This document shows, in pieces, positions 1 to 51,789 of a DNA stretch of 51,789 nt. A model generated the notes under the pieces. That model saw nothing but the letters and a program-made list of their open reading frames with translations, had not been told where the DNA came from and ran no database searches. The stretch's first letter is position 1, and each line of letters opens with the position of its first letter. The DNA is from Alphaproteobacteria bacterium (GTDB taxonomy: Bacteria > Pseudomonadota > Alphaproteobacteria > Bin65): positions 1 through 51,789 of the forward strand of contig JAJFFJ010000133.1 of the NCBI GenBank assembly GCA_021776685.1, in the 5' to 3' direction. Both the position numbers and the translations under genes were made by a program.

Positions 1-717
1 CGGCCCGTTGCAGCCGCCGAAGAAGACCCGAACGCCAGCGAGTACATGCCAGTAATTGTCATTGCCGCCGCCGGCGTTCAACCACAAGGCGACGGGCCGC
101 TGCGGCGCGCGCTGACCGAACCACCTTTTCAGCGGCAGCAGGACTTCGCCATGGGCCCAGAAAATTCCCTGCTGGCGGTATCCGTCCGCGCCGACCTCAA
201 CCACTGCCCCGGGGATATGATGGAACGCCACTGATGCGCCGCCAAATACCGAGTCGCGCGCGACGCCGCCGATGATCTGATAGCCGACATTTCCGCGAAG
301 GGTGATTTTTCCCCAGAAATACTGGCCGTGCACACCGGCCCGCGTCACGTGACGGACCTTGAAATCAAGAAATGAGACGTTGAAATCCAGAATTCCGATT
401 TTCGGATCATACCAGAAGATATGACCGCCCAACGCCCAGTTGGTGTCGCCGCGGCCGATCCCGATCAGTCCATCAGCCTGGACGTACCAGCGTCGTGCGA
501 AGGGCAGGGCGAGGCTGCCTGCCGTGTCCCCCATGCCGTCGTCATCACCGGCGCCGCCGAAGGCGTCGGCCTTGCCCTTGATATCTTTCAGGCCGTTTCC
601 TGTCTGTGCACTGGCCGTATTGCTCAGGCCGAGAGTCGCCAGTGAGGCGATGAGCCCCACAATCAGGCCCACGGCCACGCCTGCCGAAAGCCGGTGTAAA
701 AAATGTCTCGTTTTCAT
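1..717 (-). CDS. Outer-membrane-like protein, C-terminus cut by window edge
   Basis: An open frame runs without a stop from an ATG at 717 to the left edge, giving at least 239 residues. The start MKTRHFLHRLSAGVAVGLI is followed by a hydrophobic stretch and a likely cleavage site after SNTASA (residues about 34-39), so export is expected. An AGGGGG ribosome site lies about 10 bases upstream. The mature part is rich in alternating aromatic and small residues (IFWYDPKIGILDF, GQYFWGKITLRGNVGYQI), the pattern of amphipathic beta strands, so an outer-membrane barrel is my inference. I do not recognise the family. It points away from the small membrane gene at 888, and the gap between them probably holds both promoters. 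Confidence 0.7.
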   Translation of the reverse strand, partial: MKTRHFLHRLSAGVAVGLIVGLIASLATLGLSNTASAQTGNGLKDIKGKADAFGGAGDDDGMGDTAGSLALPFARRWYVQADGLIGIGRGDTNWALGGHIFWYDPKIGILDFNVSFLDFKVRHVTRAGVHGQYFWGKITLRGNVGYQIIGGVARDSVFGGASVAFHHIPGAVVEVGADGYRQQGIFWAHGEVLLPLKRWFGQRAPQRPVALWLNAGGGNDNYWHVLAGVRVFFGGCNGP

Positions 718-887
718 AATTGTCAGGCCCCCTAAATCGCTTGCCCGGTTAACGATAGACGCAAAAAAAAGGCAGAATTCCGGACACGTGCGCCCCGGTG
801 CGCGCGAATAAAGCCCAAAGCTGCCTTCATGGGTGTGCGCCGCAGCGCGCGCTGCCCGTCATGCGGCACTTTCTGAGGACGCGGCAC

Positions 888-1130
888 ATGCGCAATTTCT
901 GGTTTGTCCTGGCTGGAATTGGCCTGATTGGCCTGGGTGTCTGGCAATATTTCGACCTAACGGCATTTGAGCAAAGTGAAGGTTCGCGCCGGCTACACTG
1001 GCTGCTTGCCTGGCTTTACGATGATATGGGCGGTAAATGGCCGACGGTGATATTCCTGTCCGGGATCGGTGCAATGATCTCTTTAACGGGGCTCGCAACA
1101 TCTCACCGCCTCCAGCGGCCTGAAGCCTGA
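888..1130 (+). CDS. Small two-helix membrane protein
   Basis: This 80-residue protein begins MRNFWFVLAGIGLIGLGVW. A hydrophobic helix spans about residues 4-20 and a second about 56-72 (TVIFLSGIGAMISLTGLA), with a polar loop containing YDDMGGKWP between. The ATG at 888 is chosen over an earlier in-frame start because GAGGA lies about 8 bases upstream and the hydrophobic segment starts right after it. The gene converges on mlaC with only 6 bases between the two stops. I do not recognise the family and the function is unknown; it may simply be a small inner-membrane protein. Confidence 0.55.
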   Translation: MRNFWFVLAGIGLIGLGVWQYFDLTAFEQSEGSRRLHWLLAWLYDDMGGKWPTVIFLSGIGAMISLTGLATSHRLQRPEA

Positions 1131-1136
1131 TCCGGG

Positions 1137-1745
1137 CTATTTCTTGTCCAGTTCAACAATTTTCCGCCGAATGGTGGCGATCAGGCCATCGATGTTGCCT
1201 TCCCGCGCATAAACCGCGGCGAACTCCCGCCGTTGGTTCAGGGACATGCTGATCCCATCGATAACCACATCCCGCACCATCAGACGGCTGTTCCGTTTAC
1301 GGAGCCGCCACCGGATCACGATAGGCCTGTTACGGCTGCTTTTGTCCTTGATATGGGTGATGACAGCGACACCGCGGCCATCTTTTTCCGTGCCCACCAG
1401 CTGTAGCTGGTCTCCGCCATAGCCGGACAATTGAACGGTGTATGTCTTGACGATATAGGTCTGGAATACCTCCAGATAGGCAGCTTTTTGCGCGGCGGTT
1501 GCGGTCCGCCAGGGCCGGCCCAGGACCCAGCGGCCGATGGTGCGAACATCGAAATTCTCTTGAAAAAGCTTACGAAAGCGCGCCTCACGGTCAGCGCGCG
1601 CCTTGCTGCGCTTGACGATGAAATCGACTGATTGGGTCATGCGCTGGATCATGCGCTTGCCGTCATCCTCAATCGCCGCGTGACTGGCGCCAGCGGTTGA
1701 GATCAGAACTAATGTAGCGGCGGCAGTTCGGAAAACGGAAATCAT
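1137..1745 (-). CDS. mlaC: MlaC-family phospholipid-binding protein (Ttg2D type)
   Basis: This 202-residue periplasmic protein of the MlaC/Ttg2D family shuttles phospholipids between the outer-membrane MlaA complex and the inner-membrane MlaFEDB transporter. A signal peptide occupies residues 1-24 (LVLISTAGASHA, then AIEDD). Family landmarks are FDVRTIGRWVLGRPWR followed by AAYLEVFQTYIVKTYTVQL in the middle, and VRDVVIDGISMSLNQRREF near the end. I start it at the ATG at 1745 because AGGTGAG sits 4 bases upstream and the signal peptide begins there; an earlier in-frame start would add 21 unconvincing residues. It follows mlaA on the same strand after an 80-base gap, so co-transcription is likely. 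The ABC transporter genes are not in this window. Confidence 0.9.
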   Translation of the reverse strand: MISVFRTAAATLVLISTAGASHAAIEDDGKRMIQRMTQSVDFIVKRSKARADREARFRKLFQENFDVRTIGRWVLGRPWRTATAAQKAAYLEVFQTYIVKTYTVQLSGYGGDQLQLVGTEKDGRGVAVITHIKDKSSRNRPIVIRWRLRKRNSRLMVRDVVIDGISMSLNQRREFAAVYAREGNIDGLIATIRRKIVELDKK

Positions 1746-1825
1746 CGGGCTCACCTGAATGCGTATCCTGACTCTATGAAGCACAGCAGAATGGCGACAG
1801 AAGGGCAATATCCTGACGTTTTCAG

Positions 1826-2596
1826 CTAGTCATCATCGCCCGGCAGCGGGATATCCTTGGTTTTGATCTTGCCGTTGGCGATCGCGGATTTGCGATTCTG
1901 CCGATAAAAGCTGCGAAGCGCTGCATAATAATCGAGTGAATTCTTCTCGATCGCTTTCAATTGATCCACGTTGCGGGCGTAAAAATCAATCTGTCCAAGG
2001 GGTCCCGCCGTGCTGAATATGATCCGCGCAATCGTGGGCTTGCCGATCCAGTTGAGGGGATCGGCGACGCCGTCGACAACACGGCCAGCCAGGTGGCGCG
2101 TACTGGACGGCCCCAAAACCGGCAGCACGATATAAGGACCCGGACGAATGCCCCAAACGGCCAGGGTTTGCCCGAAATCCTCCGTGTGCCGCTTCAGCCC
2201 ATACATCGCGGCCACATCGAACATGCCGCCGACTCCGACGAGGGAATTGAAGAAGAACCGCACGGCCGTTTCCGCGGCCCGCTCCCGCTCACCCTGCAGC
2301 ACATCGTTCATAAAAGTAATCGGCTCGCCCAGATGATCGGCAAAGGTGCGGATACGGTCACGTATGAAAGGCGGAACCCGCTTCTTGTAGACCCTTGCTA
2401 TGGGCCGGCCGATCTTGTGATCGATCCAGACGTTCACCCGATGCATACGCCGGTTGAATTTCTCGAACGGGTCGTTGCGTTTTTTGTATTCTGCGAGCTT
2501 CGCCGGATCTTTGGGCGGTGTTGCGCAACCGGCGCCAGCGAGCACGATCGCTGCGGCGATGCCGATCCCTACAATTCTAGCCCGATTGCTGCGCAT
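1826..2596 (-). CDS. mlaA: MlaA/VacJ family outer-membrane lipoprotein
   Basis: MlaA is the outer-membrane lipoprotein that removes mislocalised phospholipids from the outer leaflet and hands them to MlaC. The 256-residue product has a lipoprotein-type signal ending at VLAGAGC; the lipobox is slightly atypical with Gly at -3. Family motifs follow: NDPFEKFNRRMHRVN, FFFNSLVGVGGMFD, and EDFGQTLAVWGIRPGPYIV leading into LPVLGPSSTRH. I prefer the second ATG (2596), because AAGG lies about 10 bases ahead of it but only 1 base ahead of the ATG at 2605. It is the upstream gene of a mlaA-mlaC pair; in many bacteria mlaA is unlinked, so the adjacency supports joint function. Confidence 0.92.
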   Translation of the reverse strand: MRSNRARIVGIGIAAAIVLAGAGCATPPKDPAKLAEYKKRNDPFEKFNRRMHRVNVWIDHKIGRPIARVYKKRVPPFIRDRIRTFADHLGEPITFMNDVLQGERERAAETAVRFFFNSLVGVGGMFDVAAMYGLKRHTEDFGQTLAVWGIRPGPYIVLPVLGPSSTRHLAGRVVDGVADPLNWIGKPTIARIIFSTAGPLGQIDFYARNVDQLKAIEKNSLDYYAALRSFYRQNRKSAIANGKIKTKDIPLPGDDD

Positions 2597-2731
2597 ATTG
2601 CCCATACCTTCACACCAAACCGCTGACCCGCAAATTCGGCGGTCAACGCTGCGTTCTCTAGCATATACCCACTGCCGACGCCATCACGCCAGGCCCCAAC
2701 CTGTGCAAAATAATCGAACTTCTAGATTGAA

Positions 2732-3172
2732 TTAGCTCGCGCTGCCGCCTGCCGGGCCAAACAGACGCGGATAACGGCTGCGTTGCGCCTGTTCGAACTG
2801 GACGACGCTCTTGTCAAAGGACAGAAACCAGACCAGCACCGCGCCGCAGACGATGATGACGAGCGAGAAAATCTGAGCGGCGTCGGCATTGGCCTTGGGT
2901 GGTTCAATCGCTACCGCGCCGGCAAAGGCCATGCCCACCATCACTAGAATCAGGAACAGCAGCCGCGCCCACATCCGGCCCCGGTACATGCCCCACAGCA
3001 GCAGGCCAACAAACACCAGGCGGATCGCGGATATTTCCGGCTTCCAGCTCCCGGCCATGATAGCAATGGCGATATCGGCGATCGTCACAAACAGGGTGAT
3101 GCTGATGGCCGCGACGATGAGAAAGCGGCCGCGGGCAATTCGCGCGGCCTCGGTGGTGGTCTGATCTGTCAT
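2732..3172 (-). CDS. Hypothetical four-helix membrane protein
   Basis: The 146-residue product has a polar N-terminus (MTDQTTTEAARIARGR) and then four hydrophobic segments at about residues 17-40, 47-63, 68-89 and 101-117, ending in a polar tail with SRYPRLFGPAGG. I do not recognise a family. It is transcribed divergently from the small membrane gene at 3243, so the roughly 70 bases between them should hold both promoters. No strong ribosome site is visible before the ATG at 3172. Coding support comes from the consistent membrane pattern and the lack of a better frame. Confidence 0.6.
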   Translation of the reverse strand: MTDQTTTEAARIARGRFLIVAAISITLFVTIADIAIAIMAGSWKPEISAIRLVFVGLLLWGMYRGRMWARLLFLILVMVGMAFAGAVAIEPPKANADAAQIFSLVIIVCGAVLVWFLSFDKSVVQFEQAQRSRYPRLFGPAGGSAS

Positions 3173-3242
3173 AGAAAGTCACGAATGTGCGGGGCCATAG
3201 CGGACCCGTTGAAACCTCTCCGGACTGTGAGGGATAGGGCTC

Positions 3243-3461
3243 GTGAAGGCTACGCTGCTCATTGTCACGCTCGGTGGAATTCTGCTGCTGGCGGTCGTTG
3301 GCGCGGTCTGGCTGACCCTGGACATTGGCGACGTGCGTATGAGCACCATGGGCGTTGTGGCGCTGATTGGCGGCGGGGTCCTGTCACTGGCCGTGGGCGG
3401 CGGGCTGATGGCGCTGGTCTTTTTCAGCGCCCGGCGTGGCTACGACGATATCGACCGCTAG
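3243..3461 (+). CDS. Small two-helix membrane protein
   Basis: The product is 72 residues with a GTG start preceded by a GAGGGA-like ribosome site about 10 bases upstream. Two clear hydrophobic helices lie at residues 4-26 and 37-61, and the protein ends in a short charged tail, ARRGYDDIDR. No family is recognised. Its stop overlaps the stop of the convergent BASS-like transporter by 4 bases, and it is divergent from the membrane protein at 2732. The function is unknown. Confidence 0.55.
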   Translation: MKATLLIVTLGGILLLAVVGAVWLTLDIGDVRMSTMGVVALIGGGVLSLAVGGGLMALVFFSARRGYDDIDR

Positions 3462-4381
3462 ATCTTCACCAGACGGCGGTAAATCGGCCTCAACATCAGC
3501 GGCAATACATAGATCGGTACCTGGGAGAGGGCGAAGATCAGTCCCACTTCCACGGGCGCTGTGGCAGGCAGGCCGGCGAGGGCCAGGCCGGCATTGCGGT
3601 TGCCGTTCGTCAATCCCAGCGCCACTGCTGTGCCTCGTCCGGCGGGCCGGAACAGCAGCCAGGTTACGGCCTGCAGGAACAGGTTAAGCGCAAAAGACGC
3701 GCCCAGAACGGTCAGGAAAAGCTCCAGATCAGTCCGCAGGATTACCGCCGCCTGGTCCATGATCGACACCGCGAAGATCAGCAGCAGCACCACCGCCAGT
3801 CCGTCGATCTCCTCAGCCTTTGAGTCGATCCAGGCGCGGGAGGCGAGCAGGCGCACGATGACGGCGAACCCGATGGCGCTGGCGACAATGGCCGCCATCC
3901 GCCACATCATTTCAAAGATATTGAGCTGTGCCGCCTCTCCCATCAGCAATACGCCAACTGGCCCGATGGTGACGGGCACGATCAGCGTGGCGCCAAAAAC
4001 CACCACCGAGACGAGTGCCGCATCCAGGCGGAACAGCAGGGCGAGCGTGATCGAAGACATGATGGGTGAAGCCGCCGCCAGCACCACCAGCGCGGTGCGC
4101 AACCCGCCGCTGAGCCCCATGGGCATGGTCACCAGCCAGATCAGGACGGCACTGCCCACCAGTTGCCAGACCAGCGCCAGTGCGACCACCCAGCGGCGGC
4201 TGAGCCGCGCCACCAGTTCTGCGCCGTGCAGACGCACCAGCGCCAGGCCGAGGATTGCCACGACCGTAGGCGCCAGGATCGGCGCGGCGAAGGCTGCCAG
4301 CTCGGGCAACAGCAGACCCAGGAATATTCCCGCAGCCATAACGATGGTGGCGTAGCGGGAGGCGATGCGTAGCAGAATCAC
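3458..4381 (-). CDS. BASS-like membrane transporter (bile acid:sodium symporter superfamily)
   Basis: The 307-residue, almost wholly hydrophobic protein has about nine to ten membrane segments, the size and layout of the BASS/ACR3 superfamily of secondary transporters for organic anions or metalloids. A motif GLTNGNRNAGLALAGLP near residues 258-274 resembles the RN-x-GLA signature found in bacterial members. The substrate cannot be inferred. The start is a GTG at 4381 with only a weak ribosome site (GGAT). Immediately upstream lie a small inverted repeat (4381-4398) and three 12-base tandem repeats. It converges on the 72-residue gene with a 4-base overlap. Confidence 0.7.
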   Translation of the reverse strand: MILLRIASRYATIVMAAGIFLGLLLPELAAFAAPILAPTVVAILGLALVRLHGAELVARLSRRWVVALALVWQLVGSAVLIWLVTMPMGLSGGLRTALVVLAAASPIMSSITLALLFRLDAALVSVVVFGATLIVPVTIGPVGVLLMGEAAQLNIFEMMWRMAAIVASAIGFAVIVRLLASRAWIDSKAEEIDGLAVVLLLIFAVSIMDQAAVILRTDLELFLTVLGASFALNLFLQAVTWLLFRPAGRGTAVALGLTNGNRNAGLALAGLPATAPVEVGLIFALSQVPIYVLPLMLRPIYRRLVKI

Positions 4382-4405
4382 TGCCGGCCATCCGGCAGGC
4401 TGCCA

Positions 4406-4441
4406 GCCATGCGACCGGCCATGCGACCAGCCATGCGACCG
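4406..4441. repeat. Three tandem copies of a 12-base unit
   Basis: The unit GCCATGCGACCR is repeated three times (4406-4417, 4418-4429, 4430-4441), differing only at the last base. The array lies in the 128-base gap between the divergent BASS-like transporter and the thioesterase. Next to it, CTGCCGG and CCGGCAG at 4381-4398 form a short hairpin over the transporter start. It could be a small variable-number repeat or a binding array; the sequence alone does not decide. Confidence 0.8.
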
Positions 4442-4509
4442 AGGGCCTGATTGCGTGCAGGCGGGGTGAGGCTAGCTTCTGGCGGAAATGCCATCACAGG
4501 AACGCGACC

Positions 4510-5070
4510 ATGTCCCAAGCACCCAGCTACGCCGAATTGACCGGAACCCTCGACGGTGCGCCGCGCATCGATATTGCGCTTGAGCCGGGCAAGCCCGTGC
4601 TGGTCCACCGCCAGAAGGTGTTGCCGGCCTGGATCGACTATAACGGGCATATGAACGTGGCCTTCTATGTGCTGGCCTTCGACATGGGGGTGGACGCGTT
4701 TCTGGACTTCTGTGGTCTTACACCGGAATTCCGCGCCAGGCACGAGGTCTCCACCTATGCGCTCGAGGCGCATGTCACCTATCGGGCGGAAGTGGTGGAA
4801 GGGGATGACCTGCGTTTCGAGATCCAGGTACTCGACCGCGACGACCGCTTCTTTCATTACATCAATATGATGTACCGGGAGTCGGACGATACCCTGTGCG
4901 CCACGGCTGAGTGGATGAGTGTCCACATGGATATGGCCCAGCGGAAGCCTGCCCCCTTTCTGCCCGAGATCGACGCCAATCTGGAAACCATCTGGCAGAC
5001 CCACAAGGATATGCCGCGCCCGCCCCAGGCCGGCCGCACCATCGCCATCCGGCGAAAATCGGCCGGCTAG
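4510..5070 (+). CDS. Hotdog-fold acyl-CoA thioesterase family protein
   Basis: This 186-residue protein belongs to the 4-hydroxybenzoyl-CoA/acyl-ACP thioesterase (hotdog) group. The segment WIDYNGHMNVAFYVLAFD at about residues 38-55 contains the D-x-x-GH-x-N motif typical of the active site, followed by VTYRAEVVEGDDLRFEIQV, the usual central strands. The overall look is closest to thioesterases linked with carnitine and betainyl-CoA metabolism, but I cannot fix the substrate. AGGAA lies about 7 bases before the ATG. The tail after about residue 150 is Pro-rich and probably flexible. It is convergent with the anion transporter that ends at 5083. Confidence 0.8.
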   Translation: MSQAPSYAELTGTLDGAPRIDIALEPGKPVLVHRQKVLPAWIDYNGHMNVAFYVLAFDMGVDAFLDFCGLTPEFRARHEVSTYALEAHVTYRAEVVEGDDLRFEIQVLDRDDRFFHYINMMYRESDDTLCATAEWMSVHMDMAQRKPAPFLPEIDANLETIWQTHKDMPRPPQAGRTIAIRRKSAG

Positions 5071-5082
5071 ACACGGCCAGGG

Positions 5083-6564
5083 TCAGAAGACCCAGCGGCC
5101 GATGGTCAGCGAGATGACGGCCGCAACCAGAATGCCGATGACATTGAGAATCGCACCCGCGCCGAGCATCTGGCGGGACGTAACTCTGCCGCTGCCGAAG
5201 ACGATGGCGTTTGGCGGCGTTGCCACCGGCAGCATGAAGCCCAGCGAGGCGGCGAGCGCGATTGGCAGGGTCAGGAACAGCGGAGGCTGGCCCATGGCAA
5301 CGGCGGTGGCCGCGGCCACGGGCAGAAAAACCGCCGCCATGGCCGTATTACTGGCCAGTTCGCCCAGATAGACGACAACCGAGGTCGCCAGCAGGATCAG
5401 CAGGAAGACCGGCATCTCTCCCAATACAGACAGACCGCCGCCAATCCAGGTGGCGAGGCCGTTCTGGCTGATCGCCCCGGCTAGCGCCAGGCCGCCACCA
5501 AACAGGATCAGCACATCCCAGCGGATCTTCGCGGCGGCGCTCCAGGTGAGCAATGGCTGCGCGGGGTGTCCGTCATTCCGGTCGCCAGGCAACAAGAAGA
5601 GCAGGATCGCGGCGGCGACGGCAATGGTCGTGTCGCTGAGCGGCAGGTCGGGCCATACTGCCGCCGCCACAGGACGCAGCAGCCAGCAGGCCGCCGCTCC
5701 GGCGACCACGAGGCCCACCCGGCGCTGCGCCCTGGTAAGGGGGCCGGCCGGCGCATTCAGCACCGCCGCGACCGGATGGGCATCCGCCGGCATCCGGAAC
5801 AGGACCTTGACCAACAGCAGCCAGGTCACCGGAAGCATGACCAGGGTCACCGGCAGGCCAACCAACATCCAGTCGGCAAAGCCGATTCGGATGCCGTGAC
5901 TGTCATTCATATAGCCAGCAAAGAGCGCATTGGGTGGCGTCCCGATCAGCGTTGCCATGCCGCCGACCGTGGCCGCATAGGCGATCCCCAAAAGCAGCGC
6001 CGGAGCGAACCTGTCAGCCGATATGTCTGCATTTTCGTCATCAGTCGCCGGCAGCAAGGACATCGCGATCGGCAACATGACCATGATGGTTGCCGTGTTG
6101 CTGATCCACATGCTGAGAAAGGCCGTGGCGCCCATCAGGGCTGCGATGACGTTTGCCGGGCGGTCACCCGCCATCCGTACCAAGGCGAACGCAAGACGCC
6201 GGTTGAGGCCACACATCTCCATTGCCCGGGCCATCAGAAAGCCGCCGAGAAACAGGAAAATCAACGGGTGGGCATAGGCGCCCGCGGTATGCGCCAACGT
6301 GTCGATGCCGAAGACAGGAAACAGCACCAAGGGCAGCAACGCGGTCGTTGCCAGTGGTGCCGCCTCCGTCAGCCACCAGAACGCAATCAGCACGCCCACG
6401 GCCGCGGTTGCCCATCCGGCAGCGCTGAGCCCCGCCGGCGCTGGCGACAGCGCCATGGCGACCGCCAGCGCCGGTCCGGCCAGAAGCACCGCCAAACCCC
6501 GCCATCGCCGGTCGGCTGAAGCTCTTGGGACTGCCTTGTGTGTGGGTTCGGTCGTGGGGTTCAT
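5083..6564 (-). CDS. SLC13/DASS-family sodium-coupled anion transporter
   Basis: The 493-residue inner-membrane carrier belongs to the divalent anion:sodium symporter family, whose members move dicarboxylates, citrate or sulfate. Both diagnostic Ser-Asn-Thr sites are present: WISNTATIMVMLPIA in the first half and GELASNTAMAAVFLPVA in the second. Each is followed by a partner loop, GGMATLIGTPPNALFAG and LPVATPPNAIVFGSGRV, consistent with the inverted-repeat fold. The first 15-20 residues are polar, then membrane segments fill the rest. No TRAP or sulfur genes adjoin it, so the substrate is open; dicarboxylate is the family default. The ribosome site before the ATG at 6564 is weak. Confidence 0.88.
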   Translation of the reverse strand: MNPTTEPTHKAVPRASADRRWRGLAVLLAGPALAVAMALSPAPAGLSAAGWATAAVGVLIAFWWLTEAAPLATTALLPLVLFPVFGIDTLAHTAGAYAHPLIFLFLGGFLMARAMEMCGLNRRLAFALVRMAGDRPANVIAALMGATAFLSMWISNTATIMVMLPIAMSLLPATDDENADISADRFAPALLLGIAYAATVGGMATLIGTPPNALFAGYMNDSHGIRIGFADWMLVGLPVTLVMLPVTWLLLVKVLFRMPADAHPVAAVLNAPAGPLTRAQRRVGLVVAGAAACWLLRPVAAAVWPDLPLSDTTIAVAAAILLFLLPGDRNDGHPAQPLLTWSAAAKIRWDVLILFGGGLALAGAISQNGLATWIGGGLSVLGEMPVFLLILLATSVVVYLGELASNTAMAAVFLPVAAATAVAMGQPPLFLTLPIALAASLGFMLPVATPPNAIVFGSGRVTSRQMLGAGAILNVIGILVAAVISLTIGRWVF

Positions 6565-6740
6565 GGCGCAAGACTATGCCACAGGTGCGGCGGCAGGCTT
6601 TGACCTGCTTCAATCCAGTTGGAATGGTCCTTTAGCTGGCCGCCGTCACAGCAGGGCCACGATTTCCTGTTTCATCCAGTCGCGTGCCTTTGGGGCCATA
6701 GAGATTTCCTGCCAAATTGAGATGTATTAGGCTGCCGGCG

Positions 6741-8672
6741 ATGACAGCAAGCGACCCGCCACCTGATTCTTCTGAGAATCCCGATGCCACCAGGCGCAAC
6801 CCGCAACCGGCGCCGGGCGATGAGGCTGGGCGCGCACAGCCCCAACGGCGCACGTCGCTGCTGATCCCGAATCTGAGCTGGGAGCGGATCCGCGAGCGGA
6901 CAAAGGTGCAGTGGCGCAAGCTGATCACCCATGACGACCTTCGCCTGACGCTTTTGGCCGTGATCATCGGTGTGGTGGCGGCCTGGGCGGCCATTGGCTT
7001 CCGCTACCTGATCTCCGGCATCCAGTGGCTGTGGTTCCAGGAAGACCTGGAGCAGCTGTTCTCCACCGCGCTGAGCCTGCCCTGGTGGCAGGTGTTGCTG
7101 GTGCCGGCGGCGGGCGGGCTTGTGATCGGCCTGTTCATCCGCTTCGTGATGCCGGAACGACGCCCACTGGGCGTCGCCGATGTGATGGAGGCAGCCACCC
7201 ACCGCGGCGGCCATCTGTCCGTACGCCGGGCGGCGCTCGCCACGCTGGCCAATGCGGCGTCCATCGGCAGCGGCGCATCCGTCGGGCGCGAGGGACCAGT
7301 GGTGTTGCTGGGGGCGTCGATCGCGTCCTGGGTGTCCCGCCGCCTGCGGCTCAGCCGGTCGGCGATGCTGGTGGTATTCGGTTGCGGTGTGGCGGCGGCG
7401 GTGGCGGCGTCCTTCAATGCACCGGTGGCGGGCGCGCTTTTCGCGCTTGAGGTGGTGATCGGCCACTATCGCCTGCGTGCCTTTGCGCCGGTGGTGATCG
7501 CGTCTGTCACTGGCACGGTGATGACGCGCATCCACTATGGCGACTTCCCGGCCTTCATCAAACCTACCTTCGAGATCCAGTCCTTCTGGGAGTTTGGCGC
7601 ATTTGGTCTGCTCGGTTTCGCCTGCGCCGCGGCCGCGATGGCGCTGATGCTGGGCATCATGCTGGCCCAACGGGAGAGTGAGCGTCTGCCGGTGCCGTCC
7701 TGGCTGCGGCCTGCCATCGGCGGGCTGATGGTTGGCGCCATCGGTATTGCCTTCCCGCAGGTGCTGGGTGTCGGCTACGAGGCGACGGACATCGCGCTCA
7801 ACCCGCGCGCCGCCGGCGCCATGGCCTTCGATATGTGGCTGCTGATCGCGCTGGTCTTCGCCAAACTGCTTGCCACCGCGATTTCGCTCGGCTTCGGCTT
7901 CGGCGGCGGCATTTTCTCGCCGTCCCTTGTGGTAGGCGCCTTTCTCGGCGGCGCCACGGGGCATGTCGCAGCGTTGGTCTTCCCCGAACTGGCGTCCGAT
8001 ACCGGCGCCTATACCCTGATCGGCATGGCGGCCGTGGCGGCGGCTGTGCTGGGCGCGCCAATCTCCACCATCCTGATCGCCTTCGAGTTGACCGGCGACT
8101 ACAAGCTGACCATCGGCGTCATGGTGGCGGTTGTGATCTCGTCCCTGCTGACCCAGTCGATTTTCGGGCGCAGCTTCTTTCAGTGGCAGCTGGATCAGCG
8201 CGGTCTCGGCGAGCAGCCGGATCATTACGAGCGCTATTTGAAGGAAACCCGGGTGGAGACCCTTTTGCACTCCGACTTTGTGGCAATCCGCGAAGGCGCC
8301 AGCCTCGATGAGGTGCGCCGCCGGATTGTCGAATCCGCCCAGGGCGAGCTCTTCGTCGTGGATGGGGAGGAGCGGCTGGTGGGCACCATCACCTATGCAG
8401 ACCTGCACACCCATGCCTTCCCGGACGACACCGAAGCCGTTGCGGAAGAGCCATCCTTCGACCGGGTGATGCGCCGCAAACCGCCGGTGCTGGCCGCCGG
8501 CGACAGCCTGGAAGAAGCCTCCCGCGCCTTCGGCCGGACCATGGACAGCCACATTGCCGTGGTCGAGGACATTTCCACCATGAAACTGGCCGGCGTTATC
8601 GACCAGCGCGACGTCATGCGCGCCTTCCAGCAGGCCCACCATGCAGCGCAAGCGGCGGAGGAAGGGCGGTAG
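6741..8672 (+). CDS. ClC-family chloride channel/transporter with CBS domains
   Basis: The 643-residue protein has a polar N-terminal region (1-65), a ClC membrane domain (about 66-480) and a C-terminal pair of CBS domains (about 500-640) that usually bind adenine nucleotides. The gating motif GSGASVGREGP places the gating glutamate at 184, and GGGIFSPSLVVGAFLGG gives the second anion-binding loop. Two positions differ from the proton-coupled E. coli protein: the proton glutamate (E203) aligns with Val238 in LFALEVVIGHY, and the central tyrosine (Y445) aligns with Phe in GRSFFQWQL. Val at the first position is the state of channel-type ClCs. I chose the ATG at 6741; a TTG at 6717 would add eight residues. 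Confidence 0.9.
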   Translation: MTASDPPPDSSENPDATRRNPQPAPGDEAGRAQPQRRTSLLIPNLSWERIRERTKVQWRKLITHDDLRLTLLAVIIGVVAAWAAIGFRYLISGIQWLWFQEDLEQLFSTALSLPWWQVLLVPAAGGLVIGLFIRFVMPERRPLGVADVMEAATHRGGHLSVRRAALATLANAASIGSGASVGREGPVVLLGASIASWVSRRLRLSRSAMLVVFGCGVAAAVAASFNAPVAGALFALEVVIGHYRLRAFAPVVIASVTGTVMTRIHYGDFPAFIKPTFEIQSFWEFGAFGLLGFACAAAAMALMLGIMLAQRESERLPVPSWLRPAIGGLMVGAIGIAFPQVLGVGYEATDIALNPRAAGAMAFDMWLLIALVFAKLLATAISLGFGFGGGIFSPSLVVGAFLGGATGHVAALVFPELASDTGAYTLIGMAAVAAAVLGAPISTILIAFELTGDYKLTIGVMVAVVISSLLTQSIFGRSFFQWQLDQRGLGEQPDHYERYLKETRVETLLHSDFVAIREGASLDEVRRRIVESAQGELFVVDGEERLVGTITYADLHTHAFPDDTEAVAEEPSFDRVMRRKPPVLAAGDSLEEASRAFGRTMDSHIAVVEDISTMKLAGVIDQRDVMRAFQQAHHAAQAAEEGR

Positions 8673-8765
8673 CGTTCTCCACAAGATTTTGTGGTCGCGG
8701 GGCTGGCATAGCGCGCATTTGGCTGACATGGCGGCAAATCGGCGTGTTATACAGACCGTGAACAC

Positions 8766-11234
8766 ATGCCGAATTCAGATACACCACCTGCGCCCCCTTC
8801 GGAGGCCACAGGCCCGAGCCTGTCACAGCTTGCCGCCGCGCATCCGGCGCCGACCGCGGGCGCCTATCTGGACGGCCTGAATACGCCGCAGCGGGAGGCA
8901 GTGGAAGCCCTGGACGGGCCGGTGCTGGTGCTGGCGGGCGCAGGCACGGGCAAGACCCGGGCGCTGACCACGCGACTGGCGCATATCCTCTCCAACAGGC
9001 TGGCCTGGCCGTCCCAGACGCTGGCGGTGACCTTCACCAACAAGGCGGCCCGCGCGATGCGCGAGCGGGTCGAGGGTCTGGTGGCGGACTTCCTGGGCCC
9101 GGGCGAGACCGAGAAGCTGTGGCTCGGCACTTTCCATTCGCTCTGCGCGCGCATCCTGCGGATGCATGCGGAGGAGCTGGATCTCAAGTCCAACTTCACC
9201 ATTCTGGATGTGGACGACCAGATCCGCCTTCTGAAGCAGCTTCTGGAAGCGGAGGACCTGGACGCCAAGAAGTGGCCGGCCCGGGTGCTGCACTCGATCA
9301 TCGAGCGGTGGAAGGACAAGGGCCTGCGCCCTGACCAATTGAAACCGGAAGATGGCGGTGAATTCGCCGCCGGGCGCACCCTCAAGCTCTACGCCGCATA
9401 TCAAGACCGGCTAAAGGCCTTGAACGCCGTCGATTTCGGCGACCTGCTGCTGCACAACATCACGCTTTTCACCCAGCATCCCGACGTACTGGAAAAGTGG
9501 CAGGACAAGTTCCGCTATCTGCTGGTGGACGAGTATCAGGATACCAACGTCGCGCAATATCTCTGGCTGCGCCTGCTCGCCCAGAAACACCGCAACATCT
9601 GCTGTGTGGGCGACGACGATCAGTCGATCTATGGCTGGCGCGGCGCCGAGGTGGGCAACATCCTCAAGTTCGAGCAGGATTTTCCCGGCGCCAAGGTGAT
9701 CCGCCTGGAGCAAAACTATCGCTCGACCCCTGCGATCCTGGCGGCGGCCTCACACCTGATCGCCAAGAACGAGGGCCGGCTCGGCAAGACGCTCTGGACC
9801 GAGGTGAATGAGGGCGACAAGCTCACCCTCCGCGGTCTGTGGGACGGCGAGGAAGAGGCCCGTGTCATCGCCGACCAGATCGAGGACCTGCAGCGCAAGC
9901 AGCACCTGCTCGACCAGATCGCGATTCTGGTGCGCGCCGGCTTCCAGACCCGGGAATTTGAAGAACGGTTCCTGACCCTGAATATCCCTTACCGGGTCAT
10001 CGGCGGCCCGCGCTTCTATGAACGGCGGGAAATCCGCGACGCCATCGCCTATATGCGCCTGATCAACCAGCCGGAGGACGATCTGGCCTTCGAGCGGATC
10101 GTCAACGTGCCCAAGCGCGGCATCGGCGACGCCACGGTGCGCGCCCTGCACCGGCTGGCCCGGGCGCAGAACATCCCGATGCTGGCCGCCGCCCTGGTGA
10201 TCGTCGAATCTGAAGAGCTCAAGCCTGCCTCCCGCAACGCCCTCAAGCGCTTTGTCGAGATGATCGGCCGATTCCGGGCCTTGGCGGACACGGTGGGTCA
10301 TGTGGAACTGGTGGAAACCGTGCTGGACGAAAGCGGCTATACCGAGATGTGGCAGAAGGAAAAGTCGCCTGACGCTCAGGGGCGCTTAGAGAATTTGCAG
10401 GAACTTGTCCGCGCTCTGGATGAATTCGAGAATGTCGGCGGCTTCCTCGAACATATCTCGCTTGTGATGGAAGCAGTCGAGGCGACCAGCGGCGATATGG
10501 TCAACGTTATGACACTCCACGCCGCCAAAGGCCTGGAGTTCGACACCGTTTTTCTGCCCGGATGGGAAGAGAAGGTATTTCCACACAATCGGGTGCTACT
10601 CGAGGGCGGCCAGGCAGGCATTGAGGAGGAGCGGCGGCTCGCTTACGTCGGAATTACGCGGGCCAGAAAAAACCTGCACATAAGCTTCGCCGCCAACCGG
10701 CGCATCCACAACCAGTGGCATAGCCAGAACCCCAGCCGCTTCATCGACGAGCTGCCGCCTGACCAGGTGGACGTGATGAGCCAGCAGGGCGTCTACGGCA
10801 GCGGCGCGGTCCACCGTCAGAATCCTTTCTCCGGCTACAGCTATGGCGAGGACGGCAACAAATATGCCGAGCTGGGCGAGGAGGATATTCCATTTGGTGT
10901 CCCCTCAACGCAAAACCAGTCCGGGGGCCGGGCAGGGCGCCCGCGGGGGCGCTGGCAGGCTCCCGACAAGGCCCATGATCCTGCCCCGGGCGCCGGCAGG
11001 GACCGCTATGCCTGGAACAAACGCCGGGCCAAGGCCCGCCAGGCCCCGGTCATCGACGCGGAGCCGGAATGGGTCAAAGCCTCAAAGGAGGCGGACTTCA
11101 AACAGGGCGAGCGCGTCTTCCACGACAAATTCGGCTACGGCGTCGTCAAATCCGTCGACGGCGACCGGCTCGAAGTCATTTTTGAGCACGGTGGGCGGAA
11201 GAAGGTGGTCGGGAGCTTTCTGGACAAGGCGTGA
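8766..11234 (+). CDS. uvrD: UvrD/PcrA-type DNA helicase
   Basis: This superfamily 1A 3'-5' helicase acts in nucleotide excision and mismatch repair and in clearing stalled RNA polymerase. In 822 residues it shows the Q motif LNTPQREAV (38-46), Walker A AGAGTGKT (57-64), LLVDEYQDTN, GDDDQSIYGWRGAE, EQNYRST, TLHAAKGLEFDTVFLPG and EEERRLAYVGITRARK, that is, all SF1 motifs in order. After a Gly/Pro/Arg-rich linker (about 700-760), the C-terminus FKQGERVFHDKFGYGVVKS is the Tudor-like domain of PcrA/UvrD. The length is slightly over the usual 720-790 because of the linker and an N-terminal extension. The alpha/beta hydrolase starts 6 bases after its stop, so the two are probably co-transcribed. Confidence 0.96.
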   Translation: MPNSDTPPAPPSEATGPSLSQLAAAHPAPTAGAYLDGLNTPQREAVEALDGPVLVLAGAGTGKTRALTTRLAHILSNRLAWPSQTLAVTFTNKAARAMRERVEGLVADFLGPGETEKLWLGTFHSLCARILRMHAEELDLKSNFTILDVDDQIRLLKQLLEAEDLDAKKWPARVLHSIIERWKDKGLRPDQLKPEDGGEFAAGRTLKLYAAYQDRLKALNAVDFGDLLLHNITLFTQHPDVLEKWQDKFRYLLVDEYQDTNVAQYLWLRLLAQKHRNICCVGDDDQSIYGWRGAEVGNILKFEQDFPGAKVIRLEQNYRSTPAILAAASHLIAKNEGRLGKTLWTEVNEGDKLTLRGLWDGEEEARVIADQIEDLQRKQHLLDQIAILVRAGFQTREFEERFLTLNIPYRVIGGPRFYERREIRDAIAYMRLINQPEDDLAFERIVNVPKRGIGDATVRALHRLARAQNIPMLAAALVIVESEELKPASRNALKRFVEMIGRFRALADTVGHVELVETVLDESGYTEMWQKEKSPDAQGRLENLQELVRALDEFENVGGFLEHISLVMEAVEATSGDMVNVMTLHAAKGLEFDTVFLPGWEEKVFPHNRVLLEGGQAGIEEERRLAYVGITRARKNLHISFAANRRIHNQWHSQNPSRFIDELPPDQVDVMSQQGVYGSGAVHRQNPFSGYSYGEDGNKYAELGEEDIPFGVPSTQNQSGGRAGRPRGRWQAPDKAHDPAPGAGRDRYAWNKRRAKARQAPVIDAEPEWVKASKEADFKQGERVFHDKFGYGVVKSVDGDRLEVIFEHGGRKKVVGSFLDKA

Positions 11235-11240
11235 GCGGCT

Positions 11241-12095
11241 ATGACCTTCTGGACTGACCTCAATACCGTTCCCCATACCCTCGGCTGGTGCGATGCCGGT
11301 GGGGTGCAGACGCGGTATCTGGAGGCGGGGGACGGACCGCGGACGCTGGTGCTGATGCATGGCGTCAACGGCCATCTGGAGGTGTTTCTGCGCAATGTGG
11401 CGGCCCACGTGGCGGCGGGCTTCCGGGTGATCGCGCTGGACCTGCTGGGCCACGGCTATACAGACAAGCCCTCAGGCAGCTACGAGATCGATGACTATCT
11501 GGCGCATCTGGACGCGTTTCTGGAAACCCGGGGCGTGGACCGGCTGAGCATCGGCGGCACTTCCCTGGGGGGCTGGATCGCGGCGCGCTTTGCGGCGCGG
11601 TACCCGGACCGGGTGGCGAGCCTCAGCCTGATCAGTTCCGGTGGGCTCACCTCCTACGCCGGGGTCATGGATAAGATCCGCACCCTGGGCACAGCGGCGA
11701 AGTCAGGCCGCGAGGCGGTGCGCGAGCGATTGGCGTTCGTCATCAAGCATGAGTCGAATATTACGGACGAGTTGGTGGACGCCCGCTGGGGCGTCTATCA
11801 GCGGCCGGATTATCAGGAAGCCCTGCCGCGGATACTCAGCCTGCAGGATCCGGAGATCCGCGCCCGCAACCTGCTGACCGAGGAGGAACTCGGCCGGGTG
11901 ACGGCGCCGACCCTGGTGCTGTGGACCGAGGACGACCCCACCGCGACCGTGGACGATGGCCGCCGCTATGCCGCCGCCATTCCGGGCGCACGCTTTGAAG
12001 TCTTCGACCAGTCTTCCCACATGCCCCAGCTCGAGGAACCAGAGAAGTTCAACGACCTCCACGTGGGCTTTCTGACCAGCGCGGTTCCTGCCTGA
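11241..12095 (+). CDS. Alpha/beta hydrolase (meta-cleavage hydrolase-like)
   Basis: A 284-residue alpha/beta-fold hydrolase. The oxyanion region is LVLMHGVNGH (37-45), the nucleophile elbow is GGTSLGGW with Ser108, the acid is Asp231 or Asp232 in LWTEDDPTATV, and the catalytic His is His260 in QSSHMPQLEEPEKF. The arrangement and size fit the group that includes C-C bond hydrolases of aromatic meta-cleavage pathways, but this group also contains esterases and haloalkane dehalogenases, so the substrate is unassigned. It lies 6 bases behind uvrD on the same strand. Downstream, a large inverted repeat separates it from the convergent cyclase operon. Confidence 0.85.
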   Translation: MTFWTDLNTVPHTLGWCDAGGVQTRYLEAGDGPRTLVLMHGVNGHLEVFLRNVAAHVAAGFRVIALDLLGHGYTDKPSGSYEIDDYLAHLDAFLETRGVDRLSIGGTSLGGWIAARFAARYPDRVASLSLISSGGLTSYAGVMDKIRTLGTAAKSGREAVRERLAFVIKHESNITDELVDARWGVYQRPDYQEALPRILSLQDPEIRARNLLTEEELGRVTAPTLVLWTEDDPTATVDDGRRYAAAIPGARFEVFDQSSHMPQLEEPEKFNDLHVGFLTSAVPA

Positions 12096-12120
12096 CACGC
12101 GTCCCGGCCGACCCGCGGGA

Positions 12121-12165
12121 GAGCCGGGAACCAGGGTCTTCGCTGGCCCGTCTGGTCCCCGGCTC
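12121..12165. repeat. Imperfect 14-base inverted repeat between convergent genes
   Basis: GAGCCGGGAACCAG at 12121-12134 and CTGGTCCCCGGCTC at 12152-12165 pair with a single mismatch across a 17-base loop. It sits between the stops of the alpha/beta hydrolase and the convergent cyclase gene. Without a T-tract it is not a standard intrinsic terminator. It resembles the dispersed palindromic intergenic repeats common in alphaproteobacteria, which can also stabilise mRNA ends or end transcription with Rho. Confidence 0.7.
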
Positions 12166-12210
12166 GGCCATTGGCCGTCCGGGGTGGTGTGATGCAAACG
12201 GACGGTGGCG

Positions 12211-13458
12211 CTATTCCGCTGCGGTTGCTGCCGCGACCGCTGCCTTTTCGCCGGTCAGGAAGAAGGTCTCCATCCTGCCCTTGCCTTTGACCTCGATCTC
12301 CCCGCGGGGTTCCAGATCGAAGTCATCGCGCACCAGTCCGGCGGTGTCGGCGCTGAGCTGGATGCGCCCGGCGGCGCCTGTGCTTTCCATGCGTGCCGCC
12401 ACATTCACGGTGTCGCCCCAGATGTCGTAGGCGAACTTGCGCTGGCCGATAACACCGGCGACCACGTCGCCGGTATGGATGCCGACGCGGATCTGCAGGT
12501 CTTCCCCGGTGTCGCGGGCGGCGTCCGCGGTCGCGTCGATCATCCGCAGGGCCAGGCGGGCGATTGCCTGAGCATGGTCTTCGCGGGGGGCGGGCAGGCC
12601 GGCCACCACCATATAGGCGTCGCCGATGGTCTTGATCTTCTCCAGGCCGTCCGCTTCCACCAGCGCGTCGAAGCGGCTGAAGATGTTGTTGAGCATCCTG
12701 ACCAGTGACTCGGCTGTGGAGCGCCCGGCCATATCGGTGAAGCCGACAATGTCTGCGAACAGGATCGTCACCGGCTTGTGGCTGTCGGCGATGACCTCCG
12801 GATTGTCCTTGAGACGGGCGGCGACCGCGGGCGGCATGATGTTGTGCAGCAGCGCTTCGGATTTGGCGTATTCGGCCTCAAGTGCTGCCTCGGCCCGGTC
12901 AACCGTGAAGCGGTAGGTCAAAGCGACCATCAGCAGGAATCCGGCGACGGATGCGCCGTTGATCACCGCAAAAACGACGACCCAGGCCAGTGGCAGCGGG
13001 TCGAGGGGCTGTGCGTAGAGGCCGTACACCAGCAGGCCGACGAAGGCCGTGGCGCTGGCGGCGATGATCAGATGCTGCATGCCGCGGCTGACCCATTCCG
13101 CCAGCGTCGCGTAAAGCAGTCCCACCAGTGCGAAAAGAAAGAATCCGGTGCCGAGCCCCGTATAGACGGTGATCAAGGTAATCCCGCAGATATTCTGGAT
13201 ATTTGAGAGCACAAAACCGAAGGCAGGGCGGCCGTTTACCAGCAGGACCAGATAGATGCAGGCGAGCAGCGTGCCGACTGCGTTGTAGGCAGCGAGCACG
13301 TGCTGGTCGAGCAGGAGAAAACCCAGGGCATAGAGCGCCTGGACGACCGCCCAGGCTGAGAAACCGAGCTTGGCGCCGATATGCATGCGCGCGATGCCGG
13401 GCGCCATATCGGGCGGCGTATGGCCGAACCAGGCGATCAGGCGTTGGAGGCTTGCCAT
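12211..13458 (-). CDS. Membrane-anchored class III adenylate cyclase (second of two)
   Basis: The 415-residue protein has a six-helix N-terminal membrane domain (about residues 32-182), a short helical linker (about 185-215, with AEYAKSEALLHNIMPPAVAA) and a class III cyclase domain (226-405). All catalytic residues are visible: metal aspartates D236 (LFADIVGFT) and D280 (GDAYMVVAG), adenine-specifying K276 and D345 (KFAYDIWGD), and transition-state N352 and R356 (VNVAARMES). It should therefore make cAMP. GAGGGG lies about 11 bases upstream. It follows the paralogous cyclase after 13 bases and ends in an Ala-rich tail. The two catalytic domains are nearly identical while the membrane domains have diverged. 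Confidence 0.93.
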   Translation of the reverse strand: MASLQRLIAWFGHTPPDMAPGIARMHIGAKLGFSAWAVVQALYALGFLLLDQHVLAAYNAVGTLLACIYLVLLVNGRPAFGFVLSNIQNICGITLITVYTGLGTGFFLFALVGLLYATLAEWVSRGMQHLIIAASATAFVGLLVYGLYAQPLDPLPLAWVVVFAVINGASVAGFLLMVALTYRFTVDRAEAALEAEYAKSEALLHNIMPPAVAARLKDNPEVIADSHKPVTILFADIVGFTDMAGRSTAESLVRMLNNIFSRFDALVEADGLEKIKTIGDAYMVVAGLPAPREDHAQAIARLALRMIDATADAARDTGEDLQIRVGIHTGDVVAGVIGQRKFAYDIWGDTVNVAARMESTGAAGRIQLSADTAGLVRDDFDLEPRGEIEVKGKGRMETFFLTGEKAAVAAATAAE

Positions 13459-13471
13459 CTTGCGTGACCCC

Positions 13472-14713
13472 TCAGGCCGTCGCCTGCATGGCGGCTTTTT
13501 CCCGGATCAGGAAGAATGTTTCCATCATGCCCTTGCCCTTGACCTCGATCTCGCCGCGGGCCTCCAGATCGAAGCCGTCCCGCAGCAATTCGGCGGTATC
13601 GGGGGTGATCTGAATGCGGCCGGCGATGCCGGTGCTTTCCATCCGGGCAGCGACATTCACGGTGTCGCCCCAGATGTCGTAGGCGAATTTACGCTGGCCG
13701 ATGACGCCGGCAATCACGTCACCGGAATGGATGCCCACGCGGATCTGCAGACGCTCACCGGTTTCCCGGGCTGCGGCTTCCGTCGCGGTCATCATGTGGA
13801 GCGCCAGGCGCGCGGTGGCCTGGGCATGGTCTTCCCGGTCTTCCGGCAGGCCGGCGACGACCATATAGGCATCGCCGATGGTCTTGATCTTCTCCAGCCC
13901 GATTTCCTCGACCAGCATGTCGAAGCGGCTGAAGATGTTGTTGAGCAGCTTGACCAGGGCATCGGGGCTGGAACGACTGGCCATATCCGTGAAGCCGACA
14001 ATATCTGCGAACAGGATGGTCACCGGCTTGTGGCTATCGGCGATCACCTCCGGGTTCTCTTTCAGGCGGGCGGCCACGGCGGGCGGCATGATGTTGTGCA
14101 GCAACGCTTCGGACTTGGCGTATTCCGCCTCCAGCGCGGTCTCCGCCCGGTCAACGGCCGTGTGATAGGTCAGGATCACGGAGACGATCAACAGGGCAAC
14201 GGTGGCCGCATTCACCACCGCAAACATGGTCACCCAGCCGAGGGGGATCGGCTGGACCGGCGCGACGTGGATGCCATAGACCGTCAGCGCGACGAAACCT
14301 ACGGTCATCAGCGCCATGATTGTCCCACGCACCCGCAGCGTCAGAAAGGCCGCCAGCGGCGTGTAGAGGGCGCCGATCAGCATGAACAGGAAAAAGCCGG
14401 GCTCAAGGCCCATATAGACCGTCGCCAGGACCGTCGCGACACTGACCTCCGATGTGATCATGATGAAGGCGGGCGCAGGCCGTCCCCGCACATGAAGCAT
14501 AAAGGCGGCAACGGAAATCACGGTGCTGGCGACGTTGTAATAACCGAGTACCAGCTGATCGAGATGGAAGAACACCGGCACCATCGAACTGTGCAAAATC
14601 ACACCGGCGGTGTAGCCCAGCTTTGCGCCAATATAGATGCGCGCATCGCCCCGCGGGATGTCCGACGGGACATGGGCGTACCAAGCGATGAGATGGCGAA
14701 AAAACGCAAACAT
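13472..14713 (-). CDS. Membrane-anchored class III adenylate cyclase (first of two)
   Basis: A 413-residue paralogue of the next gene with the same layout: about six membrane helices (30-185), a conserved linker ending SEALLHNIMPPAVAARLKEN, and a complete class III catalytic domain. Metal aspartates are D237 and D281, substrate residues K277 and D346 in KFAYDIWGD, and N353/R357 complete the site, so it should be an active adenylate cyclase. AGGGTCC lies upstream of the ATG. As the first gene of the pair it is divergent from the isomerase gene at 14815, and the roughly 100-base gap should hold the operon promoter. The membrane domain is probably a sensor or anchor; I recognise no named sensory family in it. 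Confidence 0.93.
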   Translation of the reverse strand: MFAFFRHLIAWYAHVPSDIPRGDARIYIGAKLGYTAGVILHSSMVPVFFHLDQLVLGYYNVASTVISVAAFMLHVRGRPAPAFIMITSEVSVATVLATVYMGLEPGFFLFMLIGALYTPLAAFLTLRVRGTIMALMTVGFVALTVYGIHVAPVQPIPLGWVTMFAVVNAATVALLIVSVILTYHTAVDRAETALEAEYAKSEALLHNIMPPAVAARLKENPEVIADSHKPVTILFADIVGFTDMASRSSPDALVKLLNNIFSRFDMLVEEIGLEKIKTIGDAYMVVAGLPEDREDHAQATARLALHMMTATEAAARETGERLQIRVGIHSGDVIAGVIGQRKFAYDIWGDTVNVAARMESTGIAGRIQITPDTAELLRDGFDLEARGEIEVKGKGMMETFFLIREKAAMQATA

Positions 14714-14814
14714 GGGCGGACCCTAGTCTATCGGCCACATTGTGGAAATGCGTGAGACCCCTGGGGATGATTTTGACTTTTGCGCGCCTGCGGCAGCGTG
14801 CTACCTCACGGCCC

Positions 14815-15450
14815 ATGACACAGCAAATCTCCTGGTACTACGACTTCGTTTCTCCCTACGCCTACCTCCAGTCGCACATGCTGGACCGGTTTGACGGCAA
14901 GGCTGAGATCACCTGCATCCCGGTGCTTTTTGCCGGGCTGCTGAACCATTGGGGGCAGCTGGGCCCGGCAGAGATGTCGACAAAGCGCATCTGGACCTAC
15001 CGCTTTTGCGCCTTCGCCGCCGAGCAGCAGGACGTGGCCTTCAAGCTGCCACCGTCCCACCCGTTCAATCCGGTGAATGTCCTCCGGCTGATGATCGCTG
15101 CGGGCAGCACCCGTGCGGCCATGCAGTCCGCCTTCGACTTTGTCTGGGGTGAGGGTCATGACCCTTCCGACGCCGACAATTTCATGATGCTGGCGGAACG
15201 GCTCGGGGTTTCCGATGCTCCGGCGCGGGTCAGTGATCAGGCGGTCAAGGACCAGCTGCGCGCCAATACCGAAAATGCGATTGCCGCCGGCGTCTATGGC
15301 GTGCCGACAATCCAGATCGACGAGGAGCTGTTCTGGGGCATGGATGGCACCGATTTCGCACTCGCCTATCTGGCCGATCCCGGGATTATGCAGACCGACA
15401 ACATGCAGCGCGCGGTCACGATGCCCGCGGCGGCGGAGCGGAAGCGCTAG
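14815..15450 (+). CDS. 2-hydroxychromene-2-carboxylate isomerase family protein (DsbA fold)
   Basis: This 211-residue protein has the DsbA-like thioredoxin fold of the HCCA isomerase/kappa glutathione transferase group. The N-terminus QISWYYDFVSPYAYL carries the family Ser (S13) in place of a redox Cys pair, and VYGVPTIQIDEELFWGMDG is the cis-proline loop typical of the family. HCCA isomerases act with glutathione in naphthalene breakdown, but many bacteria carry family members of unknown substrate. I use the ATG at 14815, since the family N-terminus begins right there; an upstream in-frame ATG would add 25 unlikely residues. A hairpin (GCGCGCC and GGCGCGC, 15460-15480) lies between it and prmA. 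Confidence 0.85.
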   Translation: MTQQISWYYDFVSPYAYLQSHMLDRFDGKAEITCIPVLFAGLLNHWGQLGPAEMSTKRIWTYRFCAFAAEQQDVAFKLPPSHPFNPVNVLRLMIAAGSTRAAMQSAFDFVWGEGHDPSDADNFMMLAERLGVSDAPARVSDQAVKDQLRANTENAIAAGVYGVPTIQIDEELFWGMDGTDFALAYLADPGIMQTDNMQRAVTMPAAAERKR

Positions 15451-15502
15451 ACAGTCCCCGCGCGCCGGTCCGGGGCGCGCCAGGCTGGGCAGCCGATCGA
15501 CA

Positions 15503-16387
15503 ATGACCCTGATCTGGACCATCGAAATCTACGTGCCTGCCGTGGCTGCGGACGCCTTTGAGGCGGCGGTGATGCCATTCTGCGACGTGGTGTCGGGCTT
15601 TGAAGTGCCGGACCAGCCGGATACCTGGCAGATCTACGGTCACGCCCCGGTTGCCCCCGACCATCCAGCTTTGACGGCGGCGCTTGCCGTGGCGGCGCTG
15701 ACCGCAGGGGTGGCGGCACCTGAACCCCGTGTGCTGCCGCTCGCGCCCATGGATTGGCTGGCGGAGAACCGCAAGTCCTTCGACCCGGTGCGTGCAGGCA
15801 GGTACTTCGTTCATGGAGATATGCATGACGGGCAGGTTCCGGCAGGGGCGATCCCGGTCAGGCTGAACGCGGGCCCCGCCTTTGGCTCCGGCACCCATGA
15901 AACCACGCGGGGCTGTTTGCTGGCTTTGGCGGATATGGCGCGGCGGGGATGGCGTCCGCAGCGGGTTCTGGATGTGGGCACGGGCTCCGGTATCCTCGCC
16001 ATCGCGGCAGCGCTGACCTGGCCGGGGATGGGGCGCGGCGCGATTTTGGCCAGCGATATCGATCCAATCGCAGTGCAGACGGCGGCCGACAATGCCCGCC
16101 GCAATGGTGTCGCCGGGGTCATGGAGTGCCGTGTGGCGACCGGGCTGACCGGGTTGCGGCGGCGTGCGCCGGCGGATCTCGCCTTCGCTAATATCCTGGC
16201 GGGGCCGCTGATCGACATGGCCGGCGATCTGGTACGAACCCTGGCACGTGGGGGAGCGTTGATCTTGTCGGGATTGCTGCAGCATCAGGCGGCGGGCGTG
16301 GATGCCGCCTATCGTGCGCGGCCGATGCGGCCGCTGCCGCCCATCATCCTGGGCGACTGGGTCACCCTTCGATACCGCCGTAGTTGA
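15503..16387 (+). CDS. prmA: Ribosomal protein L11 methyltransferase
   Basis: PrmA methylates ribosomal protein L11 using S-adenosylmethionine. In 294 residues the sequence shows a short N-terminal substrate-recognition domain (1-80), the family motif AGPAFGSGTHETTRGCLLAL (123-142), SAM motif I LDVGTGSGILAIAA (156-169), acidic motif II ASDIDPIAV, and a DLAFANILAGPL stretch matching the family NIL motif. The start is the ATG at 15503, where family similarity begins. It is downstream of the HCCA-like isomerase gene and upstream of the dioxygenase. Proximity of prmA to an aminopeptidase P gene, as here, recurs in alphaproteobacteria. Confidence 0.93.
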   Translation: MTLIWTIEIYVPAVAADAFEAAVMPFCDVVSGFEVPDQPDTWQIYGHAPVAPDHPALTAALAVAALTAGVAAPEPRVLPLAPMDWLAENRKSFDPVRAGRYFVHGDMHDGQVPAGAIPVRLNAGPAFGSGTHETTRGCLLALADMARRGWRPQRVLDVGTGSGILAIAAALTWPGMGRGAILASDIDPIAVQTAADNARRNGVAGVMECRVATGLTGLRRRAPADLAFANILAGPLIDMAGDLVRTLARGGALILSGLLQHQAAGVDAAYRARPMRPLPPIILGDWVTLRYRRS

Positions 16388-16473
16388 GCCACAGAAATGT
16401 GATTTGTCCGTCGCCGTCGATCCGTCCATCTGGAAATGCACCATCTGGACAGGAAATGGCAGGAGGTTAACCC

Positions 16474-17103
16474 ATGTCCACCCGCATCCATCGCCGCGCC
16501 TTGCTCGCAGGCGCCGCTGCAGCAGGAATAGTCGTTCCGGCAGCGGCCCGGGCGCTGCTGCTGACCCCGCGCCAGACGGAAGGTCCTTTTTATCCAGACC
16601 GCATGCCGCCGGATATCGATGCGGATCTGCTGCGGGTTCCCGGGCGTAAACCCTATGCCAAAGGGAAGGTGGCCCACGTACGTGGCCGGGTGCTCAATCG
16701 TCGGGGCAGCCCGCTGGCGGGCATCAAAGTGGAGATTTGGCAGTGCGACGGGGCAGGCCGCTATCACCATAGCGGGGACGCCCGTTCAGACGGGCAGCGG
16801 GCCGACCCGGATTTTCAGGGCTATGGCCATGTGGTGACCCGGCGGGATGGCGCTTTCGCCTTCCGCACCATCCGGCCTGTGGAATATCCCGGCCGGACGC
16901 CGCACATCCATTTCAAGCTGACGCGGGGGGATCGGCATCTCCTCACCACCCAAATGTATTTGGCGGGTAACCCCGGCAATATCGGCGACGGCCTCTATCA
17001 AAGCCTGTCGTCAGCAGGCAAGCGCGCGGTCACGGTCGCATTCAAGCCCGCCGATACCGTGGAGACGGGTGCGCTGCTCGGCGTGTTCGACATTGTCCTG
17101 TAG
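16474..17103 (+). CDS. Secreted intradiol ring-cleavage dioxygenase-like protein
   Basis: The 209-residue protein resembles the beta subunit of protocatechuate 3,4-dioxygenase and related intradiol enzymes, which open catechol-type rings with non-haem Fe(III). The four expected iron ligands are visible: Y97 (GRYHH), Y138 (PVEYPGR), H144 and H146 (TPHIHFKL). QTEGPFYPDRMPPDID precedes them, as in the family. The N-terminus TRIHRRALLAGAAAAG has a twin-arginine pattern, so export folded through Tat is likely; this separates it from cytoplasmic catabolic enzymes. AGGAGG lies 7 bases before the ATG. No partner alpha subunit or beta-ketoadipate genes are nearby, and exported members of this group are mostly uncharacterised. 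Confidence 0.87.
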   Translation: MSTRIHRRALLAGAAAAGIVVPAAARALLLTPRQTEGPFYPDRMPPDIDADLLRVPGRKPYAKGKVAHVRGRVLNRRGSPLAGIKVEIWQCDGAGRYHHSGDARSDGQRADPDFQGYGHVVTRRDGAFAFRTIRPVEYPGRTPHIHFKLTRGDRHLLTTQMYLAGNPGNIGDGLYQSLSSAGKRAVTVAFKPADTVETGALLGVFDIVL

Positions 17104-17120
17104 CATGGTCCTGTAGCAGG

Positions 17121-17147
17121 AAAAAAAGGCGGCGCCGAAGCGCCGCC
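17121..17147 (-). terminator. Strong Rho-independent terminator of the DUF1127-like gene
   Basis: On the minus strand GGCGGCGC and GCGCCGCC form a perfect 8-base stem closed by a TTCG tetraloop and followed directly by seven T. It lies about 74 bases past the stop of the DUF1127-like gene. On the plus strand there is no T-tract, so it serves the minus strand. Confidence 0.93.
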
Positions 17148-17205
17148 AGTCAGGGAGAAGAGAGGTCAGAGAGGATAGGTGGGGCCACCTGGTGATGGCC
17201 CCCGG
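17121..17205 (-). ncRNA. Candidate 3'-UTR small RNA downstream of the DUF1127-like gene
   Basis: Between the gene's stop and its terminator the minus strand holds a 7-base hairpin (GGGGCCA/TGGCCCC, 17181-17202). After it comes an unstructured, purine-poor stretch of about 33 bases (17148-17180) with CCTCTCTGACCTCTC and CTTCTCCC, and then the terminator hairpin. C/U-rich, anti-Shine-Dalgarno-like segments between hairpins behind a DUF1127 gene are the layout of the alphaproteobacterial cuckoo/CcsR small RNAs, which are processed from DUF1127 transcripts. The exact CCUCCUCCC motif is not present, so the match is by architecture only. Confidence 0.4.
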
Positions 17206-17220
17206 TATTAGGCTGTCGTG

Positions 17221-17529
17221 TCAGGCTGCGGCGCGCGGGCCGGGCACACCCACGGGGGTGTTGCTGTTGGCGTTCCGTCTGGCAGTTTCGTCATGGCGCC
17301 GTGCACGGGTGACCTGCGCGACGGAAATGCCGGCGTCAGCGATGGCGCCGTCGCCCATGGCGCGGATTTCCTGGTCGGCGGCCTTGCGGCGCGCGTCGTA
17401 GCTGAACAGGCGCACGACGGCCCTGGAGGCGGCGCCAAATAGCTCGCCCAGATGTGCACTGCGCGCGGCGTGGGCCTTGCGCAGGATGGCTGCCTGATCA
17501 GGCAGCTGGAAGCGGCTGTCGTAATACAT
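17221..17529 (-). CDS. DUF1127-like small protein
   Basis: The 102-residue protein starts MYYDSRFQLPDQAAILRKAH and contains RRKAADQEIRAMGDGAIADAG, then ISVAQV, which fits the DUF1127 (YjiS-like) pattern of an Arg-rich helix followed by L/I-x-D-x-G-I-S/T-x-x-x-I/V. Small DUF1127 proteins of alphaproteobacteria bind RNA or affect RNA turnover and nutrient responses, but this one is longer and more divergent than the standard form. AAGGAA lies 7 bases before the ATG at 17529. The upstream region is AT-rich with a short palindrome; downstream are a hairpin, a C/U-rich stretch and a strong terminator. It faces away from pepP and converges on the dioxygenase gene. Confidence 0.7.
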   Translation of the reverse strand: MYYDSRFQLPDQAAILRKAHAARSAHLGELFGAASRAVVRLFSYDARRKAADQEIRAMGDGAIADAGISVAQVTRARRHDETARRNANSNTPVGVPGPRAAA

Positions 17530-17574
17530 GTGAGTTCCTTTCAACCGAACCGGCGGCTCGTGATTGATGGGCCG

Positions 17575-17660
17575 GTTTTGTGCGGTGCATATAACGTATT
17601 TGGTATAATTTTTGGGAAAATCCCCAACATATACTGCATTGCAGCAATGAACTTTCTGCA
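17575..17660. promoter_or_regulatory. AT-rich divergent control region with palindrome CATTGCAGCAATG
   Basis: The 228-base gap between the DUF1127-like gene and pepP is far richer in A/T than its surroundings. It contains a perfect palindrome with 6-base arms (CATTGC-A-GCAATG, 17637-17649), a shorter inverted repeat TTGGG/CCCAA near 17612-17627, and several TATA-like hexamers in both directions. It should carry the promoters of both genes. The palindrome is a candidate operator; which gene it controls is not evident. Confidence 0.45.
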
Positions 17661-17757
17661 TAGATATCAAGTGATCCGATCGGCTGAGGCAGATTCAGTC
17701 CCTATGGCCCGTACCGGCATGCTTGATTGGCCCCGCAGGGGTGCCTAGCTTGGTCCT

Positions 17758-19617
17758 ATGCCTGACAGTTCTCCCTCCGACAGCACCACAATTTCCGCCC
17801 AACGCCTCGCCGCCCTGCGCGCGAAACTGGTCGAGCAGGGCCTCGACGGGTTCCTGGTGCCACGTGCCGACGAGCATCAGGGCGAGTATGTGCCTGCGAA
17901 TGCGGAGCGGTTGCGCTGGCTGACCGGGTTCGACGGCTCGGCAGGACAAGCAATCGTGCTGGCCGAACGTGCGGCCCTGTTTGTAGACGGGCGCTATACC
18001 CTTCAGGTGCGCGACCAGGTGGACACCGATCTGTTCGAGATCTGCCATCTGATGGAAACGCCGCCGCCGGGTTGGCTGGCGGATGCCGCGGCCGCAGGCT
18101 GGAAGATCGGCTTCGACCCCTGGCTCCATCCACCCGATGCCGTCCGGCGATTGAGCCGGGCGCTGGCGCGCTCGGATGCGGAACTGGTGCCGGTGGACCA
18201 GAATCCCGTCGATGCCGTGTGGACGGACCGGCCACCGCCGCCAGCTGATCCCTTTACCGCCCATCCCCTCGACTATGCCGGCGTGGCGTCTTCGGAGAAA
18301 CGCCGGGGGATCGGCGAGACCATCGGGGATGAGGGCGCTGTGGCGGCGGTGCTGACCCTGCCGGATTCCATCGCATGGTTGCTCAATATCCGCGGTACCG
18401 ATGTGCCTCGAACACCGTTTCCCCTGGCCTTCGCCCTGGCCCATGCGGACGGCCATGTGAGCCTGTTCGCGCCGCCGGGCAAGGTGGATGATGCGCTTCT
18501 GGCCCATATGAACGATGACCTGGGCAATGACTTGGACAATGATCTGGGCGATGACTTCGTCGACGGCGTCACAGTGGCGCCGCGAGAGGAGTTGGGCGCG
18601 GCGCTGGACGCGTTTGGCGGCAAAACGGTGATGGCCGACCCGGCCAGCGCGCCGTCCTGGATCTTCAACCGTCTGGAAGCAGTCGGTGCGGAGATTGTGC
18701 GCGCTGTAGATCCCTGTCAGCTACCCAAGGCCTGCAAGAACCCTGCGGAGATCGATGGCACCCGCGCGGCGCACCAGCGCGATGGCGCGGCGCTGACCCG
18801 CTTCCTCGGTTGGCTGGATGCGGAGGCGCCCGGTGGCGACCTGACGGAAATGGACGCGGCAGCCAAGCTTCATGCCCTCCGGGGTGAGAGCAACCTGCTG
18901 CGCGACCTGAGCTTCGACACCATCTCCGGGGCAGGAGCCAACGGCGCCATCGTCCATTATCGGGTCAACGATGCGACCAACCGGCGGCTCGAGCCGGGTA
19001 GCCTCTATCTGGTCGATTCCGGCGGTCAATATCCCGACGGGACCACGGATGTCACCCGCACCATCGCCATTGGCACGCCGTCTGATGATATGCGCCGGCA
19101 TTATACGCTGGTGCTGCAAGGGCACATCGCGTTGGCCACAGCGCGCTTTCCAGCCGGTACCACAGGCTCGCAACTGGACGCTTTTGCGCGTCGGCCTCTC
19201 TGGGACGCTGGCCTCGACTACGATCATGGCACCGGCCATGGCGTTGGCAGCTATCTCTCTGTGCATGAAGGACCGCAGCGTATTTCCAAGCTGCCCAGCA
19301 CCGTCGCACTCAGGCCCGGCATGATTGTCTCCAACGAGCCCGGCTTCTATCTGGAAGGCGCCTACGGCATCCGGATCGAAAATCTGGTCGTCGTCCGCGA
19401 GGCGGAGATGGATACTGATCGTGACATGCTCTGCTTCGAGACCCTGACCCTCGCCCCGCTGGATCGGGCGCTGGTGGATGTCACGCTCCTGAGCGCTGAT
19501 GAGCGGGCCTGGGTGGACGCCTATCATGAGCGGGTGCACGAGGTGATCGGCCCGCGCGTGGATGGGGAAACCGCTGGCTGGCTTGAAACGGCCACCCGCG
19601 CCCTTGAAGCAGGCTAA
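17758..19617 (+). CDS. pepP: Xaa-Pro aminopeptidase (aminopeptidase P, M24B)
   Basis: The 619-residue metallopeptidase removes N-terminal residues that precede proline. It is the long three-domain type: two creatinase-like N-terminal domains (about 15-155 and 165-325), the M24 pita-bread catalytic domain (about 335-555) and a C-terminal extension. Metal ligands are D420, D431 (GTTDVTRT), H494 (HGTGHGVGSYL), E527 (SNEPGFYLEG) and E541 (GIRIENLV). An acidic low-complexity insert, DDLGNDLDNDLGDDFV (residues 253-268), is encoded by four imperfect 12-base repeats. The ribosome site before the ATG is weak. The gene is convergent with the small secreted protein at 19637. Confidence 0.93.
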   Translation: MPDSSPSDSTTISAQRLAALRAKLVEQGLDGFLVPRADEHQGEYVPANAERLRWLTGFDGSAGQAIVLAERAALFVDGRYTLQVRDQVDTDLFEICHLMETPPPGWLADAAAAGWKIGFDPWLHPPDAVRRLSRALARSDAELVPVDQNPVDAVWTDRPPPPADPFTAHPLDYAGVASSEKRRGIGETIGDEGAVAAVLTLPDSIAWLLNIRGTDVPRTPFPLAFALAHADGHVSLFAPPGKVDDALLAHMNDDLGNDLDNDLGDDFVDGVTVAPREELGAALDAFGGKTVMADPASAPSWIFNRLEAVGAEIVRAVDPCQLPKACKNPAEIDGTRAAHQRDGAALTRFLGWLDAEAPGGDLTEMDAAAKLHALRGESNLLRDLSFDTISGAGANGAIVHYRVNDATNRRLEPGSLYLVDSGGQYPDGTTDVTRTIAIGTPSDDMRRHYTLVLQGHIALATARFPAGTTGSQLDAFARRPLWDAGLDYDHGTGHGVGSYLSVHEGPQRISKLPSTVALRPGMIVSNEPGFYLEGAYGIRIENLVVVREAEMDTDRDMLCFETLTLAPLDRALVDVTLLSADERAWVDAYHERVHEVIGPRVDGETAGWLETATRALEAG

Positions 19618-19636
19618 CGGGTCGGCGTAATCGCCT

Positions 19637-20074
19637 CTATGGCGCGACTGGCTTGCATTGTCCGTAGACCGCGAAGACCCGCTTGCGGCGCAACTGGGCG
19701 ACCGTGGCACGGTATCGGTCGTCAATGAAGAAGATCATGCCCCGCTTTGTGATCGCGCCGCTGAACCCGCGGCGCTGTTTGGTAAGCGCAAAGGGCATGG
19801 GCCGGACGCACTTGCCTCGGCGCATCTGACAGGCGATCTTGGTCTTGGTGTCGATGTGCACGACAACCTTTCTGGTATCCACAAGACAGCCCCGGTGACG
19901 GCACGTCCAGGCCCGGTCAAAGACGCATTCGAGTTTTTCCGGCAGCTTCTTTTCCGGTGTTGGGGGCTTTGTTTGGGGCGGCTTGGCCTGGTCGCCCTGC
20001 GGTCTGACGACCTGAGCCGTGGATGTGGGCGCGGCTGCCAGCACTGCGAACAAGATGATCAGCAGGCGTATCAT
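19637..20074 (-). CDS. Secreted cysteine-rich hypothetical protein
   Basis: The 145-residue protein has a signal peptide (MIRLLIILFAVLAAAPTSTA, cleaved near residue 20) and then a Pro/Lys-rich linker (PPQTKPPTPEKKLPEK). The compact C-terminal domain contains six cysteines (ECVF, TCRH, GCLV, ACQM, KCVR, GQCK), an even number that suggests disulfides in the periplasm or outside. AAAGGAA lies just before the ATG. I do not recognise the family. It lies 27 bases downstream of ligA on the same strand, so it may be the last gene of the recN-ligA transcript. Its start has its own strong ribosome site. Confidence 0.65.
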   Translation of the reverse strand: MIRLLIILFAVLAAAPTSTAQVVRPQGDQAKPPQTKPPTPEKKLPEKLECVFDRAWTCRHRGCLVDTRKVVVHIDTKTKIACQMRRGKCVRPMPFALTKQRRGFSGAITKRGMIFFIDDRYRATVAQLRRKRVFAVYGQCKPVAP

Positions 20075-20101
20075 CGGGGTTCCTTTCGTCTGCAGCGGCT
20101 G

Positions 20102-23919
<3,818 letters not shown>

Positions 23920-24042
23920 CGTCGCGCTGCACTAGCAGCAGCAGGGGATCAGGCGCAATCCTGAAGACGGCTGGCCTGAGCGGCGCGGCGCGCCGAACTG
24001 TAAATTAGGAAGGGTGCGTGCGAAATCCAGCACTGGCGCCGC

Positions 24043-24903
24043 CTAGAACAGGAAATCAATCACGCGATCGATGAAGTTCTGTTTTTTGCGGGGTTTGGGC
24101 CTGGCAATGCGGCGGTTCTCAACCAGCTCGTAGCTGTCCACATACCATTCGCTGGCCGGATAGTTATAGCCGAGTACAGCGGCCATTCGGCGGGCCTCCG
24201 GTTTGACGCCCAGCGCCGAATAGCTCTCGGCCATACGATGCAGCGCCTCCGGCACCTGCCGGGTGGTCTGGTATTTCTCGATCACCACCTTGAAGCGGTT
24301 GATGGCTGCCAGGTGCTGGCGGCGGCGCTGATAATAGCGGCCAACCTCGAGCTGACGTGCTGCGGCGTGATCTTCAAGGATCACCAGCTTGCGGCGCGCA
24401 TCGCGGGCGTATCTCGAGTTGGGGTAGCGGCGGACAACGGCCTGGAAGGCGTTGGTCGCCTTGCCGGTGTGGGATTGGTCGTGTTTCACGTCCCGCACCT
24501 GATCGAACTGAATCAGCCCGCGCAAGTAATAGGCGTAGGCGACGTCGCGGAAGCCAGGATGCAGGCGGATGAAACGATCCAGGGTCGCCGCGGCGGTCGT
24601 ATACTCACCAGCTTTGTAATAGGAGTAGCCGGCCATCAACTGCGCCCGTGCGGCCCAGCTGGAATAGGGGTGCTGGCGGTCGACCTCGTTGAAGAATTTG
24701 GCGGCTTGCTTGTATTCCTTCGCCAGCAGCAGGTCGGTCCCGCGATTATACAGGTCCTCGACCGTTCCTTCGATATAGGTGTCCTTCTGCTTGCTGGTGC
24801 CGCTGCACGCAGCCAGCGTCGCCCCCATCAGGATGGCGGCGGCAATGGTCATGAGCCGGCTTCGCAGCGGGCGGGCGCCATTGGCGCGCGAAAGGGCGTT
24901 CAT
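24043..24903 (-). CDS. bamD: Outer-membrane assembly lipoprotein BamD
   Basis: BamD is the essential lipoprotein partner of BamA in beta-barrel insertion. The 286-residue protein has a lipoprotein signal ending MGATLAAC (Cys33), then five TPR-like helical pairs. Landmarks are YNRGTDLLLAKEYKQAAKFF, VDRQHPYSSWAARAQLMAGY, RFIRLHPGFRDVAYAYYLRG and FQAVVRRYPNSRYARDARRK. The last about 20 residues are Lys/Arg-rich and end FIDRVIDFLF. AGGGA lies about 10 bases before the ATG. It follows lpxC by about 170 bases and precedes recN, the usual alphaproteobacterial order. Confidence 0.96.
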   Translation of the reverse strand: MNALSRANGARPLRSRLMTIAAAILMGATLAACSGTSKQKDTYIEGTVEDLYNRGTDLLLAKEYKQAAKFFNEVDRQHPYSSWAARAQLMAGYSYYKAGEYTTAAATLDRFIRLHPGFRDVAYAYYLRGLIQFDQVRDVKHDQSHTGKATNAFQAVVRRYPNSRYARDARRKLVILEDHAAARQLEVGRYYQRRRQHLAAINRFKVVIEKYQTTRQVPEALHRMAESYSALGVKPEARRMAAVLGYNYPASEWYVDSYELVENRRIARPKPRKKQNFIDRVIDFLF

Positions 24904-25074
24904 CGTCCGATTTCCCTGAACTCTGTCCTGGCAGATATCTTTCCGCCGCCACCGGTGCGGTGGCGAAACGGGCTCGAGCGCGTTCTAACATGGCTGGTCA
25001 CGAGACTGCCATAGCTGACTACACCCTCTACCTACGGCTCAAGGCCGCAGTCTGTGTCAGATTTGGCGGCCGTG

Positions 25075-26064
25075 TTAGGCCAATGCGGCGATGCGCACGT
25101 CGTCGGTGTCATGGTAAGCCGGCGTCATGGCGTCATCAGCGCCAATCATGGGCACGTGTCGCCAGGCTGAAGAATCCGCGAACAACTGTTTCAGCAGGTC
25201 ATTGTTGAGGCCATGGCCTGAGCGGAAGCCGTGGAAATGGGCCAGCAGGGGCGCGCCGGCCAGGTAAAGATCGCCAACCGAGTCCAGAACCTTGTGGCGG
25301 ACGAACTCGTCTTCGAACCGCAGGCCATCTTCGTTCAGCACCTTCTCTCCGGTCAGCACGACAGCGTTTTCCAGCGATCCACCCTTGGCGAGCCCCATGG
25401 CCTGCAACTGGGCGACTTCGCTGGCGAAACCAAATGTGCGCGCCCGCGCGATATCGCGCTGAAAGGCGCCGTCGACCGCGTCGAAGAAGAATTTCTGCCG
25501 GCCAATGATCGGATTATCGAAATCAATCTGGAAGCTGGCGGAGAAGCTGTCTGCAGGAGTCAGCGATGCAGATTTGTCGTCGTCGCCGACACGCACCGAT
25601 TTCAATATCTCGATCGCGATGCGCGGCGCATCCTGCTCCACCAAGCCGGTGCAATCCAGCAGGAACTGGAACGGCGCGGCGCTGCCATCCATGATTGGTA
25701 CTTCGGACCCTTTGAGTTCAACGATCAGGTTGTCGACCCCGGCGCCAGCCACCGCGGCCATCAGGTGCTCCACGGTGCCGACCGTGACGCCGTCCTCATT
25801 CCCCAGCACGGTGCACAGCTGCGTATCGACCACACGGTTCCACAAGGCCGGTATGTCCACCGGTCCGTCACGGAGGTCTGTGCGGCGAAAAATGATGCCG
25901 GTGTCGGGATCGGCCGGACGCAGGGTCATGGCCACCTTCTCACCGGAATGCAGGCCTACGCCGGCGCAGGAAATCGCTTCTTTAAGGGTACGCTGAAAAA
26001 AGCGGCCATGGCCATTCTGGGCGCCTGATAGTTCCGGCACGCCATTCTTGAATGAAGAGGTCAT
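25075..26064 (-). CDS. lpxC: UDP-3-O-acyl-N-acetylglucosamine deacetylase
   Basis: LpxC catalyses the committed, zinc-dependent step of lipid A synthesis. The 329 residues show [19 protein letters not shown] (33-51), [10 protein letters not shown] with zinc ligand H100, and [13 protein letters not shown] with ligands H257 and D261. The catalytic histidine is H284 in [10 protein letters not shown]. An N-terminal extension of about 20 residues precedes the usual start of the family. The gene follows ftsZ after a strong terminator (26219-26246), so it likely has its own promoter in the AT-rich 26070-26215 stretch, where a 7-base inverted repeat is found. Confidence 0.97.
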
Positions 26065-26115
26065 TGAGATCCGCTCGCTTTTTCCGCGTTTGATTTTTTC
26101 TTCGTTTTCACGGAG

Positions 26116-26139
26116 ATAGAGGTATCAGCCTGCCTCTAT
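26116..26139. promoter_or_regulatory. Inverted repeat upstream of lpxC
   Basis: ATAGAGG (26116-26122) and CCTCTAT (26133-26139) are perfect 7-base arms around a 10-base centre, about 55-75 bases upstream of the lpxC ATG in an AT-rich stretch. It could be an operator or a 5'-leader hairpin of lpxC. I recognise no known regulator site. Confidence 0.4.
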
Positions 26140-26218
26140 GCCTACAAATCACTCTTTGTTTCAGTTTGTTACGAAGAACCACGAGCAATTCCCGCGTAAG
26201 TCCCTGGCGATTTTCAAG

Positions 26219-26246
26219 AAAAAAGGCCGCCCGGAGGCGGCCTTTT
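26219..26246 (-). terminator. Rho-independent terminator behind ftsZ
   Basis: AAAAGGCCGCC (26221-26231) and GGCGGCCTTTT (26236-26246) form a perfect 11-base stem with a TCCG loop on the minus strand, followed by a T run and TTCTTG. It lies about 35 bases past the ftsZ stop and should end the dcw transcript. The stem carries A and T runs on both sides, so it could also work weakly on the plus strand. Confidence 0.93.
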
Positions 26247-26281
26247 AAAGTATGGCGAGAAGATCCGCCAATGTTGGCTTG

Positions 26282-28552
26282 CTAGTTGCTTTGCCGGCGC
26301 AGGAATGCCGGAATTTCCAGCAATTCGTCCTCAGACGGTGCAGCTTTCGCCGATGATTGAGCCACCGGTTCAGTTGCCGTCGGCCGGGGAGAACTGTCGA
26401 GACCAGCAGCGGCCGGTTCCGGGGTCCGCTGGGCCACAGGCGCCGCTTTCTCTGGCACACGGCGTTTGCTGTCCAGGACCACCGTTTCACTGGTGTTCCT
26501 GGACGGCTCCTGCGCCATCGTCACGGGTTCCCGAGCCGGAGCCGGTTCCGACTGGTGCGCCGCTGCGGGCCGTTCTTCGAGCGGCTCCGGATCAGCAAAA
26601 CGCGGCGTTTCGGTTTCCACAGGGCCATCATTGGCTGGCAACCGACCGGTGACATTTTTGTCATCCTTGTCCTCGCCCGACCGATGCACCAGACGTGACA
26701 GGAACGACCGCTTGTTGCCTTTGTCTTTGTCCGGACCGGCGGGATCCACGTTCCGCAGGAATTCCGGTGGTTCAGCGTTCTCAAGAACCTCGGGTTCCGG
26801 ATCGTCGGCAAGCAGCGCCTGTCGAAGACTGCGATTGGAACTGAGGCTTGGATCCGGCAGATCGGACGCCGCCTCAGTTGGCTCCAGGCCGAATGCGGGT
26901 GCCGGATTTTTTCGCGTGAACATATCCGGCTGCCCAGCCTCTGCTTCCGGCCAGGGTGGCAGTGTGGATTGGTTTTCCCCGCCATCGTCACCCGTCTCAG
27001 TGGGCGTTTCGGACTCGAGGGCTGCCGGTGCGGCCGGCGGACTGGCGTCCTCGGCAGGTTCCGGCGGGCTCGAGATGACGAATGGCCTGGCCTCTGCCGC
27101 AGGCTCGTGATCCGGGTCCGACACCGCGGTCTCGTCCGGGCGGTCCTGCTGGATGGCGTCAGACGACGGCATCTCTGCCGGGGGTTCTTCCCCACTGGGA
27201 GCGATTGCCGGTGGTTCGGTCCGGATAACCGGCTCTTCAATTTCCGGCTGTCGGGAAGAGGCGGGAGAAATCCGCACCGGGTCAGCAGTACTCGCCGTCA
27301 GGCCGTTTCCCGGAAGATCACCACGTGGTTCGTCCGGCAGGTCGCCATGAGACTCGTATGACAGGTCGTCCACCTGGTCGTAGTCCGGCTCGGGGTCATC
27401 CTGGTCCGGTTCGGCTGTCACGGGCTCCCCGGCAGTGATCGACGACCGCAGGATCGAAACCTGTGTGTCATCATCTCCCCTGGACGGTGCCACATCCGGG
27501 GTTTCCTCTGTTACCTCGATGGCTGGCGGCGGTGTTGGGGTCCGCGACGCGGTGCCCATTGCCGGCAGATCGGAGACGACACCCACGGAATCCACACCGG
27601 TGGCGAAGATCGATACCCGCATGCGGCCTTCCAGAGAATCGTCGAGGACTGACCCGAAGATGATGTTGGCGTTCGGGTCGACTTCGTCCCGGATGCGGTT
27701 GGCCGCTTCGTCCACCTCATAGAGGGTCAGATCCGGGCCCCCGGTGATGTTGATCAAGCAGCCGCTGGCGCCGGACAGACTGGAATCTTCCAGCAGCGGA
27801 TTGGCGATCGCAGCCTCGGCGGAAGCCAGTGCGCGGCTTTCGCCGTCAGCCTCACCACTGCCCATCATCGCCTTGCCGCCATTGTCCATGATCGACCGGA
27901 TGTCGGCAAAGTCGAGGTTGATCAGGCCAGGCGAGATCATCAGTTCGGTGACGCCCCTGACGCCGGCGTAAAGCACCTCATCCGCCATCTGGAACGCGTC
28001 GGTGAAGGTGGTCTTTTCGTCGGCGACCTTGAACAGGTTCTGATTGGGGATCACGATCAACGTGTCCACCACCTGCGCCAGTGCGTCGATACCTTCGTCG
28101 GCCAGCACCATGCGGTGGCTGCCCTCGAAGTGGAATGGTTTGGTCACCACACCCACGGTCAGGAGGCCCTGGTCACGGGCAGCGGCGGCGACCACTGGTG
28201 CCGCGCCGGTGCCTGTACCACCGCCCATGCCGGCGGTGACGAAGACCATGTGGCCACCCTGGATCTGGGAGAGAATCTCCTCCATCCCTTCCTCGGCGGC
28301 GGCACGGCCTACCTCAGGCCTCGATCCGGCGCCCAGTCCCTGGGTGAGGCCCAGGCCAAGCTGCACCTTGCGTTCGGCAAGGCACTGGCTGAGTGCTTGG
28401 GCATCTGTGTTGGCGACGACGCACTCGACCCCTTCCAGGTTCGAGCGAATCATGTTGTTGACGGCGTTGCCACCGGCGCCGCCGACGCCGAATACGATGA
28501 TCCGGGGTTTCAATTCAGGCGGTTGCTCAGGCGGAGTCAGCGTGAGGGTCAT
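26282..28552 (-). CDS. ftsZ: Cell division GTPase FtsZ with a very long C-terminal tail
   Basis: FtsZ polymerises into the Z ring that recruits the divisome. The tubulin-like core spans residues 1-322, with [11 protein letters not shown] at 24-34, the GTP signature GGGTGTG (110-116) and the T7 loop NLDFADIR. It is followed by a tail of about 434 residues, rich in Pro, Glu, Asp and Ser and ending in the conserved peptide [13 protein letters not shown] that binds FtsA and other partners. At 756 residues it is far longer than the 380-420 of most bacteria and above the 500-600 of other alphaproteobacteria. AAAGGAG lies 7 bases before the ATG. The gap to ftsA is about 170 bases; a strong terminator follows the gene. 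Confidence 0.98.
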
Positions 28553-28683
28553 GACGTACTCCTTTCGTCATTTGTACGAACGGCAGCTGGACAGCTGCGG
28601 CCGGCGGCAGCGGAGGGGCCCGCTGCGCGAATACCGGTCAGATGCGAATACCAATTCATTCTGGTTCCACCGTTCGTTCCTCT

Positions 28684-28703
28684 GAGGGCGCCGAGCGTCC
28701 CTC
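28684..28703. other. Hairpin in the ftsA-ftsZ gap
   Basis: On the minus strand GAGGG-A-CGC-TCG-GCG-C-CCTC folds into a stem of eight pairs with one mismatch and a TCG loop. No T-tract follows, so it is not a standard terminator. The 171-base gap (28553-28723) is the longest break inside the division cluster and probably carries an ftsZ promoter. I see no TTAA-N7-TTAA box in it. Confidence 0.5.
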
Positions 28704-28723
28704 GGTTTACGGGCAAAATCGCC

Positions 28724-30007
28724 CTAAAAGTTCTCGCGCAGCCACGTTCCGACGCGGCTGATGACTCCACGCTGACCATTCTGTCCCGCGGCCAAGTCTC
28801 CGGTGCGACGCGCACCGGGCAGGCCGTCTGTTCGATAGTTGGCTGCATACGCGATTAGTCCCGCGCAGGCGGCAAATCCCGGTCCTGTCACCGATTCGGC
28901 GAGGCCGGGGAGACGAGCAGGCCGGCCCAGGCGGACCGGATGCCCGAATATCTCTTCGGCGAGGTCTGTCAGACCTCTCAGCTGGCTGGCCCCGCCTGTC
29001 AAAATAAAGCGGGTGGTGCCAGGCGAGCCGGGCGCGTGGGCGCGCAGCCGGTCTCGCAGCATTTCAAGTGTTTCTTCCAAGCGCGGCGTCAAAATGGCGT
29101 TCAGTCTGCTTTTCGGAATCTGGGTGCCGGGGTCGCCCGCGACACTGCCGATCTGCGCCACTTCGATATTTGCGTCTGTGTCGCCGTCCCGTGGCATGGC
29201 GTTGCCGTAGAGGCGTTTGATGCGTTCGGCCTCTGCCGGGGGCGTCGACAGGCCTTGGGCGATGTCGGTGGTGACGTGGTTGCCGCCCACGGACACGCCG
29301 TCCGCATGGATCAGTTCGCCATGTTCGAAAACTGCGGCCGTGGTCGTCCCGCCGCCCATATCGATGACAGTGACGCCGAGTTCCAGTTCGTCTTCGACCG
29401 CCGTTGCGATGCCGGACGCGAAGGGGGAAACCACCAGCGCTTCCACATCCAGGTGGCAGCCCTTGACGCAGGTGACCAGCGTGCGCACCGGCCCGGGTTC
29501 CGCCATCACCATGTGGAAGTCCACCGCTAGGTGGTCGCCGAACATGCCGCGCGGGTCGCGGATGCCGCGAATGTCGTCGATCCGGAAAGCGGTCGGAATG
29601 GCGTGGATCAGTTCCCTGTCGGCGTGGCCGTTGATCAGCCGGGCCGGGTCGAGGACGCGTTTCAGGTCAGACTCGCCCACCTCATGGCCGGCAATGGAGG
29701 CTTCGACCGAGCCTGTCTCGGAGGCGAAGCGGCCGCAGGACAGGTTGACGATGACACGACGTACGCGCTCGCTGGCGATACGCTCTGCTGTACTCACTGC
29801 GGCGGCAATGGCGTCACGTGCCTGGTCCAGGTCAACCACCGCGCCCGCGCGCATACCCTTGCCGCTCTGATGCCCCACACCGATCACGTGAATATCGCCA
29901 TCATCGTCGATCTTCGCGATGAAGCAGGCGACCTTGGTTGACCCAACATCGAGCGCCGCGACGATCCCGCTCTGGCCGCCCAGGGCCTTCATGACCTGGC
30001 TGTTCAT
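28724..30007 (-). CDS. ftsA: Cell division protein FtsA
   Basis: FtsA is the actin-like protein that anchors FtsZ to the membrane. From the ATG at 30007 it has 427 residues. The phosphate-1 motif ALDVGSTKVACFI is near the start, VIDMGGGTTTAAVFEHGEL is phosphate-2, and FILTGGASQLRGL is the adenosine motif. The C-terminus GVISRVGTWLRENF is the membrane-binding amphipathic helix. An earlier in-frame start would add a 16-residue Pro/Ala leader; I prefer 30007 because its ATGA overlaps the ftsQ stop by 4 bases like other junctions in this cluster, and AAGG lies about 10 bases upstream. The gap to ftsZ is 171 bases. Confidence 0.95.
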   Translation of the reverse strand: MNSQVMKALGGQSGIVAALDVGSTKVACFIAKIDDDGDIHVIGVGHQSGKGMRAGAVVDLDQARDAIAAAVSTAERIASERVRRVIVNLSCGRFASETGSVEASIAGHEVGESDLKRVLDPARLINGHADRELIHAIPTAFRIDDIRGIRDPRGMFGDHLAVDFHMVMAEPGPVRTLVTCVKGCHLDVEALVVSPFASGIATAVEDELELGVTVIDMGGGTTTAAVFEHGELIHADGVSVGGNHVTTDIAQGLSTPPAEAERIKRLYGNAMPRDGDTDANIEVAQIGSVAGDPGTQIPKSRLNAILTPRLEETLEMLRDRLRAHAPGSPGTTRFILTGGASQLRGLTDLAEEIFGHPVRLGRPARLPGLAESVTGPGFAACAGLIAYAANYRTDGLPGARRTGDLAAGQNGQRGVISRVGTWLRENF

Positions 30008-31233
30008 CGGCGCTGCCTTCGCTTTCGGAGCAGGGGGCGGCGTTCCTGCAGCCATGCGCGGCGTTCCGCGGCTGGATTGAGCAAAGGACGTACCCTGCCG
30101 GTTGGCCCGGCGGCCGGTACGGCGCGATTTGCGGCATTGGTGTCTCTCGCCCGTCCCGGGCGAATAATCATACGGTCGGCCAGGCGCATATCGAACACGG
30201 CAGCGCCTCGCTCCAGCAGGCGGTGGCGTTTGTCCAGCTGGAAGAACTTGGCCCAGGCGGCGTGGGAAAAGCCGGCGGGCAGCATCAGCCGCGCACCGTT
30301 GTGAAACCTCAGGTCCCAGCGTCGGTTGCCCTTGCGGTGGGCGGCAGCGATGCGGCGTGCAAGGCCGGGATGTCGGTTGATCAGATGTATCAGGGCGGGT
30401 GTCCGCGCCGGCGCACCGGCGCCGCTGACGCGCAGCAGGCCAGAAAAGCGTTTCTCCGGGGCGACAGGGATGACGGAGCCGGTCGTCGAAATGAGAGCTG
30501 CATCCCCCCCTTCACTCAGGCGGGCGACCGCACGATGCTCGCGCAACTGGACAAAAATCACACCGGAAAGACGGCGTTCAACGGAGGCGGAGGCGACCCA
30601 GGGCAGTGTTTCGATCCGTTTTCTGGCAGCGGCCAGGTCCAACTTCATCAGGCTGTCACCTTTGCGGATGCCGAGGGCTTGTTCAAGGGCTTTCCGAGAG
30701 GTTTGACGCCTTCCATCCACACGCAATTCCGCCAGCTGAACCTTCATGCCGGCTTCCGCTCTGCCCAGGCCCGAATCTACGGCTTTCGACACCCAGCTCG
30801 CGCCGCTTGAAAGGATGTCGGAAGACAGCAGCCAGACCACCCCGATGATAACAGCAAACCCTGTGGCGACCCGCCGAAGCCGGCGTATGTCCGTCATCCA
30901 GAAGGGCAGGGTCGGCATGCCTGGCATGGAGACGCGGTGGTGCATCGGCGGCCGGCTGCGTGGCGGGATATGACTGAGATTTTCGCTCCACGCCTCGGCG
31001 TCAGGGTGGAGACTGTTCTTTTCAGAATCGGGATCCAGATTTTCCGGCACGCTCGCAGCGGCGCGGGCAATGATGTCGCCCGGGCTCAGCTGGCCCTCGG
31101 GTTCCGTTTGCAGAAACTCCGTCGCCGTACCACGGGGCTCCACCGGGCGGTTGGATCGCCGGTGCAACACAGCATGTTCGAAATCAGGCTCCAGCCGTTC
31201 GTGCTGATCGTCGTAGTGGTTTACCCGTCGCAT
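30004..31233 (-). CDS. ftsQ: Cell division protein FtsQ
   Basis: FtsQ is a bitopic divisome scaffold. The 409 residues have a long cytoplasmic N-terminus (1-about 117), one membrane helix (about 118-140, VATGFAVIIGVVWLLSSDIL), then a POTRA domain beginning VQLAELRVDGRRQTSRKALE and the FtsQ domain with LPWVASASVERRLSGVIFVQL and EHRAVARL. An Arg-rich tail ends RRPLLRKRRQRR. I start it at the ATG at 31233, which has a perfect GAGGAGG 5 bases upstream, rather than at 31254. That gives a 13-base overlap with the ddl end. Its stop overlaps ftsA by 4 bases. It is longer than the E. coli protein (276) mainly because of the cytoplasmic part, as in other alphaproteobacteria. Confidence 0.94.
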   Translation of the reverse strand: MRRVNHYDDQHERLEPDFEHAVLHRRSNRPVEPRGTATEFLQTEPEGQLSPGDIIARAAASVPENLDPDSEKNSLHPDAEAWSENLSHIPPRSRPPMHHRVSMPGMPTLPFWMTDIRRLRRVATGFAVIIGVVWLLSSDILSSGASWVSKAVDSGLGRAEAGMKVQLAELRVDGRRQTSRKALEQALGIRKGDSLMKLDLAAARKRIETLPWVASASVERRLSGVIFVQLREHRAVARLSEGGDAALISTTGSVIPVAPEKRFSGLLRVSGAGAPARTPALIHLINRHPGLARRIAAAHRKGNRRWDLRFHNGARLMLPAGFSHAAWAKFFQLDKRHRLLERGAAVFDMRLADRMIIRPGRARDTNAANRAVPAAGPTGRVRPLLNPAAERRAWLQERRPLLRKRRQRR

Positions 31234-32144
31234 CGGGCCTCCTCGACCATCCAATGGACAAGGTCAGGAAAGGAGATGCCGCGATCAGCGGCGATTTCAG
31301 GCACCAGCGAGGTGGGCGTCATGCCCGGTTGGGTATTCACTTCCAGAATGTACAGGCGCCCGGGTTCGCCCTGGGTGTCGTCATAGCGAAGGTCAACCCG
31401 GCTAACGCCGCGGCAACCGAGCGCGGCGTGAGAGTTGACTGACAGCTCCAGCGATTCGGCATAGGCGTCGGGGTGGATCGGTGCCGGCATGATGTGGGTC
31501 GACGCGCCGGGCGTGTATTTGGCTACATAGTCGTAGAACCGGCGCTCGGTTCGGATTTCGATGGCGCCCAGCGCCCTGTCGCCCATGACGGCGACCTGAA
31601 TTTCGCGGCCGGGAATGAATTTCTCGATCAGCACCAAGTCGCGCGGATCGCCGTCGCGGATGCTTGCGGGGAAGCCCTCGTCGTCTTCCTCGAAGACCAG
31701 CTCCACGCCGACGGAGCTGCCTTCCGCCAGTGGTTTGAACACATAGGGGCGTTCCGGCTCACCGCGGTCCAGCAAGTCCTTGCGGCGGATGACTTCGCCG
31801 GGCGCCAGGGGAAGGCCTGCTGCCTCCAGCATCACACGGCTGACGTCCTTTTCCATGGCCAATGCGGAGGAGACCGCGCCGGAATGGGTGTAGGGGATCT
31901 GCAGCATGTCGAGCAGCCCCTGGATGCGGCCATCCTCTCCAAAAGTGCCATGTAAAGCGTTGAAGACGGCATCAGGGGCCGGGTCGAGGGCCCGCAGCAG
32001 GGCGGCGATATCCCGGGTCACATCCACGGGGGTCACGTCATAGCCGGCCTCGCGCAGCGCATTGGCGCAGCCTTCGCCGGACGACAGCGAAACCTCGCGC
32101 TCGGACGAAAAACCACCCATCAGGACTGCGACCCGTTTCGTCAT
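31221..32144 (-). CDS. ddl: D-alanine-D-alanine ligase
   Basis: Ddl makes the D-Ala-D-Ala dipeptide that MurF adds to the wall precursor. From the ATG at 32144 it has 307 residues, typical for DdlB. Motifs include VLMGGFSSEREVSLSSG at the N-terminus (ATP-grasp start), LHGTFGEDGRIQGLLD, YTHSGAVSSALAMEKD and, at the end, DLRYDD and ILEVNTQPGMTPTSLVPE, the metal-binding loop. The start is fixed by an ATGA overlap with murB; an earlier in-frame start is unlikely. The ddl end overlaps the ftsQ start by 13 bases. Confidence 0.97.
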   Translation of the reverse strand: MTKRVAVLMGGFSSEREVSLSSGEGCANALREAGYDVTPVDVTRDIAALLRALDPAPDAVFNALHGTFGEDGRIQGLLDMLQIPYTHSGAVSSALAMEKDVSRVMLEAAGLPLAPGEVIRRKDLLDRGEPERPYVFKPLAEGSSVGVELVFEEDDEGFPASIRDGDPRDLVLIEKFIPGREIQVAVMGDRALGAIEIRTERRFYDYVAKYTPGASTHIMPAPIHPDAYAESLELSVNSHAALGCRGVSRVDLRYDDTQGEPGRLYILEVNTQPGMTPTSLVPEIAADRGISFPDLVHWMVEEARCDG

Positions 32145-33088
32145 GCAGCGTTTTCCCAGGCTTCTTCGTCTCCAGGCAGGCCGATCCGCCGGATTTCCCA
32201 TTGCAGAGTGACGCCGAATTTCTCGAGCACCTGGCGGCGTACTTCTTCGCCCAGCGCTTCCAGCTGGCCAGCTGTCGCCTCGCCAGTGTTGATCAGGAAA
32301 TTGGTATGTTTGGGGCTGACCATGGCGCCGCCAATGCGCAGGCCGCGGCAGCCGGCCTGGTCCACCAGCTTCCAGGCTTTCAGGCCATCGGGATTTTTGA
32401 AGGTGCTGCCGCCGGTTCGGGTGCGTAGGGGCTGGCTCTGCTCACGCATCTCGCGGATGCGCGCCATGCGCAGCGCAATGGCTGCCCGGTCATCCTCCCG
32501 GCCGCGGAAGACTGCGCCTGTGAATATCCAGTCGTCCGGAATTTCGGAGTGGCGGTAGGAAAAGCCCATGTCCTCGACGGTCAGTTTGTGGACGCCGCCG
32601 GCCTGGTCCACGGCCTTGCATTCCATCAGAATGTCTTTGACTTCGTCGTCATAGGCGCCGGCGTTCATGCGCAAGGCGCCGCCGATCGCGCCCGGAATGC
32701 CGGACAGGAATTCGAGACCGGCAAGACCGGCATCGCGCGCTACCGCCGCGACGGCGGGGTCGGAGGCGCCGGCGCCGGCGCTGACGAGGTCACCGTCCAC
32801 CTCAGTTTCGGCCATTGCCTTGCCCAGCTTGACCACCACGCCGGGGATGCCGCCATCCCGGACCAGCATGTTGGAGCCGGTGCCGACCACCATGACGGGC
32901 ACGTCGGCCGGTTTCTCCGCCATGAACTGGCACAGATCCTCCCGGTCGGCCGGGCGGAACATCACTTCCGCCGGGCCACCGACCCGGAACCAGGTTTCCC
33001 GCGACAGGGGCGCGTTGGGGATGAACTCCCCGCGAACCGTCGGCAGGCGTTCGAGCAGTCCAGAACTGTGCGCGTCGACAACAGTCAT
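32141..33088 (-). CDS. murB: UDP-N-acetylenolpyruvoylglucosamine reductase
   Basis: MurB is the FAD enzyme that reduces UDP-GlcNAc-enolpyruvate to UDP-MurNAc with NADPH. In 315 residues it shows the FAD-binding [14 protein letters not shown] (33-46), [12 protein letters not shown] (69-80), [18 protein letters not shown] (129-146) and YRHSEIP. The catalytic acid S228 is in [10 protein letters not shown] and E298 is in WEIRRIG. It overlaps murC upstream and ddl downstream by 4 bases each. Placement between murC and ddl is the standard alphaproteobacterial order. Confidence 0.98.
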
Positions 33089-34512
33089 GTGGTGTCTCCA
33101 AGGACTTCCTTCAGTTGATCGGGCAGGGCATTGGCCCAGTGGGTGATATTGCCAGCGCCCAGGCAGATAACGATGTCGCCCGGACCTGCGAGGTCGGCGA
33201 TCATCGCCGGCAGGTCTTCCGGCTTGTCCAATGTCTTGACGTTGCGGTGGCCGTGGGCGCGGAGGCCTTCGGCCAGTGCGTCCCGGTCCGCGCCGGGGAT
33301 TGGGTCCTCACCGGCGGTAAACACGTCTGCCACCACCACCTTGTCGGCGTCGTTGAAGCAGGTGCAGAATTCCTCGAACAGGTCGTTCAGCCGGGAATAG
33401 CGGTGCGGCTGCATGACGGCGATGACTGCACCGTCTGTTGCTTGGCGCCCCGCGCGCAGCACGGCGGATATTTCCACCGGATGATGGCCATAGTCGTCGA
33501 TCACGGAGATGCCGCCGGCCTCACCGGTCTTGGTGAAGCGCCGCTTGACGCCCTCGAAGGCGGCGATGCCCGCGCGGATGGTGTCGGGTTCAATCTGCAG
33601 TTCCAGGCCGATGGAAATGGCGGCCAGCGCGTTGCGGATATTGTGGTCTCCCAGCATCGGCAGACGGAAGGTGCCGATGGAGGTTTTCTCCCGGGTCATG
33701 CGGTCTTTCTGCTGCACATCAAAAACCGCGAGGCCATCTTCAACCCGTATGTTCTTGGCGCGCACGTCCGCCTGCCGGCTGTAGCCGTAGGTGACCAGCC
33801 GCCGGTCAGACAGGCGGGGGATCATCGCCTGAACTTCGGGATGGTCGATGCACAGCACAGCGCTGCCATAGAAGGGGATGTTGCCGACAAATGTGTCGAA
33901 GGCGAACCGCAGCGCGTCGAAGTCGCCGTAGTGATCCATATGTTCGGGGTCGATGTTGGTGACGACGGCGATGGTCGCGGGCAGCTTGAGGAACGAGCCG
34001 TCTGATTCGTCCGCCTCGACCACCATCCAGTCGCCATCGCCCAGCCGTGCATTGGTGCCGTAGGCGTTGATGATGCCGCCGTTGACCACAGTGGGATCGA
34101 CGCCGGCATGGTCCAGCATCGCCGCGATCATTGACGTGGTTGTGGTCTTGCCATGGGTGCCGCCTACGGCGATGGCCCATTTCAGGCGCATCAGCTCGCC
34201 CAGCATCTCTGCACGGCGGACCACGGGGGTCAGGCGCGCGCGGGCGGCGACCACTTCCGGGTTGTCCGGTTGGACGGCGGTGGAGACCACCACCACGGCG
34301 GCATCGCCAATATTCTCGCTGGCATGTCCGACCGTCACGCCGATGCCCAGTTCGCGCAGGCGGAGGACGTTGGCGCTCTCCGCCATGTCGCTGCCCTGCA
34401 CGTCATAGCCCAGGCTGTGCAGAATCTCGGCGATCCCGCTCATGCCAATGCCGCCGATACCGACAAAGTGGATCGTGCCAAGGTCCAGGGGCAGAGTTGA
34501 AATGGTGGTCAT
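33085..34512 (-). CDS. murC: UDP-N-acetylmuramate--L-alanine ligase
   Basis: MurC adds L-alanine to UDP-MurNAc, the first peptide step of wall precursor synthesis. The 475-residue product has the Rossmann motif [16 protein letters not shown] (16-31), the ATP loop [11 protein letters not shown] (118-128), [25 protein letters not shown] and [11 protein letters not shown] plus [11 protein letters not shown] in the C-terminal domain. It is coupled by 4-base overlaps to murG upstream and murB downstream. Confidence 0.98.
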
Positions 34513-35606
34513 GTGATAGCCCCCATGGTGTCTTCGACCAGATCAGCCAGCCGGTCGGCTGCATCCGGGATTGCGCGTGCAGTGGCCGCTTGGCTGGCGG
34601 TGGCCAGCTGGGCCGGATTGGCCAACAGCGCCTTGAGCCGGGTGGCCAGGGATTCGGCAGTAAAGTCGTCTTGGGCCATCACCCAGCCCGCGCCTGCCTC
34701 GGCCACTTCCTCGGCATTGTAGAGTTGGTGGTTGTCGGCCGCGAAGGGGTAGGGAACCATGATCGTGGGCAGCCCGGCGACCATGGCTTCCGACACGGTC
34801 CCTGCGCCGGAGCGGCAGATCATCAGATGGGCGCTGCCGACACGGGCCGGCACGTCGTCGAAGAAATCATTCAGCTCCGCTTCCACGCCCAAATCGGCGT
34901 AGGCCGTGCGGGCGCGCTCAAGATCCTCGGGGCGGCATTGCTGGGTCAGCTGCAGGCGCCGGCGCTCGTTCTCGTCCAGCAACGCGAAGGCCTCGGGGAT
35001 CACGTCGCTGAAGATGCGCGCGCCCTGGCTGCCGCCCAGCACCAGCAGGCGCATCTCGCCATTGGCTGCTGGCGGGTCGTAGGCGCGCGGGTGAAGGCCG
35101 ATGAAGTCGGGGCGAACCGGGTTGCCGGTTTCTTCAGTACGGACGCCATCAGGGATCGCGTGAACCTTGTGGAAAGATGTGGCGATGGCCGCGACCTGCA
35201 GGGCCAGTTTGCGGTTGGCGAGGCCCAGCCAGGCATTCTGTTCGTGGAGTACCACGGACCGGCCCTGACGGCAGGCCATGAAGCAGGTGGGGAAGGAGGC
35301 ATAGCCGCCGAAGCCGACAACGCCGCGGGCGCCCACGCGCCGCAGCAGGCGGGCGCCAGCCCAAGCGCCGCGGGCCAGGGTGAACATGAAGGTCAGTTTG
35401 CCCAGCGGGCCGCCGCGGGACGGGGACGCTGCCGGTACGATCACCGCTTCCGCGCCCTCCAGCCGTTTCACATATTCCACACCGCGGGCGTCCGTGGCGA
35501 ACACCACCCGATGGCCACGTTTGAGCAGGGCCTCGCCCAGGGCGACCGCCGGGAACATATGCCCGCCGGTGCCGCCGGCTGTCAGGATAATGGCGCGATT
35601 ACTCAT
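34509..35606 (-). CDS. murG: Lipid II synthase MurG
   Basis: MurG is the membrane-associated GT28 glycosyltransferase that adds GlcNAc to lipid I to give lipid II. The 365 residues include the glycine-rich loop [13 protein letters not shown] (11-23), [36 protein letters not shown] and the donor site [20 protein letters not shown], then [15 protein letters not shown]. It overlaps ftsW and murC by 4 bases, fitting lipid II handover from MurG to the flippase and synthase steps. Confidence 0.98.
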
Positions 35607-36724
35607 AGCCGCACCCCGCGCCGCGTGCGGGTCAGCGCCAGCACCATACCCATGCCGAAGGCCAGGGCGATCAGTGATGAGCCGCCGTAGGAAATGAACG
35701 GCAGGGTCATGCCCTTGGTGGGAATCAGATGCAGGGTCGAGGCCATGTTGATCAGCGCCTGCAGGCCAAAGCCCACCAGCAGGCCGGTGGTGGCGAAAAG
35801 CACGAAGAGGTTTTCGTCCTGGGCGGCGCGGCCAAAGCCCCGCAGCAGGATAAACAGATAGGTCAGCAGGATCAGGGCGCAGGCGATCAGGCCAAACTCC
35901 TCGCCGGCGACGGCGAAGATAAAGTCCGCATGGGCGTCCGGCAGCTGGCTTTTGACACTGCCTTCGCCAGGACCGAGGCCGGTCAGCCCGCCCTGGCGGA
36001 ACGCATCCAGCGCCTTGCCAATCTGATAGCCGTCGCCCGCGGATGGGTCGAGGAATTGGTCAATGCGCTGGGCGACATGCGGGAAGACCAGATAGGCGAC
36101 GTAGAGACAGACCAGGCCGCAAACCACAAGTCCGGCAACCCAGATCATCGACAGGCCGGCCAGGAATAACTGACTGAACCAGATGCCCATCAGGATCACC
36201 GCCTGGCCAACATCAGGCTGGAGCAGCAGCACGCCGAGGATCCCGAGACCGACCACGGCCGAAATCGTGCCGCCCGGGAATTTGGGTTGCAGTTGCCCGG
36301 TGGAGAACATCCAGGCGGCAAAGACCGCATAGGCCGGTTTTACAAATTCAGACGGCTGAAGCGAGAAGCCGCCCAGGAAGATCCAGCGCCGTGCGCCCTT
36401 GATTTCCGGTCCTGTGAAGGTGGCGGCGACAGTCAGCGCCATCGCACCGAGCAGGACGAAGAAGGCGACCCGGCGTACCCAGCGGGCAGGCAGCAAGGAG
36501 ACGCCCATCATCATTGCCATGGCGACCGGAATCAGCACCAGCTGCTGGCGCACGAAATGGAAGATATCGATGTTGATGCGCGCGGCGGCAGGCGGCCCGG
36601 CGGCATAGGTCAGGACTGCGCCATAGCCGACCAGCAGGACGAGTCCGGCCAGCATCCAATGGTCGACGGTCCACCACCAGTGGCCGACGACACTTCGGTC
36701 ATTGCGGGCGATGGCGACACTCAT
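35603..36724 (-). CDS. ftsW: SEDS peptidoglycan glycosyltransferase FtsW
   Basis: FtsW polymerises septal glycan together with FtsI. The 373-residue polytopic protein has about ten membrane helices. SEDS signatures are GARRWIFLGGFSLQPSEFVKP near residues 110-130, LLLQPDVGQAVIL, the loop GPGEGSVKSQLPDAHADFIF with AVAGEEFGLI, and the C-terminal PTKGMTLPFISYGGSS. The stop and start are shared by 4 bases with murG and murD. Presence of the septal loop and the PFISYGGSS motif in a dcw cluster makes FtsW, not RodA, the right call. Confidence 0.97.
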   Translation of the reverse strand: MSVAIARNDRSVVGHWWWTVDHWMLAGLVLLVGYGAVLTYAAGPPAAARINIDIFHFVRQQLVLIPVAMAMMMGVSLLPARWVRRVAFFVLLGAMALTVAATFTGPEIKGARRWIFLGGFSLQPSEFVKPAYAVFAAWMFSTGQLQPKFPGGTISAVVGLGILGVLLLQPDVGQAVILMGIWFSQLFLAGLSMIWVAGLVVCGLVCLYVAYLVFPHVAQRIDQFLDPSAGDGYQIGKALDAFRQGGLTGLGPGEGSVKSQLPDAHADFIFAVAGEEFGLIACALILLTYLFILLRGFGRAAQDENLFVLFATTGLLVGFGLQALINMASTLHLIPTKGMTLPFISYGGSSLIALAFGMGMVLALTRTRRGVRL

Positions 36725-38148
36725 GGGCGCGCCTCCTGCCCGTCTGCCTTCACGTCGGCCAAATTGTCATTGACCAGATCGCGGAACTGATCCCCCCGGG
36801 CGCCAAAGCTGGCGAACTGGTCCCAGGAGGCGCAGGCGGGGGACAGCAGAACTGTTTTTTCGCCAGGCGCGTTGTCGTTCTGCGCCAGTTTGTGGGCCGC
36901 GGCGACGGCAACGTCGAGCGTGCCGCAGAGCGAGTGGGCGACCTCGGCGGTGCCGAGAAACTCCGCAATAACTTCTGCCGCTTCGCCGATCAGACAGGCG
37001 TGGACCACACGGGGCAGGTGGGGGCGCAGCTCTTCATAGCCGCCTTCCTTGCCCTGGCCGCCGGCAATCCAGTAGATGCGGTCAAAGCTGCCCAATGCCC
37101 GCGCGGCGGCGTCCTGATTGGTCGCCTTGCTGTCGTTGACGTAGAGCACGTCGCCGGCGCTGGCGACCAGCTCCTGGCGGTGGGGCAGACCGGCAAAACT
37201 TTCGATACCCTGAGCGATGACGGCGGCCGGCACACCAAGCGCCCGGCACACGGCATAGGCGGCCGCTGCATTCTGGCCGTTGTGGCGGCCACGCAAGGTG
37301 GGGATGCCGTCGAGGCTCATGATCTCCGCTGGCGCGTCGCCGGAATGGTCGATCAGCCGCGTATTGGCGACGCCGATCTGGCCTGCGTCCGGGGCATCAG
37401 CGGTAACAGATACGATTTCCGCGCCGCTGCTCAGTCGCAGGCGCGCGAGCACGCCGCGGCTATGGTTGTCGTCGGCGCAGACCACGGCGGTGCAGTCTTC
37501 GTCCTGCCGGTCGAAGATATGCTCCTTGGCGGCGATATAGCCGTCCATGCCGTTGTGGCGGTCCAGATGGTCCTCGCTGACATTCAGCAACAGGGCCACG
37601 TCAAAGCCGATCGAAAAGGTCCGTTCCAGCTGGTAGGAGGACATCTCCAGTACATAGATGCCTTCTTCTTCCCCATCGTCTCCAAGCGGCTCCAGCCCCA
37701 GTACCGGCGGACCCAGATTGCCGCCCACCTCGATCCGCCGCCCGGCAGTCTCGAGGATATGGGCGATCAAGGCTGTGGTGGTGGATTTGCCGTTGGTGCC
37801 GGTGATGCCGACATAGGTGGCGCGAGTTTGCGCCCGGCCCAGCAGGTCCACATCGCAAATGATTTCCGCGCCCGCCAACTGCGCCTTGAGGGCGACAGGA
37901 TGGGGCGCCGGATAGGTGTGCGGAATGCCCGGGCTCAGCACCAATGTGTCGACGCCGGTCCAGTCCATTTCCATCAGGTCGGCGATTGTTGCGCCTTCGG
38001 CCCGCGCCATTTCCTGCTGCGCTTCACTGTCGTCCCAGGCGCGGACATCCGCGCCGCTCGCCACCAGGGCGCGCACGGTCGCGAGCCCGGCAACACCCAG
38101 GCCCATGACGGCGACGCATCTGTCAGCAAATTCGGGGACGCGGATCAT
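36721..38148 (-). CDS. murD: UDP-N-acetylmuramoylalanine--D-glutamate ligase
   Basis: MurD adds D-glutamate to UDP-MurNAc-L-Ala. The 475 residues carry the N-terminal VMGLGVAGLATVRAL (14-28), LVLSPGIP, ATP loop GITGTNGKSTTTALI (114-128), EMSSYQLERT, LNVSEDHLDRHNGMD, LPHRQELV with NDSKATN, and LLSPACASWDQFASFGARG near the end. The ATG is 4 bases after the mraY stop, with GAGGTAG inside the mraY end acting as ribosome site. The stop overlaps ftsW. Confidence 0.98.
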   Translation of the reverse strand: MIRVPEFADRCVAVMGLGVAGLATVRALVASGADVRAWDDSEAQQEMARAEGATIADLMEMDWTGVDTLVLSPGIPHTYPAPHPVALKAQLAGAEIICDVDLLGRAQTRATYVGITGTNGKSTTTALIAHILETAGRRIEVGGNLGPPVLGLEPLGDDGEEEGIYVLEMSSYQLERTFSIGFDVALLLNVSEDHLDRHNGMDGYIAAKEHIFDRQDEDCTAVVCADDNHSRGVLARLRLSSGAEIVSVTADAPDAGQIGVANTRLIDHSGDAPAEIMSLDGIPTLRGRHNGQNAAAAYAVCRALGVPAAVIAQGIESFAGLPHRQELVASAGDVLYVNDSKATNQDAAARALGSFDRIYWIAGGQGKEGGYEELRPHLPRVVHACLIGEAAEVIAEFLGTAEVAHSLCGTLDVAVAAAHKLAQNDNAPGEKTVLLSPACASWDQFASFGARGDQFRDLVNDNLADVKADGQEARP

Positions 38149-38152
38149 GCAG

Positions 38153-39277
38153 CTACCTCAGCTTCAGGGTGGCGAGGCCGATGATCGCGAGGATCGCGGC
38201 GATGATCCAGAACCGCACGACGACGGTCTCTTCCTTCCAGCCCTTCTGCTCGAAGTGGTGGTGGATTGGGGCCATGCGAAACACCCGTTTACCCGTCATC
38301 TTGAAGGATATGACCTGGATTATGACCGACAGGGTCTCGAGCACGAACAGGCCACCGACGATGGCCAGCACGATCTCGTGCTTGACGGCGACAGCGATTG
38401 CGCCCAACGCGCCGCCCATGGACAGCGAGCCCGTGTCGCCCATGAAGACCATGGCCGGCGGCGCATTGAACCAAAGGAAACCCAAACCCGCGCCAATCAA
38501 TGCGGCGCAGAAAATGGCCAGCTCACCACTGCCCGGCAGGTGGTTGATCTGCAGCCACTTGGCGAAGACGGCGTTGCCGGCGAAATAGGCGATCAGCGCA
38601 AAGACGCCCGCGGCCATCATGATCGGCACGATGGCCAGGCCGTCCAGCCCGTCCGTCAGGTTCACCGCATTCGACGCGCCAATCATGACAAAGGCGGCGA
38701 AAGGCAGGAAGAACCAGCCGAGGTGGATCAGGTAATCCTTGACGAAGGGGAAGGCGAGACCGGTAGCGATGTCCGGTGCCTCCAGGCCCTTGGCGGTAAT
38801 GGTGGCTTCCTCCGCCCAACCCAGGCGCATCAGCCAATAGGTGGCCATGAAGCTGATAATGATCTGCCCGGCGAGCTTGAGCTTCCCCGGCATGCCGTCA
38901 GTCGAGCGCTTGGTCAGCTTCTGATAGTCGTCATAGAAGCCGAGCGCGCCGAAGCCGATGGTGACGATCATAATCGCCCACACATACTCGGCGTCGAAGC
39001 GCATCCACAGGAAGGTGCTGACGCCCACCGAAAGCAGGATCAGAACTCCGCCCATGGTCGGCGTGCCGACTTTCTTCAGATGGCTTTCCGGCCCATCGTC
39101 GCGGATCGGCTGGCCTTCGCCCTGTTTCCGCTTGAGCCAGCGGATGACCGCCGGCCCCAGCAACAGGCAGATAATCAGAGCGGTTATCAGCGCGCCGCCG
39201 GCCCGGAAGGTGGGGAACCGAAGCAGGTTGAAGCCAATGAAGTCTTCGGCGAAGGGAAACAGCAGTTCAAACAGCAT
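38153..39277 (-). CDS. mraY: Phospho-N-acetylmuramoyl-pentapeptide transferase
   Basis: MraY transfers phospho-MurNAc-pentapeptide to undecaprenyl phosphate, giving lipid I. The 374-residue protein has ten membrane helices, with the catalytic loops [34 protein letters not shown] and [15 protein letters not shown]. The signature [20 protein letters not shown] is near the end. GAGGATAG lies just before the ATG. It sits 18 bases behind murF and 4 bases ahead of murD. Confidence 0.98.
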
Positions 39278-39295
39278 GGACTATCCTCTGGCACA

Positions 39296-40693
39296 TCATG
39301 CGGATGGCTCCGCGCCGTGGGCGAGCAGGGCGTCGACAATGGGCGCCATGCGGCTACCCAACGAGCCTTTCACACAAACCACATCGCCGGCGGCGACGGT
39401 TTCAAGTACGCGGGGCAGCAGGCTTTCGGAGTCGACCGCATGGTAGCCACGGCGGTCGTCCGGAATGGCTTCATAAAGTGCGGCCATGTGGGGGCCTGCG
39501 CACATCAACATGTCGATCCCTGCATCTATCAGCGGCCCGGCAAGTTCTGCGTGTAGTTGATCCGCCTCAGCGCCCAACTCCCGCATGTCGCCCAGCACGG
39601 CAATGCGCCGGCCACCGTCAGAGGGATTGGCCAGCATGAGGGTTTCGAACGCCGCCAGCATTGCTGCCGGACTGGCGTTGTAGCTTTCATCTATGACCAC
39701 AGCGTGGCCATCGCCGATACGGACTTCAAATCGTGCGCCTCGGCCCTTGACTGGCGAGAGGCTTTCCAGTGACGCCGCGGTGGCAAGAAGGTCGGCACCA
39801 GCGGCGGCCGCGGCGGCCAGCAATCCCAGGCTGTTGATCACATTGTGGTGGCCGGGCAGGGCAAGCGTGTAATTGATGCGCTCGCCGGCGATTTCTGCGG
39901 AGACCAGGCTCTTGTTTTCTTCCATCACGGAGGACAGCAGGCGCGCCTCCGCCTCGTGATGTCCGCCAAAGGAGATGATGCGGCTGCAATTTGCTTCCCG
40001 TGCGCGGCGATCCAGCAGGTCGTAATGGTCATTGTCCTTGGGCAAGACGGCAACGCCGCCCTCAGCGCCAGCAAAGACTTCGGCCTTGGCCTCGGCGACC
40101 TCTTCCACGGAGGTGAAAAACTCCACATGGGCGGCGGCGACCCAGGTGATCAGCGCCACGTGAGGCCGTGTCAGCTCTGATAAGGGCGTGAGTTCGCCTG
40201 GGTGGTTCATGCCGAGTTCGATCACGGCAAAATCGGTATCTGCCGGCATGCGCGCCAGCGTCAGCGGCGCGCCCCAATGGTTGTTCAGGTTGCCCTGGGT
40301 GGCATAGGCGCGACCCTGGCCGGCGAGCCCATGACGCAACGCCTCTTTAGTGCCGGTCTTGCCGACACTGCCGGTGATGGCGATGACCTGCCCGCCCATA
40401 CGCGCGCGGCCGGCGGCGCCCAGGGCATTGAGACCCTCGAAGGTGTCATCAACCTCGACGGCGTTGCCGTCGCCGGCACGGCCTGGCTCGACCATCGCGG
40501 CGGCGGCGCCGGCACTGGCCGCAGCAGCCACATAGTCGTGGCCATCGAAATTGGGACCCTTGAGCGCGACGAACAGATCGCCGGCCATGACCGAGCGGCT
40601 GTCGATGGAGACGCCCGTGGCGGTCCAGTCGCCAACGGCCTTGCCGCCGGTGGCGGCCGCCGCATCTTCAGCGGTCCAGAGGTCGCGGCTCAT
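39296..40693 (-). CDS. murF: UDP-MurNAc-tripeptide--D-Ala-D-Ala ligase
   Basis: MurF attaches the D-Ala-D-Ala made by Ddl to finish the pentapeptide precursor. The 465 residues include DSRSVMAGDLFVALKG (31-46), the ATP loop ITGSVGKTGTKEALR (106-120), IELGMNHPGELTPLS, the NN motif in GNLNNHWGAPLTLARM, and DESYNASPAAMLAAFETL with VLGDMRELG in the C-terminal half. It overlaps the murE stop by 4 bases and precedes mraY. Confidence 0.97.
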   Translation of the reverse strand: MSRDLWTAEDAAAATGGKAVGDWTATGVSIDSRSVMAGDLFVALKGPNFDGHDYVAAAASAGAAAAMVEPGRAGDGNAVEVDDTFEGLNALGAAGRARMGGQVIAITGSVGKTGTKEALRHGLAGQGRAYATQGNLNNHWGAPLTLARMPADTDFAVIELGMNHPGELTPLSELTRPHVALITWVAAAHVEFFTSVEEVAEAKAEVFAGAEGGVAVLPKDNDHYDLLDRRAREANCSRIISFGGHHEAEARLLSSVMEENKSLVSAEIAGERINYTLALPGHHNVINSLGLLAAAAAAGADLLATAASLESLSPVKGRGARFEVRIGDGHAVVIDESYNASPAAMLAAFETLMLANPSDGGRRIAVLGDMRELGAEADQLHAELAGPLIDAGIDMLMCAGPHMAALYEAIPDDRRGYHAVDSESLLPRVLETVAAGDVVCVKGSLGSRMAPIVDALLAHGAEPSA

Positions 40694-42159
40694 GCCACAC
40701 CCGCCAGCACCGCAACCGCTTCGCGGGTGACCAGGGCGTCATCGAAGGGATGGGTCGTGTCGCCGACGATTTGGCCGGTTTCGTGACCCTTGCCGGCAAT
40801 CACCAGCAAATCTGCCGGTTCCAGTAATGACAGTGCGGCGCTGATGGCCTCTGCGCGGTCGCCGATCTCGACGCCGTCGGGGCAGGCGGCCATGATCTGG
40901 GCGCGGATGCCAGCCGGATCTTCGCTACGCGGATTGTCGTCGGTGACGATGGCAATGTCGGCGGCGCTGGCCACCTGGCCCATCATCGAGCGTTTGCCGG
41001 GATCGCGGTCGCCGCCACACCCGAACACCACCACCAACCGTCCGTCGGTATGGGGCCGCATGGCGGTCAACACGGTTTCCAGTGCATCCGGCGTGTGGGC
41101 GTAATCGACGAAAACCGGGGCGCCGTTAGGGTGGGTCGCCACCCGCTGCATGCGCCCGGGCGCGCCTTCGAGTTTTTCAAGCGCCTTGAGCGCAGCCTGG
41201 AAGTCGGCCCCCGTCACCGTCGCCAGACCGAGCGCACAGAGGGCATTTCCGGCCTGGAAGGTGCCGATCAGGGGCAGGGAGACACTGTGGGTAGCGCCTT
41301 TGTGGCTGAACTCGACGCGCAGACCTTCCAGGGTCGGGGTGATGGTCTGCACCCGATAGCCGTCGCCATCTGCGTTCGCGCCATAGGTGAGGATTTGATG
41401 GCCGCGGGACTGGCAGACCGCATGGAATTCGTCAAAGGCGTCGCTGTCTGCATTCAGAACGGCCGGCGCACCCTCGGGCAGCAGTTCGCCAAACAGGCGC
41501 AGCTTGGCCGCCAGATAGGCGTCCATGGTTTCGTGGTAGTCGATATGGTCCCGGGTCAGGTTTGTGAATGCTGCGGCCGCGGGCGTCACGCCATCCAGCC
41601 GGAACTGATCCAGGCCATGGCTCGACGCCTCCAGGGCCAGGTGGCTGATGCCGCGCATGGCAACAGCCGCCAGATCCGCGTGGAGGGACACCGGATCGGG
41701 GGTGGTCAGTGACCCCGGCCTGTCAACACCTGGTCCGGCGATGCCGAGCGTTCCCATGCTGGCGCCTTTGATGCCCAAATGGCCCCAGATTTGCCGGATA
41801 AAGGAGGCGATCGACGTTTTGCCGTTGGTGCCGGTGATGGTCACAACGGTTTCAGGTTGGGCGCTATAGAAGGCCGCCGCCATCAGCGCCAGGGTCCGTC
41901 GCGCGTTGGCGGACTGGACAACCGGCGTGTCACCCGTGGCGTCCAGGTTGGCGTCATCGGTCGTGAGAATAGCTGCGGCGCCATGCTCGACGGCAGAAGG
42001 AATGAAATCGCGGCCGTCCACGGCGCTGCCAGGCAAGGCGGCGAACAACCAGCCGGGCAGCACGGCGCGAGAATCAGCCGTCAAACCGGCAATATTCGCG
42101 TCGCCCGCGGCCGTCGGCAGCGGTGCAAGGCCATCGTGAAGCAGCTCACTCAGCTTCAT
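40690..42159 (-). CDS. murE: UDP-MurNAc-L-Ala-D-Glu--meso-diaminopimelate ligase
   Basis: MurE adds the third residue of the stem peptide. The 489 residues show TADSRAVLPGWLFAALPG (27-44), the ATP loop TGTNGKTS (109-116), LEASSHGLDQFRLDG, DHIDYHETMDAYLAAK and VDYAHTPDAL. The specificity motif DNPR is present at 408-411 (VTDDNPRSEDP), which indicates meso-diaminopimelate rather than lysine, as expected in a Gram-negative. The ATG lies inside the ftsI end (14-base overlap), with AGGAG 9 bases upstream. Confidence 0.97.
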   Translation of the reverse strand: MKLSELLHDGLAPLPTAAGDANIAGLTADSRAVLPGWLFAALPGSAVDGRDFIPSAVEHGAAAILTTDDANLDATGDTPVVQSANARRTLALMAAAFYSAQPETVVTITGTNGKTSIASFIRQIWGHLGIKGASMGTLGIAGPGVDRPGSLTTPDPVSLHADLAAVAMRGISHLALEASSHGLDQFRLDGVTPAAAAFTNLTRDHIDYHETMDAYLAAKLRLFGELLPEGAPAVLNADSDAFDEFHAVCQSRGHQILTYGANADGDGYRVQTITPTLEGLRVEFSHKGATHSVSLPLIGTFQAGNALCALGLATVTGADFQAALKALEKLEGAPGRMQRVATHPNGAPVFVDYAHTPDALETVLTAMRPHTDGRLVVVFGCGGDRDPGKRSMMGQVASAADIAIVTDDNPRSEDPAGIRAQIMAACPDGVEIGDRAEAISAALSLLEPADLLVIAGKGHETGQIVGDTTHPFDDALVTREAVAVLAGVA

Positions 42160-43963
42160 GCCCTCCGGCTCCTGCTAGGCTTGCCCGTTTGTCGGGTTGC
42201 GCTGGTGCGGTACGTCTGGCCGGTGAATTTCCGGGTGGCGTTCCGGGCTTGGTGTTGGGCTGAACCGCCGGCACGCCATCCACGTTTTCGCGGCTGGGCC
42301 GAAGGCCGAGGATGGGGGCGGTCCGAAGAATGATGGCGCGGACGGCGGGTGCTGCGACCCAGCCGCCGGTGGCATAGCCGTGGGTCGACTTGTTGCCTTT
42401 TGGCTCATCGACCGTGACGAGCACCACATAGCGCGGGTCGTCGATCGGGAAGACGCCGACAAAAGAGGACAGCAGCTTGTTGCGGCGATAGCCCCGGCGG
42501 CCGGCCTTCTCGGCAGTGCCGGTCTTGCCGCCGACCCGATAGCCAGGCGCTTCCGCCTTGCGGCCCGTGCCTTTTTCCACCACCTGGCGGAGAAGGGATC
42601 GCATACGAAGCGAAGTCGCGCGGGACACAACCCGGCGGCCCGCGGGCAGGGCGGCAGCATCTTGCTTCATCAGGGTCGCTGCACGCCAGGTTCCGCCATT
42701 GGCAATGCCGGCGACCGCGGCGGCCAGTTGTATCGGCGACACGGCCATGCCGTGTCCAAAGGCAACAGTCATCGTATGCACCGGACGCCAGTGACGGGGC
42801 ACCAGTGGCGCGCCCACTTCCGGCAGTTCCAGAGGCGGCCGCTGCATCAGGCCCAGCTTGCGCAGAAAACTTTGCAGCCGTTGGCGGCCAGCACGGAGCG
42901 CGATCTTGGCCGAGCCGATGTTGGACGAATAGATGAAGACCTCGCGGATGCTCAGCCAGCGTTTCTTGGCGTGGTAGTCCCGAATACTGAATTTACGGAT
43001 GCGGATCGGGCGGCGTGCGTCCACCCGGTCGCCTTCCTTGTAGAGGCCGCTGTCGTAAGCCATCGCGATGGTGAAGATCTTGAAGGTCGATCCCATCTCG
43101 TAGACGCCGAGGGTGTTGCGGTTGAATCGCGCTGAAACGGTGGCTTTTCCGGGCGCTGAGGGCTCGAAGTCGGGCCAGGACACCATGCCGAGGAGTTCGC
43201 CTGTGCGCACATCCATCATCAGTGCGGAGCCACCTTTTGCACGGAACCGGCGCACCGTCTCGCCGATGACATCGCGCAACGCCATCTGGACGCGGATGTC
43301 GATGGACAGGCGCAGCGGCGCGGTGTTGTCGTTCAGGCGGCGGTCGAATTTACGTTCAATGCCCACGATTCCCCGGCCATCCACGTCGGTAAATCCGACG
43401 ATGTGACCGACAACGGCGCCCTGGGGCCAGGTGCGCCGCCACTCGCGGCGAAATTCGAGGCCGGGTTCCTTCATGGCCACGATCCGCTCAGCGATGGCGG
43501 CGGGAACGTCGCGGGCAATCCAGACGAAGCGGCGCTGCCGGTCGGACAGGCGGCGAAGCAGGGCCCGGCGGCTGGTCTTCTTGAGGCCCGGCAGCAGGCG
43601 CGACAGACGACGCACCAGGCGGTCCGGTTTGGCAATCAGGCTGGGGTCGGCAAAAAGGGACTGGATCGGTCGGCGCGTGGCAAGGACGACGCCGTTGCGG
43701 TCCACGATCTCGGCCCGGGTGGCCAGCGCACTCACAGGCATGGCGTGCCGGGCGCGGGTGAGATTGGGTTGCATGACGCTGACATCGATCAGACGCCAGC
43801 CCACCGCGAGGAAGGCCAGGGAGAAGATTGCCCCCGTGGCCACGACCCGGTTGCGGCCCATGTCGAGGGAAGATTTCGCCACCCCTTCAAGACGCACTTG
43901 ACCCGGACGGCTGGCGCCGCCCGGGGTCAATTTGGTCAGGAAGGATTTAAGCGTTGGTTTCAT
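42146..43963 (-). CDS. ftsI: Septal transpeptidase FtsI (penicillin-binding protein 3)
   Basis: FtsI cross-links septal peptidoglycan with FtsW. From the ATG at 43963 it has 605 residues: a basic cytoplasmic N-terminus, one membrane helix (about 41-60), a dimerisation/pedestal domain starting RAEIVDRNGVVLATRRPIQS, and the transpeptidase domain. Active-site motifs are S302-T-F-K305 (EMGSTFKIF), S346-x-N348 (YSSNIGS) and K480-T-G-T (GGKTGTAEK). The Pro/Ala/Arg-rich tail is poorly conserved. The start is fixed by an ATGA overlap with the ftsL stop; an upstream in-frame start would run through ftsL and is rejected. Confidence 0.97.
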   Translation of the reverse strand: MKPTLKSFLTKLTPGGASRPGQVRLEGVAKSSLDMGRNRVVATGAIFSLAFLAVGWRLIDVSVMQPNLTRARHAMPVSALATRAEIVDRNGVVLATRRPIQSLFADPSLIAKPDRLVRRLSRLLPGLKKTSRRALLRRLSDRQRRFVWIARDVPAAIAERIVAMKEPGLEFRREWRRTWPQGAVVGHIVGFTDVDGRGIVGIERKFDRRLNDNTAPLRLSIDIRVQMALRDVIGETVRRFRAKGGSALMMDVRTGELLGMVSWPDFEPSAPGKATVSARFNRNTLGVYEMGSTFKIFTIAMAYDSGLYKEGDRVDARRPIRIRKFSIRDYHAKKRWLSIREVFIYSSNIGSAKIALRAGRQRLQSFLRKLGLMQRPPLELPEVGAPLVPRHWRPVHTMTVAFGHGMAVSPIQLAAAVAGIANGGTWRAATLMKQDAAALPAGRRVVSRATSLRMRSLLRQVVEKGTGRKAEAPGYRVGGKTGTAEKAGRRGYRRNKLLSSFVGVFPIDDPRYVVLVTVDEPKGNKSTHGYATGGWVAAPAVRAIILRTAPILGLRPSRENVDGVPAVQPNTKPGTPPGNSPARRTAPAQPDKRASLAGAGGHEAE

Positions 43964-44340
43964 TGACGATTGCTGATCAAGCCTCCTGGCGGCGCGGCGG
44001 CAACCGGCCGTGCGGCCACACGGACCGGGCGGCGGGCCAGCGCCGGTGCGTTCGGGTCGCCATTCAGATTGCCAGGCAGTTCGGAGAATTCGCGCAGCTG
44101 CTGTCCGGCGACCGGCGCCAGCCTGGCGCGGGCGGCCAACATGCGGCGCAACCGGTCGGGCCGGTTCAACTGATTCCATTCGGCGTACAGAGACTGGGTC
44201 CGCAGCTGAATCGCGGCCGTTTCATTCTTGATCTGCCTGAGCGCGCGTTCCTGGTCCTGCACCTCGTATTTCAGATGGAACAGGCCAGCGACGACGACAG
44301 CCGCAAGGGCCAGCCAGATAAATGTGGTCAACCGGATCAT
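43960..44340 (-). CDS. ftsL: Cell division protein FtsL
   Basis: FtsL is a small bitopic divisome protein that, with FtsB and FtsQ, activates FtsWI. The 126 residues contain one helix (about 5-22, TTFIWLALAAVVVAGLFHL), then a coiled-coil segment (about 23-60, with LKYEVQDQERALRQIKNET), and the region LYAEWNQLNRPDRLRRM that is typical of alphaproteobacterial FtsL. A Pro/Ala/Arg tail follows. Position between rsmH and ftsI, with 4-base overlaps on both sides, confirms the call. Confidence 0.93.
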   Translation of the reverse strand: MIRLTTFIWLALAAVVVAGLFHLKYEVQDQERALRQIKNETAAIQLRTQSLYAEWNQLNRPDRLRRMLAARARLAPVAGQQLREFSELPGNLNGDPNAPALARRPVRVAARPVAAAPPGGLISNRQ

Positions 44341-45344
44341 TGGGTCTCTCCGTTACGATTCTCCACCGCGGCGCCTGAAAGAGCGTCGGTCCATGCCGGT
44401 CCGTCGAGCCGTTCGGCCGCGCGCAGGCGGGCGGAGCGGGCGCGGGCGTTAGCCGCAATCTCGCTGTCGCCCGACGTCACGGGACGGCGGGTCAGGATAC
44501 GAAAGCTGGGCCGGTTTTCCGGTTCCGCAGCGTCCGTTTCCGGCATGTGGCGGGAGGTTTTTGGGGTTTCGCCGGCGCGCTGGCGGAAGAAGCCTTTTAC
44601 GCGTCGGTCTTCAAGGGAGTGGAAGCTGACAACCGCCAGACGGCCGCCAGGGGATAACAATCGCTCTGCCGCGGCCAGGCCGCGGTCCAGTTCCGCCAAT
44701 TCGTCATTGATAAAGATGCGAATAGCTTGAAACGTACGGGTCGCCGGGTCGATGCCCTTATGCATTGCCTTTTTGGGGAAGGCGCTGCGGACAACGTCGG
44801 CAAGTTCGAGAGTGCGGGTGAGCGGCGCCTCGGCGCGGGCGCCGACGATGGCGCGGGCAACGGCGCGTGAGCGGCGCTCCTCACCATATGTATATATAAG
44901 GTCAGCCAGATCGCCCTCGGGCGTCTGGTTGACTACTTCTGCCGCGCTGGGCCCATCGGCGGACATGCGCATGTCGAGCGGGCCGTCGCGGAGGAAGGAG
45001 AAGCCCCGCGCTGCATTGTCGATCTGCATGGAAGAAACGCCAAGGTCGAGGGCGACGCCGTCGACCGCGATCACCGCCTCGGCCTTCAACAGGTCTTCCA
45101 TGTCGCCGAAGCAGCCGTGCAGGGGGATCAGACGTCCATCCCAGCGTTTGGCTTTTTCTTTGGCGTTTTCAATTGCTTGTGGGTCACGATCGATGCCGTA
45201 GACGCGGCAGTCGGCTTGCCCGAGGATGGCCTCGGCATAGCCGCAGGCGCCCAGGGTGCCATCCACATAGATGCCCCGGTCACGCGGGGCGAGGTGGGCG
45301 ACCACTTCGTCTTTCAGGACAGGAATGTGAGTGAAGGCGGCCAT
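44337..45344 (-). CDS. rsmH: 16S rRNA (cytosine-1402-N4)-methyltransferase
   Basis: RsmH (MraW) methylates C1402 of 16S rRNA in the decoding site. The 335 residues start AFTHIPVLKDEVVAHLAPR and carry the SAM loop VDGTLGACGYAEAIL, GVALDLGVSSMQIDNAARGFS, the DMRM sequence, FQAIRIFINDEL and LAVVSFHSLEDRRVKGFFR. The ATG shares one base with the mraZ stop (TAATG) and the stop overlaps ftsL by 4 bases. Confidence 0.97.
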   Translation of the reverse strand: MAAFTHIPVLKDEVVAHLAPRDRGIYVDGTLGACGYAEAILGQADCRVYGIDRDPQAIENAKEKAKRWDGRLIPLHGCFGDMEDLLKAEAVIAVDGVALDLGVSSMQIDNAARGFSFLRDGPLDMRMSADGPSAAEVVNQTPEGDLADLIYTYGEERRSRAVARAIVGARAEAPLTRTLELADVVRSAFPKKAMHKGIDPATRTFQAIRIFINDELAELDRGLAAAERLLSPGGRLAVVSFHSLEDRRVKGFFRQRAGETPKTSRHMPETDAAEPENRPSFRILTRRPVTSGDSEIAANARARSARLRAAERLDGPAWTDALSGAAVENRNGETQ

Positions 45345-45802
45345 TATACGTCTTTCCGCCGGGGGACCCGCATGCTCGCCAGGCTGCTGCCGGTGCGGCC
45401 GCCGCTGGTGCGGTGATCGTTTCGGCGGTCAGGCGACCAGATCTGGAAGGTGCTGCCGATGCCGGTGAAGACGGCTTCTTCGGTGATGCCGGCGAAATCG
45501 CGGAATTCCTGGGACAGGACCATGCGGCCGTCACCATCCACCGGGAACTCCTGCACCATGGCCAGCGTCTCGTGCGCCTGGGCCATGGCTTCGTCGTCAT
45601 AAAGTTCGGGATCGTCCAGGCCTTCGATAACCTGGTTCAGACGCTCAAAGTCCGAGCCGTCGATGGCGCCGACTTCTTCGTTGGGGGCAAGCAGGACACC
45701 CGGATAGGCGCTGCCGGCGATAGCCGCACGGAAGCGGGCCGGGACCGAAACCCGACCTTTTTTGTCCACCTTGTTGGTGTAGGTGCCGAAGAAGGCCGCC
45801 AC
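45344..45802 (-). CDS. mraZ: Transcriptional regulator MraZ
   Basis: MraZ is the AbrB-fold DNA-binding protein that represses its own dcw operon. From the GTG at 45802 it has 152 residues and begins MAAFFGTYTNKVDKKGRVSVP, the first MraZ repeat; the second repeat contains EFPVDGDGRMVLSQEFRDFAG, with the D-x-x-GR core in both. GGGGAG lies 6 bases before this GTG, and the family N-terminus starts there. A frame extends further upstream but through the promoter leader, so I reject longer starts. The C-terminus is short and basic. It is the first gene of the dcw operon. Confidence 0.94.
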   Translation of the reverse strand: MAAFFGTYTNKVDKKGRVSVPARFRAAIAGSAYPGVLLAPNEEVGAIDGSDFERLNQVIEGLDDPELYDDEAMAQAHETLAMVQEFPVDGDGRMVLSQEFRDFAGITEEAVFTGIGSTFQIWSPDRRNDHRTSGGRTGSSLASMRVPRRKDV

Positions 45803-45859
45803 CACACACTCCCCGAATAATGTTCCGCGTCCATATTGGTTCTGGATCGCGCTGGGCGT

Positions 45860-45902
45860 TTCACCCGTTCCCGATGTCAGGTTCACCTCTCATCGGGTGA
45901 AC
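45860..45902 (-). promoter_or_regulatory. Repeated GGTGAA elements in the mraZ leader
   Basis: On the minus strand GGTGAA occurs at 45887-45882 and 45865-45860, 22 bases apart (two helical turns), plus one inverted copy at 45896-45901. The inverted copy forms perfect arms with either neighbour (GTTCACC/GGTGAAC, 45881-45902; TTCACCCG/CGGGTGAA, 45860-45901). MraZ proteins bind short direct repeats ahead of their own gene, so these are candidate MraZ boxes. The known E. coli boxes have a different sequence, so this is inference. Confidence 0.4.
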
Positions 45903-45944
45903 ATGGATTATCATGGAACTTTATGGGCGTCAACGCGGTCTGAA

Positions 45945-45974
45945 ATAAAACATGGAGAATTAACAAGTAGTTAA
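45945..45974 (-). promoter_or_regulatory. Likely dcw promoter with a perfect CtrA-type box
   Basis: TTAA-CAAGTAG-TTAA at 45960-45974 matches the full TTAA-N7-TTAA box of the alphaproteobacterial cell-cycle regulator CtrA. On the minus strand TTAACT (45974-45969) lies 18 bases before TTTTAT (45950-45945), giving a plausible promoter whose -35 overlaps the box, as in CtrA-activated promoters. The mraZ GTG is about 140 bases downstream. CtrA controls division genes in Caulobacter; whether it acts here is inferred from the site alone. Confidence 0.6.
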
Positions 45975-46043
45975 ATGCAAAAAGAAGAAACGGTATTTGG
46001 TGTAGGTCCTGAAACGTTCTGGGCAGATATTGAATCGCCCTCG

Positions 46044-46060
46044 TGGCCATATGATGGCCA
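46044..46060. repeat. Perfect palindrome between the 301-residue gene and mraZ
   Basis: TGGCCAT (46044-46050) and ATGGCCA (46054-46060) pair exactly around a 3-base centre. It lies in the AT-rich stretch (45903-46155) that separates the unknown gene from the dcw promoter. It may be an operator or part of the upstream gene's 3' end. No T-tract follows directly. Confidence 0.5.
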
Positions 46061-46155
46061 TTACAGTTATTCTTGGTTTGTTCTCATTTTGGGAAAAATG
46101 GAACAGACGCCATCTATGGGTTTTCGTGGGCAGAGGCCGCGAGACGGCGGTCTGA

Positions 46156-47061
46156 TTATCCAGCAAGTCTCAGATTTGGCCAGACACCTGGCTCGGCAGC
46201 CGGCTCTGGGGCCTGGACCTGCGCTTGGACTTGGGGCTGGACTTGGGCCGCTACCGGGGCCGAGTCGGGCTCAGGGGCTGGATTTGGGCTCTGATCCGGA
46301 CTAGTGGCCTGATTGGTGGCCTGAGTGGCGACCGGATTGATGCTTGGATTCGTGGCGGCCGGCCACGCGGGCACATCGACCGGCTGCAGATGTGGGGTCT
46401 GCCGGGGGAGCTGCTCGGCAAACTGCACGGCGCCATGCACGGGAGTGTCATCCTGTATGTGGGCGCCCACAAGGTCCGCATATTCCGAGGCGGTTTCGAT
46501 ATCCACCACTGGCGGGCTGGATGGATTCTTTTGCCATGCCTCGAACAACAGGTCGGCGGTTTTCTCCGCCGCACAGAAGATCAGGACAATGCGCGCGCTT
46601 TGCCGGTCCATTCGCGCAATATTCGTCCGGAATTCCTCGTCGTTCTCGCCCTTGGCTGCCGCTGCCGCCTGTGCCAGCTCCGGTGCTTGTTCCATTACGC
46701 CCTGAACAATTCCGGCAGCATCGACTGCATCGACCGGCAAGGTCCCGGCGACAATGTCTGCCGCCATCTGGCTGATCGCTATGCTGCCGAGGGGCGAAAG
46801 GCGGCGTTTGCGGTCGGCCATTTCATCAAACAGTTCAAGAGTCTGGCCCGCCGTCACGGTGATGAAGAAGTTGTAGAGCGGTGGCACCACAGCCACGCCC
46901 CGCCGGGACAGGGAACCACCGGCCTGGGCCCTGTTTGCCATCTCCCTGTTGAACGCCGCCACGCAGACCTGCGCGTAGTGCCCCGCGCAATATTGTTGAA
47001 CAAAGGCCACCAGACTGTCGGCCGAGCGCCGTTGTTTTTTGGCGCTACGAAACGTTTTCAT
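46156..47061 (-). CDS. Hypothetical protein with disordered Pro/Gln-rich tail
   Basis: The 301-residue product starts MKTFRSAKKQRRSADSLVAF. Residues 1-about 205 look folded and largely helical (FVQQYCAGHYAQVCVAAFNR, NFFITVTAGQTLELFDEMAD, ISQMAADIVAG), with no signal peptide or membrane helix. Residues about 206-301 are low-complexity: NPSINPVATQATNQATSP, then VQPQVQAQVQAPEP from short DNA repeats. I do not recognise a family. The second ATG (47061) is preferred because GAGGAG lies 6 bases ahead of it and touches the first ATG (47067). A 14-base tandem duplication covers this start region. It lies upstream of the dcw operon on the same strand but is separated from it by about 350 bases. Confidence 0.65.
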   Translation of the reverse strand: MKTFRSAKKQRRSADSLVAFVQQYCAGHYAQVCVAAFNREMANRAQAGGSLSRRGVAVVPPLYNFFITVTAGQTLELFDEMADRKRRLSPLGSIAISQMAADIVAGTLPVDAVDAAGIVQGVMEQAPELAQAAAAAKGENDEEFRTNIARMDRQSARIVLIFCAAEKTADLLFEAWQKNPSSPPVVDIETASEYADLVGAHIQDDTPVHGAVQFAEQLPRQTPHLQPVDVPAWPAATNPSINPVATQATNQATSPDQSPNPAPEPDSAPVAAQVQPQVQAQVQAPEPAAEPGVWPNLRLAG

Positions 47062-47062
47062 C

Positions 47063-47090
47063 GCCATCTCCTCAATGCCATCTCCTCAAT
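47063..47090. repeat. 14-base tandem duplication over a ribosome site
   Basis: GCCATCTCCTCAAT occurs twice without a gap (47063-47076, 47077-47090). On the minus strand each copy carries GAGGAGATGG, so the unknown gene has two ribosome sites and an extra ATG. The extra ATG opens a seven-codon frame whose TGA overlaps the real ATG at 47061. Confidence 0.9.
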
Positions 47091-47431
47091 ACCTTCTCTT
47101 TGGCCCATGGCCGGATCGCCCCCGGGTGTAGGGGGAGGGCGCCGCCAGTTCTGTGCTTGCAGCCAGGATTCTTGTGGGCCGTTGGTTCTCGTTTAGCGTG
47201 GAGTCTAGGCGGCAATGATTGCGGCTTGTTTCACAAAAACCGTAAGAGCCGCCGCCGGTACTGCAACGTCCGGGGCGACATTGTGGCGGAAACGTGGGTT
47301 TGGCGTGCCGGCGCCACGGAATTGCACGGGTTGATTGTGAATTCCGCACTATCCGGCGTTTCGCGGGCCTATTTGGCAAAGGGCGGGGCGAATCCCATTA
47401 CCCGGAACCGGCGCGCAATTGAGGCCGCAGT
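47091..47431. other. Intergenic stretch without a recognised gene
   Basis: These 341 bases lie between the unknown gene and the end of the monooxygenase gene, both on the minus strand. Short open frames exist on both strands, but none has a recognisable domain, a good ribosome site or a plausible composition. The stretch probably contains the 3' end of the monooxygenase mRNA and the promoter of the unknown gene. I see no terminator hairpin with a T-tract. Confidence 0.6.
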
Positions 47432-49108
47432 TTAGGTTGAGGCGCCGCGAATGATGTCGATGATCCGGGCAGGGTCGCCGGGAGTCGTGTCGCTCCGCCA
47501 GGCCACCATCAGGTCAGGCCTTACCAGTACCATGCGCGCGCCATAGACCTCTGCGGCGTCGACTTCGCCGATGTGCACAGTCTTCAGCGGCACACCGGCG
47601 GCCGCCGCTGCAGCGGCGAGGCCGTTTGGCTCCGGGTCCTCGCCAAACAGCAACAACGTGAAGTGGGGACCGAACCTGTCCAGGATCGACGCGCCGTCCT
47701 CCAGCCAGACGTGGGGCGCTCTGTGACCGGGCCGTGCCGTGGCGATATACTGGCGCGCGTGGTCCGGCGGCTCCGGCGTGCCGTCCGGGACGACAATCGG
47801 CGAGCCCTCATACCGATAGCCGAGTAGGGTCCCTGAGGAGACCACCAGCTTTTCCTGATCCTTCAGGTCGGCGGCGATCCGCTCGCGCAGCGCATCGCTG
47901 TCCGGCGACTCGTCATCGATCTCCGGGCCATTTTGCATCACGCCATATAGACGGTCGAAACAGTCGGCCGCTTCCTGTGTGTTGCGAAGACCCACCGGCC
48001 GACGTTCCGTGGTGTAGCTCTCGAGCAGTTCGTCGCCACCCCAGCCGTCGAGCATGGCTTCCATCTTCCACGCCAGATCGATGACATCGGAGACGCCGGT
48101 ATTCATGCCGAAGCCGCCCGTCGGGGTGAACAGATGGGCGGAATCACCCGCCAGAAAAACGCGCCCGTCCCGATAAGTATCGGCAACCAGCGCATGGGCC
48201 TTCCAGGGCTGAACCGACAGAACCTCAACAGGCGTTTCGGCCCCCAGCATCCGATAGATGGCCGGGATCGGATCGACGTCCTGCCAGTCCTGCCCGTCTT
48301 CCAGAATGAGGTGATAGGTAAAGGTCTTGCCGCCGTCCCAGTTGAGCACGAAGCCGGCATACTCCCGGCGCAGCGGGAAATAGATGTTGGCATGGCCAAA
48401 CTTGTGGGCCGACATAAACTCGGGCGCGCGGAAATAGATTGAGACAAAGCTGGCGAGATTGGCCCGGCCGCTGAGCGGGATGCCGAGGGTCTCGCGCACG
48501 GCGGAACGCCCACCATCGCAGGCCGCCAGATAGTCACAGGCAACGGTCTGCTGCGCGCCCGTGGCGACGTCTTCCACCTGGCAGGTGACACCGTGCGCGT
48601 CCTGGGTGAACCCGCAAAGCCGCCAGCCGAAGCGCATGTCGACGGTGGGACAGGCCTGAACGAATTCCAGGATCGCTTTTTCCACCTCATCCTGGCCGGT
48701 GATGGTCTTGAGATAGGGCGACCACTGGTGCTCGCCGGACGCATAGCCGCCACTGCCGCGGCGCTTTTCCAATTCCCGAAATGGCGGCAGGGAGACGTGA
48801 TGGATCTGCCGTCCGAAGAATGACGTGATCCAGTAATAGTCGGCGGGCAGCTCCGGCGGTACGCCCGCCGCGGAGATCGCCTCGTCAATACCCCAGCGCC
48901 GGCAATATTCCATGGTCCGGTTGGCGACAGCGTTTGCCCGTGGGTGGGGGTTCAGGCCGTCCCGTTCCTCCACCACCAGGCAGTCGATCCCGCGCCAGCC
49001 CAATTCCGCCGCCAGGGACAACCCGACCGAGCCGCCGCCGGCAATGACGATGGGTATGCGCTGGCTGGACGATCCCCCGGTCCCGCCGTTGACAGTCTGC
49101 CCGCTCAT
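47432..49108 (-). CDS. FAD-dependent aromatic monooxygenase (PheA/TfdB type)
   Basis: A 558-residue flavoprotein hydroxylase. The FAD motif IVIAGGGSVGLSLAAELG (20-37) is followed by VVEERDGLNPHPRANAVANR, the DG motif CDGGRSAVRETLG (197-209) and the GD motif FLAGDSAHLFTPTGGFGMNTG (318-338). A C-terminal thioredoxin-like domain (about 440-558) is usual in phenol-hydroxylase-type members. Such enzymes hydroxylate phenols or polyketide-like aromatics; the substrate is unknown. The ATG at 49108 has GAGGA about 8 bases upstream, and the preceding in-frame start at 49168 is unlikely. It is divergent from a MarR regulator with a shared palindromic operator, so induction by an aromatic ligand is the simplest model. 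Confidence 0.9.
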   Translation of the reverse strand: MSGQTVNGGTGGSSSQRIPIVIAGGGSVGLSLAAELGWRGIDCLVVEERDGLNPHPRANAVANRTMEYCRRWGIDEAISAAGVPPELPADYYWITSFFGRQIHHVSLPPFRELEKRRGSGGYASGEHQWSPYLKTITGQDEVEKAILEFVQACPTVDMRFGWRLCGFTQDAHGVTCQVEDVATGAQQTVACDYLAACDGGRSAVRETLGIPLSGRANLASFVSIYFRAPEFMSAHKFGHANIYFPLRREYAGFVLNWDGGKTFTYHLILEDGQDWQDVDPIPAIYRMLGAETPVEVLSVQPWKAHALVADTYRDGRVFLAGDSAHLFTPTGGFGMNTGVSDVIDLAWKMEAMLDGWGGDELLESYTTERRPVGLRNTQEAADCFDRLYGVMQNGPEIDDESPDSDALRERIAADLKDQEKLVVSSGTLLGYRYEGSPIVVPDGTPEPPDHARQYIATARPGHRAPHVWLEDGASILDRFGPHFTLLLFGEDPEPNGLAAAAAAAGVPLKTVHIGEVDAAEVYGARMVLVRPDLMVAWRSDTTPGDPARIIDIIRGAST

Positions 49109-49228
49109 GCTGCTGTCCTCATGCTGACGCTGGGGCTGTGCCGCCATCGGCAACGTGCCAGCCCCCACAGACCCCGTCTACTCCGTCCGTCCATTTGCAT
49201 CCGGCGACCGCCAGGCCGCTTACGCCGC

Positions 49229-49256
49229 GTGACAGAGAGGTCAATTATTATATAGT
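49229..49256 (+). promoter_or_regulatory. Likely promoter of the marR gene
   Basis: GTGACA (49229-49234) and TATAGT (49251-49256) are separated by 16 bases and resemble -35 and -10 elements. The -10 lies inside the AT-rich palindrome, so a repressor bound there would block it. The start codon is about 43 bases downstream of the -10. Confidence 0.5.
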
Positions 49257-49273
49257 TTTCTATATAATAATTG
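49242..49273. promoter_or_regulatory. Perfect 14-base palindromic operator of the MarR regulator
   Basis: CAATTATTATATAG (49242-49255) and CTATATAATAATTG (49260-49273) are exact inverted repeats around TTTT. The site is nearly pure A/T in a GC-rich genome and sits between the divergent monooxygenase and marR genes. MarR proteins bind AT-rich palindromes as dimers, so this is the likely operator for both genes. At 32 bases it is longer than a single MarR site and could hold two dimers. Confidence 0.85.
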
Positions 49274-49298
49274 ATGGAACTGCAGCAAGGATCAATCC

Positions 49299-49775
49299 AT
49301 GGCGGGAAAACCCGGCGCCCGCGCTTCGGCCGACGAATTTCTGCGCGACCTGCTGCCCTACCTGCTGCAGCGCGCAAGCTTTCTGGTCACCCGCGAGTTT
49401 CATCGGACGCTGGCGCTCAACCAGGTGCCGGTCAGCCGGTGGCGGCTGCTGGCCTGGCTGGCGGAGCATCAGCCCTTTTCGATCGGAGAACTGACCGAGC
49501 AGCTCATGCTCAAGCAGCCTACGGTGACCAAGTTGGTCAACGACGCCGAACGGGATGGCCTGGTGCGGAAGTCCACCGACCCCACCGACAAGCGCCGGCT
49601 CGTCATTTCCCTGACACCGGCGGGCCGGCGCCTGGCGCTCAGGCTGATGGCGGAGGCGCGTAAGGCGGAAGACCGAACCACCGACAATATCGGCCAGCAG
49701 GAAATCACCAGGCTGAAGGCAAGGCTGAAAAAGCTGATTGACGACTTCGACCCATCGGACGGCGGCGCGGTCTGA
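49299..49775 (+). CDS. MarR-family transcriptional regulator
   Basis: The 158-residue winged-helix protein has the MarR layout: N-terminal dimerisation helices, then SRWRLLAWLAEHQPFSIGEL, the recognition helix region QLMLKQPTVTKLVNDAERDG, and the wing LVRKSTDPTDKRRLVISLTP with the conserved D-x-R in the wing. The C-terminal helix finishes the dimer. AAGGATC lies about 8 bases before the ATG. It is divergent from the flavin monooxygenase, separated by 190 bases that hold a perfect palindrome, the classic arrangement of a ligand-released repressor. A 12-base palindrome TTGGCATGCCAA (49777-49788) follows the stop. Confidence 0.93.
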   Translation: MAGKPGARASADEFLRDLLPYLLQRASFLVTREFHRTLALNQVPVSRWRLLAWLAEHQPFSIGELTEQLMLKQPTVTKLVNDAERDGLVRKSTDPTDKRRLVISLTPAGRRLALRLMAEARKAEDRTTDNIGQQEITRLKARLKKLIDDFDPSDGGAV

Positions 49776-49805
49776 TTTGGCATGCCAAGAACAGCTTCTG
49801 AAAAA

Positions 49806-50211
<406 letters not shown>

Positions 50212-50217
50212 CCGATG

Positions 50218-50246
50218 AAGCTAGGCAGGCGTCCGGGCGCCGTCAA
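50218..50246 (-). promoter_or_regulatory. Promoter of rnpB
   Basis: On the minus strand TTGACG (50246-50241) and TAGCTT (50223-50218) are separated by exactly 17 bases, a near-consensus sigma-70-type promoter. The expected start of transcription, about 7 bases further, falls at the first base of the P1 helix of RNase P RNA (50210-50211), which supports both calls. The rest of the gap up to 50496 shows nothing I recognise. Confidence 0.85.
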
Positions 50247-50496
50247 TGCCAACCATGTAAGGCAGAGTACCGGCGCCTAGCAGTGGAGGCCGAACTTCCA
50301 GACCAGCAGCAAACCTACTTTCATCTTCCAGCCGCCATGGTGTGCCGCCGCGAGTGGCACGCCACCGGCAGGGGGATAGGGATCGACGGCATTGAGTCGT
50401 CGAAGATGCCCGAGACAACGCCTGGGCAATTACTAGCGCCACGAGTATGGTTGACCCAGCGATCCTTGCACTTGCCGGACGATCCCCGGCGACCCG

Positions 50497-50994
50497 TCAG
50501 GCGGGGCGGTGCGTCGCCAACGCTGCTTCAATTTCCGCCGCTGTCGCATCCAGGCGCGCGACCGGGATGGCGTACCGCATCAGGCCATCCTTGCGCCGGC
50601 GGGTGACGGCCTGGCGCAAGGCTGCGAAGATGCCCAGGGGCGGTGCCGGTTCCTTTACTGACACGGCAAACTGGGGGGCGTTGAGGATCTTGGAGACTTC
50701 TGCCCGTTCGATCTGGTCCCAGGTAAACGGCGGAAACCCTTCCAGGTGGAATGCAATCCCGGTGGCATCGATGGTCACGATGGGATCGGTGCGTTTGGAT
50801 ATGCTGAGAAAGACCGCGCCCTGCAACAGGCCAACAACGATCAGGCCGATGGATGCGCCCCGCATGCCAGCCTCCGCCATGCCTTCGAGGTTCAGGGTCA
50901 ATACCCAGGCGAGTAGGGCAATGCCCACAGCTGCTGTCACCGCCATCAAGATGGCGATCTGGCGTGCCTTCCGGCCGTCATAAAGAATTTGCAC
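50497..50994 (-). CDS. Hypothetical membrane protein with PH-like soluble domain
   Basis: The 165-residue product has two membrane helices (about 13-32 and 42-60) and then a soluble domain with TDPIVTIDATGIAFHLEGFP and PFTWDQIERAEVSK. This pattern of a beta-rich domain containing W-x-x-I is seen in small bacterial PH-like membrane proteins such as YcxB-type families. I start it at the GTG at 50994, which has GGAGGGG 6 bases upstream, instead of a TTG eight codons earlier. It follows the gene at 51049 after 54 bases; both have the same architecture and may form an operon. The function is unknown. Confidence 0.7.
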   Translation of the reverse strand: MQILYDGRKARQIAILMAVTAAVGIALLAWVLTLNLEGMAEAGMRGASIGLIVVGLLQGAVFLSISKRTDPIVTIDATGIAFHLEGFPPFTWDQIERAEVSKILNAPQFAVSVKEPAPPLGIFAALRQAVTRRRKDGLMRYAIPVARLDATAAEIEAALATHRPA

Positions 50995-51048
50995 TGAACC
51001 CCTCCGAACAATAGGCAAAGCCGGCCACGTTCGGCCGTTCCGACTACC

Positions 51049-51669
51049 TTACGGGGTGGGGTTAACCGATGTCACCCGCATTACCGGCGGCGCAAACCAG
51101 CGCACCGTGCGTGCGATCTGCGCTTCCTTGATGTCCAGGCGGTCAATTAGGAGCGACACCCGGACACCGTCATTGACCGCTTCCCAGGCAAATGTGCTGC
51201 CGCCCGGACGGCGCGCGCGCATGCGCGGGGCAGGGCCCATGGTGACAACGCCAAACCGCCTCTGGTTGCCGGAGTCGAAAAACTCCGTCCGCAGGACACG
51301 GCTCCAGGGAACCAGCGCGATGTCAGGTTGGCCGAACCAGATGCCGCGGTCATCGATCGCCAGCGCCAGGGGCCGGACCAGGAACGCGGCCCTGATAAAA
51401 ACGATGCCGAGCACGAAAAACAGTGCTGCCCCTGCGGCAAGTCCGGAGACGACCGCGCGGGTCAGCACCGGCTGCCAGCCGGCTGTGTTGAGGCCTTTGA
51501 TCCAGAAGAAGATAACACCCGCGGCCGCGGCCCAGCAGCCGATCGCGAGCATGATCTGGGGCGCCCTGTGGAAGCGGGCTTCCATCGGGCGGGTGTTGGC
51601 CGGCTGGGCGTCCATGGGGGAGACGGTCGGGATGCTGTCCATGGCGCCCGTTAAACCCGCTGGGCCCAT
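51049..51669 (-). CDS. Hypothetical membrane protein with PH-like soluble domain
   Basis: The 206-residue product has a polar N-terminus of about 37 residues, two membrane helices (about 39-57 and 71-95) and a soluble domain containing LALAIDDRGIWFGQPDIALV and PWSRVLRTEFFDS. This mirrors its neighbour (helix pair, then a strand-rich domain with a W-x-x-I/V step), so they may be distant paralogues. No clear ribosome site distinguishes the ATG at 51669 from in-frame ATGs at 51642, 51615 or 51585, and the start is uncertain. I do not recognise a named family. Confidence 0.65.
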   Translation of the reverse strand: MGPAGLTGAMDSIPTVSPMDAQPANTRPMEARFHRAPQIMLAIGCWAAAAGVIFFWIKGLNTAGWQPVLTRAVVSGLAAGAALFFVLGIVFIRAAFLVRPLALAIDDRGIWFGQPDIALVPWSRVLRTEFFDSGNQRRFGVVTMGPAPRMRARRPGGSTFAWEAVNDGVRVSLLIDRLDIKEAQIARTVRWFAPPVMRVTSVNPTP

Positions 51670-51711
51670 AACAAACCGTCAAGCAGAATGGTAGCCGCGC
51701 CGTCGCGGCAT

Positions 51712-51789
51712 TTACTTTGTTGGAATCCGCTGCAGCAGAGCAGCGGCGCAGCCGGCGGTTTCAGCGTCTGCGATGCCGTCAATCTGGCC
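51712..51789 (-). CDS. C-terminal fragment of a gene entering from the right edge
   Basis: Twenty-five in-frame codons run from the right edge to a TAA at 51714-51712, giving a C-terminus that ends CAAALLQRIPTK. The composition fits coding sequence, and the gene would be on the same strand as its neighbours, but the stretch is too short to assign a family or to be certain it is translated. Confidence 0.35.
   Translation of the reverse strand, partial: GQIDGIADAETAGCAAALLQRIPTK

Follow-up and report, generated by a model that had tools for sequence, protein, structure and literature searches.

Do the bases that follow a small DUF1127-like gene on the minus strand of this contig from an uncultured alphaproteobacterium encode a regulatory RNA of the cuckoo type, or do they only end a messenger RNA? 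Cuckoo RNAs have as their defining trait an ultraconserved loop motif, and the paper on the family is reportedly that of Reinkensmeier and Giegerich from 2015. The window analyzed here, the whole stretch of 51,789 nucleotides, had been read in a preliminary description as carrying a DUF1127-like gene with a cuckoo-like 3′ region. We therefore consider in turn the gene, the RNA region behind it, the same region in relatives, and the sequence upstream.

The gene encodes 102 aa (17221..17529, minus strand; stop TGA at 17223-17221) and lies divergent from pepP, which codes for an M24 peptidase (17758-19617, plus strand). Compared with Pfam, its protein matched nothing even with E values as high as 10 allowed, and a PF06568 scan of the same genome, which placed four other DUF1127 genes above the curated cut-off, gave no match at C39, where the window gene resides. 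Relatives supply the missing link. The divergent pepP and DUF1127 pair is common to the window and two family relatives of genus g4 that keep the gene, L007 and L008 (genomes G003 and G005), whose proteins match Pfam DUF1127 above the cut-off (36.3 and 34.7 bits) and are 37% and 34% identical, respectively, to the window protein. Moreover, hhalign of the window protein against an alignment of seven DUF1127 positional orthologs gave a probability of 93 and an E value of 2.4e-7. Because synteny, identity and hhalign all link it to members above the cut-off, the gene is counted as DUF1127 by homology: sequence comparison identifies it as a positional ortholog of true DUF1127 genes, the homology being clear despite the Pfam miss, and the C-terminal part of its protein reads as a degenerate DUF1127. 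The label DUF1127-like thus holds through the relatives and the gene order, but not by direct Pfam or PF06568 detection.

On a broader scale, a DUF1127-type open reading frame (ORF) is divergent to pepP in 36 of 95 loci, the window counted. This set derives from 42 ORFs in 40 of the 95 loci, after removal of L017 and L019, which duplicate the genomes of L008 and L007, and of L026 and L087, which are long non-DUF1127 ORFs. In genera g2 and g3 (eight genomes; L010-L016 and L018), the positional gene, read by eye, is an N-terminal stub of ∼60 aa in which no DUF1127 domain is visible.

Behind the stop codon, three elements follow one another on the minus strand. The first is a predicted hairpin, GGGGCCAUCACCAGGUGGCCCC (17202-17181), with nine pairs and a 4-nt loop. 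The second is a C/U-rich linker of 33 nt, ACCUAUCCUCUCUGACCUCUCUUCUCCCUGACU (17180-17148), containing the proposed seed CUCUCUUCUCCCUGAC. The third is an intrinsic terminator, GGCGGCGC-UUCG-GCGCCGCC (17147-17128), with eight G-C pairs and a run of seven U residues at 17127-17121. The 100 nt after the stop fold with a predicted energy of −38.8 kcal/mol, compared to −26.5 kcal/mol for shuffled sequences (z of −4.44; 0 of 200 shuffles as good), and the first hairpin alone (27 nt) has a z of −3.66, equaled by 1 of 200 shuffles. The linker, with 26 pyrimidines in its first 32 nt, is unpaired in the predicted fold save for three weak pairs. Just one cluster per strand of the window contains 32-mers in which 26 or more nucleotides are pyrimidines, and on the minus strand that cluster is the linker itself. 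A scan of the window for terminator-like sites returned 12, with 27 of 32 pyrimidines just upstream of the one described here and 14-21 at the other 11. The hairpin, the C/U-rich stretch and the UUCG-capped terminator noted in the preliminary description are thus all present, with fold and pyrimidine content beyond chance.

In its location the region agrees with the cuckoo RNAs, as it is the 3′ UTR of a DUF1127-type gene and is ended by a terminator. The motif CCUCCUCCC, however, is not present in the window 3′ UTR, the C/U tract sits in the linker and not in the hairpin loops, and the terminator loop is UUCG. The covariance search with the cuckoo family models that had been proposed as a check was negative for the window copy: neither ar14 nor CcsR1 (Rfam RF02344 and RF02791) gave a match in 651 nt of the window, even with E values up to 10 accepted. 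The best small RNA match at the site was instead SorX (RF02784), with 26.1 bits and an E value of 4.6e-4 over the 651 nt, short of the gathering score of 46.6; the suhB/MmgR model matched with 16.8 bits (gathering score, 41). When the whole window was searched against Rfam, the SorX match had an E value of 0.036 and was second only to RNase P, a bacterial class A RNA located at 49806-50210 (minus strand; 316.7 bits). Since it carries no CCUCCUCCC and matches neither ar14 nor CcsR1, the putative window RNA falls outside the cuckoo family as defined, although its position and layout suggest a cuckoo RNA that has changed.

The relatives show what occupies this position elsewhere. The gene behind the DUF1127 gene is a convergent dioxygenase, 51-54% identical in G003 (g4) and G001 (g2), and with the order pepP, DUF1127 and convergent dioxygenase shared, the 3′ UTRs occupy the same slot. 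In L007 and L008 this slot holds a classical cuckoo layout of two hairpins with C/U loops, namely a hairpin with loop UCUUCCCCUCCC or ACUCCCCCUCCC and then a terminator. Specifically, L007 has a GACCGGG-UCUUCCCCUCCCAAG-CCCGGUC hairpin followed by a terminator whose loop is exactly CCUCCUCCC, and L008 has ACUCCCCCUCCC as its first loop and UACCCCC as its second. The ar14 model gives 38.6 bits for L007 and 31.5 for L008, and the CcsR1 model 30.7 and 23.5, all below gathering. Over the 11 family genomes searched, L007 and L008 provide the two highest ar14 matches, in that order, and L007 the highest for CcsR1; none of the matches in any genome exceeds the gathering score, and both models also match in some unrelated control genomes, so that the argument for the relatives is one of position, not of score. 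The arms of the window terminator contain GACTGGCGGCG and CGCCGCCTTTTT, shared with the terminators of L008 and L007. Similarity between the window 3′ UTR and those of the relatives is otherwise short and GC-rich, with 4 of 500 and 16 of 500 shuffles scoring as well. In the eight g2 and g3 genomes (the stub loci), no terminator or C/U region was seen by eye behind the gene; as far as seen by eye, this counts against strong conservation of the RNA region. Genus g1 is represented among the genomes searched by one, that of the window itself. Thus, of the cuckoo-like layout first proposed, the DUF1127 positional ortholog and a cuckoo-type RNA at the same place in L007 and L008 stand, while the window copy departs from it in its motif, in the site of its C/U tract and in its model matches. 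A count of C/U loops in the 36 positional-ortholog 3′ UTRs (19 of 36, compared to ∼9.7 expected from shuffles) was set aside and is not used, because the set is redundant, with many Roseomonas and Kiloniella loci, and the definition of a loop was too permissive.

Known systems offer a precedent for such a unit. In Rhodobacter, the transcript of ccaF1, a DUF1127 gene, is cut by RNase E into the mRNA and CcsR1-4, according to passages of PMC10253847, and the association of DUF1127 with CcsR is named CIN1 in part of PMC8625941. As described there, the CcaF1-CcsR1-4 unit of Rhodobacter sphaeroides is like the window in having a small DUF1127-type gene, a structured C/U RNA in the 3′ UTR and a Rho-independent terminator. 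It differs in that it comprises four RNAs with CCUCCUCCC, whereas the window has one, without CCUCCUCCC, with its C/U tract in the linker and UUCG as the terminator loop. The CcsR locus of Rhodobacter has an RpoHI/RpoHII promoter. The ar14 RNA NfeR1 of Sinorhizobium, for its part, resembles the putative window RNA in being of the C/U anti-Shine-Dalgarno kind and is activated by LsrB through an upstream element, and L007 and L008 match ar14 weakly; the excerpted account in PMC10746234 gives NfeR1 three hairpins, each with CCUCCUCCC, unlike the window RNA, which has neither that motif nor a model match.

On these comparisons the putative window RNA is probably homologous by position to a CIN1-type DUF1127-sRNA unit but divergent from it, with its seed moved from the loops to the linker. 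The fuller reading, that the 3′ UTR is a positional homolog of small RNAs of the cuckoo (CcsR/ar14) type and is co-transcribed with the DUF1127-like mRNA, processed and active in trans, has in our judgment about an even chance of being correct. It is supported by a structure and C/U tract beyond chance, the shared slot, the cuckoo layout of L007 and L008, the shared terminator arms, the presence of hfq in the window's own genome (G000), the published CIN1 precedent, and a best Rfam match to SorX, itself derived from a 3′ UTR. It is weakened by the lack of CCUCCUCCC and of ar14 or CcsR1 matches, a SorX score below gathering, g2 and g3 loci without an RNA, the short GC-rich character of the similarity, the failure of 13 further loci with the same upstream element to match either model (see below), and the outcome of a simple scan for sigma-70-type promoters, which found 0 sites in 16000-18500.

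The simplest scheme is the one described for Rhodobacter, and on it we infer a route of transcription, processing, Hfq binding and base pairing under a regulator. Most likely, a single transcript would start at a promoter bearing a LysR-type (VtlR/LsrB-like) element, span both the gene and the putative RNA, and end with the UUCG terminator. Cleavage by an endonuclease, RNase E by analogy, would then free an RNA of ∼80-100 nt, shielded by its 5′ hairpin and the terminator, to which Hfq or the DUF1127 protein could bind. Its targets would be purine-rich Shine-Dalgarno regions of other mRNAs, base-paired to the unpaired C/U linker. A syntenic cuckoo homolog that has lost the ultraconserved loop motif would illustrate how a seed of this kind can be rebuilt, and would mean that searches relying on the motif overlook cuckoo members.

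The strongest competing explanation is that of an ordinary mRNA 3′ end, in which the hairpin and terminator serve only as the protective terminus of the DUF1127-like mRNA where two convergent genes meet and the C/U tract is a decayed cuckoo remnant with no action in trans. The window protein is itself degenerate (no Pfam match), the g2 and g3 genes have lost their C-terminal half and show no RNA, the anti-Shine-Dalgarno motif is absent from the window 3′ UTR, and a cuckoo match is missing from most DUF1127 genes that share the upstream element (0 of 13 have one), all of which fit a mere 3′ end. A passive remnant accounts less readily for a stable first hairpin and for a linker that no other pyrimidine cluster on its strand equals in strength and whose composition sets this terminator-like site apart from the other 11. 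We regard this explanation as a serious one, though it falls somewhat short of an even chance.

The sequence upstream of the gene bears on how the unit may be controlled. A conserved element of 29 nt, TATGCA-N7-CATTGCTGCAATGCAG (17634..17662, minus strand), is marked by motif comparison as a candidate VtlR/LsrB-type box or PhaR operator, and a second TGCRNYGCA site, TGCACCGCACAA, lies at 17578..17589 (minus strand). Aligned by eye, the element reads YATGCR-N7-CATTGCTGC-RNY-GCA and is conserved before positional DUF1127 orthologs. The core TGCRNYGCA occurs in 13 of 36 of their upstream regions, compared to 2.0 expected from shuffles, and 10 of those 13, the window included, read CATTGCTGC-RNY-GCA. 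The exact pattern GCATTGCTGCRNYGCA is found at 50 places in 46 of 385 genomes of the class, against 2 for the reversed control. The window copy (17662-17634) is outside the 50 because T replaces the first G of GCATTGCTGCRNYGCA, and the single such place in the window's own genome, C121, has no DUF1127. Of the 50 places, 30 were fetched as loci; a DUF1127-type ORF follows directly at E <1e-4 in 12 of them and at 0.03 in a 13th, and at least two of these loci repeat loci of the pepP set (L154 is like L058, and L157 like L067). None of these 13 further loci matches ar14 or CcsR1, which means that there is no general coupling of element and RNA. Conservation of the element before DUF1127 genes extends across Alphaproteobacteria, including outside Rhizobiales; one paper calls LsrB unique to Rhizobiales.

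In Brucella, VtlR activates three DUF1127 genes and AbcR2, and the motif given for it in passages of PMC12595884 is CAATGCAGCCATGCA. The window sequence CATTGCTGCAATGCA equals it at 12 of 15 positions, a match that is not significant alone because the window contains seven such matches against 3.18 expected. The LsrB consensus GCAT-N3-TG-N3-T (from an excerpt of PMC8844928) has one mismatch in the window (TCAT) and none in L007, and LsrB is described in the consulted part of PMC10746234 as activating NfeR1, the ar14 RNA, through an upstream element. By its sequence, then, the upstream element resembles the VtlR/LsrB box tied to DUF1127 genes and to NfeR1, and offers a testable link of one regulator, DUF1127 proteins and anti-Shine-Dalgarno small RNAs outside Rhizobiales.

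The upstream palindrome was at first taken to be simply a PhaR operator, an idea that was lowered to a rival after the VtlR/LsrB motif descriptions. This alternative concerns the regulator only and is compatible with the other readings: the element would be an operator of PhaR (AniA), and the unit, as is the case for mmgR of Sinorhizobium, would be part of the carbon-storage (PHB) regulon. Consistent with it, the two TGCRNYGCA sites are 54 bp apart, the second being a full match to the published PhaR 12-mer TGCRNYGCASMA (consensus from part of PMC6201568), PhaR is encoded in the genome, and the single Phasin_2 gene found (L144, G000:C23) has three TGCRNYGCA sites upstream, as expected under PhaR control. 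The conserved element, however, exceeds a PhaR site in length, and it resembles VtlR/LsrB descriptions that are experimentally tied to DUF1127 genes. No work linking PhaR with DUF1127 was apparent from the titles listed in a limited look at the literature. We consider PhaR control possible but rather unlikely. Least probable, and in our view improbable, is an Hfq-dependent RNA of the SorX/MmgR type unrelated to cuckoo: like SorX of Rhodobacter, which is 3′-UTR-derived and has CUCCCUG before its terminator, the window has an unpaired CUCCCU seed at such a place and gives the SorX and suhB/MmgR matches above, but both are below gathering, SorX is described as arising from the 3′ UTR of another host gene, ompR-1, and synteny points to cuckoo-bearing DUF1127 relatives.

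Returning to the positional cuckoo homolog, a more specific version, doubtful at present, is that the small RNA has changed type. In place of its loop anti-Shine-Dalgarno seeds it would have a single linear C/U stretch (CUCUCUUCUCCC) as seed, flanked by a closed hairpin and the UUCG terminator, its targets would have shifted from AGGAGG-type to AGGGAGA/AGAGAGG-type ribosome sites, its DUF1127 partner would be decaying below recognition, and the unit would answer to a LysR-type (VtlR/LsrB) or PhaR switch whose conservation before DUF1127 genes reaches far outside Rhizobiales. In a simple calculation the linker duplex gives −11.4 with AGGGAGA, −10.6 with AGAGAGG and −8.9 with AAGGAGGUG, whereas CCUCCUCCC prefers AAGGAGGUG (−9.9); these figures are arithmetic on short strings and not evidence of targets. 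The pattern AGGGAGAAG-N3-12-ATG occurs at 12 places, compared to 1 in the reversed control, and an open frame of 130 aa or more follows 7 of the 12. This excess is expected because AGGGAGAAG is itself Shine-Dalgarno-like, and the search is exploratory, with no target claimed.

A search of the window's own genome for an orthodox cuckoo RNA at another place gave 19 copies of the motif CCTCCTCCC, compared to 26 of the reversed control, and the folds around these sites, judged by eye, show no cuckoo pair with a terminator. Three of the eight ar14/CcsR1 matches listed for this genome were inspected (L126, L130 and L134); one is tRNA-like and two are without two C/U-loop hairpins. On the sites inspected, the idea of an orthodox cuckoo RNA elsewhere in this genome was rejected. 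The other 32-nt stretch of the window that equals the linker in pyrimidine content lies at 26070-26111 (plus strand) and is followed downstream, at 26224-26243, by a terminator-like hairpin that is bidirectional. In G005, a separate locus (L128, G005:C546:2289-2383) holds a cuckoo-looking RNA with a loop containing CUCCCCUCCUCUC and then a strong terminator, which matches ar14 with 26.5 bits.
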